From: Alphaproteobacteria bacterium MarineAlpha9_Bin6
Lineage (GTDB): Bacteria > Pseudomonadota > Alphaproteobacteria > UBA7887
Assembly: GCA_002937585.1 (NCBI GenBank)
Contig: PTKE01000007.1
Coordinates: forward strand, 1-61,404
Reading direction: 5' to 3'
Length of the DNA: 61,404 nucleotides
Below the pieces are notes generated by a model, which saw only the letters and a list, made by a program, of their open reading frames with translations, was not told the origin of the DNA and did not search any database. The position numbers were made by a program, and so were the translations under genes. Positions 1 through 61,404 of the stretch are shown piece by piece; within the stretch, counting starts at the first letter, position 1; every line of letters starts with the position of its first letter.

Positions 1-300
1 CAATACCCAGGATCGCCGAATAACCAGCGTGATGGATTCGTTCAGCTATCACCAAAAACCAAGGTGAGAGCAAGTTCTTCCCGTCATCGAGTTGAGTGCG
101 ACAACACACTATCGGCATTCATAGATGCAAAGCGTCTTGAACCAAATTTACGCTTGGAGATAAGTTCTAGCGGGAAACTCTTCCCACATTTTTATGGCAA
201 ACTCCCGTTAAACAACGCGCTCACAGTGATACCACTACTTTTGGATAAAGAGGGACAACACGAATTTCCACCTGATATTCCTGCCCCTAGCAACTCATGA
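1..300 (+). CDS. DUF952 family protein, C-terminal part (5' truncated by window edge)
   Basis: Frame 1 is open from base 1: QYPGSPNNQRDGFVQLSPKTKV...GKLFPHFYGKLPL...HEFP. Matches the DUF952 pattern (GS..D..DGFIHLS, FPHLYGPL). Followed by pyrD. Confidence 0.8.
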   Translation, partial: QYPGSPNNQRDGFVQLSPKTKVRASSSRHRVECDNTLSAFIDAKRLEPNLRLEISSSGKLFPHFYGKLPLNNALTVIPLLLDKEGQHEFPPDIPAPSNS

Positions 301-1370
301 TCGATTTTGGCAAAATGGGTGGCGCGGTTTTGCGCCGATTACCACCTGAGACCGCACACCGCATCGTCCTTAAAATCTTGCAATTTGGGTTGATATCATC
401 GAAACACCAACCTGACCCCCCCGTTTTAGCACACCGCTGCTGGGGGCTGGATTTCAATAATCCTATTGGACTCGCAGCTGGTTTTGATAAAGATGCAGAG
501 GCGGTTCCATCTCTTTTAGAGCAAGGATTTGGTGCTATCGAGGTGGGCACGGTCACTCCCCTTCCACAAGCCGGAAACGCTAAACCCCGTGTATTCCGCC
601 TCGGCGAAGATGATGCTGTAATTAACCGACTAGGCTTCAACAACCATGGTGTGGAAACTATCGCCAAACGCCTGGCTCGTGCCCACCCTTATAGTGGAAT
701 TATTGGGGCCAACATCGGCCCAAACCGGGATAGCGATGATCCATTTGAAGATTATCGAGCGTGCTTTACGCGCCTAGCGCCGTTAGTCGATTACCTAGTC
801 GTTAATATATCGTCACCCAACACGCCCGGGCTCCGCGCATTGCAAGACCGGGACAGCCTTAATCGATTGGTTTCAACCCTGCAGGATCGTCGCGCAGGCC
901 TGTCAAACACACGCGGCGGGTCTATACCTCTTCTAATAAAAATAGCACCCGACCTTGATGAACGCTCGCGCAGTCACATTGCGTCGGTGGCTTTAGCACT
1001 AAATTTGGATGGCCTACTGGTTGCGAACACCACCACAACGCGACCTTCACACCTTCAAAGCCCAGCCCGAAACGAACCGGGGGGTCTAAGCGGGAGACCT
1101 CTTTTCCAGAGCTCAACATCACTGCTAGCTGACATGTATAGACGCGTCGATGGATCAATACCGCTGATTGGAATTGGAGGCGTAAGCTCGGGCGACGATG
1201 CCTACATCAAGATCAGAGCAGGAGCTTCACTCGTGCAAATTTACACAGCTTTGATATATCGTGGCCCAAGCTTAATCTCACAGATCAAGTCCAGACTGGC
1301 CGCGCGAATCACCGCCGACGGTTTTGACAATATCTCATCCGTTGTCGGTGTCGATGCATCCGATTATTAG
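297..1370 (+). CDS. pyrD: Dihydroorotate dehydrogenase (quinone), class 2
   Basis: FNNPIGLAAGFDKDAEA, GFGAIEVGTVTPLPQ.GN.KPR.FRL, NRLGFNN.G, NISSPNTPGLR, IGIGGV motifs. Confidence 0.97.
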   Translation: MIDFGKMGGAVLRRLPPETAHRIVLKILQFGLISSKHQPDPPVLAHRCWGLDFNNPIGLAAGFDKDAEAVPSLLEQGFGAIEVGTVTPLPQAGNAKPRVFRLGEDDAVINRLGFNNHGVETIAKRLARAHPYSGIIGANIGPNRDSDDPFEDYRACFTRLAPLVDYLVVNISSPNTPGLRALQDRDSLNRLVSTLQDRRAGLSNTRGGSIPLLIKIAPDLDERSRSHIASVALALNLDGLLVANTTTTRPSHLQSPARNEPGGLSGRPLFQSSTSLLADMYRRVDGSIPLIGIGGVSSGDDAYIKIRAGASLVQIYTALIYRGPSLISQIKSRLAARITADGFDNISSVVGVDASDY

Positions 1371-1492
1371 ACGACAAAACAGTAGCCGTGATTTTAATGG
1401 ACTATTACATCTAACGTAATGTTGCAGCTTTAAGAGCTGTCCAGGCGGTCTGGATTCAACCCTAGCTAGAGAAACCGGATTCAGGATTACAC

Positions 1493-2368
1493 ATGCAAAT
1501 CAAGGTCACGATGCAATTGGCTCCTTTGGCTACAAAATTTGACGCATTTATTCTGGATATATGGGGTGTATTGATGGACGGTGAAACGCCTTATCCTGGC
1601 GCTTCGGAGTGCTTGCAAGAGATTCGTGGCATTGGGAAACGTGTCATTTTGCTATCTAACGCACCACGGCAGGCATCTTTAGTCGCAGAACGGCTGCACT
1701 CGATCGGCATTGATCGCGTACTCTACGACTACATCCTAACTTCAGGCGAAGCAAGCCGATTAGCGCTCGCTACACGTACTAACCCACATATAGCCGCACT
1801 TGGCCGATCATATTTCTATATAGGACCGAGGCGCGACCAAGATTTGCTCAAAGGACTTGACTACGTCCGCACCAATAACCTGGAAAAGGCCGATTTCGTT
1901 CTAGCAACAGGTGTAATCGACGACACAGATAAACTCGATCGATACGAAACCTATCTTCAAGTTGCTGCGACCAACCAACTCTCTTTGATTTGTGCAAACC
2001 CCGATAACATCGTCGTCCGCCAAAATGGCGACCGAGTGATTTGCGCAGGTGCAATAGCTAATCGATATCAAGAGCTAGGCGGCACAGCACATTACTTCGG
2101 GAAACCCTATCCAACGTTTTATGAGACTTGTTTAAACCAGCTAAAAGGCGTTGCTCAAAACCGCATATTGGCCGTGGGCGACACACTCCACACCGATATC
2201 AAGGGCGCCCAGGCCGTTGGCTTGACGACTGCTTTAGTGCTGGGCGGAATTTTGGCGAAGCAACTCAACATTGCCTGGGGTGAAGCGCCTGCGCCCAACC
2301 GCCTCGAGAGGCTGTGCACAGATCAGGGTATCTTTCCAGACTTCGCGTTGCCTACCTTCACATGGTAG
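1493..2368 (+). CDS. HAD superfamily class IIA hydrolase (TIGR01459-like)
   Basis: DxWGVLMDG motif I, LSNAPR, FGKPYPTFYE, AVGDTLHTDIKGA. Confidence 0.9.
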   Translation: MQIKVTMQLAPLATKFDAFILDIWGVLMDGETPYPGASECLQEIRGIGKRVILLSNAPRQASLVAERLHSIGIDRVLYDYILTSGEASRLALATRTNPHIAALGRSYFYIGPRRDQDLLKGLDYVRTNNLEKADFVLATGVIDDTDKLDRYETYLQVAATNQLSLICANPDNIVVRQNGDRVICAGAIANRYQELGGTAHYFGKPYPTFYETCLNQLKGVAQNRILAVGDTLHTDIKGAQAVGLTTALVLGGILAKQLNIAWGEAPAPNRLERLCTDQGIFPDFALPTFTW

Positions 2369-2381
2369 AGAACTGTCATGG

Positions 2382-3095
2382 CTAACTTTTCCCCCACGGA
2401 CCCTGACGTGAACCCAAAAACAATTGACCCGCGCGATGCTTAAATACTCCAATCAGCATAACCCCTGACAGAAACCCACCCACGTGTGCCAACCAGGCAA
2501 CGCCCCCGGTCCCGGGTTGCACCCCAATCGCGTTTACGATTTGGATCACAATCCAACCACCGAGCACGATCACAGCCGGCAGACGAACAAAAGTCCAAAA
2601 TATTCCCAGAAACACAAAGGTCAGTATTCGCGCACGCGGATGCAGCAATAGGTAAGCGCCAAGAATTCCAGCTACTGCTCCGCTCGCTCCAATCATCGGA
2701 ATATTTGACATCGGCTCAACATATGCCTGGAGTAACGCCGCAACAGCACCGCATACCAAATAGAATATCAGGAATCTAAGGTGACCCATGGAGTCCTCCA
2801 CGTTGTTCCCGAAAATCCACAGATAGAGCATGTTCCCGAGCAAGTGTAACCAACCACCATGCAGAAACATCGATGACAGCACAGTAAATGTATTGGGCAC
2901 CAATTGGACTTCAGGTGGGAGCGCATGTGGGCCAATTAGCACCGAGGGAATCATGCCCAGTGAGAATATGGCGCGCTCAAAATCTGCCTCCGAAAGTGAA
3001 AGTTGCCAAAGAAAGATTACCGAACAAGCTACAATTAAACCGACTGTGACTATCGGTTTTATACGCGTGGGCTGGTCGTCATGGAGTGGTACCAC
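2382..3095 (-). CDS. Rhomboid family intramembrane serine protease
   Basis: GASGAVAGILGAY catalytic Ser motif, HVGGFLSG catalytic His, multiple TM segments. Confidence 0.92.
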   Translation of the reverse strand: MVPLHDDQPTRIKPIVTVGLIVACSVIFLWQLSLSEADFERAIFSLGMIPSVLIGPHALPPEVQLVPNTFTVLSSMFLHGGWLHLLGNMLYLWIFGNNVEDSMGHLRFLIFYLVCGAVAALLQAYVEPMSNIPMIGASGAVAGILGAYLLLHPRARILTFVFLGIFWTFVRLPAVIVLGGWIVIQIVNAIGVQPGTGGVAWLAHVGGFLSGVMLIGVFKHRAGQLFLGSRQGPWGKS

Positions 3096-3143
3096 GTTCC
3101 CTGGTCTTCTGAGGTTTTCAGTCTACGCCGCAGTTGCAGCAAA

Positions 3144-4082
3144 TTATGAATGGGTCCCGAAAGCAACACGAAGCTCTGCGCCTGCCGCATTGGACGCGGC
3201 TCTAGCATCATCAAGGAGACCTGGAGCTTGAAAAAATGCGTGTGTCATACGGGGAAACAACTTGTACTTAACCTGCACGCCCGACGAAATCAATTTTTCG
3301 GCATAAACCTTCCCTTCATCGACCAATGGATCTATTCCCGCGCCGATCACCAATGCTGGAGGTAACCCCGCATGACTCTCAGCGCGCAATGGTGCACATC
3401 GCCAATCGGTGCGCTGATCAAGGTTCGGCACATATTGCTCCCAGAAATATGTCATCCGATGCCCCGGCAGCATCGGCGCATTAGCAAAAGTTTTATACGA
3501 ATCTCTTTTAAGGTCGGAGTCTACCACTGGATAGATCAGGAGTTGGAACGCCAAATCAGGACCAGATTCTCTTGCACCAAGAGCGGTCACCGCTGCCAAA
3601 TTACCTCCTGCACTGTCACCCCCTACCGCAACGCGGGTGGGATCACCATCAAACCGCCTAGCATTCTCGACTACCCATTGAAGTGCCGCCAGACTGTCAG
3701 AAACAGCAGCGGGGAACGGGTGTTCCGGGGCCAAACGGTATTCCACGGATATACTTAGGCAACCCCCGGCCCGAGTGAGCCCGCGCACACCTCTGTCATG
3801 GCTATTTAGACTGCCCAACACCCATCCACCGCCGTGGTAATAAACGAGGATTGGGTGCGGCCCTTGTCCCTCCGGCTTGTATACGCGCGCAGCCATCGGG
3901 CCGCCGGGGGCCGGAATCGTGAAATCCATCACGGAAGTTACTTCGTCGTACGGCCCATAAAAGCGTTTGGCGCGATCATCGGTGATTTCACGCGCTTGCA
4001 CGGGAGGCACCGTGGTCTGATCAGGATAATCGGCCCCTGCCAAATTGCTAAGCAAAGCACTCAATTGCGGGTGTATGTCCAC
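3144..4082 (-). CDS. Alpha/beta hydrolase (HSL family esterase/lipase)
   Basis: HGGGWVLG oxyanion-hole motif, GDSAGGNLA nucleophile elbow, C-terminal DP.VDEG and MTHAFF. Confidence 0.93.
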   Translation of the reverse strand: MDIHPQLSALLSNLAGADYPDQTTVPPVQAREITDDRAKRFYGPYDEVTSVMDFTIPAPGGPMAARVYKPEGQGPHPILVYYHGGGWVLGSLNSHDRGVRGLTRAGGCLSISVEYRLAPEHPFPAAVSDSLAALQWVVENARRFDGDPTRVAVGGDSAGGNLAAVTALGARESGPDLAFQLLIYPVVDSDLKRDSYKTFANAPMLPGHRMTYFWEQYVPNLDQRTDWRCAPLRAESHAGLPPALVIGAGIDPLVDEGKVYAEKLISSGVQVKYKLFPRMTHAFFQAPGLLDDARAASNAAGAELRVAFGTHS

Positions 4083-4202
4083 AGTTTACTCTCCAATGCC
4101 GATACCGCGCCGAGTGATGCTAGGCGAGGTCAGGCAAACGTTATAGACTTGAGTGCCTCAGGATTAGCACAAACTCAAGGTTTGGGATAACGCGACAAAG
4201 CC

Positions 4203-6353
4203 ATGGCTGGCAACGAAAAACATGATCTCGCGGCATGGGAAGCTGCGGTAAGAAGGGACTTAAAGGGGCGTTCTCCGGAAAGTCTGATTCAGCGGACGCC
4301 TGAAGGGGTCGATATCAAGCCGCTTTACACTGCGGAGGATCTCTCAGTTCTCGAGCATCTCGATACACTGCCAGGTGTCCCACCATTCGTGCGCGGACCG
4401 CGCGCTACCATGTATACTGGCCGACCGTGGACTATTCGCCAGTACGCCGGTTTTTCAACAGCCGAGAGATCAAACAAATTTTATCGAGAAAATCTGCGTG
4501 CTGGTCAAAAGGGATTATCGGTGGCATTCGATCTCGCCACCCACCGAGGCTACGATTCTGACCATCCTCGGGTAACTGGCGACGTTGGCAAAGCCGGTGT
4601 TGCAATTGATACAGTCGAGGACATGAAAATTTTATTCGACGGCATTCCCCTCGATGAAATAAGCGTATCCATGACCATGAATGGGGCAGTGCTCCCTGTT
4701 TTGGCTGGCTATGTGGTGGCAGCGGAAGAACAGGGTGTTCCACAAACAAAATTAACCGGCACAATCCAAAATGACATCCTCAAGGAATTTATGGTTCGCA
4801 ACACATACATTTACCCGCCGGAGCCAAGTATGCGAATCGTTGCTGATATCATCGAGTACAGCGCGTGCCATATGCCGCGATACAATTCGATTTCGATTTC
4901 CGGCTACCACATGCAAGAAGCTGGTGCGACTGCAGTCCAAGAACTTGCATTCACCCTGGCTGATGGTCTCGAGTACGTTCGCTTGGCGCTCGAGCGTGGC
5001 CTAGACATCGATGAGTTCGCTCCGCGACTATCTTTCTTTTTCTGCATTGGTATGAACTTTTTCATGGAAGTAGCCAAACTGCGTGCTGCTCGACTGTTAT
5101 GGTCGAAACTCTTGGGTCAGTTTTCGCCGAAAAATCCAATGAGCCTAGCTCTCCGTACTCATTGCCAGACATCGGGTGTAAGCCTTACAGAACAGGATCC
5201 ACACAACAACATAATTAGAACTACAATTGAAGCGATGGCCGGGGTGCTTGGTGGCACCCAATCATTACACACTAATTCCTTCGATGAAGCAGTCGCATTG
5301 CCTACGTCTTTTTCAGCCCAGATCGCACGAAACACGCAACTAATTCTTCAGGAGGAAGCGGGTCTCACTGACGTCGTGGATCCACTTGGCGGGAGTTATT
5401 ACATCGAATCCCTGACGGCGAGTCTAGCTAAACATGCTACCCAGTTGCTTAATGAAGTTGAGGAGGCGGGAGGCATGACAAAGGCTGTCGCGGCTGGCAT
5501 ACCAAAACTCCGTATCGAAGAAGCCGCCGCTGCCCGGCAAGTCCGCATCGAACGCGGAGAAGAAGTTGTAGTTGGCGTAAATAAATTTATCTCAGAGGAT
5601 CAGCCCGCCATCGATATTCTGGAAATTGACAATGAGGAGGTTCGCGCCGCACAAATCGAGCGGCTTAAGTTTGTCCGGTCAGCACGGGATGAATCTGCGT
5701 GTCAGGCATCTTTAGCCTTGCTGACAGAAGCTGGTCATACCGGAGAAGGTAATTTGTTGGCACTATCGATTGAAGCTATGCGAGCCCGTGCAACCGTGGG
5801 AGAAGTATCGCAAGCGCTAGAGGCTAGTTTTACCCGCTATCGCGCAATTACACAGAATGTCTCTGGTGTTTATAGCGCCAACTATGGCACAGACGAAAAT
5901 TTTACACGCATTCAAAGAAAGGTCGAATCCTTCTCCAAAATTGAGGGGCGTCGGCCACGAATGTTGGTAGTCAAGCTCGGACAAGACGGCCATGATCGGG
6001 GTGCAAAAGTAATTGCGACCGCGTTCGCTGATATCGGATTTGACGTTGATATTGCTCCGCTGTTCCAAACCCCAGAAGAAGCGGCCCGCCAAGCTGTGGA
6101 GGCGGACGTGCACGTGGTCGGCGTCTCAAGCCAAGCAGCGGGACACAACACGTTAGTACCTGAGTTGATCAGCGCGCTTCGCGATCTTGATGCCAACAAC
6201 ATATTGATTGTTTGTGGCGGGGTGATCCCGTCAAAGGACTACGGTTTCCTAAAATCGTCAGGAGTTGCTGCAATTTATGGACCGGGCAGCAATATCCCGC
6301 GGGCTGCTAGCGAGATTTTGGACCTGATCCAGACACAAAAGGCGGCAGCATGA
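4203..6353 (+). CDS. scpA: Methylmalonyl-CoA mutase (single-chain, B12-binding domain included)
   Basis: 716 aa; [36 protein letters not shown]12 motif [13 protein letters not shown] and a GG near the C-terminus. Confidence 0.97.
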
Positions 6354-6419
6354 CGGCTCCCGAAGAGTTGTGCTAATAGACGCAGATAACGACAAGCGGC
6401 GCGCCTGAAGGCAGATGTT

Positions 6420-7421
6420 GTGGCGGACAGAGTTCCCAGCACAGTAGCAAAGATGGCAGCTGATGTGCGGTCTAATGACCGCCGCGCAGTTGCACAGGCA
6501 ATCACTCTCATTGAATCAACTCGCCCTGACCATCGCGCAAATGCGGAACAGTTATTAGCGAGTCTACTAGGCGATACAGGTAAAACTATTCGACTTGGCA
6601 TCTCTGGTCCGCCAGGCGTTGGAAAATCAACCTACATTGAAACACTGGGCCTTTATTTGATTGGAATCGGCCATAAAGTAGCGATCTTAACCATTGATCC
6701 TACCAGCGCTCGGAGTGGAGGCTCGATTCTTGGTGATAAAACCCGCATGGAGCGGCTGGCGCGAGAAACCAATGTCTTTATCAGACCGAGTCCGAGCGGT
6801 GGCTCCCTTGGCGGAGTTGCCAGACGCACGCGCGAAGTGATGCTCGTCTGCGAGGCAGCAGGTCACGATGTCGTGATTGTGGAAACGGTCGGCGTAGGAC
6901 AATCAGAAATAGCTGTTCGTGATATGGTCGACATGTTCATATTGCTTACTCAACCCGCTAGCGGCGACGAATTGCAGGGAATCAAACGTGGGGTTGTCGA
7001 AATTGCGGACCTCCTACTCGTCAATAAGGCCGACGGAGAACTCTTGACTGCCGCCAAACGTACCCAGACTGATTACACCAGCGCCCTCCGACTATTGCGG
7101 CCTGTTTCCGTGGGTTGGACCACGCCAGTGCTTACCTGCTCTGCCCTCCACGAGATTGGAGTAGACACGACTTGGCGCACGGTTGAGGACTACTGGGTGG
7201 TGATGGGGAAAAACGGTGCCTTTGACCAGCGCCGCCGCAACCAGGACGTGGCGTGGATGTGGGCAGAGATCAAAGACACATTGAACGAACGGTTTCGGGC
7301 CGCTCCAGTTGTAGCTGCAAAAATTGAGGATCTTGAAAGACAAGTCGCAAATGGCACTTTGGCCCCTGCAACTGGCGCACAAAAACTGTTGGCTGCTTTT
7401 TTAGGAGATAACCGGCTTTGA
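6420..7421 (+). CDS. meaB: Methylmalonyl Co-A mutase-associated GTPase MeaB
   Basis: GISGPPGVGKST P-loop, DPTSARSGGSILGDKTRM, VETVGVGQSE, NKADGE; directly after the mutase. Confidence 0.96.
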   Translation: MADRVPSTVAKMAADVRSNDRRAVAQAITLIESTRPDHRANAEQLLASLLGDTGKTIRLGISGPPGVGKSTYIETLGLYLIGIGHKVAILTIDPTSARSGGSILGDKTRMERLARETNVFIRPSPSGGSLGGVARRTREVMLVCEAAGHDVVIVETVGVGQSEIAVRDMVDMFILLTQPASGDELQGIKRGVVEIADLLLVNKADGELLTAAKRTQTDYTSALRLLRPVSVGWTTPVLTCSALHEIGVDTTWRTVEDYWVVMGKNGAFDQRRRNQDVAWMWAEIKDTLNERFRAAPVVAAKIEDLERQVANGTLAPATGAQKLLAAFLGDNRL

Positions 7422-7486
7422 CCTTGACCGAAATCTCTTGCTCGCCTAGAACTTCGCGGCTGGGGGTATCAACACCCAACCCACTA

Positions 7487-7508
7487 TAAGATATAGGTAA
7501 GATATAGG
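7487..7508 (+). repeat. Perfect 11-bp tandem duplication TAAGATATAGG x2 just upstream of rpmB
   Basis: Direct reading: TAAGATATAGG (7487-7497) followed by TAAGATATAGG (7498-7508). Confidence 0.85.
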
Positions 7509-7518
7509 ATCCAATGCA

Positions 7519-7803
7519 ATGGCCCGGCGCTGTGATTTGACTGGCCGAACAGTTCAAAGTGGGAACAACGTAAGCCACGCGAACAACAGGACGCGTAGGC
7601 GGTTTCTGCCTAACTTACAAAATGTTTCGCTGTACAGCGAAGTATTGCAGCATACGGTTAGATTTCGGGCAACTGTTTATGCTGTCCGCTCTGTCGAGCA
7701 CAGGGGTGGCCTTGACGCTTTTCTCAAAAAGGCACCTGACGCAGCGCTATCTGTTCATGCTCAGCGTATCAAGCGACGGATTCTTAAAGCAACCGTAGCT
7801 TGA
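7519..7803 (+). CDS. rpmB: 50S ribosomal protein L28
   Basis: [34 protein letters not shown], classic bL28 N-terminus. Confidence 0.97.
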
Positions 7804-7825
7804 TTTTAGTGGCAGAGCGGCCGCA

Positions 7826-8785
7826 TTATTCCATTTCTACAAATTCGAACATAAGCAACAAAGTCCGCTGACGTGGGCTGTAATTGTCGTCCGATAAAAG
7901 GTAGACTAGTAATGCGCCGCATGGACCGTGGCGCACCGCAAGCGCCTCGAAGTTATCAAGTGGTATCGGCGGACCCAATTCAACGAATTGTCGTGGCTGA
8001 AGGCGTGCGCCTGCAGTGATGGTGACAACATCTAACAGCATGAGACGCACCGCAACCCCTCGGCGTTCGGTATACCCTCGTTCGAGAACAAGAACCCGAC
8101 GATCATCCATCCTCACTGCATCACTAGGCCTAAAATATCCGTCATATGGGTAACTAAATGATTCTGATTGAGTCACGCCAAATACCCACCCTGACATAGC
8201 CGAAGCAGATGGCCCGCTTTCAGCAATCGCAATCAGTCGTTCACCATCCAACATTGCTAGCGCCTCAATTCCTCTATTGTGGGGTAGACCTTTAAGAATT
8301 GAAGCGACACGCAGAGAACGCGCAACAGCATTTGTGCCGGAATACTGCCATAACCGGTGAGGCCGCTCAAACGCCACAACAAAATCCCCATTCGGGAGGC
8401 GAACCAGGGCTTCCGCATCTAACCGAACACTGCCTTCGTTATACTGCGCGTCTACGGATAGCATTGGCGTAAGCTCTCCGACATTGATGGAGACCAGGTC
8501 TCCATTTAAATCGTATCCAAGCCTAGCCTGCAGCCACCAACCCCGATCCGAGACAGCGACCAACTCCGCACCATCACTACTTATTACCAGCCCCGATAAA
8601 CCACCGAAGCGGGCATCTGGTGACGTTAGTTCGAAACCACCTCTATAGATCAGCGTTCCATTAGGCCCATCTAACTGTGTCCCTGTGTCAAGCGAGAGAG
8701 AATTCGCGAATACATCAATCGGTTCGGCGCTTGTACCTGAAACGAAGGACAAACTCCCCAAAACGATGAGGAAAAATACAACCAT
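7826..8785 (-). CDS. Secreted esterase-like activity of phytase family protein
   Basis: N-terminal signal-like segment; FGGLSGLVISSDGAELVAVSDRGWW and FEALAV.HGP patterns of the family. Confidence 0.8.
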   Translation of the reverse strand: MVVFFLIVLGSLSFVSGTSAEPIDVFANSLSLDTGTQLDGPNGTLIYRGGFELTSPDARFGGLSGLVISSDGAELVAVSDRGWWLQARLGYDLNGDLVSINVGELTPMLSVDAQYNEGSVRLDAEALVRLPNGDFVVAFERPHRLWQYSGTNAVARSLRVASILKGLPHNRGIEALAMLDGERLIAIAESGPSASAMSGWVFGVTQSESFSYPYDGYFRPSDAVRMDDRRVLVLERGYTERRGVAVRLMLLDVVTITAGARLQPRQFVELGPPIPLDNFEALAVRHGPCGALLVYLLSDDNYSPRQRTLLLMFEFVEME

Positions 8786-8811
8786 TTATCTCAAGGAAGC
8801 ACTCAGATCAA

Positions 8812-10692
8812 TCAAACGTGCGCGGTGCGTCTAACAGGCACGACAGAGCCGGCTGTGACTTCCTCGTCAAATAATTCCGCAAGCTTGTCGATCATGGTAC
8901 CGCCCAATTGTTCAGCATCTACAATGGTAACAGCGCGCCTGTAATAACGAGTAACATCGTGCCCAATACCAATTGCGACTAATTCTACGGGAGAAACTGT
9001 TTCAATCCAGGAGATGACTTCTCTCAAATTCTGGTCAAGATAGTTTCCGGAATTCACCGAGAGAGTCGCGTCATCCACCGGCGCACCATCAGAAATCATC
9101 ATTAATATTCGGCGCTGCTCGTGCCGGCCCAACAATCGCTCGTGCGCCCAAAGCAAGGCTTCACCATCTATATTCTCCTTGAGGAGTCCCTCACGTAACA
9201 TCAAGCCGAGATTGCGCCGGGCTCGCCGATAAGGCATGTCCGCAGTTTTGTAAATGATATGGCGAAGCTCGTTAAGCCGACCGGGATTAGTACGCTTGCC
9301 TTCCGCAAGCCAACGTTCTCTCACGCGGCCTCCCTTCCAGGACCTAGTGGTAAAACCCAGAATTTCGACTTTCACACCGCACCTTTCCAGCGTGCGAGCA
9401 AAAATATCAGCACTCATTGCCGCAACCGTAATTGGTCGTCCGCGCATTGACCCTGAGTTGTCCAAAAGCAGAGTTACCACCGTGTCCCGGAACGACGTCT
9501 CCTTTTCAAGCTTGTACGATAAAGGATAGGTTGGATTAACTACGACTCGGGCAAGCCTTGCCGCATCAAGCAGACCTTCGTCCAAATCGAATTGCCAAGC
9601 CCGAGTCTGTTTAGCTAACAAACGACGCTGCAAACGATTTGCAAGACGCGTTATAATGCCTTGCAAGCTCGTCAACTGCTGATCGAGATGGGTTCGTAGG
9701 CGAGTTAGCTCATCAGCTGTGCACAACTCATTCGCATCAATAATCTCATCAAACTCTTCCTCATATGCATGGTAGCCTCTTCCCGAATTAGAACCGCCTA
9801 ATGGAGACCTCCATGGTTCGCCCTTTGTATCCGCCTCATTTCCATCGGCGAGTTCACCATCATCGGTGATCTCTGTCTGAAGTTCATCGGAATCGATAGT
9901 ATCAACATCAGATTCGTCTGCGCCATCGGCACCTAAAGTGTCAACAGTCGCGTCAGATTCTTCACCTTCACCTTCTCCATCAACCGTATCTTGATCGCTC
10001 TCAGAGTCATTTCCGTCGGCATCAAGGTCTGGGTCATTTTCGTCTTCCTCGGCGAGATCGAGATGCGCAATTAGACGCCGCGCTAACTTCGAAAAGTCAC
10101 CTTGCTCCTCAACTGCGGTAGCTAGATCGTCGAAATCCGTCGCTATCTTCTCCTCTAACCATGGGCGCCACAACTCGACCATACAAGTGGCCGAAGGCGG
10201 GGGAATTGCGCCCGTAATCCGCTGACGAGCCAACATTCGTACGGCTTCAACCATCGGTGCTTGGTTACGTTCACTTACCTGCTCAAAACCTTTTTTTTGA
10301 CATTGCGCCTCGAGCATAGCTTCCAAATTGTGCGCGACGCCTTTCATGTGTCGAGCTCCTAACGCCTCGCAGCGTACTTGCTCAATGGCATCGTAAATCT
10401 CCCGGGCGGTTTCTCCGGGCGGACATCGAGCAGAATGCACTGCCGCATCATGGTGGCGCAATCGAAGCGCAAAAGAGTCACCAGTACCACGAATCTCCGC
10501 GAGATCTTGTTCGGTAGGCTCAAGTGGCGGAAGTGGCAAACTAGCGCTCACACCATCCGTCACTGTAGCTGTAGCGCTAAATGTGACCTCAAGATCCGAC
10601 GACTGAGCGATCGCGCGCACAGCTACTCCAACAGCTCGCCTAAATCTTTCTCTATGGTCGATTGGGGAGCTACTCATTGCGTAGCTAACCAA
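8812..10692 (-). CDS. cobT: Aerobic cobaltochelatase subunit CobT
   Basis: Acidic central region, C-terminal VWA/MIDAS-like [14 protein letters not shown], partner cobS directly upstream. Confidence 0.95.
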
Positions 10693-11689
10693 GCACTGCT
10701 GTCGCAGCTGACTCTGGTAATTCCTCCCCCATACAGCGTTGATAATATTCAGCTATCAACGGCCGCTCAAGCTCATCGCATTTATTCAGAAAAGTCGTCC
10801 TGAAACCGAAGGCGACGTCGTTAAAGATTTCAGCATTTTCAGCCCACATAATAACGGTTCTCGGAGACATAACGGTTGATATGTCGCCATTTACAAAGCC
10901 AGAACGTGTCAACGCCGCAACATCAACCATCGCAGAGATCGCTTTCTTCCCCTCATCAGAATTGTGGGAATTTAACTTCGATCTAACAATTTCTACCTCT
11001 TCATCGTGCGACAAATAGTTAAGTGTGGCAACGATATTCCACCTATCCATTTGACCTTGATTAATCTGCTGTGTCCCATGATACAGGCCTGAAGTGTCTC
11101 CAAGTCCAATCGTATTCGCTGTAGCAAAAAGACGAAAAGCAGGGTGCGGATCGATGATACGATTCTGGTCTAACAGAGTCATCTTGCCGTCAACCTCGAG
11201 CACACGCTGAATAACGAACATAACGTCTGGTCTGCCGGCATCATATTCGTCAAATACAAGCGCAGTAGGTGATTGTAGAGCCCACGGCAACATACCCTCA
11301 CGAAACTCCGTAACCTGCTTACCATCGCGAATGACAATCGCGTCCTTGCCAATCAGGTCAATACGACTGATATGACTATCGAGGTTAATGCGGATACAGG
11401 CCCAGTTGAGGCGCGACGCTACTTGCTCGATATGGGTGGATTTTCCGGTGCCATGATAACCCTGGATCAAAACCCTTCGGTTATAGGCAAAGCCAGCCAG
11501 TATCGCGAGTGACGTTTCAGGGTCGAATCGATACGATTCATCGACAACAGGAACATATTCGTCGGGGTCCGAAAAAGCCGGAACCTCCATATCACTATCT
11601 ATACCGAAAGTTTGGCGCACTGATATTTTGATATCGGGTTGCCGCGCGGCAGATCCGTTTGAAGTATCAGAGGTAATGGTTTTGACCAT
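10685..11689 (-). CDS. cobS: Aerobic cobaltochelatase subunit CobS (AAA+ ATPase)
   Basis: [24 protein letters not shown] Walker [22 protein letters not shown] Walker B region. Confidence 0.97.
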
Positions 11690-11734
11690 GAATCGGTATC
11701 CCGTTATTAACTTTCAAAGGGAATTGACTATTGT

Positions 11735-12274
11735 TTATGCGACCGCGTCGTTTATGAGAAGATTATACGCTTCTTGAATGGCGACGAATTTTTTCTCTGC
11801 ATTTTTACTTCCACCATTGGCATCTGGATGGTGTTTCTTCGCCAATGACTTATACCGAGCCTTGATATTTTCAATAGACGCAAACTGATCGAGGCCCAGT
11901 TGCGCTAACGCAGCATCACGTGGTGTGTGTGGGCGCGCCTTCCCCATCGTCCCGAAGAGGCCTAACGGATCTTCAAAACGGTTTACGCTCGGACCGGCAC
12001 CTAGCGGCCAGCTCGGGCGATCCCAAACCGTATCGCGTCTTCGGATCTCCTCAATTTGAGCTTCGTTCAACCCGGAAAAAAAATTCCAAGACTGATTATA
12101 CGTGCGGACATGACCGAGACAAAACCAGCGGAATTGCCGCAATTCTGATCGTGAGCGGGGTGCACGATATTCTCCATCCGAATCACAACCAGGCCATTCA
12201 CAAACACGGCGTTCAGTGTTCAAACTGGTGCTGCACTGCAAGGCAGCATATTGGCTAAGTTGGCTGCGGCCCAT
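11735..12274 (-). CDS. DnaJ domain-containing protein
   Basis: C-terminal J-domain with [10 protein letters not shown] (HPD motif); next to cobS as in many alphaproteobacteria. Confidence 0.9.
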
Positions 12275-12398
12275 AGAATTAATATGCGCGACTTACTTAT
12301 CACTGGCAAGCTGCCCCGCGGCAATCAACCATTGACAGCCGGAGCGCCTTGGACTGTAAAGGTCGAATCGGAATCTATTAGCCCAAATGAGGTTAGAG

Positions 12399-12707
12399 AT
12401 GTCAGTGGCTAGGACAATTGAGCGTAAGCTAACTGAACAACTTCACCCCCAGTCAGTGGACGTTCTCGACCAATCTCACCAACATGCCGGCCACGCTAGC
12501 GCACCTCCAGGCGGTGAATCTCATTTTCATGTTGAAATCGTTGCTGAAGCCTTCAACAACCTTAATCGTGTTGCGCGACAAAGACTGGTATACCAAATTC
12601 TAAATGATGAACTCGCTGGACCTGTCCATGCACTATCGCTCAACACCTTGACCCCAGCTGAGGCCATGACTAAGCCCTATAGTAATGGCGGGCATAACCG
12701 CAAATAA
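12399..12707 (+). CDS. BolA family protein
   Basis: IERKLTEQLHPQSVDVLDQSHQHAGHA...ESHFHVEIVAEAF....R..R...VY..L..E; start chosen at MSVART inside the ORF that begins at 12387. Confidence 0.92.
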   Translation: MSVARTIERKLTEQLHPQSVDVLDQSHQHAGHASAPPGGESHFHVEIVAEAFNNLNRVARQRLVYQILNDELAGPVHALSLNTLTPAEAMTKPYSNGGHNRK

Positions 12708-12756
12708 AACCAATCATTACTTCGCGACAACAACACGAAATCGGACGACTGCCTAG

Positions 12757-12945
12757 GAACACCACATTACAGGCGGCCTTGGTGGAGCGGTAGCGGAGCT
12801 CTTAGCCAAACACCTCCCAACCCCGATGCGACTAATCGGTATGCCCAATAAATTCGCTGTCGTTGGTCCGACCGCCAGAGTTCGTGCACGTTACCACTTG
12901 AGTATTTGTGACATCTCTCAGGCATGTCTCGATTTTATGGATTGA
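12757..12945 (+). pseudogene. Transketolase C-terminal domain remnant (5' truncated)
   Basis: Frame starting at 12757 reads EHHITGGLGGAVAELLAKHLPTPMRLIGMPNKFAVVGPTARVRARYHLSICDISQACLDFMD* (stop 12943-12945). This resembles the EEHxxxGGLGxAVAE...GM.D.F...G end of transketolase C-terminal subunits. An in-frame TAG at 12754-12756 precedes it and there is no family-like sequence upstream. Confidence 0.85.
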
Positions 12946-13018
12946 GAAACCGTCTCTGAAAGCTTTTTCATAAACATACAAAATGCTATGTTTAAGTATT
13001 CCTCGGGAGAAATTCGAA

Positions 13019-13873
13019 ATGATTCGCTATGAGAAACTCGACGGACCATTCGGCCGCTCTGTATATGGCCTCGATCTAGCAGACGGCATTCCCGACGGAA
13101 AATTTCAAAGACTGACAAAGGCTCTCTACGACCACCGTGTGCTGGTTCTTAAAAATCAGGCGTGTAGTGTGGATCAATATCTTAAGTTTGGCCGATTATG
13201 GGGGACACCCATACAGCATGTGGTTCATACTTCTCGGACGCCCGATTACCCAGACTTACTCTCCGTTGGCAATTTACCGGATAAGGACGATGTAAGCCGC
13301 AATAGTGCGGCGTTTTGGCATACTGATCAAGCCTATGAAGCCGATGTAGCAACGGCAACAATGCTTTACGCACGGAAGGTGCCGAGTATCGGCGGAGAGA
13401 CGCGTATAGTCGACACGAAAGCCGCATATGACGACCTTGATAGCTCCATAAAGAAAAACATCGAAAACCTAATGGCTGTTCATTTTTACGGCTCAACCTC
13501 GGGCCGCGACGGGGAACGCAAAACGCGGGAGTTAACAGACTCCCAGGCAGCTCGGGTGCCGCCGGTATTACATCCCCTCGTGCGCCCTCATACCATAACC
13601 GGAGAACAGGCCCTTTATGCCGTTGCTGGCACTGCGTTCGCTATCGACGGGATGAAAGAGGGTGAATCAAATAGCTTGATTGCTACGTTGAAAGCACATT
13701 GTTTACAAGACAAGTATCTGTACGCGCACAAATATGAGGTCGGCGACATTGCCATTTGGGACACCCAAATGACCTTACATTGTGCAACTCCGATCGGCGC
13801 ACCAAAAAATCCTGATTCTGAACGCTTGTTGTGGCGGATAAGCGTTCGCGGAAAACCGGCCATCTACCAATGA
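13019..13873 (+). CDS. TauD/TfdA family Fe(II)/2-oxoglutarate dioxygenase
   Basis: FWHTDQAYE (HxD), GGETRIVDTKAAYDDL, VGDIAIWDTQMTLHCA, ERLLWRISVRG. Start at MIRYEKLDGPFG. Confidence 0.93.
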   Translation: MIRYEKLDGPFGRSVYGLDLADGIPDGKFQRLTKALYDHRVLVLKNQACSVDQYLKFGRLWGTPIQHVVHTSRTPDYPDLLSVGNLPDKDDVSRNSAAFWHTDQAYEADVATATMLYARKVPSIGGETRIVDTKAAYDDLDSSIKKNIENLMAVHFYGSTSGRDGERKTRELTDSQAARVPPVLHPLVRPHTITGEQALYAVAGTAFAIDGMKEGESNSLIATLKAHCLQDKYLYAHKYEVGDIAIWDTQMTLHCATPIGAPKNPDSERLLWRISVRGKPAIYQ

Positions 13874-14012
13874 CCTTTACGAACCATTGCAAAAGAAACA
13901 ATACTTCACTTTCCGCTAAGTTCACTATACATAGCGTACTAAATGATTTTAAATAGAATTGCTGACGCAGCACTTTTTCTCGGCAACCTTCTACCGTTAA
14001 GAAAAGTCTAAC

Positions 14013-15314
14013 CTAACTCGTAGTTGACTGTGTAGGACGTGAGGTTAATCGTAGCTGAGTGATACGGTTCCCTTCTCTCTCCAGAATTTCGAACTGAAAT
14101 TCATGAAATAGAAACACCTGGCCCGCTTCAGGAATCCGTTTTGCCTCATGAATCACTAAACCAGCAATGGTAGCAGCGTCTACATCAGGCAGGCGCCACT
14201 CCATCGCACGATTCAGATTCCGAATTGTTATTGCACCATCAACGATATAGGAGCCATCTACTTCAGGACTCAGTTTCGTCACCAACTGATCGGGGTCATC
14301 TATAATATCATCATGCTCGTCCGCAATATCGCCAACGATTTCCTCAAGAATATCATCCAGGGTCACCATACCCATTAACGCGCCGTATTCGTCGACAACT
14401 AATGCGAAATGGGCGCGCTGGTTCCGAAATGCGGAGAGTTGGTTCGCCAAACTAGTGGTGTCAGGCACAAACCATGGCTCTGTTGCAAGCCGCAACACAT
14501 CTAACTCCTGCAGGTCAGCGCCGTGCATATTGACCTCCCGCAGCAAACTCTTTGCATGCAGAACCCCGAGAATGTTATCAGAGGTATCCCGCCATAAGGG
14601 GAAGCGCGTGTGTCGACTTTCTAACACCTGCGCGACGATATCTGCTGCTGGTAAATCAATATTGAGCGTTACCATATCACGACGATGCACCATGACCTCA
14701 CCGACTTCGACGTCCGCAAGGTCAAGAACGCTTCTTAGCATGTCTCGATAATGCTTGCGCATGCTGCCCTCGCGGGTGTGGTAGTCGAGCATCCCGCGAA
14801 TTTCATCCGCGACTGACTGCGTCCATGTACTATCCCCGCCCGCACCAAATAGTCGCAAAAGGCGTAAAACCAAAGCCTGAATTGCTTGCGTAATTGGGGC
14901 TAAGCCAGCAACCATTGGACGCAAGATTGGTGCAACCGCGAGCGCCATTCGGTCTGCTTCGCGAATTGCATAAGTCTTAGGCATGACCTCCGCAAAGATT
15001 ACCACCAGAACCGTCATCACCACGGTCGCGTACGCAATGCCCGCTTCTCCTACATAGCGGATCATGAGGCCAGCAGCCAAAGCCGATGCAAGAATATTGA
15101 CCGCATTGTTTCCAAGCAGAATCGCACCAATCAACCGTTCACGACGTGATATCAAACGTGCCGCCAAATTCGCACGTTTATCGCCGGCCATTTCCAATTG
15201 GTGGATACGAGATCGGCGCGCAGCCGTGAGCGCTGTTTCAGATCCAGAAAAGAAAGCGGACAACAAAAGCAAGACGACTATAGCCGCCAAGGTTAAAAAT
15301 AAGCCCATAGTCAT
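14013..15314 (-). CDS. Hemolysin/CorC-type transporter (CNNM + CBS pair + CorC_HlyC domain)
   Basis: LLSAFFSGSETALTAARRSRIHQLE, VEVGEVMVHRRDMV, VDEYGALMGMVTLDDILEEIVGDI.DEHD. Confidence 0.94.
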   Translation of the reverse strand: MTMGLFLTLAAIVVLLLLSAFFSGSETALTAARRSRIHQLEMAGDKRANLAARLISRRERLIGAILLGNNAVNILASALAAGLMIRYVGEAGIAYATVVMTVLVVIFAEVMPKTYAIREADRMALAVAPILRPMVAGLAPITQAIQALVLRLLRLFGAGGDSTWTQSVADEIRGMLDYHTREGSMRKHYRDMLRSVLDLADVEVGEVMVHRRDMVTLNIDLPAADIVAQVLESRHTRFPLWRDTSDNILGVLHAKSLLREVNMHGADLQELDVLRLATEPWFVPDTTSLANQLSAFRNQRAHFALVVDEYGALMGMVTLDDILEEIVGDIADEHDDIIDDPDQLVTKLSPEVDGSYIVDGAITIRNLNRAMEWRLPDVDAATIAGLVIHEAKRIPEAGQVFLFHEFQFEILEREGNRITQLRLTSRPTQSTTS

Positions 15315-15449
15315 GGACCACCACTCATGCGTCCCCTGCGGGACAAAGTAAGGCCCACCGGGCTCCAAAATCGAGTATAATGTACTCGTGCCCCGTTTAT
15401 AAGCACCCTCCAAAGAATCGCGTCAAATTGTGCATCAGACACCAGAATA

Positions 15450-16562
15450 TCACCCAACGTAAGTCTGTAGCACCTCGAGGATCTCTGATTCGGTTGCTTG
15501 CTCGTAGGCAAAAGCCTTGCCAATACCGCGTGCCAGGATCAACACTTGCCGGCCATTTCGAATTTTTTTATCTCGGCTCATATGCGCCAACAATCTTTCG
15601 GGACTCCAAACATGTCCGTCCAGAATAGGAAATGCGGTAGGGAGACCTACAAATTCGAAATGCCTCCGCACGCGTTTAATTGTCTCCGCCGTACAAAATC
15701 CAAGCTGAACCGACAGATCGAACGCTAAAATAGTGCCGATAGATACAGCCTCACCATGCAATAAGCGTAAATCAAAGTCGACCTCCGCCTCAAGCGCATG
15801 TCCGAAAGTATGACCTAAATTGAGCAACAATCTTGGTCCACCCTCGCGTTCATCCTTTCTAACGATTGCGGCTTTGGCCTGACAACAAGTAGTTACTGCA
15901 TGATCGCGTGCGGTTGCTTCTCCCTCAATCAACGCCAACCCGTTGCCCTCGAGCCAATCGAAAAATGGTCCGTCACCGAGCAAACTATATTTGACAACTT
16001 CCGCATACCCAGCCAGCAGCTCACGCCGAGGCAAGCTATCGAGTAAGGATGTATCAGATAAGACAAGTCTGGGCTGGTGAAAACTGCCTACCAAGTTTTT
16101 CCCGAGTGACGTGTTAATGGCGGTTTTACCCCCTACTGCGCTATCAACCTGAGCTAACAACGTAGTAGGTATTTGTACGTAGTCGATGCCCCTCAAAACA
16201 ACACTCGCAGCAAAACCAGCCAGGTCACCTACTACACCTCCGCCGAGTGCAATCACTAGTGAGTCTCTCGCTACACCGAATTTAAACATGTCAGCGATAA
16301 GCATTTCTAAGCAACTAAAATCCTTACTTCCCTCTCCAGCAGGCACAACGATTTCTGCCGCATCGTAATCCTCCCTTAACAGCGATTCACGCAACGGAGT
16401 CAAATAGAGCTTGGCAACGTGTTCATCCGTCACGACCAAAATTTTGCGCAATCCGAATCGCTCCCGTAAAATTTTCCCAGCGTTTTCCAGAAGTTGACTT
16501 CCAATCAAAATGTCATAGCTTTGCGAATTAAGAGCAACCGGCACCGTAGATACAAAGGTCAT
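15450..16562 (-). CDS. aroB: 3-dehydroquinate synthase
   Basis: GGGVVGDLAGFAASVVLRGIDYVQIPTTLLAQVDSAVGGKTAIN, NLGHTFGHALE, HGEAVSIG. Confidence 0.98.
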   Translation of the reverse strand: MTFVSTVPVALNSQSYDILIGSQLLENAGKILRERFGLRKILVVTDEHVAKLYLTPLRESLLREDYDAAEIVVPAGEGSKDFSCLEMLIADMFKFGVARDSLVIALGGGVVGDLAGFAASVVLRGIDYVQIPTTLLAQVDSAVGGKTAINTSLGKNLVGSFHQPRLVLSDTSLLDSLPRRELLAGYAEVVKYSLLGDGPFFDWLEGNGLALIEGEATARDHAVTTCCQAKAAIVRKDEREGGPRLLLNLGHTFGHALEAEVDFDLRLLHGEAVSIGTILAFDLSVQLGFCTAETIKRVRRHFEFVGLPTAFPILDGHVWSPERLLAHMSRDKKIRNGRQVLILARGIGKAFAYEQATESEILEVLQTYVG

Positions 16563-17149
16563 CTTTGGGACTCCTTCACCTCAACACCACTGCCAGCTTT
16601 CAATCCGCGCAGCCGGTCATAGTTGGCAATTCCATTAACGACCTTGTCGATCATCTCTTCATGGGGACTATCAACACTATCAACAACGATGTCTGCCAGC
16701 GCATATATTGGGTACCGCTCGTTGATCAAATTCGCCAGGATTTGCCGTGGATCACCGTCCCTAAGGAGAGGTCGGTTGCCACGACGTAACACCCTTTGAA
16801 GAAGGGTTTCCAGGTCGGCCCTTAACCATATCGTTAACGCCTTTTTACGAATCAGACGGCGAGTTTCTCGATCAAAAAAAGCGCCGCCCCCCGTGGCCAA
16901 TACATGCACCGGACGCTTTAATAACCGTCTAATGATACGCCGTTCACATTTACGAAACGCTTTCTCACCTTCAAGCTCAAAGATGTCTGATATCGTTTTT
17001 CCGGCATCACTCTCAATTTCGAAATCGGCATCAATAAACTGGAGACCCAGACGAATCCCAAGCCGGCGCCCGATTGCGCTCTTGCCAGCACCCATTAAGC
17101 CGACTAGGGCTATTGTCCTATCAGTTTTCAATTGACCGGTGGACTTCAT
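16559..17149 (-). CDS. aroK: Shikimate kinase
   Basis: VGLMGAGKSAIGRRLG P-loop, DADFEIE, LATGGGAF; 4-bp overlap with aroB. Confidence 0.96.
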   Translation of the reverse strand: MKSTGQLKTDRTIALVGLMGAGKSAIGRRLGIRLGLQFIDADFEIESDAGKTISDIFELEGEKAFRKCERRIIRRLLKRPVHVLATGGGAFFDRETRRLIRKKALTIWLRADLETLLQRVLRRGNRPLLRDGDPRQILANLINERYPIYALADIVVDSVDSPHEEMIDKVVNGIANYDRLRGLKAGSGVEVKESQR

Positions 17150-17308
17150 GCGACCCAGAACCTTATGCTTTATCGAACCAATTTATGCGGCTCGTTGAAT
17201 CGTGCCATCTGAGCCGATAAATTGCCGGTGAACGAAAACTGAAAGATACCACATCGGCGACTGCCTGTGAGCGCTTGCCACAGACGGTGCATGACTCCGG
17301 AGTTCCTA

Positions 17309-17449
17309 ATGCGATTCTTTTACCGCCTGTTCGGTACCGTGCTAGCTCTTTCCCTGATTGGGGGCGCGGTATTCCTCCTTACTTGGGACATTCCGCCACC
17401 GTCGGCGCCTATCAAGAAGGTGATCCCAAATGAACGTTTCCCTAGTTAA
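17309..17449 (+). CDS. Small single-TM protein upstream of xerD
   Basis: MRFFYRLFGTVLALSLIGGAVFLLTWDIPPPSAPIKKVIPNERFPS: hydrophobic N-terminus and a WDIPPP...VIP.ERFP tail that I recall from xerD-linked small proteins of Rhodospirillales. Confidence 0.65.
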   Translation: MRFFYRLFGTVLALSLIGGAVFLLTWDIPPPSAPIKKVIPNERFPS

Positions 17450-19253
17450 AACGCTTCACATGATAATAGCCATACTTGCCTTCGCAACGCTGGCGTGGCG
17501 AGCAACGCTATCCCAGGAGCACACAACTCCAGTGCCTTTAGCAACAGGAGAGGATTTACCAGATGGCTCCAGCAGAGCAAACATAAAGGACGATGATGGG
17601 GATATTTCTATCGATGCGTTGGACGAGATTGACATAGAATCAATTGGGATACTAGACGAGGGCAGTGGCGGTTTTGGCGCGGACATGTGGCGCGGCAGCG
17701 AGCGGGCGCAAGTAGAAAAACTTCTGTCCCAACTCCCAACAGCAGTTCGATCACGCGCGACCCATGAGCTTATGAAGACCCTATTGTTGTCATCTGCAAC
17801 AGCACCAGTAAAAAATCAAGAATCATCTGATCTTTTAGAAATTCGTCTCACAGCTCTAGCAGATTTAGGTGAGTTTGAATCCTTTTTTGAACTTTTGGCA
17901 ATAATTCCAGAAAGCGCGACAACGCCAAAAATCAAGCAGTTAAAGTCAAATGTGTTGTTTTTGATGGGTAATATAGCAGCTGGCTGCGAACTAATCCTCA
18001 ACCAAGTTCAGGAAGCAGATAGTCTTTATTGGCAAAAAGCTTTGTTCATTTGCCAGTTATTGCGCGACGAAAAGGCGGCAGCCTTAAGCTTATCTCTTCT
18101 GCGCGACCAACTGAACGAGACCGATGCTGATTTTCTTGAGCTTGGCGGCGTGTCACTGGGCGAAGTCCCCAATCTGACCACAACCTTGGCTCCAAATGTC
18201 CTCAATTTCGCATTGTTACTAAACACTGAAATAGGAATTCCTGATCACTGGCTAACTCAAGCAGGGCCGGCAATTCAAAGGGCCATAGCGGAGGCCGAGA
18301 CGATACTCCTCACGACCCGTCTTGTCGCCGCCGAGCATGCAGCCGAAATGGGTGCGTTGAGTGCAAATTATGTTCGCCGACTTTATCAACTGGTGAAGTT
18401 CAACAACGAAGAGTTCGACGACGCAATTGCAACGGCACAAAAGAATGGAGGAGCTTTGGGGCGCGCCCTTTTGCATCAAGCTAGCATACAAAAACAATGG
18501 GGGGATGAACGAGCGACTTTGTTGCTCGCCTCGTGGCAAAACTCTCGGGCGACAGGAAGCGCGATTCTCTCAGCACTTGTGAACAAGAAACCCTTACTTA
18601 CGCTGCATGCGAACGACCAAATCATCCACGCCGCGCCAGAAATCGTTCGGGCACTTCTCGCAATTGGCAACGATGCTGATTCCAAAGTTATTCGGATTAA
18701 ACTGATTGACGGGACGGAAACTCTAATCTCAGTGACGGAAAGATTTGAATCCTGGCTCGACCTTCTCGGAGAAAGCGCTGAAATGGATACTGAAATCGAG
18801 CGCACACTTGCCTCTCTGATGCCGTTGGTCACCATTGCTAATTTGGACACTAAGCCGCAATGGCACCCGCGAATGGCCGAACGCTGGTGGAACGCATTTC
18901 CCGATGAGATAGGCTCCCCGGCACAGGTGGACCGCGGAAACCGTCTGTTTATGACACTCAATGCCCTCGGTTACCCCGTCGGCCAAAAAGGCTGGAACCT
19001 ATTGTTAAATGGACCAAACATGGTCACCACACAGGTTCCAAGTGTTGGGATACGATATAGCATGCAGGATGCGGCCAAGTCGGGTCAAATCGGCAGCACG
19101 GTGTTATTCGCCCTTTTGGCATTGGGCGAGGGGGGACCTGTTGAGGCCAGCCCTTTGGCACTTGGCTCCGTGCTTCGTTGCCTACGTCAAATCGGCCTTG
19201 AAAATCACGCCCGCGCGATTGCTTTAGAGGCAGTCATCGAAAACGGAATGTAA
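17430..19253 (+). CDS. Secreted/periplasmic hypothetical protein (helical-repeat-like), upstream of xerD
   Basis: 607-aa ORF with N-terminal hydrophobic signal (MIIAILAFATLAWRA), stop overlapping the xerD start, many Ala/Leu-rich helices. Confidence 0.8.
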   Translation: MNVSLVKTLHMIIAILAFATLAWRATLSQEHTTPVPLATGEDLPDGSSRANIKDDDGDISIDALDEIDIESIGILDEGSGGFGADMWRGSERAQVEKLLSQLPTAVRSRATHELMKTLLLSSATAPVKNQESSDLLEIRLTALADLGEFESFFELLAIIPESATTPKIKQLKSNVLFLMGNIAAGCELILNQVQEADSLYWQKALFICQLLRDEKAAALSLSLLRDQLNETDADFLELGGVSLGEVPNLTTTLAPNVLNFALLLNTEIGIPDHWLTQAGPAIQRAIAEAETILLTTRLVAAEHAAEMGALSANYVRRLYQLVKFNNEEFDDAIATAQKNGGALGRALLHQASIQKQWGDERATLLLASWQNSRATGSAILSALVNKKPLLTLHANDQIIHAAPEIVRALLAIGNDADSKVIRIKLIDGTETLISVTERFESWLDLLGESAEMDTEIERTLASLMPLVTIANLDTKPQWHPRMAERWWNAFPDEIGSPAQVDRGNRLFMTLNALGYPVGQKGWNLLLNGPNMVTTQVPSVGIRYSMQDAAKSGQIGSTVLFALLALGEGGPVEASPLALGSVLRCLRQIGLENHARAIALEAVIENGM

Positions 19254-20164
19254 TGGCTCTGAGTGATACCAGACTAATCGAAGCTTACCTAGAAATGATG
19301 GTGTCCGAGCGCGGTGCAGCCGCAAATACGATTGCCGCCTATAGTCGTGACATAAGCGCTTTCGCTACATATCTCGATACGATCAACCATTCGCTCATAG
19401 ATGCAACGACTCGGCATGTCCGTGACTATTTAGCTAGGCTAGCAGATTCTGGACGAACACCAGGTACACAAGCACAACATTTGTCGGCGTTGCGGCAGTT
19501 TTATCGTTTCCTTCAATCTGAAGATCAGCGAATTGACCATCCATGTGCAACAGTCGAATTACCGCAACGCGGGCGGACGTTGCCTAAAATTTTAAGCGAG
19601 AAAGAGGTCAATCGACTTATATCTGAAGCGCGCATAGCGCCAGGTCCGGGAGGGCTTCGCCTGCTCACGTTGGTCGAACTTTTGTATGCCACAGGACTTC
19701 GAATCTCGGAACTGATATCCCTTCCATTAAACGCATTAGGTTCCAACTCGCATCTCTTAATCGTTCGTGGGAAAGGGGGTCGGGAACGGATGGTACCAGT
19801 TGGAGAACCGGCAGCCCATGCCCTGGCCAATTATCTAGATGTGCGAGTTAGTTTTTTTAACAAGGGAACATCTTCAAAGTGGCTGTTCCCATCACGAAGC
19901 GCTAGCGGGCATCTTACTAGACGTCGGGTTGGCCAACTGCTGAAAATGCTAGCCGTGCGAGCTGAGATCAAATCACACAAGGTTTCGCCCCACGTTCTGC
20001 GCCACGCCTTCGCGAGTCATCTGCTCGCCCACGGCGCCGATCTAAGAAGCGTTCAGGCAATGCTGGGCCACGCCGATATTTCTAGCACACAAATTTATAC
20101 TCACGTGCTGCAAAGCAGACTTACAAAGTTGGTTCGAGATCACCACCCTTTAAATGCTGACTGA
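19253..20164 (+). CDS. xerD: Site-specific tyrosine recombinase XerD
   Basis: IEAYLEMMVSERGAAANTIAAYSRDI, LLYATGLRISEL, PHVLRHAFASHLLAHGADLRSVQAMLGHADISSTQIYTHV. Confidence 0.95.
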   Translation: MALSDTRLIEAYLEMMVSERGAAANTIAAYSRDISAFATYLDTINHSLIDATTRHVRDYLARLADSGRTPGTQAQHLSALRQFYRFLQSEDQRIDHPCATVELPQRGRTLPKILSEKEVNRLISEARIAPGPGGLRLLTLVELLYATGLRISELISLPLNALGSNSHLLIVRGKGGRERMVPVGEPAAHALANYLDVRVSFFNKGTSSKWLFPSRSASGHLTRRRVGQLLKMLAVRAEIKSHKVSPHVLRHAFASHLLAHGADLRSVQAMLGHADISSTQIYTHVLQSRLTKLVRDHHPLNAD

Positions 20165-20235
20165 CACTCGCATTACCAAACACTGAAAGTGTGTTCTCCG
20201 TGTAAAGTCCAAGTATGGGTGATAAGATGACCGGC

Positions 20236-21192
20236 ATGAATACGTTTCTTGACTTCGAGAAACCAATCGCTGAACTCGAGGGCAAAATTAAGGAGCTGCA
20301 CCATCTAAGCGACTCCGATCATCTCAACATCGTCGATGAAGTTACGAGACTGCAGTCCAAGGTAGAGCGTCTCCTTAAGCAGACGTACGCCGAACTAACC
20401 CCGTGGCAAAAAACTCAGGTCGCGCGCCACCCAGAAAGACCACATTCCAGTGACTATATAAACGGCCTCATCGAGGACTTCATTCCCCTTGCTGGTGATC
20501 GCTGCTTCGGTGAAGATAGGGCTATCATTAGTGGTATCGGGCGTTTCCAAGGTTATTCAGTAATAGTGATCGGACACGAGAAGGGCGCGGATACAAGCGA
20601 CCGAGTGACTCACAATTTTGGCATGGCTAGGCCCGAAGGTTATCGCAAGGCAGTGCGCTTAATGTCACTCGCTGACCGCTTTGGGCTACCAGTGATTACT
20701 TTTATCGATACCCCTGGCGCCTACCCCGGTGTTGGAGCCGAAGAACGTGGCCAAGCTGAAGCGATCGCGCGCTCAACCGAAGCATGCCTAAACCTGCGCG
20801 CACCACTAATTAGCGTAATCATCGGAGAGGGAGGTTCAGGAGGGGCGATCGCTTTGGCCAGCGCCAACCACGTAATCATGCTAGAAAATGCTATCTACTC
20901 TGTGATATCACCTGAAGGTTGTGCCTCGATTCTTTGGCGAAACACCGATAAAGCTATAGACGCAGCGGAGTCTCTTCGTCTAACTGCCCAAGATTTGTAC
21001 AAGCTACAAGTAATCGACGAAATTGTCCAAGAACCCGTCGGTGGAGCTCACCGAGCACCCACGGATATGATCAAACATCTTGGGGAAACGCTCGAGCCTA
21101 GTTTGCGTACGCTGGTCAATACTTCAGGCGGCGAGCTGCGCGCTCACCGGAGACAGAAATTTCTGGATATTGGGGCAAGCAGCAAAAGTTAG
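20236..21192 (+). CDS. accA: Acetyl-CoA carboxylase carboxyltransferase subunit alpha
   Basis: MNTFLDFEKPIAELEGKI, ARHPERPHSSDYI, TFIDTPGAYPGVGAEERGQAEAIA, GEGGSGGAIALA. Confidence 0.98.
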   Translation: MNTFLDFEKPIAELEGKIKELHHLSDSDHLNIVDEVTRLQSKVERLLKQTYAELTPWQKTQVARHPERPHSSDYINGLIEDFIPLAGDRCFGEDRAIISGIGRFQGYSVIVIGHEKGADTSDRVTHNFGMARPEGYRKAVRLMSLADRFGLPVITFIDTPGAYPGVGAEERGQAEAIARSTEACLNLRAPLISVIIGEGGSGGAIALASANHVIMLENAIYSVISPEGCASILWRNTDKAIDAAESLRLTAQDLYKLQVIDEIVQEPVGGAHRAPTDMIKHLGETLEPSLRTLVNTSGGELRAHRRQKFLDIGASSKS

Positions 21193-21244
21193 GAGGCAAG
21201 CCACGCAGACTGAAACAGCGTCCTAAATTTACTTTTAACCGCGC

Positions 21245-21282
21245 ACAATCCCGTTCAAAGTCAAAACCTGCGGGATTGTTTT
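21245..21282 (+). terminator. Rho-independent terminator downstream of accA
   Basis: ACAATCCCG (21245-21253) pairs with CGGGATTGT (21271-21279), followed by TTT; 17-nt loop. Confidence 0.75.
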
Positions 21283-21316
21283 ATCCGCGAGATGCAGGGT
21301 CAAGTCACAACATGCC

Positions 21317-22738
21317 TCAGAATAACCGCACATACTCGTAATCGAATGGGAGACCATCGATCCCGCGCGGCGGCGGGGCAATCCAGCCGGCGATCTTGCC
21401 GCGTTCTGTTACAGGTTGCATAAGGCTAGAAACAAAGGCTTTATCCTTATCACTCGGCAACCATTCGTGACACTGCTCAGCCCACTGTTCCTCGTCGAGG
21501 GGTACACCCTCTGGGGTCACATGGTAATCTGCAAAATTACCTATACGACGATTGAATGCAATATGCGGCAGAGATAACCGCGTGATAATGGCATGCTCCT
21601 CTAACACCGTGTTCCAACGTGCTAGCCCGCGCGCGCAATCCCGAACAAAATCCTGACGTAAACATTCGTTCAATGCGTTGATAGCAGGCACGTCAGCCAT
21701 GGTCGGCGCACCATCCCGCCATTCCGGCACCAATTGGAAAGTTTCACTTAGGAGATGATCATCGTTGATTTTCGTTTCATTATATCGGCCTTTGAGCCCA
21801 GCATTGTAATAGGCGGCAGCATTCGTTGATCGTTCTCCACCAAATAGATCAAGTGATACTGAATAATGGAAGTTAATGTATCGCTGGATGGTGCCAAGAT
21901 CGATACCGCCAAAAGGGCGAACATCTACAGTATCCTGATCTCGCATTAACTCTGCTGTCCGCTGGACAACCCGCTTTACCCCGCTCTCGCCAACAAACAT
22001 ATGATGGGCCTCTTCCGTAAGCATGAACCTGCAGGTCCGCGCTAACGGGTCAAACGCTGATTCGGCTAAAGAGGCAAGCTGGTATTTACCGTCACGGTCG
22101 GTAAAGTAGGTGAACATGTAAAAAGCCAGCCAATCAGGTGTCAATTCGTTGAAAGCACCAAGAATTCGGGGCCGGTCCGGATCGCCTGCATGGCGCTCCA
22201 GTATCATGTCCGCCTCATCCCTACCGTCACGACCAAAATAAGCCTGCAGCAAGTACACCATAGCCCACAAATGTCGGCCTTCCTCAACATTTACCTGAAA
22301 TAGATTGCGTAAATCATATAGCGATGGTGCCGTGCGACCCAACAAACGTTGTTGCTCCACGGAAGCAGGCTCAGTGTCTCCTTGTGTGACAATCAGCCGA
22401 CGCAAATCCGCCCTATGTTCACCAGGCACCTGGGTCCAGACTGGCAAACCCTTGTCTTCGCCAAATCCAATTTGGCGATCCTTCTCCGGCACGGTCAAAA
22501 AAATTCCCCAGCGATAATCCAACATTTTTACATGGCCGAAGTGCGCCCAACCCCCCGGCTCTACACTGACGGCAGTACGCAAATAAACATCCACATCCTG
22601 AAAACCCTCCGGTCCAAGGTCCTGCCACCAGCCGAGAAACCGTGGCTGCCAAGATTCTAGTGCGCGCCGCAAGCGTCGGTCGTCACCAAGCCCTACATTG
22701 TTGGGGATTCGCTCTCCATAATCGATTCTCATGAGCAC
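21317..22738 (-). CDS. boxB: Benzoyl-CoA 2,3-epoxidase subunit BoxB
   Basis: IDYGERIPNNVGL, NVEEGRHLWAMVYLL, EEAHHMFVGE (di-iron ligand helices). GTG start at 22738 or ATG at 22732. Confidence 0.95.
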   Translation of the reverse strand: MLMRIDYGERIPNNVGLGDDRRLRRALESWQPRFLGWWQDLGPEGFQDVDVYLRTAVSVEPGGWAHFGHVKMLDYRWGIFLTVPEKDRQIGFGEDKGLPVWTQVPGEHRADLRRLIVTQGDTEPASVEQQRLLGRTAPSLYDLRNLFQVNVEEGRHLWAMVYLLQAYFGRDGRDEADMILERHAGDPDRPRILGAFNELTPDWLAFYMFTYFTDRDGKYQLASLAESAFDPLARTCRFMLTEEAHHMFVGESGVKRVVQRTAELMRDQDTVDVRPFGGIDLGTIQRYINFHYSVSLDLFGGERSTNAAAYYNAGLKGRYNETKINDDHLLSETFQLVPEWRDGAPTMADVPAINALNECLRQDFVRDCARGLARWNTVLEEHAIITRLSLPHIAFNRRIGNFADYHVTPEGVPLDEEQWAEQCHEWLPSDKDKAFVSSLMQPVTERGKIAGWIAPPPRGIDGLPFDYEYVRLF

Positions 22739-22739
22739 A

Positions 22740-24422
22740 TTATACTCTCATCTTATCGAACTGAGCACGCTGGCCGGTCCCATAAAGTCGCAAGGAGCCT
22801 TCTGGTCCAACGGCGTTTGGTCTTTGAAAAATCCAATTTTGCCACGCTGATAGTCTTCCAAAAATTTTCGTTTCTATTGTCTCGGGTCCGGCAAAACGAA
22901 GATTCGCCTCCAGACCGGTTAGCGCATCACCTGAAAAACTGGACCGCTCTTCGATCGCTAGGCGCACTTCCTCATCCCAGTCAATTTCATCGGGAATTCC
23001 AGTGACCAATCCAAGGCTGTCAGCAACTTGCGCGCTCAGCAATTTCCCCATTGCTTTGCGCAATTCCGTTATCCGGGACGAGTCACCAAGAAATCGGGTC
23101 TGTAGACGACTTAAGCCGTTAGCCATAGGCAGTCTCCCGAAATTCATTGCCGATAACGAAATTGCCGATGAGTCGTTACCGTCGAGCATGTAGATTCGGT
23201 CACAAGCCAGCGCAAGCTCAAATAACGTTCCAGAACAACCGTCCCCTGCTTCAATTAAGGCTATAAGACTCCGAGAAGTGACATCTAAGCGCTTTAAAAC
23301 CCTCGTCCAATAAAGCCGAATTTCCCTCAGCAGCCAATCGCCGCCATGACGTACAATAAAGTCATCATGGGCACGAATAAGAGAACCGTTACCAACCACT
23401 CGGATCACCCAATTGCTTATATCGGGACGGTTGGTGCGTAAATGTAAAATCGCGTCATCCAACGCACGTGCCAGTGCCAACGGCCAGAATGCTGCTCCCA
23501 ACTCAAGCGACGCCTCGGGACCAACAGGAGGAGATTGATCCGGGCCACACACAGTGAAATTTGCAACCGAAGTCGTACTGTCTATATCCACCTTTAAATA
23601 CGGATATCTAAGCGCCGTCCTAGAGATCTTTCGAACCAGCGGAACAAGATTGATTCCCTGTGCATCACGCGAGGTACCCGTCTTTTGAGAAAGGGAAACC
23701 GCCCTAATGCGCGCCTTCTCGTCGAGCTTTGAAGCAGGCACAAGTTCGTCGACCAACGACCACTCGAGAGCACGCTCACCTCTCACCCCTTCTGTCGTTG
23801 TGCAGAACAAATCAGCACGATCTCTTCGGACCCTCCTCTTATCTACCAAGCGCGTCAGACCACCAGTACCAGGAAGGACCCCAAGCAACGGAACCTCTGG
23901 CAGAGATACAGCGGAAGCACCATCGTCGACCAGCATTATGTGTTCGCAAGCAAGCGCCAACTCGTAACCACCACCAGATGCTGAACCATTGATCACCGCT
24001 AAGTAGTGCTGACCTGATTCACCGCTAGCTTGCTCTATTGCGCATCGTGTCTCGTTGGTAAACTTGCAAAAATTTACCTTGGCCATGTGGTCCGCAGCGC
24101 TAAGCATGCCAATATTCGCGCCAGCACAAAACACCCGTTCCTTTTCGGATGTGATTATCACGGCACCTACTTCAGGATGCTCAAAACGAAGTCTCTGCAC
24201 AGCATCATAAAGTTCTATATCAACACCAAGATCGTAAGAGTTAAGCTTAAGCTCATACCCGGCCCCTAATCCACCTTGCTCATCCACATCCATCGATAGA
24301 GTTGCAACTGGTGGATCAATGCTCAGTTGCCAATGACGATAAGTTTCCGGAGAGGTTTGAAATTCGACCCGACTCGGGGTATCGGACTTGGCGCCAAGCA
24401 CTAAAGTGTTAGCTTCAGACAT
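22740..24422 (-). CDS. boxC: Benzoyl-CoA-dihydrodiol lyase BoxC (crotonase family)
   Basis: HWQLSIDPPVATLSMDVDE, AVIITSEKERVFCAGANI.ML, INGSASGGGYELALACEHIMLVDDG; ~560 aa, just upstream of boxB. Confidence 0.95.
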   Translation of the reverse strand: MSEANTLVLGAKSDTPSRVEFQTSPETYRHWQLSIDPPVATLSMDVDEQGGLGAGYELKLNSYDLGVDIELYDAVQRLRFEHPEVGAVIITSEKERVFCAGANIGMLSAADHMAKVNFCKFTNETRCAIEQASGESGQHYLAVINGSASGGGYELALACEHIMLVDDGASAVSLPEVPLLGVLPGTGGLTRLVDKRRVRRDRADLFCTTTEGVRGERALEWSLVDELVPASKLDEKARIRAVSLSQKTGTSRDAQGINLVPLVRKISRTALRYPYLKVDIDSTTSVANFTVCGPDQSPPVGPEASLELGAAFWPLALARALDDAILHLRTNRPDISNWVIRVVGNGSLIRAHDDFIVRHGGDWLLREIRLYWTRVLKRLDVTSRSLIALIEAGDGCSGTLFELALACDRIYMLDGNDSSAISLSAMNFGRLPMANGLSRLQTRFLGDSSRITELRKAMGKLLSAQVADSLGLVTGIPDEIDWDEEVRLAIEERSSFSGDALTGLEANLRFAGPETIETKIFGRLSAWQNWIFQRPNAVGPEGSLRLYGTGQRAQFDKMRV

Positions 24423-24518
24423 CAGAATCTCTTTGGCTTGACCAGAGGATCATGCTCGGATTACCACATCAAAGTGGCTACGGTAAGAACCAATTAGGAA
24501 AGATACTCTCTAATTTAT

Positions 24519-24530
24519 TGCTTTAAAGCA
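24519..24530. promoter_or_regulatory. 12-bp perfect palindrome TGCTTTAAAGCA in the boxCB/ligase divergent intergenic region (candidate operator)
   Basis: Direct reading of the sequence between boxC start (24422) and ligase start (24554). Confidence 0.35.
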
Positions 24531-24553
24531 CCTATAAGAGGGAAAGCATCACT

Positions 24554-25789
24554 ATGGACTACTTCGATGATTTAGAAACCCGTGACCCTGAGGTGCGCGA
24601 ACGAACCTTACTTGCGGAATTATCAAAACAGATTGGCAACGCGAAACACAATGCCCCAGGCTGGACCGAGATCCTCTCTGATGTCATACCCAGCGATATA
24701 AACTCCCGGGAAGCACTCGCTCAATTGCCAGTCACCCGCAAGTCCGAACTTAATGCTCGCCAAACCAATGTCCCACCTTTTGGTGGTTTAATCGCAACCG
24801 GATCAGGTGAGTTAAGCTGGGTTTTTTGTTCACCAGGACCAATTTATGAGCCGGGCGGACGTAGCGGAGATTTCTGGAGAATGGGACGCGCTCTTTATGC
24901 AGCGGGTTTTCGGCAAGGCGATATCATACATAACACTTTCGCCTACCATCTAACTCCAGCGGGCCACATGATGGAGGCTGGAGCCCATGCATGTGGCTGC
25001 GTAGTGGTTCCGGGTGGAGTCGGAAACACTGAGCAGCAACTTCAAGCGATTACTCATATTCGACCAAAAGGGTATGTGGGCACGCCATCTTTTTTGAAAA
25101 TTTTGGTAGAGAAGGCCAGTGAATCTCCACTCGACGTTTCCTCGATTACCCATGCCGCAGTAGGCGGGGAGGCACTGCCGCCAAGTCTGCGCGACTATTT
25201 CAAATCGTGTGGTATTGACGTTCTGCAATCATACGGCACCGCCGATTTGGGGCTTGTCGCCTACGAGTCGCCAGCAATGGACGGGATGATCTTGGACGAA
25301 GGCGTGATCGTCGAGATTGTCCGACCGGGCACCGGAGAACCAGTGGATGAAGGTGAAGTCGGTGAAATAGTGGTCACCACCCTCAACGCGATTTATCCAC
25401 TAATTCGATTTGCCACCGGAGACTTATCGGCAATTCTATCCGGTCAAAGCCCGTGTGGACGCACCAATACAAGGATCAAGGGTTGGATGGGACGTGCCGA
25501 TCAAACTACCAAGGTAAAGGGCATGTTTGTTCACCCTCAGCAGATTGCTGAGGTCGCCGCACGCCATCCAGAAATCAGACGTGCGCGCCTTGTAGTCGAC
25601 AATATCAACCACGTTGATGTGATGATGCTCCACTGTGAGGTATCATTGGTCAGTGATGATCAGCTCAAAAATGCTATCACCCATTCGCTGCATGCAATCT
25701 GCAAATTAAAGGGCGATGTTACTTTATCTCAGCCTGGAACTTTGGCAAATGACGGCAAGGTTATCGACGACATTCGAACTTATGAATAA
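24554..25789 (+). CDS. Phenylacetate-CoA ligase-like (PaaK-type) AMP-forming acyl-CoA ligase
   Basis: SYGTADLG..AYE (A5-like), TGDLS, KVKGMFVHP. The usual SSGTTG adenylation loop is replaced by CSPGPIYEPGG. Confidence 0.8.
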   Translation: MDYFDDLETRDPEVRERTLLAELSKQIGNAKHNAPGWTEILSDVIPSDINSREALAQLPVTRKSELNARQTNVPPFGGLIATGSGELSWVFCSPGPIYEPGGRSGDFWRMGRALYAAGFRQGDIIHNTFAYHLTPAGHMMEAGAHACGCVVVPGGVGNTEQQLQAITHIRPKGYVGTPSFLKILVEKASESPLDVSSITHAAVGGEALPPSLRDYFKSCGIDVLQSYGTADLGLVAYESPAMDGMILDEGVIVEIVRPGTGEPVDEGEVGEIVVTTLNAIYPLIRFATGDLSAILSGQSPCGRTNTRIKGWMGRADQTTKVKGMFVHPQQIAEVAARHPEIRRARLVVDNINHVDVMMLHCEVSLVSDDQLKNAITHSLHAICKLKGDVTLSQPGTLANDGKVIDDIRTYE

Positions 25790-25819
25790 CTGATCTTAAT
25801 CATAAGGTTAGTGCTAGCA

Positions 25820-26551
25820 CTACCTACCATTGTAGGCACGAATTGCCCGCGCGTAACCTTCCTTTTCTGCAGCCTCTTCCGGTCGACCCATATCTAGAAG
25901 CAGCAAAGCATAATTCTCGTAACCGCGCGCAACTTCAGAATGCTTTTCACCGAACGTACTTCGCATAATAACCATGGCCGCCCCAAAAAGATTTTCGGCA
26001 TCTGCATAACTCCCCTTCTCGTGCAACAGACGCGCCCGGTTATGATAGGCCCTAGCACGATACTTTGAAGCAATCCGACTCATCCCATTTATTACGTGCG
26101 GATTATCGGCAAGCACCACGGTCATCACATCTAGTGCGCGACTGTAAAAATGCTCAGCATCAGCAAGTCGGCCCTGCTCATCGTACAGCCGCCCTAAGCT
26201 GTTGTAGCTTTCTGCAACATCGGCATGGCCATTGCCGAGGAAAGTTTCGCGGATTGTCAAGGCGCGCCTATACAGTGACTCGGCCTCTTCGTATTGAGCC
26301 TGCAGCCGATACAACTTTGCCAGGTTGAATACGAATGTAGCTGTTGTTGGATGTTCAGCACCAAACTCAGCTTCGCTCATATGAATCGCCTTTTGAGCAT
26401 ACGGTACAGCCTCGCGATAACGCTGATGCTTGAACATTTCTTTGACGTGCATCTGGATGTCTCGAAGCTCGACCGAGGACTGAGCAAATACATTGCTAAT
26501 ACTAGAAGCCCCCAGTAATCCGATTAAACAAATAAGAAAAATCCTAATCAT
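25820..26551 (-). CDS. Secreted tetratricopeptide repeat protein
   Basis: Signal peptide (IRIFLICLIGLLGASSISNVFA) and TPR repeats (AEHPTTATFVFNLAKLYRLQAQYEEAESLYRRALTIRE). Confidence 0.85.
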   Translation of the reverse strand: MIRIFLICLIGLLGASSISNVFAQSSVELRDIQMHVKEMFKHQRYREAVPYAQKAIHMSEAEFGAEHPTTATFVFNLAKLYRLQAQYEEAESLYRRALTIRETFLGNGHADVAESYNSLGRLYDEQGRLADAEHFYSRALDVMTVVLADNPHVINGMSRIASKYRARAYHNRARLLHEKGSYADAENLFGAAMVIMRSTFGEKHSEVARGYENYALLLLDMGRPEEAAEKEGYARAIRAYNGR

Positions 26552-26668
26552 CGATCGATCGCTCCGAAACAAGTTTACACTGACATAACCGTACCGCGTC
26601 GGAACACACCAGACAAGATTCCCACTTTACGTTGCTATCCATGGGTAATCAGAATGAACCGGCACGCC

Positions 26669-27118
26669 CTAACGTCGAGCAGAAAAAAAGTTTTTGAGCA
26701 GACGACTAGCGCGTACTTCGTTGATCCCACCATAAACCTCAGGATGGTGATTACAGGTCGGTTGATCATATAAACGCGGGCCGTTTTCGACTCCACCACC
26801 CTTCGGGTCTTTTGCGCCAAAATAGAGTCGGCGGACGCGAGCGAAGGAAATCGCCTGAGCGCACATAGGACACGGTTCGAGGGTAACGTACAGATCACAG
26901 CCAGTAAGGCGGGGTGTACCGAGTTTCTCCGCTCCTGCACGCAGCACTAAAATTTCTGCGTGTGCCACTGGATCACAATACTGCTCGACTCTATTCCCGT
27001 CCGCCGCCAACTCTTTCCCCCTTCCGTCGACAAGCACCGCACCCACGGGAACCTCTCCTCGCTCGGATGACGCGTGCGCGAGTTCTAAGGCTCTTTCCAT
27101 GAACGTTTTCTGCGACAT
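26669..27118 (-). CDS. tadA: tRNA-specific adenosine deaminase / nucleoside deaminase
   Basis: DPVAHAEI (HAE) and LEPCPMCAQAI (PCxxC) zinc motifs. Confidence 0.94.
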   Translation of the reverse strand: MSQKTFMERALELAHASSERGEVPVGAVLVDGRGKELAADGNRVEQYCDPVAHAEILVLRAGAEKLGTPRLTGCDLYVTLEPCPMCAQAISFARVRRLYFGAKDPKGGGVENGPRLYDQPTCNHHPEVYGGINEVRASRLLKNFFSARR

Positions 27119-27196
27119 TCTGACACCCTGTCTGCTCCAGTTTTACATCTGGTTAAGAACACCAACATTGCACGGCAGTGCTCATAATATTATCCT

Positions 27197-27928
27197 GTGC
27201 CGATGTTGTCTCCCTCGCACCAGCCAGTGATTGGCGTCACGCTGGATCGCGAACCGGCCGGCGGCTATTCAAAGTTTCCGTGGTATGCCGTACGCGAAAA
27301 TTATATGTGCGCGGTCTTACGCGCCGGGGGCCTTCCTGTAGCTCTGCCTCACGATGATCGAGTTGCTGATCAATACATGGACCTGGTGGATGGCATTCTA
27401 ATCACCGGTGGTGCATTCGACGTTGATCCGGAGCTGTTTGGACAATCCAGGCACAACAGCGTAACGACCGTCAAGCAACAACGCACTGTCTTTGAATTAG
27501 CTATAACCCGGACGGCGTTAGTGCGTGATGTCCCTATACTCGGTATTTGTGGTGGCGAGCAATTGCTTAACGTAGCGCTTGGAGGCAGCCTTATCCAACA
27601 CATCCCGGAGAAATCCGAGGGAACTCTTGCTCATGAGCAACCAAATTCAAGAGACCAAGCAGGCCACAGTGTCAGGATCATGCCGGGCACGTTCCTTCAT
27701 GATATTGTCGGTGCGGACGAAATTGAGGTAAATAGTGCTCACCATCAGGCTGTAGCAGAAGTAGGTCCAGCGGGCATTATCAACGCTCTCGCTCCCGATG
27801 GCATAATCGAGGGAATCGAGGAGCCAGCAAAGCGCTTTTGCGTCGGTGTACAGTGGCATCCAGAATTTCACGTATCGCCGGGTGATAGTAAATTATTCGC
27901 CGCTTTTGTCTCCGCCTGTCGAGGATGA
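27197..27928 (+). CDS. Gamma-glutamyl-gamma-aminobutyrate hydrolase family protein (class I GATase)
   Basis: LGICGGEQLLNVALGG nucleophile motif, VQWHPEF catalytic His, VNSAHHQAV. Confidence 0.92.
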   Translation: MPMLSPSHQPVIGVTLDREPAGGYSKFPWYAVRENYMCAVLRAGGLPVALPHDDRVADQYMDLVDGILITGGAFDVDPELFGQSRHNSVTTVKQQRTVFELAITRTALVRDVPILGICGGEQLLNVALGGSLIQHIPEKSEGTLAHEQPNSRDQAGHSVRIMPGTFLHDIVGADEIEVNSAHHQAVAEVGPAGIINALAPDGIIEGIEEPAKRFCVGVQWHPEFHVSPGDSKLFAAFVSACRG

Positions 27929-28650
27929 CCCAAAAAGGATCAGAACGGATAGCTAAGCGGCTTGCACGAGCCGGCCTTTGTTCACGACGAGAAGGAGAGC
28001 GTTGGATCTACGAAGGCCGCGTAACTGTAGACGGCACAGTACTTACCAGCCCAGCAATGACCGTCAGCATCCATTCGTCAATAAAGGTCGATGGAAAACT
28101 TATTCCCACACCCACGGAACCACGTCTTTGGCTATACCACAAGCCATGCGGGCTATTAACCACTCACCGCGATCCCCAAGGTCGGCCAACCGTTTTCAAT
28201 TCACTACCAGCTGAACTTCCCCGAATGATTTCCGTCGGACGTCTCGATATTAATTCGGAAGGACTTTTACTGCTCACCAACAATGGTGATTTAGCCCGTC
28301 GGTTAGAGCTGCCAGGTACGGGTCTGTTACGCCGGTACCGGGCACGTGTCCGTGGAAACTTAGATGGTTCAGAGCTCGAAACTCTCAAGAAAGGCATCAT
28401 CGTTAACGGTGTACACTATGGCCCCATATTTGCCACACTTGACCGCCAATTACGACGCAATGCCTGGTTGTCACTAACCCTGAGAGAAGGTAAAAATCGT
28501 GAAGTGCGGCGGGCTTTAAATCATCTTGGGCTTGATGTGAGCCGCCTCATCCGCATCGGTTACGGCCCATTTCAACTGGGCAAGTTGGCGCCACGAGGAC
28601 TCGCAGAGATCCCCCCTCAGCGAATTCAAAGATACACCAGTAGTCCATGA
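27925..28650 (+). CDS. rRNA pseudouridine synthase, RsuA/RluB family (S4 domain)
   Basis: RIAKRLARAGLCSRREGERWI, GRLDINSEGLLLLTNNGDLA, EGKNREVRRAL. Confidence 0.93.
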   Translation: MTQKGSERIAKRLARAGLCSRREGERWIYEGRVTVDGTVLTSPAMTVSIHSSIKVDGKLIPTPTEPRLWLYHKPCGLLTTHRDPQGRPTVFNSLPAELPRMISVGRLDINSEGLLLLTNNGDLARRLELPGTGLLRRYRARVRGNLDGSELETLKKGIIVNGVHYGPIFATLDRQLRRNAWLSLTLREGKNREVRRALNHLGLDVSRLIRIGYGPFQLGKLAPRGLAEIPPQRIQRYTSSP

Positions 28651-29204
28651 GAATCATTGGAGGATTGTGGCGCAGACGTCGGCTTCTAGTGCCAGCAGGA
28701 CACGATATCCGTCCAACTGCCGACCGTACGCGTGAGTCCCTTTTTAGCATTTTAGAAAATTCAGGGAACTATGCGTGTTGGCCTTTAGCAGATGCGACTG
28801 TCCTTGATATTTTTGCCGGAACGGGCGCACTGGGACTCGAAGCATTGTCACGCGGTGCCAAACAAGCCGTTTTTATCGATGATAATGCTACATCGATTGC
28901 CACGGTCAATCACAACCTTGAGACACTAGAAGCAGCAGAGAGAGCAATAGTTCTTCTCCGAGACGCAACTCAGCCGGGTCCGTCCGTAGCAAGCGCAACC
29001 CTTGTGTTTCTTGACCCACCCTATCGCTCAGAGCTCGCAGAAAAGGCGCTGACTGCTCTTGTAAAAACTGGATGGCTGAATCCAGGCGCCTTAGCAATGG
29101 TGGAAACGGAAGAGAAAGAACTAATCATCCCACCCAGAAAGTTTACGCTCGTAGAAAAGCGTAATTGCGGCAATGCCAAACTCTGGTTTCTACGTTACTT
29201 CTGA
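28647..29204 (+). CDS. rsmD: 16S rRNA (guanine(966)-N(2))-methyltransferase RsmD
   Basis: MRIIGGLWRRRRL, RPTADRTRESLFSIL, DIFAGTGALGLEALSRGA, FLDPPY. Confidence 0.96.
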   Translation: MRIIGGLWRRRRLLVPAGHDIRPTADRTRESLFSILENSGNYACWPLADATVLDIFAGTGALGLEALSRGAKQAVFIDDNATSIATVNHNLETLEAAERAIVLLRDATQPGPSVASATLVFLDPPYRSELAEKALTALVKTGWLNPGALAMVETEEKELIIPPRKFTLVEKRNCGNAKLWFLRYF

Positions 29205-29252
29205 AATCTGACGAACACAGAAAAAATGGAACTGCGCCGTCTTATTCATCAC

Positions 29253-31049
29253 TTAACGGCGACCAAAGAGACGTTCAATATCTACAAGTTTAAGTTCCAC
29301 ATAGGTTGGGCGACCATGATTGCACTGACCAGACCTGGGTGTGGACTCCATTTCGCGCAATAAAGCATTCATTTCTCTAACATTGAGCCGCCTCCCGGCG
29401 CGTACGCTCCCGTGGCAAGCCATGGTGCTGCATACGTCTTCAAGCCGCTCCTTTAGAGGAAGAGTAACGGAATAATCATCGATCGCATCTGCAAGATCCT
29501 GCACCAGTCCCACTATATCCACCTCGCCCAGCAGAGCTGGTGTCTCCCTAACTAACACCGCACCATCCCCGAAAGACTCTAGCACCAAACCTAACTCAGT
29601 TAGCTGTCCAGAACGTGCGCACAATTTATCTGCACGCTCCGGTTCGAGTTCCACAACTTCCGGAATTAGAAGCAGCTGCCGCGTGACCCCTTTTTCGGAG
29701 AGCGACCGCTTCATCCCCTCATAAACCAGCCTTTCGTGGGCAGCATGCTGATCGACTATTACCAACCCATCAGACGTTTGGGAAACAACATAGGTATCGT
29801 GAACTTGACCGCGCGCTGAACCCAGCGGGAAGTTATGGAAGACATCACTTTCTATCTCTTCATTATTAGTAACGGGCTCAGTTGGCGCCATTAAAGGTGC
29901 TTGATAGGCTGACGCAGCCTCTCGAGGACTCCGCCCCAAAGAACTGGGTGCTCCCGAAACAGAACGAGACTCTCCAATAGGTTCCGGGTGGACCGCTCCT
30001 AGTGCAGCCCGTGAGACGGTCGTGGAGGCACGATGCCCTGCGTCATCAAGGGCATGGCGAAGTGCTCCGACAACTAAACCACGTACCATACCGGGCTCTT
30101 GGAACCGTACCTCTGCTTTCGAAGGATGGACATTTACATCTACAGCCGACGGGGCCAATTCGATGAATAACGCTACCAAAGGATGGCGATCATGCGCCAA
30201 CAAACCAGAGTACGCGGCCCGCAAAGCCCCAAAGATCAGCTTGTCTCGCACAGGCCTTCCATTGACAAACAGGAACTGGAGACGAGCGTTGCCTCGGTTA
30301 AGCGTAGGCAAACCAGCGTAACCAGTCAGCCTGGCACCGTCTCGCTCAGCTTTGAGAGCGACGGCATTTTCAGCAAAATCCTTGCCCATTACCTCAGCAA
30401 GCCGGTTTAAACGCGCTTCCATTAACTCACCCTGGGCCGCATCGTAATGGAGCCGAGTTCGATCATCCGTGATCAACGTAAAAGTGATATCCGGCCGCAC
30501 CATGGCAAGTTGATTCACAACATCAACGGCCGCCATTGTTTCGGCTCGTGCAGTTTTCATAAATTTAAGCCGGGCAGGCGTGGCGAAAAATAAATCGCGA
30601 ACCTCAATTAAACTACCTTGACCAAAAGCCGCCGGCACAACTGCCCCGAGGGCACCGCCCTCCACTTCCAGCATCCAAGCTTGTTCGGCACCAATCCCGC
30701 GGCTGGTCAACGTCAATCGGCTGACGGCCCCAATAGCAGGCAGAGCCTCACCGCGGAAGCCAAGCCAACGAATCTCGGCGAGATCATCTCCTGGTAGCTT
30801 CGAAGTAACATGTCGACTGACCGCAAGTGGCAGCTCTTCCGGGGTCATGCCTCGCCCGTCATCCGTCACTGAGATTAGTGTTTTCCCGCCGTCGCGCAAT
30901 GCAATTAGAATGCGATTGGAATCGGCATCCACTGCATTTTCAACCAACTCCTTAATTACCGCCGCGGGGCGTTCTACCACTTCACCGGCAGCAATTCTGT
31001 TAACCAAACTCTCAGGTAAACGTCGAAGCTCTGGCATACCCGAACTCAT
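29253..31049 (-). CDS. mutL: DNA mismatch repair endonuclease MutL
   Basis: [48 protein letters not shown]-terminal ERLFGR. Confidence 0.97.
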
Positions 31050-32350
31050 TTAAATTTTCCTAGATAATGACGAGCCAAACTTTTGCCGTGTTCGACAGCA
31101 GGCTGGTCGAAGGCGTTCAAACCTAAAAGATCCGCCGCAAGAATCACCTCCAACATAAAATGCATTAGAAGCGCGCCCAAAGTCTCTTCTGTTAAACTAT
31201 CAAGATGAAAACGCCGCACAGGCCGTCCCTTATCAATCAACGCTTGCGCTGTTGCCTGATACTCCGCTGCCATTAGATCGCCAATTGCGTGTCCATACAA
31301 ACCATCAACCGTCGGATCATCCGCTAACGAGAATTCAAGTCTCTTGCCCAACCCTAATGTGTCCGTTGTTATGAATGTGAACATTTTATCGGGTGGACCA
31401 TCGAGATAAAGCTGCAACTGGCTATGCTGGTCCACTGTCCCAAGTGCGTTGATCGGAGTGATACCAAAACCGTTTTTCCCAAGAGACTCGGCAAAAAGCT
31501 GCCGATGCCAGAGAGCAAAACTCTCCAAGCGATCACAATAAGGCATCAATACATTCACCGTGACACCGTGCTTTTTAGCCAGCCCCACTGCTAACGCCGC
31601 GCCGCATGCTGGTTCCGAATCTCGAGGTTGACGAGCTTCAAGGGTAGATCTCAGTACGGCTTGAGAACCTGCCAGCACCGCCTTGCTATCGATCCCGACG
31701 ATCATTGCTGGTAATTGCCCCACTAACGAAAGGACAGAAAAGCGCCCGCTTATGTCAGGGTCATGATCGAGAATACGCAGCGACAAACGTGTAGCATACT
31801 CTCTGAGCGGATTATTGCCGGGCTCTGTAATCACGATAAAATTCTCTGTTAGGGCCGCTTCCCCGACTAGCTTGGAAACAGCTGTCAAACAAATCAAAAA
31901 TTGGCCGATGGTGGAAGTTGTTTTGCCCGACTTGCTGATGGTAATAAACACCGTGCTCCTAAGATCGAGACGATCGAGCAAACGATCTAGGCTATGGGGG
32001 TCAATATTGTCAAAAAAATGAATCTGCGGTTCCCCTGGGCCACCACGCGGGTCTTCCGCCAACGCAGCAAGCGTGCGACCGCCAAGACTGGAACCGCCGG
32101 TACCAAGCACCACAACCTGCCCCGCACGGCAACGAATTTTATCTGCTAACTTAACTGCTGTACTCAATTGCCCGCCTGCGTTAGGCAAGTGCAACAACGG
32201 CAATTCGTGATTTTCGTATGCCTTCCGCAAACGATTTAGGGCAGGACTACAATCCTTTAATACATCTTCAAAGGCATGATCCGATAGCCGAGTTGTCCCG
32301 GGTTCGCGTGCGATGCAACCATTAATGTCCTGATGATAAATCACGCCCAA
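31046..32350 (-). CDS. pgi: Glucose-6-phosphate isomerase
   Basis: [22 protein letters not shown], [13 protein letters not shown]; short alphaproteobacterial form. Confidence 0.9.
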
Positions 32351-32538
32351 CCACCCTCATAGTTTTTTGGCGGCTATGTAATATTTTGGTGCGTACTGGG
32401 ATATCAAGTCTTTGTCACTGCTTCAGTTCTTATCTTAAAAGTGTCTATCTATTACAATGGCGGGCTCGTCCTTTCCCAAAAACATGCTTCCCACTAAGAA
32501 GGCGCAGTGTGGCATGACAAAAACCGTCATTAAGACTA

Positions 32539-33081
32539 TTATTTGCGTCTGATTGTTGGAGATTCGCCATAGGTAACCGGCAATCCAGCAGCGGCATTTT
32601 CTCGCAGCCGCTCCGCTTCAGCGACCGGATCAATGATCAATGAGCTATCTGCATCACCCTGCCAAAACATTAAATCATCGACGAATCTGCCATCCTCAAC
32701 CATATAAATTCCATTTTCTCTATCAATAGTTTGACGGATCCTTGCATCAGTGTTGAGCGCCCCAGCACCTGCCAAAAGGGCTGTCTCTCCCTCGGAGCGA
32801 TCTGCTGCAGGCCCATCATCTAAACCCAAGAGAATGCGCTCGGCTTGCTGACGCAAATCGACATATTGGGCTTGTGCTGCTCCTGGCGTGGGCGGGCGCA
32901 AATCGAAATTTGGCGGTAAGGATAGAGGCGCCCGCTCCACGACGAGATATTCATCCGGACTTTGTTTCTCTATACCGAGCGTCTGCCGTGCTGCTTGTAA
33001 ACTGCATGCCGCTAGCCAACTGGCTGATACAGCCATCATGCAAGCCTCGAGCCAGTATCGTTGAAACCTACTGACATTCAT
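32539..33081 (-). CDS. DUF3035 domain-containing lipoprotein
   Basis: LAAC lipobox; PDEYLVVERAPLSLPPNFDLRPPTPGA; downstream of lspA. Confidence 0.88.
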   Translation of the reverse strand: MNVSRFQRYWLEACMMAVSASWLAACSLQAARQTLGIEKQSPDEYLVVERAPLSLPPNFDLRPPTPGAAQAQYVDLRQQAERILLGLDDGPAADRSEGETALLAGAGALNTDARIRQTIDRENGIYMVEDGRFVDDLMFWQGDADSSLIIDPVAEAERLRENAAAGLPVTYGESPTIRRK

Positions 33082-33557
33082 TTTAGATCTAACTTACTGC
33101 GTCCATATCGTTCCAGCAATGATGCCAAGACAAAGAGAGCAACGCCAATAGTAATCGCACTATCCGCAACATTAAAGGCCGGCCAATGCCATCCGTAAAG
33201 GTGAAAATCCAAAAAATCCACCACCGCTTTATGGACCAACCGATCAATCACATTGGCGAATGCGCCACCAATAATCATACCCAATGCGGCACAGACAGAC
33301 CGGTTAGTGCTGTTAGCAAGCCATCGCATCAGAATTATTGATACAATCAGCGCTAAAGCTACCAAAATGTATCGGGTCAATTCACCTTCACTAGAGAAAA
33401 GCCCGAAACTTATTCCAGTATTCATAACTACGACTAGGTTAAGAAAGGGAGTGACAGGGACACCTTGGAACGGCCCAAGCACACTCAAGGTTATAATCTT
33501 GCTGACCTGGTCAACAACAATAACCAAGCCCGCAATAGCTAGACCAAAATAGAGCAT
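33078..33557 (-). CDS. lspA: Signal peptidase II (lipoprotein signal peptidase)
   Basis: DQVSKI, NTGISFGL, GGAFANVIDRL, VVDFLDFH, WPAFNVADSAI. Confidence 0.97.
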   Translation of the reverse strand: MLYFGLAIAGLVIVVDQVSKIITLSVLGPFQGVPVTPFLNLVVVMNTGISFGLFSSEGELTRYILVALALIVSIILMRWLANSTNRSVCAALGMIIGGAFANVIDRLVHKAVVDFLDFHLYGWHWPAFNVADSAITIGVALFVLASLLERYGRSKLDLK

Positions 33558-33574
33558 TCTTCAGCGCACGAGGA

Positions 33575-36382
33575 TCAAGACCCAACAGCCGATATACACC
33601 GTTCACATAAGCCCGGGCGATCAGTGCATAGACCCACACTGGCCAAATGTTGCCAACACCGGCTGCATTTTTTACCCTGCGCCATAGTCACTGTGACCGC
33701 GATGTCAGACACTTCGTCCAGCCTGAAACCTTCCGGCAGAGCCTTCTCCAACGACGATGATACTTCCGACGCGATTGCAAGTTCAGCCATATCCAGCGTG
33801 TCAGTTAAACGGGCGTCGGCAGGATCAGTGAGATAAATATGCACGGCTGCTTCAAGGCTAGAACCGATCCGTTTCTCCGTTCGTTCCACTTCAAGCGCGC
33901 CTGTCACGACACGACGAATTTCACGTACCCTGTTCCACCGTATGGCCAAATCCGGATCATGCCAAACAGTTGGAAGATCCGGAAAGAGACACAAGTGAAC
34001 ACTGTCATCCTTGGATGGAAAACGAGAAAGCCACGCCTCCTCGGAAGTGAAAGGCAAGGCCGGTGCCAGCCAGGCTGTTAAACAATTAAACAAATAGTCG
34101 AGCACAGTCCGAGCGGCACGCCGACGTTTGCTGCCGGATACATCACAATAAAGCGCGTCTTTTCGGACATCAAAATAGAATGCTGATAGATCTGTCGCAC
34201 AAAAATTATGTAAAGCACTGTAAAATGTGTGGAAGGAATAATCTCTGACGGCAGAACGCAGTGTCACATCTAGTTCCCCCAGGCGATGCAGAACCCAACG
34301 TTCCAGTTCTGGCATGTCTGCCAACGGCAATCGTTCCATTTCATCGAAATTATTCAAATTGCCCAATAAATAACGCAACGTGTTCCGGAGACGACGATAG
34401 TTATCAACCAATCCCTTAACAATTTCCGGCCCAATGCGCATGTCCTCAGTATAATCCGTGGTTGCAACCCAAAGACGAAGAATATCCGCTCCGCTTTGCT
34501 CAATTACGCGCTGAGGCGCAATGACATTGCCAAGCGATTTCGACATTTTTCGTCCCTCACCGTCCATAACAAAACCGTGCGTAAGAACCTCTCGGTATGG
34601 AGCACAACCTCTTGTACCGCAGGCCTCGAGAAGCGATGAGTGAAACCAACCGCGGTGTTGATCAGATCCCTCCAGATAGAGATTCGCGGGCCAAGTCTGA
34701 GTATCGTCCGGCTCAAGCACAAAACTATGAGTGGAACCCGAATCGAACCATACGTCGAGGATGTCCTTGACCTGACTATAATCTTTAGGATTGAGATCAG
34801 GACCTAGAAAGCGGGCTGGATCCGCGGTAAACCAGATGTCTGCACCATATTGTTCCACTTCCTTCGCAACACGCTCAATAACCTCTGGGTCACGCAACGG
34901 CTCATCAGTTTTCTTATGCACAAACACCGCAATTGGGACCCCCCAAGCACGCTGGCGCGACACACACCAGTCAGGCCGTGCCTCCACCATTGAACGGATA
35001 CGGTTGAGACCAGTCGCGGGAACCCATCGCGTTTCATCTATCGCACGGAGAGCAGTGGCCCGCAAACCAGATTCATCCATGCTGATAAACCACTGAGGTG
35101 TGTTTCGGAAAATTATTGGTTTTTTAGACCTCCATGAATGCGGATAAGAGTGAACATAGTTTTTGGTCGCAACCAACGCCCCAAATTCAGCAAGCTGCCG
35201 AATAACATCTGGATTCACCTTGTACACGTGTGCACCGCTAAATAACGGCACTTCTGGGAGGAATGAACCATTGTCACTGACAGTGTCAGGAACCTCAAGA
35301 CCATGTCGTTGGCCAAACTCAAAGTCATCCGCCCCATGACCCGGCGCAATGTGAACAAACCCTGTGCCCTGGTCAGTGGAAACGAAAGAACCAGCGTATA
35401 ATGGTGCTTCAGTGGCATACCCTGCATCAAAGAGGGGGTGATGGGTAAGGGTGCCCGAAAGATCCTCCCCACGCATGCTAGAAATCTGGCACCAGCTCTC
35501 AACTCCCGCGTGCTCAGCAACAGATTGAGCCAATGACTCGGCTATTACTACCCGCTCACCTTGACGCATTAGTGACTCAGGTCTGACAGCCTCGACCTCA
35601 TATACCCCGTATCCGATGTCAGCACCAAATGCGATTGCTCTATTACCAGGAATCGTCCACGGAGTGGTTGTCCAAATGATAATTGACGAACCCTCTAGCG
35701 CATCATTAAATCCCTTAATTACTGGAAAGCGCACGTAGATTGCCGTTGAGGTTATATCTTTATACTCGACCTCGGCTTCGGCCAATGCTGTCTGCTCAAC
35801 TGGTGACCACATCACCGGCTTAGCGCCCTTGTAGAGCCCGCCATTTAGTAAAAACTTACCCATCTCACGTACGATTTGAGCCTCCGCCTCAAAACTCATG
35901 GTCAGGTAGGGACGATCCCAAGCCCCGAGAACAGCAAGGCGTTTAAAGTCTGCCATTTGAGCGCTGATCCAATGATCAGCGTAAGCGCGGCACTCCTTGC
36001 GAAATTGGTCAACCGGAACAGTGTCCTTGGACTTCCCTTTCCGGCGATACTCCTGCTCAACTTGCCATTCGATGGGGAGTCCATGACAGTCCCAGCCTGG
36101 AATAAAGTGTGCGTCGTAGCCCATCATTTGCCGGCTGCGGTTAACCATATCCTTGAGAATTTTATTCATTGCGGTGCCGATATGAATCGGCCCGTTAGCG
36201 TAAGGTGGCCCATCATGCAAAATGAATTTTTCGCGACCTTTTGCGGCCTCGCGCAAGCGCGGCCATAAACGGATTTTTTCCCAGCGCGCGAGTAGTTTCG
36301 GCTCGCGAGCAGGCAATCCCGCTTTCATCGGAAAGTCAGTCCGAGGTAAAAATAACGTTGCTTTGTAGTCGGTATCTACCAT
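33575..36382 (-). CDS. ileS: Isoleucine--tRNA ligase
   Basis: HDGPPYANGPIHIGTAMNKILKD, KMSKSLGN, C-terminal CSRCWQH...CERC zinc motif. Confidence 0.98.
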   Translation of the reverse strand: MVDTDYKATLFLPRTDFPMKAGLPAREPKLLARWEKIRLWPRLREAAKGREKFILHDGPPYANGPIHIGTAMNKILKDMVNRSRQMMGYDAHFIPGWDCHGLPIEWQVEQEYRRKGKSKDTVPVDQFRKECRAYADHWISAQMADFKRLAVLGAWDRPYLTMSFEAEAQIVREMGKFLLNGGLYKGAKPVMWSPVEQTALAEAEVEYKDITSTAIYVRFPVIKGFNDALEGSSIIIWTTTPWTIPGNRAIAFGADIGYGVYEVEAVRPESLMRQGERVVIAESLAQSVAEHAGVESWCQISSMRGEDLSGTLTHHPLFDAGYATEAPLYAGSFVSTDQGTGFVHIAPGHGADDFEFGQRHGLEVPDTVSDNGSFLPEVPLFSGAHVYKVNPDVIRQLAEFGALVATKNYVHSYPHSWRSKKPIIFRNTPQWFISMDESGLRATALRAIDETRWVPATGLNRIRSMVEARPDWCVSRQRAWGVPIAVFVHKKTDEPLRDPEVIERVAKEVEQYGADIWFTADPARFLGPDLNPKDYSQVKDILDVWFDSGSTHSFVLEPDDTQTWPANLYLEGSDQHRGWFHSSLLEACGTRGCAPYREVLTHGFVMDGEGRKMSKSLGNVIAPQRVIEQSGADILRLWVATTDYTEDMRIGPEIVKGLVDNYRRLRNTLRYLLGNLNNFDEMERLPLADMPELERWVLHRLGELDVTLRSAVRDYSFHTFYSALHNFCATDLSAFYFDVRKDALYCDVSGSKRRRAARTVLDYLFNCLTAWLAPALPFTSEEAWLSRFPSKDDSVHLCLFPDLPTVWHDPDLAIRWNRVREIRRVVTGALEVERTEKRIGSSLEAAVHIYLTDPADARLTDTLDMAELAIASEVSSSLEKALPEGFRLDEVSDIAVTVTMAQGKKCSRCWQHLASVGLCTDRPGLCERCISAVGS

Positions 36383-36441
36383 GGTCTGCGTTTTATACGC
36401 GATCGATCAGCGCACGAAAGGTTTTTAAGTAAGCATTAACC

Positions 36442-37419
36442 CTACTGATTAAACGCCGTGCGCCCAATATCGGTAGGTGGTTTGGAGCCAGCTAACATAA
36501 ATTGTGCAACACGAGCGTCCTCATCCATTTGTTCGGTTAGTGCATCGATGCTCTCGAATTTTTCCTCTGGACGGATCCAATTAAAAAAGGCGACACGCAA
36601 ATATTTTCCATAGAGGTCGCCATCATAGTCAAATAGGTGCACTTCCAGAGTCGGAATATTGGTTTTAAACATAGGTCGAATACCCGCATTGGCGACTGCA
36701 GCATACCAGTCAGTGCCCTGACTACTGACCACTCCACACCATACCGCGTAAATTCCGTAGGCCGGAATCACATGGTCTCCAAACTCCATATTAGCGGTTG
36801 GGTAGCCCAATTCACGGCCGCGCGCGTCTCCTTGAACCACCCGGGCCTCCACTTCCCACATATGCCCAAGTATCGCTGCCGCCAGACGCGGTTCACCGCG
36901 CTGCAAATAAGAGCGCACTCGCGTAGACGAGTAAAGCTCACCGGCGTTCCCTATGGGTGACACTTCGGTAACTCCGAAACCAAACTCTTGACCGGCACGA
37001 GCAAGAAATTGGCAATCACCGACTCGACTCTTGCCAAACCGATAGTCATGGCCAACTACGACGTGGCAAGCACCTAAGTCATCAACCAAAACCTCGCGGA
37101 CAAAATCCTCCGGAGTTTTTTGACTAAAGGCGTTGGAAAAAGGCAACATATAAAGGATTTCAACACCGCATTCGCGCAATCGTCTGACCTTAACCCTAAA
37201 TGGCGAAAGGCGCCGCGGTGATGTCTCGGGCCTAAGCACCATTACTGGGTGTGGCTCAAAAGTAAGCACACCGAGTGGCACACGCTCAGTATGCGCCAAT
37301 TCAGCTGCACGACCGATAACACCGCGATGTCCGAGGTGAACACCGTCGAAATTCCCCAGTGCCACTATCGCACCCCGAGAAGAATTTGGTAACGCTCGAT
37401 ATCGACGAATTATTTGCAT
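36442..37419 (-). CDS. ribF: Bifunctional riboflavin kinase/FAD synthetase
   Basis: AIVALGNFDGVHLGHRGVI, VGHDYRFGK, YSSTRVRSYLQRG, GYPTANM. Confidence 0.96.
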   Translation of the reverse strand: MQIIRRYRALPNSSRGAIVALGNFDGVHLGHRGVIGRAAELAHTERVPLGVLTFEPHPVMVLRPETSPRRLSPFRVKVRRLRECGVEILYMLPFSNAFSQKTPEDFVREVLVDDLGACHVVVGHDYRFGKSRVGDCQFLARAGQEFGFGVTEVSPIGNAGELYSSTRVRSYLQRGEPRLAAAILGHMWEVEARVVQGDARGRELGYPTANMEFGDHVIPAYGIYAVWCGVVSSQGTDWYAAVANAGIRPMFKTNIPTLEVHLFDYDGDLYGKYLRVAFFNWIRPEEKFESIDALTEQMDEDARVAQFMLAGSKPPTDIGRTAFNQ

Positions 37420-37474
37420 TTAGTGGCAGCTCTAGCTTAATCAAATACAGCGCACAACTAGCCCTATCGACAGT

Positions 37475-37498
37475 GTAACGGTTTCCGTTTGCCGTTAC
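37475..37498. other. Hairpin between di-heme gene and ribF (GTAACGG-N10-CCGTTAC)
   Basis: 7-bp inverted repeat read directly; no clear U-tract on either strand. Confidence 0.4.
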
Positions 37499-37539
37499 CC
37501 CTAGAATGCCTATGTACTGCTTGTTTTCGTGGAATTAAA

Positions 37540-39063
37540 TCAAAGCGACCTAAGAAAAGCAATCAGGGCATCGCGATCCCCCTCCGGCATCGCGCGCACT
37601 ACCTCACGAGCAGCCGTAGCCTCACCACCGTGCCAAAGAATTGCCTCTAAGAGCCCGCGTGCGCGACCATCATGCAGGAAAAACCGGTGCAGGTTGACGC
37701 GTCGGACCAACCCAATCCCCCAAAGCGGTGGAGTTCGCCATTCCCGACCCGAGGCTTCAAAGTCAGGCCGTCCATCAGCTAGACCTTCACCCATGTCATG
37801 GAGCAAAACATCCGTGTATGGATGGATACTCTGCTCCGCTAATTCAGGCAGCGCGGTGACAGTACCTGTAGTCAGATTCGGTGTGTGGCAACTCACGCAG
37901 CCCGCATAAGTAAACAAGCGCTCACCTCGGCGCACGGTCGGATCCTCTACATTGCGTCGCGCGGGTACTGCCAATGATCGAGCGTATAGCACCAGCTTTT
38001 CGAGACGCTGATCGTCGAGCTCTGGTACACCTCCATTAGGCGCAGATAGGCAGGCAGTCTGAGCGGGAGGACAGTTCTCGTTCGGAAAAAGCGACGTGGT
38101 AATACCCATATCACTAACCGCAGCACTAGCTACCTGCTGGTAAAGACTCGCGACATTCGCTTTCCAACCAAATCTGCCAAGTGCGAGGCGCTTCGCCACC
38201 GGGTCCCATACACGGTTGACACGGCCTGATATTCCGTCGCCATCTATATCATCTGGATCGGCGCTAGCCTCAATCACCGTCGCCTCAATCGCCTCCAGCA
38301 AACCGAGGCCGTGGGTCGCCGGAGCTACTCGAGGCGAATACATTGCGTCGTGACCTAGCGGGCCATAATTGAGTTCGGAGAACTCATAGATCGGCGCACG
38401 CAAGGAATAAGGCTGGCCGTCAGCGAATACGCCGCCAACCTCACGGTAGCGTATTGTCGCTCGCCCTTCCTTGGGCACGCCAAGAATACCCTTGTCCTGA
38501 AGTTGCGAGCCATAAATGGGGTGGGGCACCGGCCCGCCATTGATTCCAACGCCAGGCACACTCAAACGAACCAACATCGATTTCATTGGCTCTTCTGAAT
38601 TTTTCGGCGGGCGGCCGCGCCCATCCTTCAGGTGACAACCCGAGCAAGATACCCGGTTGAAGGTAGGTCCCAATCCGTCCAGGCTATCCACTGAGGCAGG
38701 CGCAATCACCCAGTTGCGGCGAAAGAGATGGCGCCCAAAGGCGAAAGAACGGAGCCGACTCGGATCAAGATTGGCCAACGGCGCTGAAAATGCCTCGCGG
38801 GTATCTAAATAAGTCGTTGTAGTGCCGCCAGAAAGGGCGCTCGTCGGAAAAGTTTCCAATGGCACAGGATCGGCTAAATTGTGCCAAACCCATCGATTCC
38901 AATCCATCGCGTAAGGCATCCCCTTGCCCGGAACATAATCATCTTCGGGACCCATTGGGAGCACCGGCACGTCTGACTGCTTGCGACGAGTGTCAGCTCC
39001 AAAAGGGGAACTCACACCAAAAGTAATAATTAAAATCAAGCAAACCGCAAAAACACGTAGCAA
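37540..39063 (-). CDS. Di-heme oxidoreductase (DUF1111, 'thiol oxidoreductase' family), periplasmic c-type cytochrome
   Basis: Signal peptide; two CxxCH motifs (SCSGCHLKDGRG, AGCVSCHTPNL); GNGISGR/DGDGISGR-like region; C-terminal LHDGRARGLLEAILWHGGEA. Confidence 0.95.
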   Translation of the reverse strand: MLRVFAVCLILIITFGVSSPFGADTRRKQSDVPVLPMGPEDDYVPGKGMPYAMDWNRWVWHNLADPVPLETFPTSALSGGTTTTYLDTREAFSAPLANLDPSRLRSFAFGRHLFRRNWVIAPASVDSLDGLGPTFNRVSCSGCHLKDGRGRPPKNSEEPMKSMLVRLSVPGVGINGGPVPHPIYGSQLQDKGILGVPKEGRATIRYREVGGVFADGQPYSLRAPIYEFSELNYGPLGHDAMYSPRVAPATHGLGLLEAIEATVIEASADPDDIDGDGISGRVNRVWDPVAKRLALGRFGWKANVASLYQQVASAAVSDMGITTSLFPNENCPPAQTACLSAPNGGVPELDDQRLEKLVLYARSLAVPARRNVEDPTVRRGERLFTYAGCVSCHTPNLTTGTVTALPELAEQSIHPYTDVLLHDMGEGLADGRPDFEASGREWRTPPLWGIGLVRRVNLHRFFLHDGRARGLLEAILWHGGEATAAREVVRAMPEGDRDALIAFLRSL

Positions 39064-39101
39064 CCGATAGCTCCTTTAAAATTCAACGCTAACGAAGATT
39101 C

Positions 39102-40307
39102 TCATTCTCGCCTTACTTCACCATCATTAACATTAATGGCAAGGTCGAGTTGCGCACCTACTTCTCTTATAAGGGCCGCCTGTGTCATCAACGCGTCAAC
39201 GGCCAACTCTGCATTTTCACGTGCGATGCTACCGTAAGGTGAGGCCAAAACAAGATCAAAGGGTGAGCCAATCCTTTTTACCAAAGATATCGTTCGAGCC
39301 AGTACCTCAATCATGCGCTGATTCAAATTGGGATTTATCTTTTCAACAAGATCACTGATCCCAACACCATAGTAGTCGCCGTAGCGGCCGAAGTAGACGT
39401 TCTCAATCCCAAGCGCATTATACAGAAAATCATTATGGGTATTGTCGCTAAAGCAAGAGTGCTCGTCCTCCGGATCACCACTATCGAGAGGTACTGCTAT
39501 TCGCTCTGAAGCCAATTCGAATTGGGACATGATCAGAATCCCAGTGAGAATATAAGCCAAAGTTTTGTCTTCTGGCATCGCGCGAAACGCTGCCGCGTAG
39601 TTGTCGGTGGCAGGTCGCCATTCGGCGACAAGGAACTCATGGTCCTCGACTAGCTGTGCAGTCACTAATTCGAGATATTGCCGCCGGCGATCATTAACGT
39701 TTATCCCGGATTCAAAATCGCTAACGGGTCGGGTCCCCGGCCCGACTTCGTTGAGGTCCTGACCCCACAGCAGAAACTCGATAGCGTGGTACCCTGTGGA
39801 TACATCGCGATCATCATCAGTCTGATTACTAGACAGAATTGATATCCGAGTTAGCTCAATAGACTCATCATTGATAATTCCGGCCGACGGGTTCCCGTGA
39901 ACATAATCAATATAGGCCTCGTTAAGAGGCCACGAATTCAACCGCCCCTCCGGGCCCTCCACATCCCTCGCAGGGTCATAATAATCAATCGGACCACCAT
40001 AAAAACGGAACGCCTCCGATTGGCCGTAGGCCGCTCGTGCAGTCAGCCAAGACTCCCGAGCGCGCTTAAGAGACGGTTCATCAGGTGTCTCAAGCAATGC
40101 CTGAATTGACTTTTCAAGTGCTCGAACACGGCTGAGACAATCTTTGTAGGTCCGATAAACCAGTTCAGCATAACTTTCTATTTGGGGCTTTGCCGACGGC
40201 ACACCATTTGCCCAGGAAGATTGCGCCGGCAGCACTGGCCCAAACCATATTGCTACCGTTACAGAGGCAAGGCCTACTAACCTTAAAATGCCCCTAAAAT
40301 AAGTCAT
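39102..40307 (-). CDS. Imelysin family protein (peptidase M75 superfamily, iron-regulated)
   Basis: STGYHAIEFLLWGQDLN (GxHxxE) motif, PLNEAYIDYVHG, ECSFSDNTHND-like segment (EHSCFSDNTHNDF). Confidence 0.95.
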   Translation of the reverse strand: MTYFRGILRLVGLASVTVAIWFGPVLPAQSSWANGVPSAKPQIESYAELVYRTYKDCLSRVRALEKSIQALLETPDEPSLKRARESWLTARAAYGQSEAFRFYGGPIDYYDPARDVEGPEGRLNSWPLNEAYIDYVHGNPSAGIINDESIELTRISILSSNQTDDDRDVSTGYHAIEFLLWGQDLNEVGPGTRPVSDFESGINVNDRRRQYLELVTAQLVEDHEFLVAEWRPATDNYAAAFRAMPEDKTLAYILTGILIMSQFELASERIAVPLDSGDPEDEHSCFSDNTHNDFLYNALGIENVYFGRYGDYYGVGISDLVEKINPNLNQRMIEVLARTISLVKRIGSPFDLVLASPYGSIARENAELAVDALMTQAALIREVGAQLDLAINVNDGEVRRE

Positions 40308-40368
40308 TCAATCGATCCTACGTGTACGGGCTTCCCACGAGCCATATCAACACCCATGAGTACTCTCC

Positions 40369-40387
40369 GATAATGCAAATCATTCTC
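40369..40387. promoter_or_regulatory. Candidate Fur box upstream of the imelysin/di-heme operon
   Basis: GATAATGCAAATCATTCTC versus the classical GATAATGATAATCATTATC: 16/19 identical, 62 bp upstream of the imelysin start codon. Confidence 0.75.
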
Positions 40388-40514
40388 AATATCAACCTAT
40401 GGCTACTAATTTGGTGTGCCCCTCTATATCTGATGGGTCTATTTGAATTGACGACACCTTTATCGCTCTCTAGGTTCGCCCCAATTGTTCAACCAACAAA
40501 TACCAACTTACACC

Positions 40515-41480
40515 ATGACTGACTCGGATGCCGGCACCCTGGACGATAGCCGCTCCACCCATTCGCAGGGTAGGCTAGAACGTTTGTTGCGGGCAGGGGC
40601 CTTTGTGGTAACTGCCGAAACCACGCCACCCGTTAGCGCCGACCCAGCAGCTCTGCTCGAAGTTACCGAAGATCTGCGTGACTGGGCCGATGCCGTCAAC
40701 GTCACGGATAGCGCAGGCGCTAAATCGCATATGGCAAGCCTAGTTGCAGCGTCACTGTTAATGCGAGCCGGCATTGAACCAATCCTCCAGTTCACGGTTC
40801 GGGATCGCAATAGGATTGCACTGCAAAACGATCTTTTGGGTGCTGGAGCACTTGGTATCTCTAATATTTTATGTTTGACGGGGGACAATATTTCGGCAGG
40901 CGATCAACCGGACGCCAAGATGGTCATGGACCTGGATAGCCGAGGCCTAGTGTCATTGGCGCGCGATATGCGCGACAGCCGCCAATTGCCAACTGGGCGA
41001 CCGATCGAGAAGGCCCCGGGTCTTTTCATCGGCGCCACGGATGCACCACAGGAGCCCGACAATGAATGGAGTGCAACCGCTCTGCAGTCCAAGGTCGACG
41101 CCGGCGCTGAGTTTTTTCAGACCCAATTTTGTTTTGATATCGATCTTGTACGGCGCTACATGGAGCGTCTTGAGAACGAAGGCGTATTAGAACGCGCCTA
41201 CTTCCTGATAGGAATTGGCCCAATCGCGTCTGCCAAATCGGCGCGTTGGATGAACCAAAACCTTTTCGGTGTGGATATTCCGGAAAGTCTCATTGGTCGC
41301 CTGGAGCAAGCTACCAACCAACAGGCTGAAGGCCGCCGGGTCTGTCTCGAGTTAATACAACAATTACGTGAAGTCACCGGCGTATCCGGTGTGCACCTCA
41401 TGGGGCCACAAGCAGAACGGTCAGCGGCCCAAGTCATCGCCGACTCCGGAATTTTGAATGAACGGCCTGAAGTCGCATGA
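40515..41480 (+). CDS. Methylenetetrahydrofolate reductase (MetF-like)
   Basis: FVVTAETTPPVSADP, DAVNVTDSAGAKSHMASL, EPILQFTVRDRNRIALQNDLLGAGALGI.NILCLTGD; MTHFR TIM-barrel pattern. Confidence 0.88.
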   Translation: MTDSDAGTLDDSRSTHSQGRLERLLRAGAFVVTAETTPPVSADPAALLEVTEDLRDWADAVNVTDSAGAKSHMASLVAASLLMRAGIEPILQFTVRDRNRIALQNDLLGAGALGISNILCLTGDNISAGDQPDAKMVMDLDSRGLVSLARDMRDSRQLPTGRPIEKAPGLFIGATDAPQEPDNEWSATALQSKVDAGAEFFQTQFCFDIDLVRRYMERLENEGVLERAYFLIGIGPIASAKSARWMNQNLFGVDIPESLIGRLEQATNQQAEGRRVCLELIQQLREVTGVSGVHLMGPQAERSAAQVIADSGILNERPEVA

Positions 41481-41524
41481 CCACACAGGGCGGGGCTAGA
41501 CTAAACGCGTAAATCGACGTTGGC

Positions 41525-43612
41525 TTAGCGACCTTCTACCCGCCAAGCCATAAGCGCACCACCAAGCAACAACAAAAGCAGCAAAAACTCTGGTAAAAGC
41601 GGCGCCTGAAATAGCCCGCTCACGCGATATTGTTGGTTAACAACTAGACCAATCCATCCCGGGCCCATCGTGTTTCCAGTACCGCGCACTCGGCGTACTT
41701 GTGGAACACCTTTTTCCTCCAGCCACACAACCGAGCCGCCAGTAGCCGTGGCAATGGGCTCTACCAAGATCTCGGTCGCGCGCATATCTGCTACTTCTAA
41801 CGGATTTGCCACTCCGACCATAGCAACTGCCGATTGCTCGCCATGTTTCAGCTGATAAAGCCCACTACGGGGAACAGAAATAGTCGCCGTGGCTCGGCCG
41901 CCACCTACATCAACCAATGTTACGTCCTCACTTTTTCCATCAGGCCCTATGATAGTAACGGGGCCCCTAATTGGAGCCAAACTTCGCCTGGAGATATGGA
42001 TTCGTTGCTGGTTAGCGTCCGCCGACAGAGATTCCTCCTCTAGGTCGGGCTGTTTCATTAACCAGTGTACCAACCTCCGCAACAAATCCTGCTGGGGCCC
42101 ACCTCCCTCGAAACCTCGCGCCCACAACCATGACTGATCTGACAAGAGTTGCGCGACACGACCCGCACCAATGCGATCTAGGACCAGCAAAGGACTGTCC
42201 TCGGCACCGCGCATTAGAACCTCTCCACGCACAATTTCTGCCTCTATAAGGCGAAACCACCGGCCCCAAGGCGGGTCACCCGCAATCATTTCACCCTTGC
42301 CTGCCGTGTGGAGACTCGTCGTAACGGGATGCCGGCCACCTTCGTCGGACAGCCGGGGCCGATAGGCCGTCTCATACACCTTGCCCGTGGGCCGAGCTGG
42401 TAGGATCGCCGCTAGAGGTGTTGTCGCCAGACTAAGTGAAGATGCGAACGAAGGCCCGGCAATGTCAAGCACCGCTCCTCCGGCCAACACGTAGTCTACC
42501 AAGTTGCTAAGATAGGGTGCCGGAAGGATACCTCGGCGATGGTAACGGTCGAAGATGACCAAGTCGAATTTCTGCAAATTTACTGAAAACAATTCGCTGC
42601 TTGGAAACGGAATCAATGATAGCTCGCTCACCGGAGTCAGGTCCTGTTTGTTTGGCGGGCGCAAAATTGTGAAATGTACCAAATCGACAGCAGGATCTGC
42701 CTTTAGCAGGTTGCGCAATGTCCGTAATCCGGGCCCAGGCTCACCGGACACCAGCATGACTCGCAACCGATCCCGAATACCGTTGATCAGCGCGACCGCA
42801 CGATTGTTGTCAAGGGTGAGCTCTGACGGGCCAGGTTCAATATATAGTTCAAACGCCGTCAAACCCTCATGGTCGAGCACAATTTGGATTTCGTTGGTCA
42901 CCCCAATCTCAACCGTTGTGCGGAGAACGTCCTTCCCATCCGCACGCAGCGTGATGGGGATAACCTCACCCTCGGCATTGATATCATCCACACGTACAGC
43001 AATCGCCACCGAATCTCCCACAATCGCGTAACTTGGCATCTCTTCGATCACTAGGCGACGATCTAACTCACCTCGATTGCCTGTAAGTAGAACGTGGATC
43101 GGCCCAGCATAGGCGATATTGGCCGAATTTTTCGGAACATCATGGACCTGACCGTCGGTAATAATGATGGAGCCTGCGACACGCTCGGGCGGAACGTCGG
43201 ACAGCACCTCTTGAAGTGCCTCAAATAGGCGAGTGCCCTCACCAGCGTTACTTTCATCGACCACGATTGACCGCAACTCGAGGTCTCGCTCCTTTTGAAG
43301 ACGAACCCGAAGTTGCTCAGCTACCGTCGTTGCCAGCTCTAGTCGATTATTGGTGCGCTGGCTAAGCGTCTGATCAATCACCAACGCCGCTATATCCGGG
43401 AGATACTGGCGTTGCTCCCTAATGAGCGTTGGATTGATTAGGACCAGATACCCTGCACACAAAAATACTGCACGCCACCATATTCCGCATGCATGCGAAA
43501 TCAATGCAAACAACAAAATTGAGATGCCCACCACTGCTACGGTCGCCAAGACGCCCCAAGGCAAGCCTGGATTAAAATCGATACCCGTTGCCTGCATTAT
43601 TCCGCTACTCAA
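41525..43612 (-). CDS. Membrane protein with glutamine amidotransferase-like/VWA-like region, DUF58-MoxR cluster
   Basis: 695 aa; N-terminal TM helices, VAGSIIITDGQVHDVP, DLVIFDRYHRRGILP..YL..LVDYVLAGGAVLDIAGP, C-terminal TM. Confidence 0.8.
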   Translation of the reverse strand: MSSGIMQATGIDFNPGLPWGVLATVAVVGISILLFALISHACGIWWRAVFLCAGYLVLINPTLIREQRQYLPDIAALVIDQTLSQRTNNRLELATTVAEQLRVRLQKERDLELRSIVVDESNAGEGTRLFEALQEVLSDVPPERVAGSIIITDGQVHDVPKNSANIAYAGPIHVLLTGNRGELDRRLVIEEMPSYAIVGDSVAIAVRVDDINAEGEVIPITLRADGKDVLRTTVEIGVTNEIQIVLDHEGLTAFELYIEPGPSELTLDNNRAVALINGIRDRLRVMLVSGEPGPGLRTLRNLLKADPAVDLVHFTILRPPNKQDLTPVSELSLIPFPSSELFSVNLQKFDLVIFDRYHRRGILPAPYLSNLVDYVLAGGAVLDIAGPSFASSLSLATTPLAAILPARPTGKVYETAYRPRLSDEGGRHPVTTSLHTAGKGEMIAGDPPWGRWFRLIEAEIVRGEVLMRGAEDSPLLVLDRIGAGRVAQLLSDQSWLWARGFEGGGPQQDLLRRLVHWLMKQPDLEEESLSADANQQRIHISRRSLAPIRGPVTIIGPDGKSEDVTLVDVGGGRATATISVPRSGLYQLKHGEQSAVAMVGVANPLEVADMRATEILVEPIATATGGSVVWLEEKGVPQVRRVRGTGNTMGPGWIGLVVNQQYRVSGLFQAPLLPEFLLLLLLLGGALMAWRVEGR

Positions 43613-46445
43613 TTGCCGTGCTTTCGGCGCGTTTGAGTCGGCGCAAAATTGCAGGAATATGCACCTGATCCGCCTTGTAGTTGCCAGTTAGAGCATACAT
43701 GGTCAGATTAATCCCAAAACGAAATGCCAATTCGCGTTGACGTTCTCCGCCTGGTACGATCGGAAACAACGGGCTGCCGCTGGGAGATAATGCCCAAGCC
43801 GCAGCCCAGTCGTTGCCTCCAATCACCAGGGATGACACACCGTCATTCACCCCGCCCTGGTACTGCTCTACCCAAACATCACCACTTTCCCATCGCCCTG
43901 GGAAATGATCGATCAGGTAGAAAGACTGGGTGAGCGCATGACCCTGAGGGACTATCGATAAGGACGGCAGATTAAGGTTGCCAAGCATTTGTTGCAGGAG
44001 GCCAGTGGAGCGCGCTTTCGCTCTTTCGATTTGGCCACGGAACGCTTGATCTCTTGTATCCAAAAGAATCATACCACCCACCCGCAGATAGTGATCAATA
44101 TTGGCGAGGGCATCGCTGGACAGAAGTGACTGTTGATCAGTGACTGGCCAATAAAGCAATGGATATAGGATCAAGCTGTCCTTCTCAGGATCAACCGCTA
44201 CGGGCAGTGCAGGCTCCACGGCGGTGCGTTGCCTCAATACCCAACTCAGTCCTATAAGCCCCGCGCGGCTTATTGAATCGATTTCATCATCGCCAGTGAT
44301 AACGTATGCCAAGCGCACCGCTCGAGTAGCTTCTACAAGAAACTCGTCGTTCAAACTTTCGAGCACTTCTGACTCACCGGCGCCAGAGATAGTTGTTTGT
44401 GCGTAGGTAGGTACACCATGCGTCAGCGCCAATACCGACAAACACAACAAGAAAACTCCCGCTGAGCCCAGTCTCTGCTGCCGCCCTAGCGGCAACAACC
44501 CCCGCATCCACAACACGATCATGTAATCAGCCAAAGCCAAAATCATAGCGCTCAGCATGAGCCACGAACGTAGGTTCACCTGACGATCTCTGCCAAAACT
44601 GACACTCTCAATTCCCGCGGGCAGATTAGTAATTGGAACCAACTCATCAATTTTGTCACCCAAATTAAGTGCCCGCCGAACCATGGAAGTACCGTAAAGA
44701 CCTGGAGGATGTCCTGAATCAGGTATCTGGCGCCTGATATCGCCAGCCTGAATCGCAAATGAGTCGGCGTTTGGTGGTCCTAACCGACCGAATCCGTCGA
44801 GCACTCTCAACGGTGGCAGCAAATCGACCCCAGGTTCGTCACCTACTCCTTCACCGAGTTCAATAACACGGCGCAACATATCTACAAACAATCCCGACAG
44901 GGCTAGATTAGACCAGTCTGTGTTGGCTGAGGTGTGAAATAGGATTAGCCATCCATCGCCTTTGCTCAAGCCAGTGACCAAGGGTGTTCCGTCCACCAAC
45001 CGGGCCCACGTGCGCGCATTCATCTCCGGTGACGGCTCGGCCAAAACCTGACGGTTAATCACCACGTCGTTTGGAATCTCTAGTTTTGCGAAAGGCGAGC
45101 TATCCCCAAAAGGTCCAAGCGGCATAGGCTCTTGCCACGACAAGGCACCGCCAAGCGAACGTCCACCAGTGTTGCGAAGCGGCACCGGCACTAAAGTGTC
45201 TATACCAGCTGCAAGACGCGGGCCCGCAAAACGAACTAAGACGCCCCCCTGCTCGATCCAAGCTTCGAGTGTCTGACGATCCTGTTCAGGCAAGTGCCCG
45301 ACATCGGCCAGCATTAACACCGACAAACCATTTTTGGTCAGTAACTCGATGTTCCCGTGTCGGACTTCGTTATATGGGTTCAGTGCACGCTCGAGATAAT
45401 ACAAGTCGGACAGTAGAGGCTGATTACTTTCAAAGCCACCGCCTGAGATTAATCCGACAGGACGCCGCCGCCACCGTTCATCCAACAAGAACACTGCGCC
45501 TGCGCCAGGAACACCCTCGATATCGAGACGAAAAATTTCGTTCCGCAAGCTAACCGGAATATCAAACAGCTGTTCGCTCAATTTCTCATCTGCAGCAAAC
45601 TTAATCGGCACCCGATCAATTAACCTTCCGTCTTCAGTTGTCGCACGTATCCAGACTGTCGATCTCGGGCCGACCTCGGGTCTAAGCACTCGCGCAACAA
45701 GACTCGAACCGGAATCGCGGGGCGCTAACAAAACCATAGCGCGGCGGCGCGGCGATTCCGTATAGACTCTCACCTTCCCGAAGCCCTGTAGGGCCTGAGC
45801 GAAGGCTAAAGTTTGGGCGGGAGCACCCACGTGCAAACCATCACTTAACCACGCGACTAAAGCCTTGTCTCCAATGGTTTGTTTAACCTCCTTGCGGCTT
45901 AGACTCGTTAATAACGCCTGGCGATCTACCGGCCAGGGTTGTGGTGTGAGCGCCTGAATAAATTGACCAGCCTCTTTCGGGGTTAACAGATCACTGACTT
46001 CTATGGCGGCGTCGCCGCCAGCACTCGGGCGAGGTGCAGCACGAGCCATTATGATGTTGCGGTCCTCCCTATCCGCCTGTCCTATCAGAGCCTTCAAAGT
46101 TTCGAGCCGTTTCTTCCAACCCATTGCCGAGGTCCAACCATCGTCAATTACAACTAACAATGGCCCCGATCCGGATAGCCGAGGCAATGGATTTACCAAT
46201 GGGCCTGCGACTGCAAGAATTATCAGGGTTGCGATTATTAGACGGAGCAACAATAACCACAGCGGGGTCTTATCCGGCGTCTGTTCTTGCCGACGCAGAC
46301 CAAAAAGAAACCGGACCGCCGGAAACTGAATTAAACGAGGCGCCGGGGGATTAACTTTGAGCAGCCACCATATGACTGGAAGAACAACCAGCGCACCTAA
46401 TGCCCATGGCACAGCAAAACCCAACGTAGCGAGTCCAAAGGTCAT
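43605..46445 (-). CDS. DUF4159 domain-containing membrane protein with BatA-like N-terminus
   Basis: LGFAVPWALGALVVLPVIWWLLKVNPPAPRLIQFPAVRFL (BatA/aerotolerance N-term) and C-terminal RLAYVITGDDEIDSISRAGLIGLS...LYPLLYWPV (DUF4159). Confidence 0.9.
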   Translation of the reverse strand: MTFGLATLGFAVPWALGALVVLPVIWWLLKVNPPAPRLIQFPAVRFLFGLRRQEQTPDKTPLWLLLLRLIIATLIILAVAGPLVNPLPRLSGSGPLLVVIDDGWTSAMGWKKRLETLKALIGQADREDRNIIMARAAPRPSAGGDAAIEVSDLLTPKEAGQFIQALTPQPWPVDRQALLTSLSRKEVKQTIGDKALVAWLSDGLHVGAPAQTLAFAQALQGFGKVRVYTESPRRRAMVLLAPRDSGSSLVARVLRPEVGPRSTVWIRATTEDGRLIDRVPIKFAADEKLSEQLFDIPVSLRNEIFRLDIEGVPGAGAVFLLDERWRRRPVGLISGGGFESNQPLLSDLYYLERALNPYNEVRHGNIELLTKNGLSVLMLADVGHLPEQDRQTLEAWIEQGGVLVRFAGPRLAAGIDTLVPVPLRNTGGRSLGGALSWQEPMPLGPFGDSSPFAKLEIPNDVVINRQVLAEPSPEMNARTWARLVDGTPLVTGLSKGDGWLILFHTSANTDWSNLALSGLFVDMLRRVIELGEGVGDEPGVDLLPPLRVLDGFGRLGPPNADSFAIQAGDIRRQIPDSGHPPGLYGTSMVRRALNLGDKIDELVPITNLPAGIESVSFGRDRQVNLRSWLMLSAMILALADYMIVLWMRGLLPLGRQQRLGSAGVFLLCLSVLALTHGVPTYAQTTISGAGESEVLESLNDEFLVEATRAVRLAYVITGDDEIDSISRAGLIGLSWVLRQRTAVEPALPVAVDPEKDSLILYPLLYWPVTDQQSLLSSDALANIDHYLRVGGMILLDTRDQAFRGQIERAKARSTGLLQQMLGNLNLPSLSIVPQGHALTQSFYLIDHFPGRWESGDVWVEQYQGGVNDGVSSLVIGGNDWAAAWALSPSGSPLFPIVPGGERQRELAFRFGINLTMYALTGNYKADQVHIPAILRRLKRAESTAIE

Positions 46446-46461
46446 CGGAAATAAGTCCCCC

Positions 46462-47355
46462 TCAGAACAATCGGCCTAGACTGCCGGAAAGCGTTAAATA
46501 AAGCGAAAGCAGCGCCATTTCGGGAGGACGGTCGGTCCGATGACTCAAAAAATTCCACCCCGTTCGACTTGTTATAGCCGACAGGTTCTCACGGTGCAGT
46601 GTTAGACGCTTTGAATAGTCGGCGCGAACTGCTTCGACCCGGCCTATTACAGTCTCTCCCTCACCTTCCAAACCCGTAAAACGGGCGCGACCTGTGAATG
46701 GCAAGGTCTCTTCCGCCGGATCCAACACCTGGGCCAGATGGCCAGCCAGCCCCTGTCCGGCAAACCATTTAATAATATCCTCCAGATCGCCAGGCGGCTC
46801 CAGAAAATCACTAATCAACACTACGTGCGCATGACGTGGTAGCTTCATCCGTGGCGGAGTACTGATCTGAGGTATTGCGTCTTGCCCAGTTATTGCCTCT
46901 GCCAAACGCGGAAGCGCCCCGTTCCCACGTAACGGTTTACCCCCATATTGAACCAATCCTACCTGCTCACCAGCGCGTAGCAACAGAGAGGCAAGTGCTA
47001 GAAGCAAGAGCTTGGCTCGGATCGCTTTAGACTCTGGCACTTCCTTAGAGTGATATTCCATTGATGGTGATCGATCACACCACAACCACACACTTTGAGA
47101 TGCTTCCCATTCTTGTTCTCGGACGTAGACCCGCTGTGATTTGGCAGACTGGCGCCAATCAATCAACGATACGGGATCGGTTGGCTGATAACGACGAAAC
47201 TGCCAAAATGTCTCGCCTGGGCCTGATCGTCGCCGGCCATGAACACCTTGAAAGACCGAGGCAGCGACTCGTTGTGCGGCGATAAGCAGTGGCGGGAACG
47301 GAACAGCGATGGATTCGGCGCGTCGCTGCAAATCCTGCGCCGACTTTGCCATCAC
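46462..47355 (-). CDS. DUF58 domain-containing protein
   Basis: GVHGRRRSGPGETFWQFRRYQPTDPVSLIDWRQSAKSQRVYVREQEWE. Confidence 0.95.
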   Translation of the reverse strand: MMAKSAQDLQRRAESIAVPFPPLLIAAQRVAASVFQGVHGRRRSGPGETFWQFRRYQPTDPVSLIDWRQSAKSQRVYVREQEWEASQSVWLWCDRSPSMEYHSKEVPESKAIRAKLLLLALASLLLRAGEQVGLVQYGGKPLRGNGALPRLAEAITGQDAIPQISTPPRMKLPRHAHVVLISDFLEPPGDLEDIIKWFAGQGLAGHLAQVLDPAEETLPFTGRARFTGLEGEGETVIGRVEAVRADYSKRLTLHRENLSAITSRTGWNFLSHRTDRPPEMALLSLYLTLSGSLGRLF

Positions 47356-47400
47356 CTAAAACCTCATCCGTTTTCTATAATTGAGAAGTGCGTAAATTAT

Positions 47401-48411
47401 CTAGGCAAACGGTGCGCACATTTGCTCAATCACTTGCTCGAGCGTCAAGCCTTCAGCACGTGCAGTAAAACTGATGTTCATCCGATGGCGAAGCACCGGC
47501 GGCGCCAATGCTACCACGTCATCGATTGATGGTGAGACACGCCCATCGAGTAGCGCTCGGGCGCGCGTTGCCAACATTAAAGCCTGACCCGCTCTGGGCC
47601 CGGGGCCCCATGAAACATTGTCAGCCACCAGCTTAATGTTACTGGTTTTAGGGCGCCCGGAGCGAATGAGTTCCAAGATCGCCTCCACCACGCTCTCACC
47701 TACGGGGACAGTTCGCACCAGCCGTTGCGCAGCACACAGCTCCTCCGCCGTCAAAACTTGCTCAGCAAGTTTCTCCGTTGAACCAGTTGTCTCAACGAGC
47801 ATTTTCCATTCATCATCGCGCCCGGGATAGTCAATATCAACTTGCATTAAGAAGCGGTCGAGCTGCGCCTCAGGCAACGGGTAAATGCCTTCCTGTTCTA
47901 TCGGATTCTGGGTTGCAATTACATGAAAAGGATGGGGTAGCGCGTGGGACCGTCCGGCCACCGAAATTTTGTGCTCTTGCATCGCCTGTAGGAGCGCCGA
48001 TTGCGTGCGTGGACTGGCTCTGTTTATCTCGTCTGCCATTAAAAGTTGGCAAAATACCGGTCCCTCTATAAAGCGGAAACTGCGCCGTCCCGTCTCCGTT
48101 TCTTCAAGCACTTCAGAGCCAAGAATGTCAGCTGGCATCAAATCTGGGGTGAACTGAACCCGCTGCTCGGACAAACCAAGAATCGTTCCGAGCATTTCAG
48201 TCAGCCGCGTCTTTGCCAAACCAGGGACCCCCACGAGCAACACGTGCCCACCTGACAACAACGTAATGAGAACTTGATCGACCACGCGCGTTTGGCCAAA
48301 AATCAAAGTTGCGATGTGGTCACGGACCCTGCCCATCGACTCGACCAGCGCATCAACATCTTGGATTACTTCATCCTGCAATCGCTCGGTAGCAGAGAGC
48401 ATATTCGACAT
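47401..48411 (-). CDS. MoxR family AAA+ ATPase
   Basis: GHVLLVGVPGLAKTRL Walker A, LLMADEINRASPRTQSALLQAMQE, IATQNPIEQEGIYPLPEAQLDRFLMQ. Confidence 0.97.
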   Translation of the reverse strand: MSNMLSATERLQDEVIQDVDALVESMGRVRDHIATLIFGQTRVVDQVLITLLSGGHVLLVGVPGLAKTRLTEMLGTILGLSEQRVQFTPDLMPADILGSEVLEETETGRRSFRFIEGPVFCQLLMADEINRASPRTQSALLQAMQEHKISVAGRSHALPHPFHVIATQNPIEQEGIYPLPEAQLDRFLMQVDIDYPGRDDEWKMLVETTGSTEKLAEQVLTAEELCAAQRLVRTVPVGESVVEAILELIRSGRPKTSNIKLVADNVSWGPGPRAGQALMLATRARALLDGRVSPSIDDVVALAPPVLRHRMNISFTARAEGLTLEQVIEQMCAPFA

Positions 48412-48496
48412 CCTATTTCTGACCCGCGGTTTCGTTTAGTGTACGGACATAAAATCGACACCCAACGACCGCCTATATGACACACTAGGGGAAACT

Positions 48497-49021
48497 GTGA
48501 AAACTGCGCGCGAACAGGAAGATAACCGCAACACTAATGCCGAATCCGACTTTCGAATAGCACGCGACGGCACGTGGTTCTATCATGGTTCACCGATCCT
48601 TCGCAAATCACTCGTGAAGTTATTTTCCACTGTTCTCACTCGTGAAAAAGATGGGAGCTTCTGGCTAGTGACGCCAGTCGAGCGAGTAGAAGTAACCGTC
48701 GATGATGCCCCCTTTGTAGTGGTGGCAGCAACTCATGCAGGATCGGGAAGATACCAGTGCCTTCATTTTCGAACGAACCTTGGCGATATGATTGAGGCCG
48801 GGCCGGAACATCCAATTTGGGTCATAGTAAATCCGGAAAACGGCCAACCCACACCTTATGTAAAGATTCGCTCTGGCATTGAGGCGTTAATCGCAAGGAC
48901 AGTGTTTTATGATTTAGTAGCATGGGCTGAAGAAGACGTCTCAATTGGCGAGCTTTTCATACAAAGCAACAACATGCGTTTTTCTCTTGGTCGCTTTACA
49001 GAAGAAAACAATACGGCATGA
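48497..49021 (+). CDS. DUF1285 domain-containing protein
   Basis: DFRIARDGTWFYHGSPILRKSLVKLFSTVLTREKDGSFWLVTPVERVEVTVDDAPFVV. Confidence 0.93.
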   Translation: MKTAREQEDNRNTNAESDFRIARDGTWFYHGSPILRKSLVKLFSTVLTREKDGSFWLVTPVERVEVTVDDAPFVVVAATHAGSGRYQCLHFRTNLGDMIEAGPEHPIWVIVNPENGQPTPYVKIRSGIEALIARTVFYDLVAWAEEDVSIGELFIQSNNMRFSLGRFTEENNTA

Positions 49022-49623
49022 TGCGGGCACGTCTGGTTAAAAGCTTTGCCGACCGTCGCAGCGACACTGAAATTACTGCCGCGCTCACTATAGAATCTGA
49101 AACCTATTTTCAAAAGCCGGTCGAAGATTTAACATCAGCAGCAGTGCTCGTGCCGATCGTCGACTATGTCGATGGCCTAACCGTACTGCTCACGCAACGC
49201 GGCGCACTTTTGAAGAATCATCCTGGACAAGTCAGTTTTCCGGGTGGGCAAAGTGAAAACATCGACGCTGATTCCACTGCTACCGCACTACGCGAATCAG
49301 AAGAAGAGATCGGCCTTAATCGAGACCGAGTTGAAGTTCTCGGAAATCTCGACGTGTGCTTAACAGGTACCGGGTATAGAGTTGTCCCGGTTGTGGGACT
49401 CGTTACTCCACCCTTAAAATTGCATTTGGATGACTTTGAAGTGGTGGATGCATTCGAGGTGCCGCTCAAACTAATCCTTGATGCTCGAAATTACCGCCGC
49501 GATAGTATCATTACGGATTCTGGCCAGCATCGTGAATTTTACGTCCTCGATTATCACGATCGGTATATTTGGGGGGCCACTGCACGCATCTTAGTTAATC
49601 TACGCGACCTAATGATGAACTGA
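49018..49623 (+). CDS. CoA pyrophosphatase (NUDIX hydrolase)
   Basis: LLTQRGALLKNHPGQVSFPGGQSE...ALRESEEEIGL NUDIX box. Confidence 0.94.
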   Translation: MMRARLVKSFADRRSDTEITAALTIESETYFQKPVEDLTSAAVLVPIVDYVDGLTVLLTQRGALLKNHPGQVSFPGGQSENIDADSTATALRESEEEIGLNRDRVEVLGNLDVCLTGTGYRVVPVVGLVTPPLKLHLDDFEVVDAFEVPLKLILDARNYRRDSIITDSGQHREFYVLDYHDRYIWGATARILVNLRDLMMN

Positions 49624-49626
49624 ACC

Positions 49627-49905
49627 GTGAAACTATTCCTAACCAAAATCCTACCGTTGCTATTACCCCTCGCAATCTATGTGGGTTGGTTGATTTACGC
49701 TCGCAAGCGTGCGCGCGCCCTGGGTACAACAAAACCCAGAACCATTATTGATGCTCCATGGCCAATCATGTTACTGACGGGGCTTAGCGTGATGATATTC
49801 GGAATGGTTGCACTCGGTTTGTTTACTGGCGAGAAACCGGGTGGGATCTACGTTCCACCACATATGGAAAACGGCGAGATCGTCCCGGGCCAGATCGAAC
49901 GGTGA
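49627..49905 (+). CDS. DUF6111 family small membrane protein
   Basis: Two TM segments, PWPIMLLTG..., G..Y.PPH.E.G.I.PG at the C-terminus; between CoA pyrophosphatase and CCA transferase. Confidence 0.75.
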   Translation: MKLFLTKILPLLLPLAIYVGWLIYARKRARALGTTKPRTIIDAPWPIMLLTGLSVMIFGMVALGLFTGEKPGGIYVPPHMENGEIVPGQIER

Positions 49906-51164
49906 CAGTTCCAACGACACCGATATCAAAAATTCCGCGCCAACAATGGTTGCGAAAGCCGTCCACCCTAGCAGTAATGAAAGCCCTGACAAGCGGAGGT
50001 GCAGAGGTTCGGTTTGTCGGCGGCTGCGTCCGCGATGCTTTGCTAGGCCGCCAAGGCATAGATAATATAGACATCGCCACGTCGACAGCCCCAAACCAAG
50101 TGATAACGTTGCTAGAAGACGCTGGCTTAAAAGCGATACCCACCGGCTTGCAACATGGCACTGTCACCGCAGTCGCCGCTAACGAGACATTCGAAATCAC
50201 TACGCTGCGCCGCGATATTAATACGGATGGGCGTCACGCTACGGTTGCCTTCACTACCGATTGGTCGACCGATGCCAATCGTCGGGATTTCACTATCAAT
50301 GCAATGTATTGTGACTTAGATGGAACATTGTATGACCCACTGGGAGGCGCCGATGATCTAAGGTCTGGGAAAATACGATTCGTCGGCAATGCCAATAGGC
50401 GGATTGAAGAGGATGTGCTGCGCATCCTTCGGTTTTTTCGATTTTATGCCCACTTTGGCAAAAACCGACCAGATGCAGAGGCGCTTGCTGCCTGCGGCGC
50501 AGCTGCCGAAAAACTTGACACTCTCTCGGGCCACCGAATCCGCGTAGAACTGCTCAAATGGCTAGACGCACCTGACCCTATACAAGCGCTTAAATACGCA
50601 GATGACTGTGGTGTTCTTGCCAGCACACTAAAATTTTCCCCTAACGAAACCGCTATTGTCAGGGTCCAAAATCTTGTTTCAGTTGAAACTAAAACGGGAT
50701 GCGCTGATCCGATACGGAGATTGGCAGCTTTAGCATCTGACTCTAAACAACGAACAGCCCTAACCAATCACCTCAAGCTTTCCAGTGAGGGACAACGTCG
50801 ACTTGAGGGAATGTTTACCTCATCAGTTAAAGTCACGCCGGCCCTAAGCGATGCAGAGGCCTACCGTGCCTTATACCGCCTCGGGCCCGAACGCTTTGTC
50901 GATATGGCATTAATGGCCTGGGCTCAGGTATCGAGCGAGGACAACGGGGACTGGCAAAAGTTATTAGATCTCGTTGACAACTGGCAGCGTCCACAGCTTC
51001 CGGTTTCGGGCAAGGATATATTGGCTCTGGGCGTCCCGGCTGGGCCTTTAATAGGCAAGGCGCTCAACGAAGCCGAAGAATGGTGGATAGCAGGTAACTT
51101 CGAAGCGGGACGCAAGAAAACCTTGGCTCAAGTTCGAACAATCCTCGCTGATCACAAACAATAA
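49902..51164 (+). CDS. CCA tRNA nucleotidyltransferase
   Basis: VRFVGGCVRDALLGR, DNIDIATSTAP, RRDFTINAMY, RIEEDVLRILRFFRF. Confidence 0.95.
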   Translation: MTVPTTPISKIPRQQWLRKPSTLAVMKALTSGGAEVRFVGGCVRDALLGRQGIDNIDIATSTAPNQVITLLEDAGLKAIPTGLQHGTVTAVAANETFEITTLRRDINTDGRHATVAFTTDWSTDANRRDFTINAMYCDLDGTLYDPLGGADDLRSGKIRFVGNANRRIEEDVLRILRFFRFYAHFGKNRPDAEALAACGAAAEKLDTLSGHRIRVELLKWLDAPDPIQALKYADDCGVLASTLKFSPNETAIVRVQNLVSVETKTGCADPIRRLAALASDSKQRTALTNHLKLSSEGQRRLEGMFTSSVKVTPALSDAEAYRALYRLGPERFVDMALMAWAQVSSEDNGDWQKLLDLVDNWQRPQLPVSGKDILALGVPAGPLIGKALNEAEEWWIAGNFEAGRKKTLAQVRTILADHKQ

Positions 51165-51189
51165 AACCCGTAGACGCTCCGCTGCTACG

Positions 51190-52047
51190 TCAATCCAACC
51201 TCACGGACGATCTCGAGCGATGAGCCTCACGCAGCAAAACAATCACTCCATCTGCACCACCATCAGCGACAGCATGAGCAATCTCGCCCCACGATCCATC
51301 CAGCATACCGACCGGTACAACATTACTTTGAGTCACCGAGCCAAGTTCCCGACCCACTTCGTTAATAACAGACCAATGCACCTCCACTAACTGTCCATCT
51401 CCCCGAATGCTGGTCTTAACACTGCCAAGTACTACCAACGCACCGTCGTGCGAATCATCGAGCACACGAATGGAGCGACGACCAAGAGCCGCGCTCATCG
51501 CAGAAGTTAGTGAAATCCGACCGTCGCCTGGTGCGCCGTCAACTGGATGCAACACAACTGTCGGCAACGTAAGAGTACGACTTTTCGCCCTAGGTGGGTC
51601 TCCAGCTTTCATTAACAAGGCAATGCGGTTTGCCGCATCTTGAGCCAGCTTTGCCAAGTTAGCTTCATCAGTTGCACCAACCTGGTCAAATAATCCGATC
51701 ACAACTCCATCTGCAGCAACAATCCGCCATAACAGGTGGATTGAATCGGTAGGAGTTTCAGAGAACTCTCCCACCAAAAGATAGCTTCCTTGATTGGCAA
51801 CAACTCGACTTGAAACGACATCGCGCGAGGTCAACTCTTCGCCCAATATCCTGATAAAATTGGACTCAAAAACGGCCGGGGCGTTGTCTATGCCCGCCAG
51901 AAACAGACCAAATTTTGCTTCTAGCTCGGGCGGCATACTATCAGCCGCTTTCACTATCGGCTGAAACGGTCTCGGCAGAGGCTGACACGCCGCTACTAAA
52001 AACACACTAAAGACTATCGTAACTATCAGTTTAGTCGAGAGGATCAT
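51190..52047 (-). CDS. Hypothetical lipoprotein downstream of pgeF
   Basis: N-terminal signal with lipobox VFLVAAC; downstream of pgeF, as I recall for related genomes. Confidence 0.75.
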   Translation of the reverse strand: MILSTKLIVTIVFSVFLVAACQPLPRPFQPIVKAADSMPPELEAKFGLFLAGIDNAPAVFESNFIRILGEELTSRDVVSSRVVANQGSYLLVGEFSETPTDSIHLLWRIVAADGVVIGLFDQVGATDEANLAKLAQDAANRIALLMKAGDPPRAKSRTLTLPTVVLHPVDGAPGDGRISLTSAMSAALGRRSIRVLDDSHDGALVVLGSVKTSIRGDGQLVEVHWSVINEVGRELGSVTQSNVVPVGMLDGSWGEIAHAVADGGADGVIVLLREAHRSRSSVRLD

Positions 52048-52119
52048 ATCATCAGCACACAGCTTACAACGAGCCCTAACACACATATCACTGCAAAAAT
52101 CACGATATGCGGCACAGCA

Positions 52120-52887
52120 CTATCGCAACACAACTGCCGACAAAGTGCGCCCATAATCGACTTCGCCGCTATGCTGACTCCGCCGGAAACTAAAAAAACG
52201 CTCGGCATCAGGATATGTGTCCTCATTGCAACGGTCGATGGCACGAACTCCGCACGCTGCTAGACGCATTTCAACATATCCAGAGAGATCAAAAAAATGA
52301 TGGCCGGATCGCAACGCTGGCTTAAAAAATGTTTCGAACTTTAAACTTTTTTTGATAAATCGACGCGCAAATTCAGATCCCACTTCATAGGAGTTGGCAC
52401 CTATACATGGACCAATACTCGCATAGATGAACTCCGTGTGTGCACCCAGCCCTATCATCGCCTTTGTTCCTACTTCAAGAACGCCAGCCAAGGCCCCCCG
52501 CCAACCCGCGTGGATAGCGCCTATCACGCCAGCATTGATATCTGCGAGAAGTATGGGCGCGCAGTCAGCGGTTAGAACTCCGAGCGCCATTCCACGTCGG
52601 TTAGTAACTAGCGCATCTGCATAAACTTTCCCAACCGGAGGATTTCCCCCATTTATAGTGATTACATCAACTCCATGCACCTGATAGCAGGTGACCAATG
52701 CATTTGCTGGAAGATCGAGTCTCGCCATGGCACGACGTCGGTTCTCAATTACCGCCTCTCTTTCATCATGACTCCCGTGGCTACAGTTTAGGGAATGGTA
52801 CAATCCAGTCGAGACACCACCCAGACGAGTGAAGAACGCATGGCTCACACCATCGAGATTGCTCAACGAGGAGCTAGATACGATCAC
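52120..52887 (-). CDS. pgeF: Peptidoglycan editing factor PgeF (multicopper polyphenol oxidase/laccase-like family)
   Basis: HAFFTRLGGVS.G.Y.SLN, TADCAPILLAD, GAIHAGWRGALAG, IGPCIG..SYEVG. Confidence 0.95.
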   Translation of the reverse strand: MIVSSSSLSNLDGVSHAFFTRLGGVSTGLYHSLNCSHGSHDEREAVIENRRRAMARLDLPANALVTCYQVHGVDVITINGGNPPVGKVYADALVTNRRGMALGVLTADCAPILLADINAGVIGAIHAGWRGALAGVLEVGTKAMIGLGAHTEFIYASIGPCIGANSYEVGSEFARRFIKKSLKFETFFKPALRSGHHFFDLSGYVEMRLAACGVRAIDRCNEDTYPDAERFFSFRRSQHSGEVDYGRTLSAVVLR

Positions 52888-53990
52888 GTGGGCTCGAACC
52901 CAGCGACAGAGACCAAACTTCCAGATGTTATCGCCATAGCCTGAAAAAGCTCACCCATAAAACCCGGCTCCGTCAAACGTCGTCGTCCAGAGTGAATCAT
53001 CTGAGACGTCTCAGCACTCACACCCTGCGCCAGGCGTTCCGCTCGCGAACTGATCCCCAGAGACTCGAGAAATGCCCCTTGCCCACGCGGCCCGTGCACC
53101 AGCGCTCCCGCCGTCCGAGCAACCTTAGACAAGGCTGCGAAGTTGACAGCACACGCAAGATCGGCACTCCCCGGACTCATTAGCGGATCGTGATGATCAT
53201 GCCCGCGCACTGCTTGCAAGCTAAAGTCCAAATAGTTGGCAACAAAATCAATGATCAGCGCAGCACCGCCAACGCGCGTTACCCTCTCCGCAATATCATG
53301 CGCCAGCGAAAGACCGGAAGGACAAACCTCCATTGCATCGGCAGATTTATTCCCACTATCCAGCCATGCCGTCGCGGGCGTTCGTCCATGTGACAACACA
53401 TATCGAAAAGCATCTGCCTGGCAAAGATCACGATCAATTAACCGTTCGCGCCAACCATCAGCACCAGCAACGAACTGGTGCACTGGAAGAGCATCAAAAA
53501 ATTCGTTGCCTATCAGCATTAGAGTACCGTCAGGAACGTCAGCGAGGCGAGAGTACCAGTCAAGTGCCGGCAGAGGCCGAAGATTAGACAATCGCTGCTG
53601 CTGTTGGCTACGCAAAACGGGGCTGGCCTCAACCAGACAAAATCGAACTGCAGCCCGAAAATCGGGCGACACCGCAATCCCCCGCCACAGATCGGAGATC
53701 AACGTGCCACGTCCCGGGCCGAGTTCCACTAACAATACTGGGTCGGGCGCACCAAGTCCTCTCCAACAATCTATAAACCAAGCCCCTATCAACTCACCAA
53801 ACATTTGGCTAATTTCGGGTGCTGTCGTGAAATCACCGCGAGTACCCAACGGATCACGAGTCGTATAGTAACCAAAACTTGGATTGTTCAGCGCCTCGCT
53901 CATATAACGGGCGACAGTGAGAGGTCCGTTCGCATTGATTAGACGACGTAGGTAGGCCGCGAGCAAACTAGATTGATGACAATTCGTCAT
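52884..53990 (-). CDS. Class I SAM-dependent methyltransferase, NDUFAF7/MidA-like
   Basis: GPLTVARYMSEALNNPSFGYYTTRDPLGTRGDFTTAPEISQMFGELIGAW, LLVELGPGRGTL, GNEFFDALPVHQF. Start moved to ATG at 53990, overlapping the lgt stop (ATGA); the track start at 54077 lies inside lgt. Confidence 0.95.
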   Translation of the reverse strand: MTNCHQSSLLAAYLRRLINANGPLTVARYMSEALNNPSFGYYTTRDPLGTRGDFTTAPEISQMFGELIGAWFIDCWRGLGAPDPVLLVELGPGRGTLISDLWRGIAVSPDFRAAVRFCLVEASPVLRSQQQQRLSNLRPLPALDWYSRLADVPDGTLMLIGNEFFDALPVHQFVAGADGWRERLIDRDLCQADAFRYVLSHGRTPATAWLDSGNKSADAMEVCPSGLSLAHDIAERVTRVGGAALIIDFVANYLDFSLQAVRGHDHHDPLMSPGSADLACAVNFAALSKVARTAGALVHGPRGQGAFLESLGISSRAERLAQGVSAETSQMIHSGRRRLTEPGFMGELFQAMAITSGSLVSVAGFEPT

Positions 53991-54775
53991 TCTGACCGAT
54001 TGGATCGGGCGATTAGCCAGAACCCAAGTGCCGCCAATGGTATGGACAACGTTTGCCCCATGGTGACTCCGGACCAAAGAAAACCGATATGAGAATCAGG
54101 TTCACGGAATAATTCACTAGTGACTCGTGCAAATGCATACCCAACAAGAAAGGTCCCACTCAATAGGCCCGACCTACGGTGAGCGTTTCGCATATGTACC
54201 AACCACAGCATCAGTGCAAATAACAAACCGCCTTCGAGCACCGCTTCATAAAGTTGGCTTGGATGTCTAGGGACGTCACCACCTCTAGGGAAAATCATTC
54301 CCCAAGGCATTTCCGTAATTCGGCCGTAAAGCTCCCCATTAATAAAGTTTGATACGCGGCCGAGCATCAATCCAAACGGAAACGCTGGAGCCACCGCGTC
54401 TGCGACTGAAAGGACCTGGATTCCGCGCCGCCGTGCGAAGAATACAATCGCTAAAACCACCCCGATTAGGCCCCCATGGAATGACATGCCACCGCGCCAG
54501 ACAGCAAAAATTTCAAGCGGTTCCTTTATGTAATAACCAAACTGATAAAATAACGCGTAACCTAACCGACCTCCCAGGATCACACCAAGCATGATCCACA
54601 GCAGCAAATCGTCCACCATCTCGACACTTAATTCTATACGCTGCGCTTCAACGAGACGTCGGACATACTGCCAGCCAGCGACTAACCCCATCACATAGGC
54701 CAACGCATACCAGCGTACAGCCAATGGACCGATCTGGATCGCAACTGGATCGATTGCAGGGAATATGAGTCCCAC
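53987..54775 (-). CDS. lgt: Phosphatidylglycerol--prolipoprotein diacylglyceryl transferase
   Basis: GGMSFHGGLIGV, GRVSNFINGELYGR, PRHPSQLYEA. Confidence 0.97.
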   Translation of the reverse strand: MGLIFPAIDPVAIQIGPLAVRWYALAYVMGLVAGWQYVRRLVEAQRIELSVEMVDDLLLWIMLGVILGGRLGYALFYQFGYYIKEPLEIFAVWRGGMSFHGGLIGVVLAIVFFARRRGIQVLSVADAVAPAFPFGLMLGRVSNFINGELYGRITEMPWGMIFPRGGDVPRHPSQLYEAVLEGGLLFALMLWLVHMRNAHRRSGLLSGTFLVGYAFARVTSELFREPDSHIGFLWSGVTMGQTLSIPLAALGFWLIARSNRSE

Positions 54776-54897
54776 TAGGATTTTTTCTCCATTCGATCAC
54801 ATCCGATAACTAGCGCAGCATTTATGCCTGCACTGGAATAGCGTTTCCGTTGGTACGAGAGACCCCATCCTCGCGTCTTCTGCGACCGGATCATGAC

Positions 54898-55899
54898 CTA
54901 GAGATAAGGGTCGGTAGTGGCGAGAAAATTATTTATGTAATCCGAGATACCTGCCTCTAAGCTAGTAAATGGAGCCGAGTAACCGGCTGAGCGCAGCTGC
55001 AACATCTGAGCCTCTGTGAAATATTGGTATCTATCCCGGATAGAACTAGGCATATCAATATATTGGATTTGAGAAGTTTTACCCAGCGCAGAGAATAATG
55101 CCTTTGCCAGGTCAGCAAAACTGCGCGCCTGGCCAGTACCCAAATTAAATAAGCCGTTTACCTCTGGATTGTCGAACAACCACAGGATTACGTCGGTGCA
55201 ATCACGCACATAAATAAAGTCCCGCCGCTGGCCACCGTCTTCGCAATCAGGCCGATACGATCTAAACAGCGTCACCGGTTTTCCAAGTTCAGCAGACGGA
55301 TACTTTTGGGCCACAACGCTTTTCATTAGACCCTTGTGATATTCGTTGGGACCATAGACGTTGAAAAACTTAAGCCCCACATACTGCGGCGGGCGAGTGC
55401 GCGGATCCATGGCCAAATGAGCCACGCGTTGGTCAAATAGATGCTTGCTCCAACCGTAAGGATTCAGAGGTTTGAGCTGATCCAGCTGTGAAACATCAAG
55501 ACCGTCGGCAAATCCGGCTCTGCCGTCGCCATAAGTTGCAGCCGACGACGCATAGATTAAGCGCACCTCCTGCTCTGCACATAAACGCCACAGATCGAGA
55601 CTAAAACGGAAATTCTGGGATAAGATCAAATCAACATCTGACTCAGTGGTCGAGGAATTTGCCCCCATATGAAATACTGCCTCAACACGGCCCCAGACTC
55701 CGCCATCGGCATGCTCCCGCATATAAGTAAACAGATCCTCTGGATTTACGATTTCAGCAATTTGCCGACGTGCTAGGTTGCGCCACTTGTCGTCCATACC
55801 CAAGTGGTCACATAAAACTATATCTTTGCGGCCCCGCGCATTTAGCGCTGCGATCAAGTTGGAACCGATAAATCCAGCGCCGCCAGTTACAATGATCAT
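54898..55899 (-). CDS. ADP-glyceromanno-heptose 6-epimerase
   Basis: IVTGGAGFIGSNLIAALN Rossmann motif, SSAATYGDG, NPYGWSKHLFD, FFNVYGPNEYHKG, RDFIYVRD. Confidence 0.94.
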   Translation of the reverse strand: MIIVTGGAGFIGSNLIAALNARGRKDIVLCDHLGMDDKWRNLARRQIAEIVNPEDLFTYMREHADGGVWGRVEAVFHMGANSSTTESDVDLILSQNFRFSLDLWRLCAEQEVRLIYASSAATYGDGRAGFADGLDVSQLDQLKPLNPYGWSKHLFDQRVAHLAMDPRTRPPQYVGLKFFNVYGPNEYHKGLMKSVVAQKYPSAELGKPVTLFRSYRPDCEDGGQRRDFIYVRDCTDVILWLFDNPEVNGLFNLGTGQARSFADLAKALFSALGKTSQIQYIDMPSSIRDRYQYFTEAQMLQLRSAGYSAPFTSLEAGISDYINNFLATTDPYL

Positions 55900-56004
55900 T
55901 GGCGCGGGTTATAGAGCCCGCCTAAACCGCGGGCAAGTAATTGCGGCTTTCATCATCATGCGCTAACAACAGCGTTATGGGTTAAGCCTAGGGAGAAAAG
56001 CACC

Positions 56005-56349
56005 ATGCAGACTGACAACCGTTTGTTCGACGACTTGGCTCGATTAGCCGGCGGCGCATTCTCTTCGTTTACAGCACTTAAAGACGAGGCAGAATCTAGG
56101 CTGCGTGTCCAGATTGAGCGCATCTTAGTGCGCATGGATTTAGTCCGACGTGATGAGTTTGACGCCGTTCGCGCCATGGCTATCAAGGCCCGGGAGGAAA
56201 ATGTGATATTAGGAGCTCGGATCGAGACCCTGGAAAGCCGATTGGTATCGCCTAGGAAAGCCGCACGCTCTGATACATCTCTGAGGAAAAACAAACCCCG
56301 CCTGACCAAAAAACGGGGTCCGAAAGAGCAGGACGTGGGGACGCAATAA
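56005..56349 (+). CDS. UbiK-type accessory factor (BMFP domain)
   Basis: MQTDNRLFDDLARLAGGAFSSFTALKDEAESRLR.....LVRRDEFDAVRAMAIKAREEN; directly before proC. Confidence 0.88.
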   Translation: MQTDNRLFDDLARLAGGAFSSFTALKDEAESRLRVQIERILVRMDLVRRDEFDAVRAMAIKAREENVILGARIETLESRLVSPRKAARSDTSLRKNKPRLTKKRGPKEQDVGTQ

Positions 56350-56361
56350 GGAGTAATAAAA

Positions 56362-57198
56362 ATGGGCGCGGATACGAATACGGGTCGCGTACTAATGGTG
56401 GGAGCGGGTAAGATGGGCGGCGCTCTGATTGAGAGCTGGCTCAAAAAGCAAACCACACAACCAAGCGACATTGTGCTCGTCGAGCCAAATGTCACACGAG
56501 CCAAATATTTCCGAGACACCTATACCCTTTATACTTTTGAAACCCCCGAGGCGATCAACACCGGACTGGGGGAAGCCACCATACTGTTTGCTGTAAAGCC
56601 ACAGGTGATGGATGAGGTGGTACCACTATACAAACCGCTTATCCAGCCCGGAAGGCTAGTCCTGTCGATAGCTGCAGGTACACCAATCAGCTATTTCGAA
56701 CATCAACTGGGAGCAAATACGGCAGTGGTTCGCGCTATGCCCAATACTCCAGCGTCCATTGGACACGGAATTACGGTGCTTTGCGCTAACACCCATGTCA
56801 GCGCTGAACAACGAGCGCGCTGTGAAATTCTGATCGGTGCGGTGGGTCAAGTCGAATGGATTGAAGACGAATCCCTGATGGACGCGGTAACCGCTGTGTC
56901 TGGTAGTGGTCCAGCCTACGTGTTTCTATTGATCGAGGCGCTAGCACAAGCGGGTATTAGTGCGGGATTGGCCGCAGATCTAGCGAATCGCTTAGCACTC
57001 ACCACCGTGGCTGGTGCCGGCGCACTTGCCGAGCAAACTGAGGACTCTCCAACCGTACTGCGTCAGAACGTCACGAGCCCGGGAGGCACTACAGCCGCTG
57101 CGCTTGAAGTGCTAATGGCCGATGACGGATTGCAACAACTCATGGCAAGAGCCGTCACAGCCGCCAAGGAGCGTGGTCGAGAACTCGCCATAGCATAG
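56362..57198 (+). CDS. proC: Pyrroline-5-carboxylate reductase
   Basis: LMVGAGKMGGALIESWL, AVKPQVMDEV, VRAMPNTPASIGHGIT, AVSGSGPAYVFLLIEAL, VTSPGGTTAAAL. Confidence 0.97.
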   Translation: MGADTNTGRVLMVGAGKMGGALIESWLKKQTTQPSDIVLVEPNVTRAKYFRDTYTLYTFETPEAINTGLGEATILFAVKPQVMDEVVPLYKPLIQPGRLVLSIAAGTPISYFEHQLGANTAVVRAMPNTPASIGHGITVLCANTHVSAEQRARCEILIGAVGQVEWIEDESLMDAVTAVSGSGPAYVFLLIEALAQAGISAGLAADLANRLALTTVAGAGALAEQTEDSPTVLRQNVTSPGGTTAAALEVLMADDGLQQLMARAVTAAKERGRELAIA

Positions 57199-57281
57199 GA
57201 CATAACCATAATTTGGTTTAAGTCAGGACCTTTTTCACCGCCACTTACATGCTTCCAAGCATATGGGGACCCTATGAGGAG

Positions 57282-58226
57282 TCACGTTGGCACACGCTGT
57301 TGATCTGCCATTGAGTGAAAATCAACCGAATGGCGTCCATACAATATCGTAACCAACATATCCATATTAGGCGAGTAAACCCAAAATGCACCGAGCCCGT
57401 CTACCTTCGGCAAAATAAATGCCCTCAGTTTAGTCATCGCACGAACTTCAATTTGCCGGACCCGCTCTTTTAAAAGACCAAGCTCTTTACTCACCGATTC
57501 CAATGTCTTCTTGACGTCCGACGATAAATACCGACTTCGTATAACCGACACCTCCCTCTTAGTGAGCTCCGCCAAACCTGCCGTCAGCAGCCCACGTCTC
57601 ACTCGCAGATTATTACGCTCCTCTCTTCGCTGATCCGGTGTTGGCGCTAAATCAGGCAGGAGATTCACCCATTCCTCAGCGTTTCCCGGTTCGCCTATGT
57701 CGTTGAGAGAATAATCGGGACCTACAAAACGCTGCTCCATTCGGCGAACATGTCTCTGTGACACTCGAAGCATGAGCGCTACGCGGCAGACTCCCTTGTC
57801 ACTCAATGAATCACCTGTTTCGTTCAAAACGGCGCTCAAACGGCGCAAGTCAAAAAATTGGGTTTTTTGGGCGCTGGTGGTGCCGATTCGCACCAATGAC
57901 CAAGACCGCATCGCATGCTCCTGGATCGCAGCTTTAATCCACCAGATGCAGTACGTCGAAAAGCGGGCACCTTTATCAGGATTGAAACGATGCAAGGCCT
58001 GCATCAAACCAACACAGCCTTCCTGGACCAGATCGGCTTTACCCAACCCCGGACCACCATAACGTTCAGCAACCCGAATAATTAATCGTAGATGGCTTCC
58101 AACCAAGCATGTCACCGCTTTCTGATCTCCTGCCCGTGCTCGGCGCGCAAGATCTCTCTCCTCCTCGCGCGAAAGCATTGGCCGACGTCGCGCCTCGAAT
58201 TTCAACCAGGCCTCTACTTTCGACAT
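57282..58226 (-). CDS. RpoH-like (sigma-32 family) RNA polymerase sigma factor, divergent
   Basis: ADLVQEGCVGLMQALHRFNPDKGARFSTYCIWWIKAAIQEHAMRSWSLVRIGTT, C-terminal ERVRQIEVRAMTKLR; RpoH box degenerate (QKTQFFDLRR). Confidence 0.88.
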   Translation of the reverse strand: MSKVEAWLKFEARRRPMLSREEERDLARRARAGDQKAVTCLVGSHLRLIIRVAERYGGPGLGKADLVQEGCVGLMQALHRFNPDKGARFSTYCIWWIKAAIQEHAMRSWSLVRIGTTSAQKTQFFDLRRLSAVLNETGDSLSDKGVCRVALMLRVSQRHVRRMEQRFVGPDYSLNDIGEPGNAEEWVNLLPDLAPTPDQRREERNNLRVRRGLLTAGLAELTKREVSVIRSRYLSSDVKKTLESVSKELGLLKERVRQIEVRAMTKLRAFILPKVDGLGAFWVYSPNMDMLVTILYGRHSVDFHSMADQQRVPT

Positions 58227-58313
58227 CACATTCCCCGCCCAAAGCAAATTATTGGCGCATTGGCTAGTCGTAACTTATCCGAAAATAGTATGGTAAAATG
58301 AAATGGCCTGCTG

Positions 58314-58946
58314 ATGACAAAACGAACTCCATCTCCCCGCAACAAACCGGATCCGCCGTCTCTAATTATTGACACCGCGCTAGCGCTGGCAGCGCGCGAC
58401 GGATGGGCGCAGTTGTCCATAAGAGACATTGCGGTCGCCGCGAACGTACCAATTGGCGAAGCATTCGCCATATTCCCATCAAAACAAGCAATACTGACTG
58501 CTTTTCGCAATCGTATCGACCAAACCGTTGTTGCAGGCACAGAACTTGATTCACTGGACGGAGCGGTGCGAGACCGGTTATTTGACATTCTGATGCGCCG
58601 CCTAGAGGTCCTACTTCCCTGGAAGGAAGGGGTCGCAGCGATCGCTCGCGACACTCTGCGCGACCCACTGGAAAGCCTTCATGGAATCACCTCCCTTAAT
58701 CGCTCGATGGCGCTCATGGCAGAATGTGCAGGAATATCGTCAAGCGGCCTACGTGGCCGCACCCGTATTCGCGGTTTAACAGTGATTTATTTGTTTGTTC
58801 TGCGCCGCTGGCTGAACGACGACAGCACGGATATGGCACCAACGATGGCAGAGCTAGACGGAAAGCTAAAGACCGCCGAGGAATTTTTGCAACGCCTATG
58901 TCCACTGGTTCAGGGTAACCACAGGAAGACAGAGAGAGAGAAGTAG
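58314..58946 (+). CDS. TetR-like HTH / COQ9-type domain protein
   Basis: N-terminal HTH-like IIDTALALAARDGWAQLSIRDIAVAANVPIGEAFAIFPSKQAILTAF; C-terminal RRWLNDDSTDMAPTMAELDGKLKTAEEF resembles COQ9 C-terminus. Confidence 0.7.
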   Translation: MTKRTPSPRNKPDPPSLIIDTALALAARDGWAQLSIRDIAVAANVPIGEAFAIFPSKQAILTAFRNRIDQTVVAGTELDSLDGAVRDRLFDILMRRLEVLLPWKEGVAAIARDTLRDPLESLHGITSLNRSMALMAECAGISSSGLRGRTRIRGLTVIYLFVLRRWLNDDSTDMAPTMAELDGKLKTAEEFLQRLCPLVQGNHRKTEREK

Positions 58947-59058
58947 CCCATAATTAAGGGACCCTACCTAGCTTGACACCGCCAACACTTAAATAAGCGT
59001 TACTATACCTTCCACCAATAGCTTTTATCAGGCACGGAACATTTGCATCCGCACACGG

Positions 59059-60372
59059 TCAAACCGGCAATCGGATTAGAGCGCGCAAACCGCCAGCCGC
59101 GGACTCTCCCAGCAACAAATCACCACCATGATTACGAACAACGTCACGTGCAATGGTGAGACCAAGGCCAACGCCACCAGTCTCAGCATTCCGCGATTGG
59201 TCGATACGGAAAAACGGTTTAAACACTGATTCTCGTTGTGCTTTTGGAATGCCAGGGCCGTCATCATCAACTGTTATTTCAACTATATCGCCTTTTCTGG
59301 TAGCACCCACGTAAACCTCATGGCTATGGCGCGATGCGTTGTCGATTAGGTTCGTCAACGCACGCTTGATTGCATGCTGCCGAACCGTTATCTGGACCCC
59401 AATCACATTCTCGAGCGCGACGTCGGCCCCGTTACGGCGTGAATCTTCCGCCACCTCTTCCAGGATATCTTGAAGGGACACCTGTACCGGCACTTCACTA
59501 CCTTCACCACGCGCAAAGGCTAGATAACCATCCACCATTTTCTCCATCTCCGAGACATCACCACGCAGCCCTGCTGCGTAATCGCTTTCGGGCAACATAG
59601 CGAGCTGAAGCTTCATACGAGTTAGTGGGGTACGGAGGTCGTGACTCACACCGGCTAGCATTTCAGTACGTTGGGTAATCTGGCGCTGAATTCTCTCTCG
59701 CATACGCAAAAATGCGTTCGCGGCTTGCCTAACTTCTCTCGCCCCTTCAGGCTTAAAGTTAACTACCTGCATCCCTTTGCCGAAGCTTTCGGCCGCCTGA
59801 GCAAGGCGCCTGATAGGGCGGATCTGGCCTCGCAAAAAGTATATTGCGATCGCAAGCAAAATCAGAGATGTGCCAACCATCCACGCAATGAATATATATG
59901 TTGTCGAGCTAAACAATCGTTTGCGGGGCGCAGTAACTTCAAGCACGCCATTCGCCAACTGAACTCGAATTGTCACTTGTTCACCATTGGAAGTGTCAAA
60001 ATGAAATGGATACGCAAGCTGCTCAGGCAACACTCGCTCAAGAGTCCAATCAACGGCCCCAAAAGAGCGATGCGGAGGCGAAGCCGGCAATTTTTCACCC
60101 TCTCTCCAATCCGAAATCATAGAAAAATTGTGGCGCGCCCGATCCAATATCCAATCGCGTTCAGGTCCATCAGGATAGGTCTCAATAGCCTCAACCAGCA
60201 CCGAAATATCCCCGCCCAAACCGAGAGCAAGTCGCCGCCCAACGTCCTCCCAGTGGCGATTATAAAACACAAACGCGGAGACCACTTGTAGCACCAACAA
60301 AGGCAGCAACAATATTAGCAGCGATCGGCCGAAGAACGAGCGCGGCACTATGCGACGTCGCCGTAGTAGCAT
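59059..60372 (-). CDS. EnvZ-type sensor histidine kinase
   Basis: HAMP region, AGVSHDLRTPLTRMKLQLAML H-box, NLIDNASRHS N-box, DDGPGIP, GGVGLGLTIARDVVRNHGGDL. Confidence 0.95.
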   Translation of the reverse strand: MLLRRRRIVPRSFFGRSLLILLLPLLVLQVVSAFVFYNRHWEDVGRRLALGLGGDISVLVEAIETYPDGPERDWILDRARHNFSMISDWREGEKLPASPPHRSFGAVDWTLERVLPEQLAYPFHFDTSNGEQVTIRVQLANGVLEVTAPRKRLFSSTTYIFIAWMVGTSLILLAIAIYFLRGQIRPIRRLAQAAESFGKGMQVVNFKPEGAREVRQAANAFLRMRERIQRQITQRTEMLAGVSHDLRTPLTRMKLQLAMLPESDYAAGLRGDVSEMEKMVDGYLAFARGEGSEVPVQVSLQDILEEVAEDSRRNGADVALENVIGVQITVRQHAIKRALTNLIDNASRHSHEVYVGATRKGDIVEITVDDDGPGIPKAQRESVFKPFFRIDQSRNAETGGVGLGLTIARDVVRNHGGDLLLGESAAGGLRALIRLPV

Positions 60373-60387
60373 TACCGAAAGCGCAAC

Positions 60388-61170
60388 TCAGTTAACCCGC
60401 AGAACATAACCCTCTCCACGCACAGTGAGCAGATAGCGCGGGTGACTTAGGTCACTTTCAATTTTTCGCCTTAACCGCGCAATCTGCACATCAACAGTCC
60501 GAGGGCTGACCCCCATGCGAGCAGCCAAAAAATCGCGAGACACTGTGCCACCGACATGACGAGCAAACGCACGGAGTAGACCAATCTCACCCGAAGTTAA
60601 TTTAATTGTCTCCTCGCCGCGAAGAAGCTCTCCGCGTGATCCATCGAATGCAAACTCACCAAACCGAATCACATCTCCGCCCGCCATCGCACTTGTTCGA
60701 GCCCGCCTTAGAATGGCGTTCAACCGCAGCACAAGTTCACGCGGTTCAAATGGCTTCGCCAAATAATCGTCGGCGCCCCCTTCGAAGCCGGCAATCCGAT
60801 CTTCAATTTCATCCATCGCTGTGAGCAATAGGATAGGGATATCACCTTTAGCCCTCAGTGCGTGCATAAGTTCGATACCATTCTCTCCTGGCATCATCAC
60901 GTCGAGCACAAGTGCATCAAAATTCAAATGACGAAGCTTAGCACGAGCATCAGCTGCATCATCAGCGGTCGCAACCAAAAACCCATTTTCTGCCAGAAAA
61001 TCGCGCAACAGTGACCGCAATCGTCGATCGTCATCGACAACTAAAACGTGCGGTTGTTGGGATATCAGCGACACATCTTGAGTCCCACCCTTATCCAAAC
61101 TCATCGACCTCCCCTCCGCGTTGGGATTTTCGCCAGAAAAAACAGTTTGCTTTTGTTCGTTTCCGTTCAT
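60388..61170 (-). CDS. OmpR-type winged-helix response regulator
   Basis: VLVVDDDRRLRSLLRDFLAENGF, ALVLDVMMPGENGIEL, LLTAMDE, GADDYLAKPFEPRELVLR, C-terminal SPRTVDVQIARLRRKIE. Confidence 0.96.
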   Translation of the reverse strand: MNGNEQKQTVFSGENPNAEGRSMSLDKGGTQDVSLISQQPHVLVVDDDRRLRSLLRDFLAENGFLVATADDAADARAKLRHLNFDALVLDVMMPGENGIELMHALRAKGDIPILLLTAMDEIEDRIAGFEGGADDYLAKPFEPRELVLRLNAILRRARTSAMAGGDVIRFGEFAFDGSRGELLRGEETIKLTSGEIGLLRAFARHVGGTVSRDFLAARMGVSPRTVDVQIARLRRKIESDLSHPRYLLTVRGEGYVLRVN

Positions 61171-61404
61171 GAAGTAAGCCTCATTCTAACCTGAACTCCC
61201 ATGAAAAGGCAGTTTTGGCGACTAGTTTGGTCTTATGTCTTCACACGTAAAAACACCCAAACAGTACTAATTTCGAAAGCGACGAGGCGTCCTATGACAC
61301 CAACTATTTCAGATCTTGGTGGAAAATCAGCTCAAAACCCTCACTTACCCGAAAAGTCCTAGCGGCTTAAAATTCCCCTTAAGTACGGTACTTGCATCCA
61401 CGCC

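Follow-up and report, generated by a model that had tools for sequence, protein, structure and literature searches.

The split-gene transketolase of Carboxydothermus hydrogenoformans (6yaj/6yak; PMC7661550) provides the best match among solved structures to the DNA described here, and related two-gene systems are found in proteobacteria. By scanning GTDB genomes with an alignment of TktB-like proteins from the family of the genome studied here, we recovered 39 loci that encode intact relatives. Most come from draft genomes, 36 are alpha- or betaproteobacterial, and at 38 a TktA-like gene lies upstream of the TktB-like gene. Within the family itself, intact tktA-tktB-like pairs exist in other genera (genome G005, contig C2; genome G007, contig C4), and five further copies, outside the family, came from 385 sampled genomes of the class. 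Here, we describe the spacer between bolA and a TauD-type dioxygenase gene in a window of 61,404 nucleotides (contig PTKE01000007.1 of the alphaproteobacterial genome MarineAlpha9_Bin6, GCA_002937585.1; all positions are those of the window). It probably contains a non-functional relic of a split transketolase, truncated in place by deletion, from a tktAB pair that would once have stood between bolA and tauD.

The neighbourhood of the intact pairs differs from the bolA-tauD setting. None of the 39 GTDB loci has a close tauD within its flank of at most 6 kb (the best paralogue is 30% identical), and just two include bolA, 3.9–5 kb downstream of tktB with different genes between, a presence that was judged incidental. 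An intact bolA-tktAB-tauD locus was found neither among these 39 loci nor in three genomes of the window's own genus (G001, G002 and G003). At two loci from alphaproteobacterial drafts (L059, 7952–9616, and L064) the intact tktAB lies upstream of a gene that, going by its sequence, resembles that for the large subunit of a soluble diiron monooxygenase. The tktB of locus L080 groups with betaproteobacterial environmental drafts; it comes from a MAG record titled Bordetella parapertussis, a doubtful species assignment.

On the plus strand of the window, positions 12757–12945 translate into 62 codons closed by a TGA (12943–12945) and preceded by an in-frame TAG (12754–12756), and re-reading the sequence gave this frame and both stops exactly as in a preliminary description of the window. 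That description had likened the frame to a split-transketolase C-terminus, and similarity searches bear it out far above chance: the stretch is the pseudogene remnant of a TktB-like (C-terminal chain) gene, comprising its last 62 codons and stop. Searched against genomes of the same family, the 62 residues match intact genes in two other genera at 66% (E = 8.2e-23) and 64% (E = 1.9e-20). They are 55–70% identical to the intact relatives at the 36 alpha- and betaproteobacterial loci (L056–L091) and 37–45% identical to those at the other three (L092–L094; Bacillota, Komeilibacteria and Bacteroidales). Of the solved structures, 6yaj matches best through its C-terminal chain (E = 9.3e-5), residues 277–332 of which align with the tail. 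The tail carries the C-terminal-domain similarity, including EEHxxxGGLGxAVAE with the first E of EEH as a stop codon, and its own stop falls where most TktB-like relatives end. The Pfam model Transketolase_C (part of PF02780) reaches 17 bits (E = 0.0056), under its gathering score of 25.9, and no NCBIfam model matches the tail, since it covers no more than the end of the domain. Compared with an intact chain, for which we used the TktB-like protein of G005, there is no complete PF02779 plus PF02780 chain of about 310–330 aa, and the open reading covers the last 62 residues only. Judged by these comparisons, the tail is the C-terminus of the second (TktB-like) subunit of a proteobacterial split transketolase.

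The TAG replaces the invariant first Glu of the AEEHH motif; all 37 intact copies compared have E here, preceded by Ala. The preliminary description saw no family similarity upstream of this stop, which is contradicted by a weak but significant match over about 11 codons: the in-frame FATTTRNRTTA and its stop (12721–12756), compared with the family segment AAEETRGIVTAE, reach a score that only 0.028% of random windows attain. The alignment scored upstream of the TAG sets FATTTRNRTTA against the family's AAEETRGIVTA, and by this position-specific score 12721–12753 (plus strand) tentatively represents 11 more probable fossil codons. The fossil therefore probably starts near 12724, some 17 nt past the bolA stop, and totals about 74 codons, with a tentative deletion junction near 12721–12724. 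A competing reading of the same bases comes from the left part of the spacer (12708–12738), which may be shared with the sister genomes (p of about 0.04).

Both neighbours are on the plus strand. The upstream bolA (12387–12707) is intact, and a DnaJ-domain gene, assigned with Pfam, lies on its far side. The downstream TauD/TfdA-type dioxygenase gene (13019–13873; PF02668, E = 4.6e-53) begins at a start common to its relatives. Its longest open reading frame opens at ATG 12983, within a conserved promoter-like block; the relatives share 13019, which suggests that an annotated start at 12983 would be 12 codons too long. This block, TTTTCA-16 nt-TATGTT (12964–12991, plus strand), is conserved in the same-genus spacers and is the probable promoter of the tauD-type gene, and a strict consensus promoter scan listed no site on the plus strand. 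Neither Rfam families nor terminator-like sites were found in the spacer.

The rest of the gene is missing from the genome, a draft of 2.38 Mb in 116 contigs with completeness given as 98.6%. It contains no TktA-like gene (PF00456) and no further TktB-like piece of the split-transketolase family, and the other matches are distant paralogues. A check for an intact transketolase elsewhere in the genome, which had been proposed with the preliminary description, found an ordinary one-chain enzyme of 688 aa on contig C73 (TIGR00232, 792.7 bits; cut-off 682.25). A protein of 651 aa on contig C21 is read, from its sequence, as DXP synthase.

The tail fragment has no match in the three same-genus genomes. 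G001 and G003 each have the tauD-type gene immediately after bolA on a single contig; in G002 the two genes lie at two contig ends, and overlapping sequence gives the same bolA-to-tauD spacer. A short trace is nevertheless visible in G001 and G002, where TQTRLDFMK and a stop, compared with SQACLDFMD and a stop in the window, lie 72 nt upstream of the tauD start; the corresponding distance in the window is 73 nt. The DNA of the trace reads ACC CAA ACA CGT CTT GAT TTC ATG AAA TAA in G001 and TCT CAG GCA TGT CTC GAT TTT ATG GAT TGA in the window, an identity of 20/30 nt (p of about 4e-5, with 13 offsets allowed for); for G002 it is 19/30 nt (p of about 2e-4). In the spacer of G003 no such trace can be made out clearly. 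The most plausible reading of the trace in G001 and G002 is that it represents the final codons of this gene in a more eroded state, and because these two genomes keep them at this site, the gene would have stood there in the common ancestor. This suggests that a gene pair once lay between bolA and tauD and was deleted separately in each lineage. G001 also carries, on contig C171 (L055, 4745–6249), a different, contig-truncated split transketolase pair with 35–49% identity to the G005 pair. It adjoins sugar-nucleotide epimerase-like and SIS-domain-like genes (names read from sequence) and probably belongs to a surface-polysaccharide cluster.

Loss of function appears to be recent in the window's lineage. 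Of 23 near-invariant columns, 21 are kept in the tail and two have changed (D31N and G47H). Under a neutral model, and provided that all 23 columns had been under constraint until release, two changed columns and no further stop correspond to at most about 0.12–0.16 changes per site since release. Four-fold-site divergence between the window and G001/G002 in five neighbouring genes is about 0.75–1.5 substitutions per site, with most values near 1, which gives each lineage roughly 0.5 since the split between the species. A tail left unconstrained since that split would be unrecognisable, and the figures thus indicate a recent loss. Because the loss would be recent here, and the sisters lack nearly all of the gene, the sisters would have lost it separately. 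In a tree of 62 columns the end branch of the remnant measures 1.07–1.18, compared with a median of 0.11–0.14 for functional copies, which is about tenfold. The remnant falls with an alphaproteobacterial clade (L057, L059, L064, L066, L067 and L087) rather than with the copies of its own family, although a grouping with the latter cannot be rejected (p-AU 0.16–0.36) and 62 residues place it unreliably.

The main rival explanation is that, in the window's lineage, a fragment of a split transketolase gene was inserted into a previously empty bolA-tauD spacer, by illegitimate recombination or transfer, and never was a working gene there. The absence of the fragment from the three same-genus relatives, the placement of the remnant outside its family's copies (with the reservation just given) and the other neighbourhoods of the intact pairs in other genera would all fit such an event. 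We nonetheless consider it unlikely, given that G001 and G002 share the tail's last codons at the same distance from tauD, the fossil ends at a natural gene end in the sense direction, and neither ends of a mobile element nor a target duplication was noticed when the spacer sequence was read. An assembly or sequencing error masking a really intact gene is hardly credible, even though the draft comprises 116 contigs. Miscalled bases could not account for the loss of about 1.6 kb, the missing part is present on none of the contigs, the flank downstream of the tail can be aligned with the spacers of the sister genomes, and the stated completeness is high. The preliminary description had itself named a relative carrying the full-length gene in the same place as a sign of sequencing error; the bolA-tauD comparison gave no intact pair there, which argues against that explanation.

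Continued translation of the tail into a small protein, beginning at an internal start, had also been suggested; that such a product is maintained by selection finds no support. The 62 codons are open without a frameshift and most near-invariant residues survive, but recent decay explains this residual conservation, and the first in-frame start, ATG 12826, lies past the motif, would give 39 aa without the conserved EHH-GGLGG and is not preceded by a Shine-Dalgarno-like sequence. A protein that is absent from all close relatives, sits on an accelerated branch and lacks the enzyme's cofactor-binding domains is a very improbable product of selection. That the tail has been kept for some other reason, for instance as a short peptide or as RNA within the 5' region of tauD, seems highly doubtful, and it probably has no present function.

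We hence favour deletion in place, as the preliminary description had proposed in calling the stretch a deletion-truncated fossil tail; intact pairs in the same family, their absence from this genome and the stop at the first codon of EEHH support that proposal, and the insertion of nearby DNA that it also invoked is not needed. The remnant has the marks of a pseudogene: recognisable homology, loss of most of the gene, a disabling mutation, changes at conserved sites (E to stop, D31N and G47H) and faster evolution than functional copies. We infer that the genus ancestor carried an intact pair, TktA-like then TktB-like, at this site, that the losses were parallel and that events ran in the following order. 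In the window's lineage a deletion would have taken tktA and roughly three quarters of tktB, so that the 3' spacer of bolA came to abut tktB at about codon 245. What was left, about the last fifth of the gene, would then have gained the nonsense mutation and a few amino-acid changes at conserved positions. In the sister species a larger deletion would have left only the last ten or so codons. The loss was presumably tolerated because the ordinary one-chain transketolase remained.

The relic accounts for the unannotated bolA-tauD stretch and offers a dated snapshot of gene loss, in which an accessory two-subunit transketolase was apparently lost separately in sister species while the housekeeping enzyme was kept. 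It is a case of ordinary gene decay and alters the understanding of no system. The split transketolase of C. hydrogenoformans has a C-terminal chain that aligns with the tail, but in contrast to that system the locus described here keeps only about 62–74 codons, which a stop interrupts within the conserved motif, and lacks a gene for the N-terminal partner. The proteobacterial TktA/TktB enzymes show the identity reported above over the tail and have the same C-terminal end, but they are intact two-gene pairs in other neighbourhoods. The locus also resembles deletion-truncated bacterial pseudogenes, with which it shares a short 3' relic beside an intact neighbour, a function that is redundant with a gene elsewhere and further erosion in sister genomes, and from which it differs in nothing notable.
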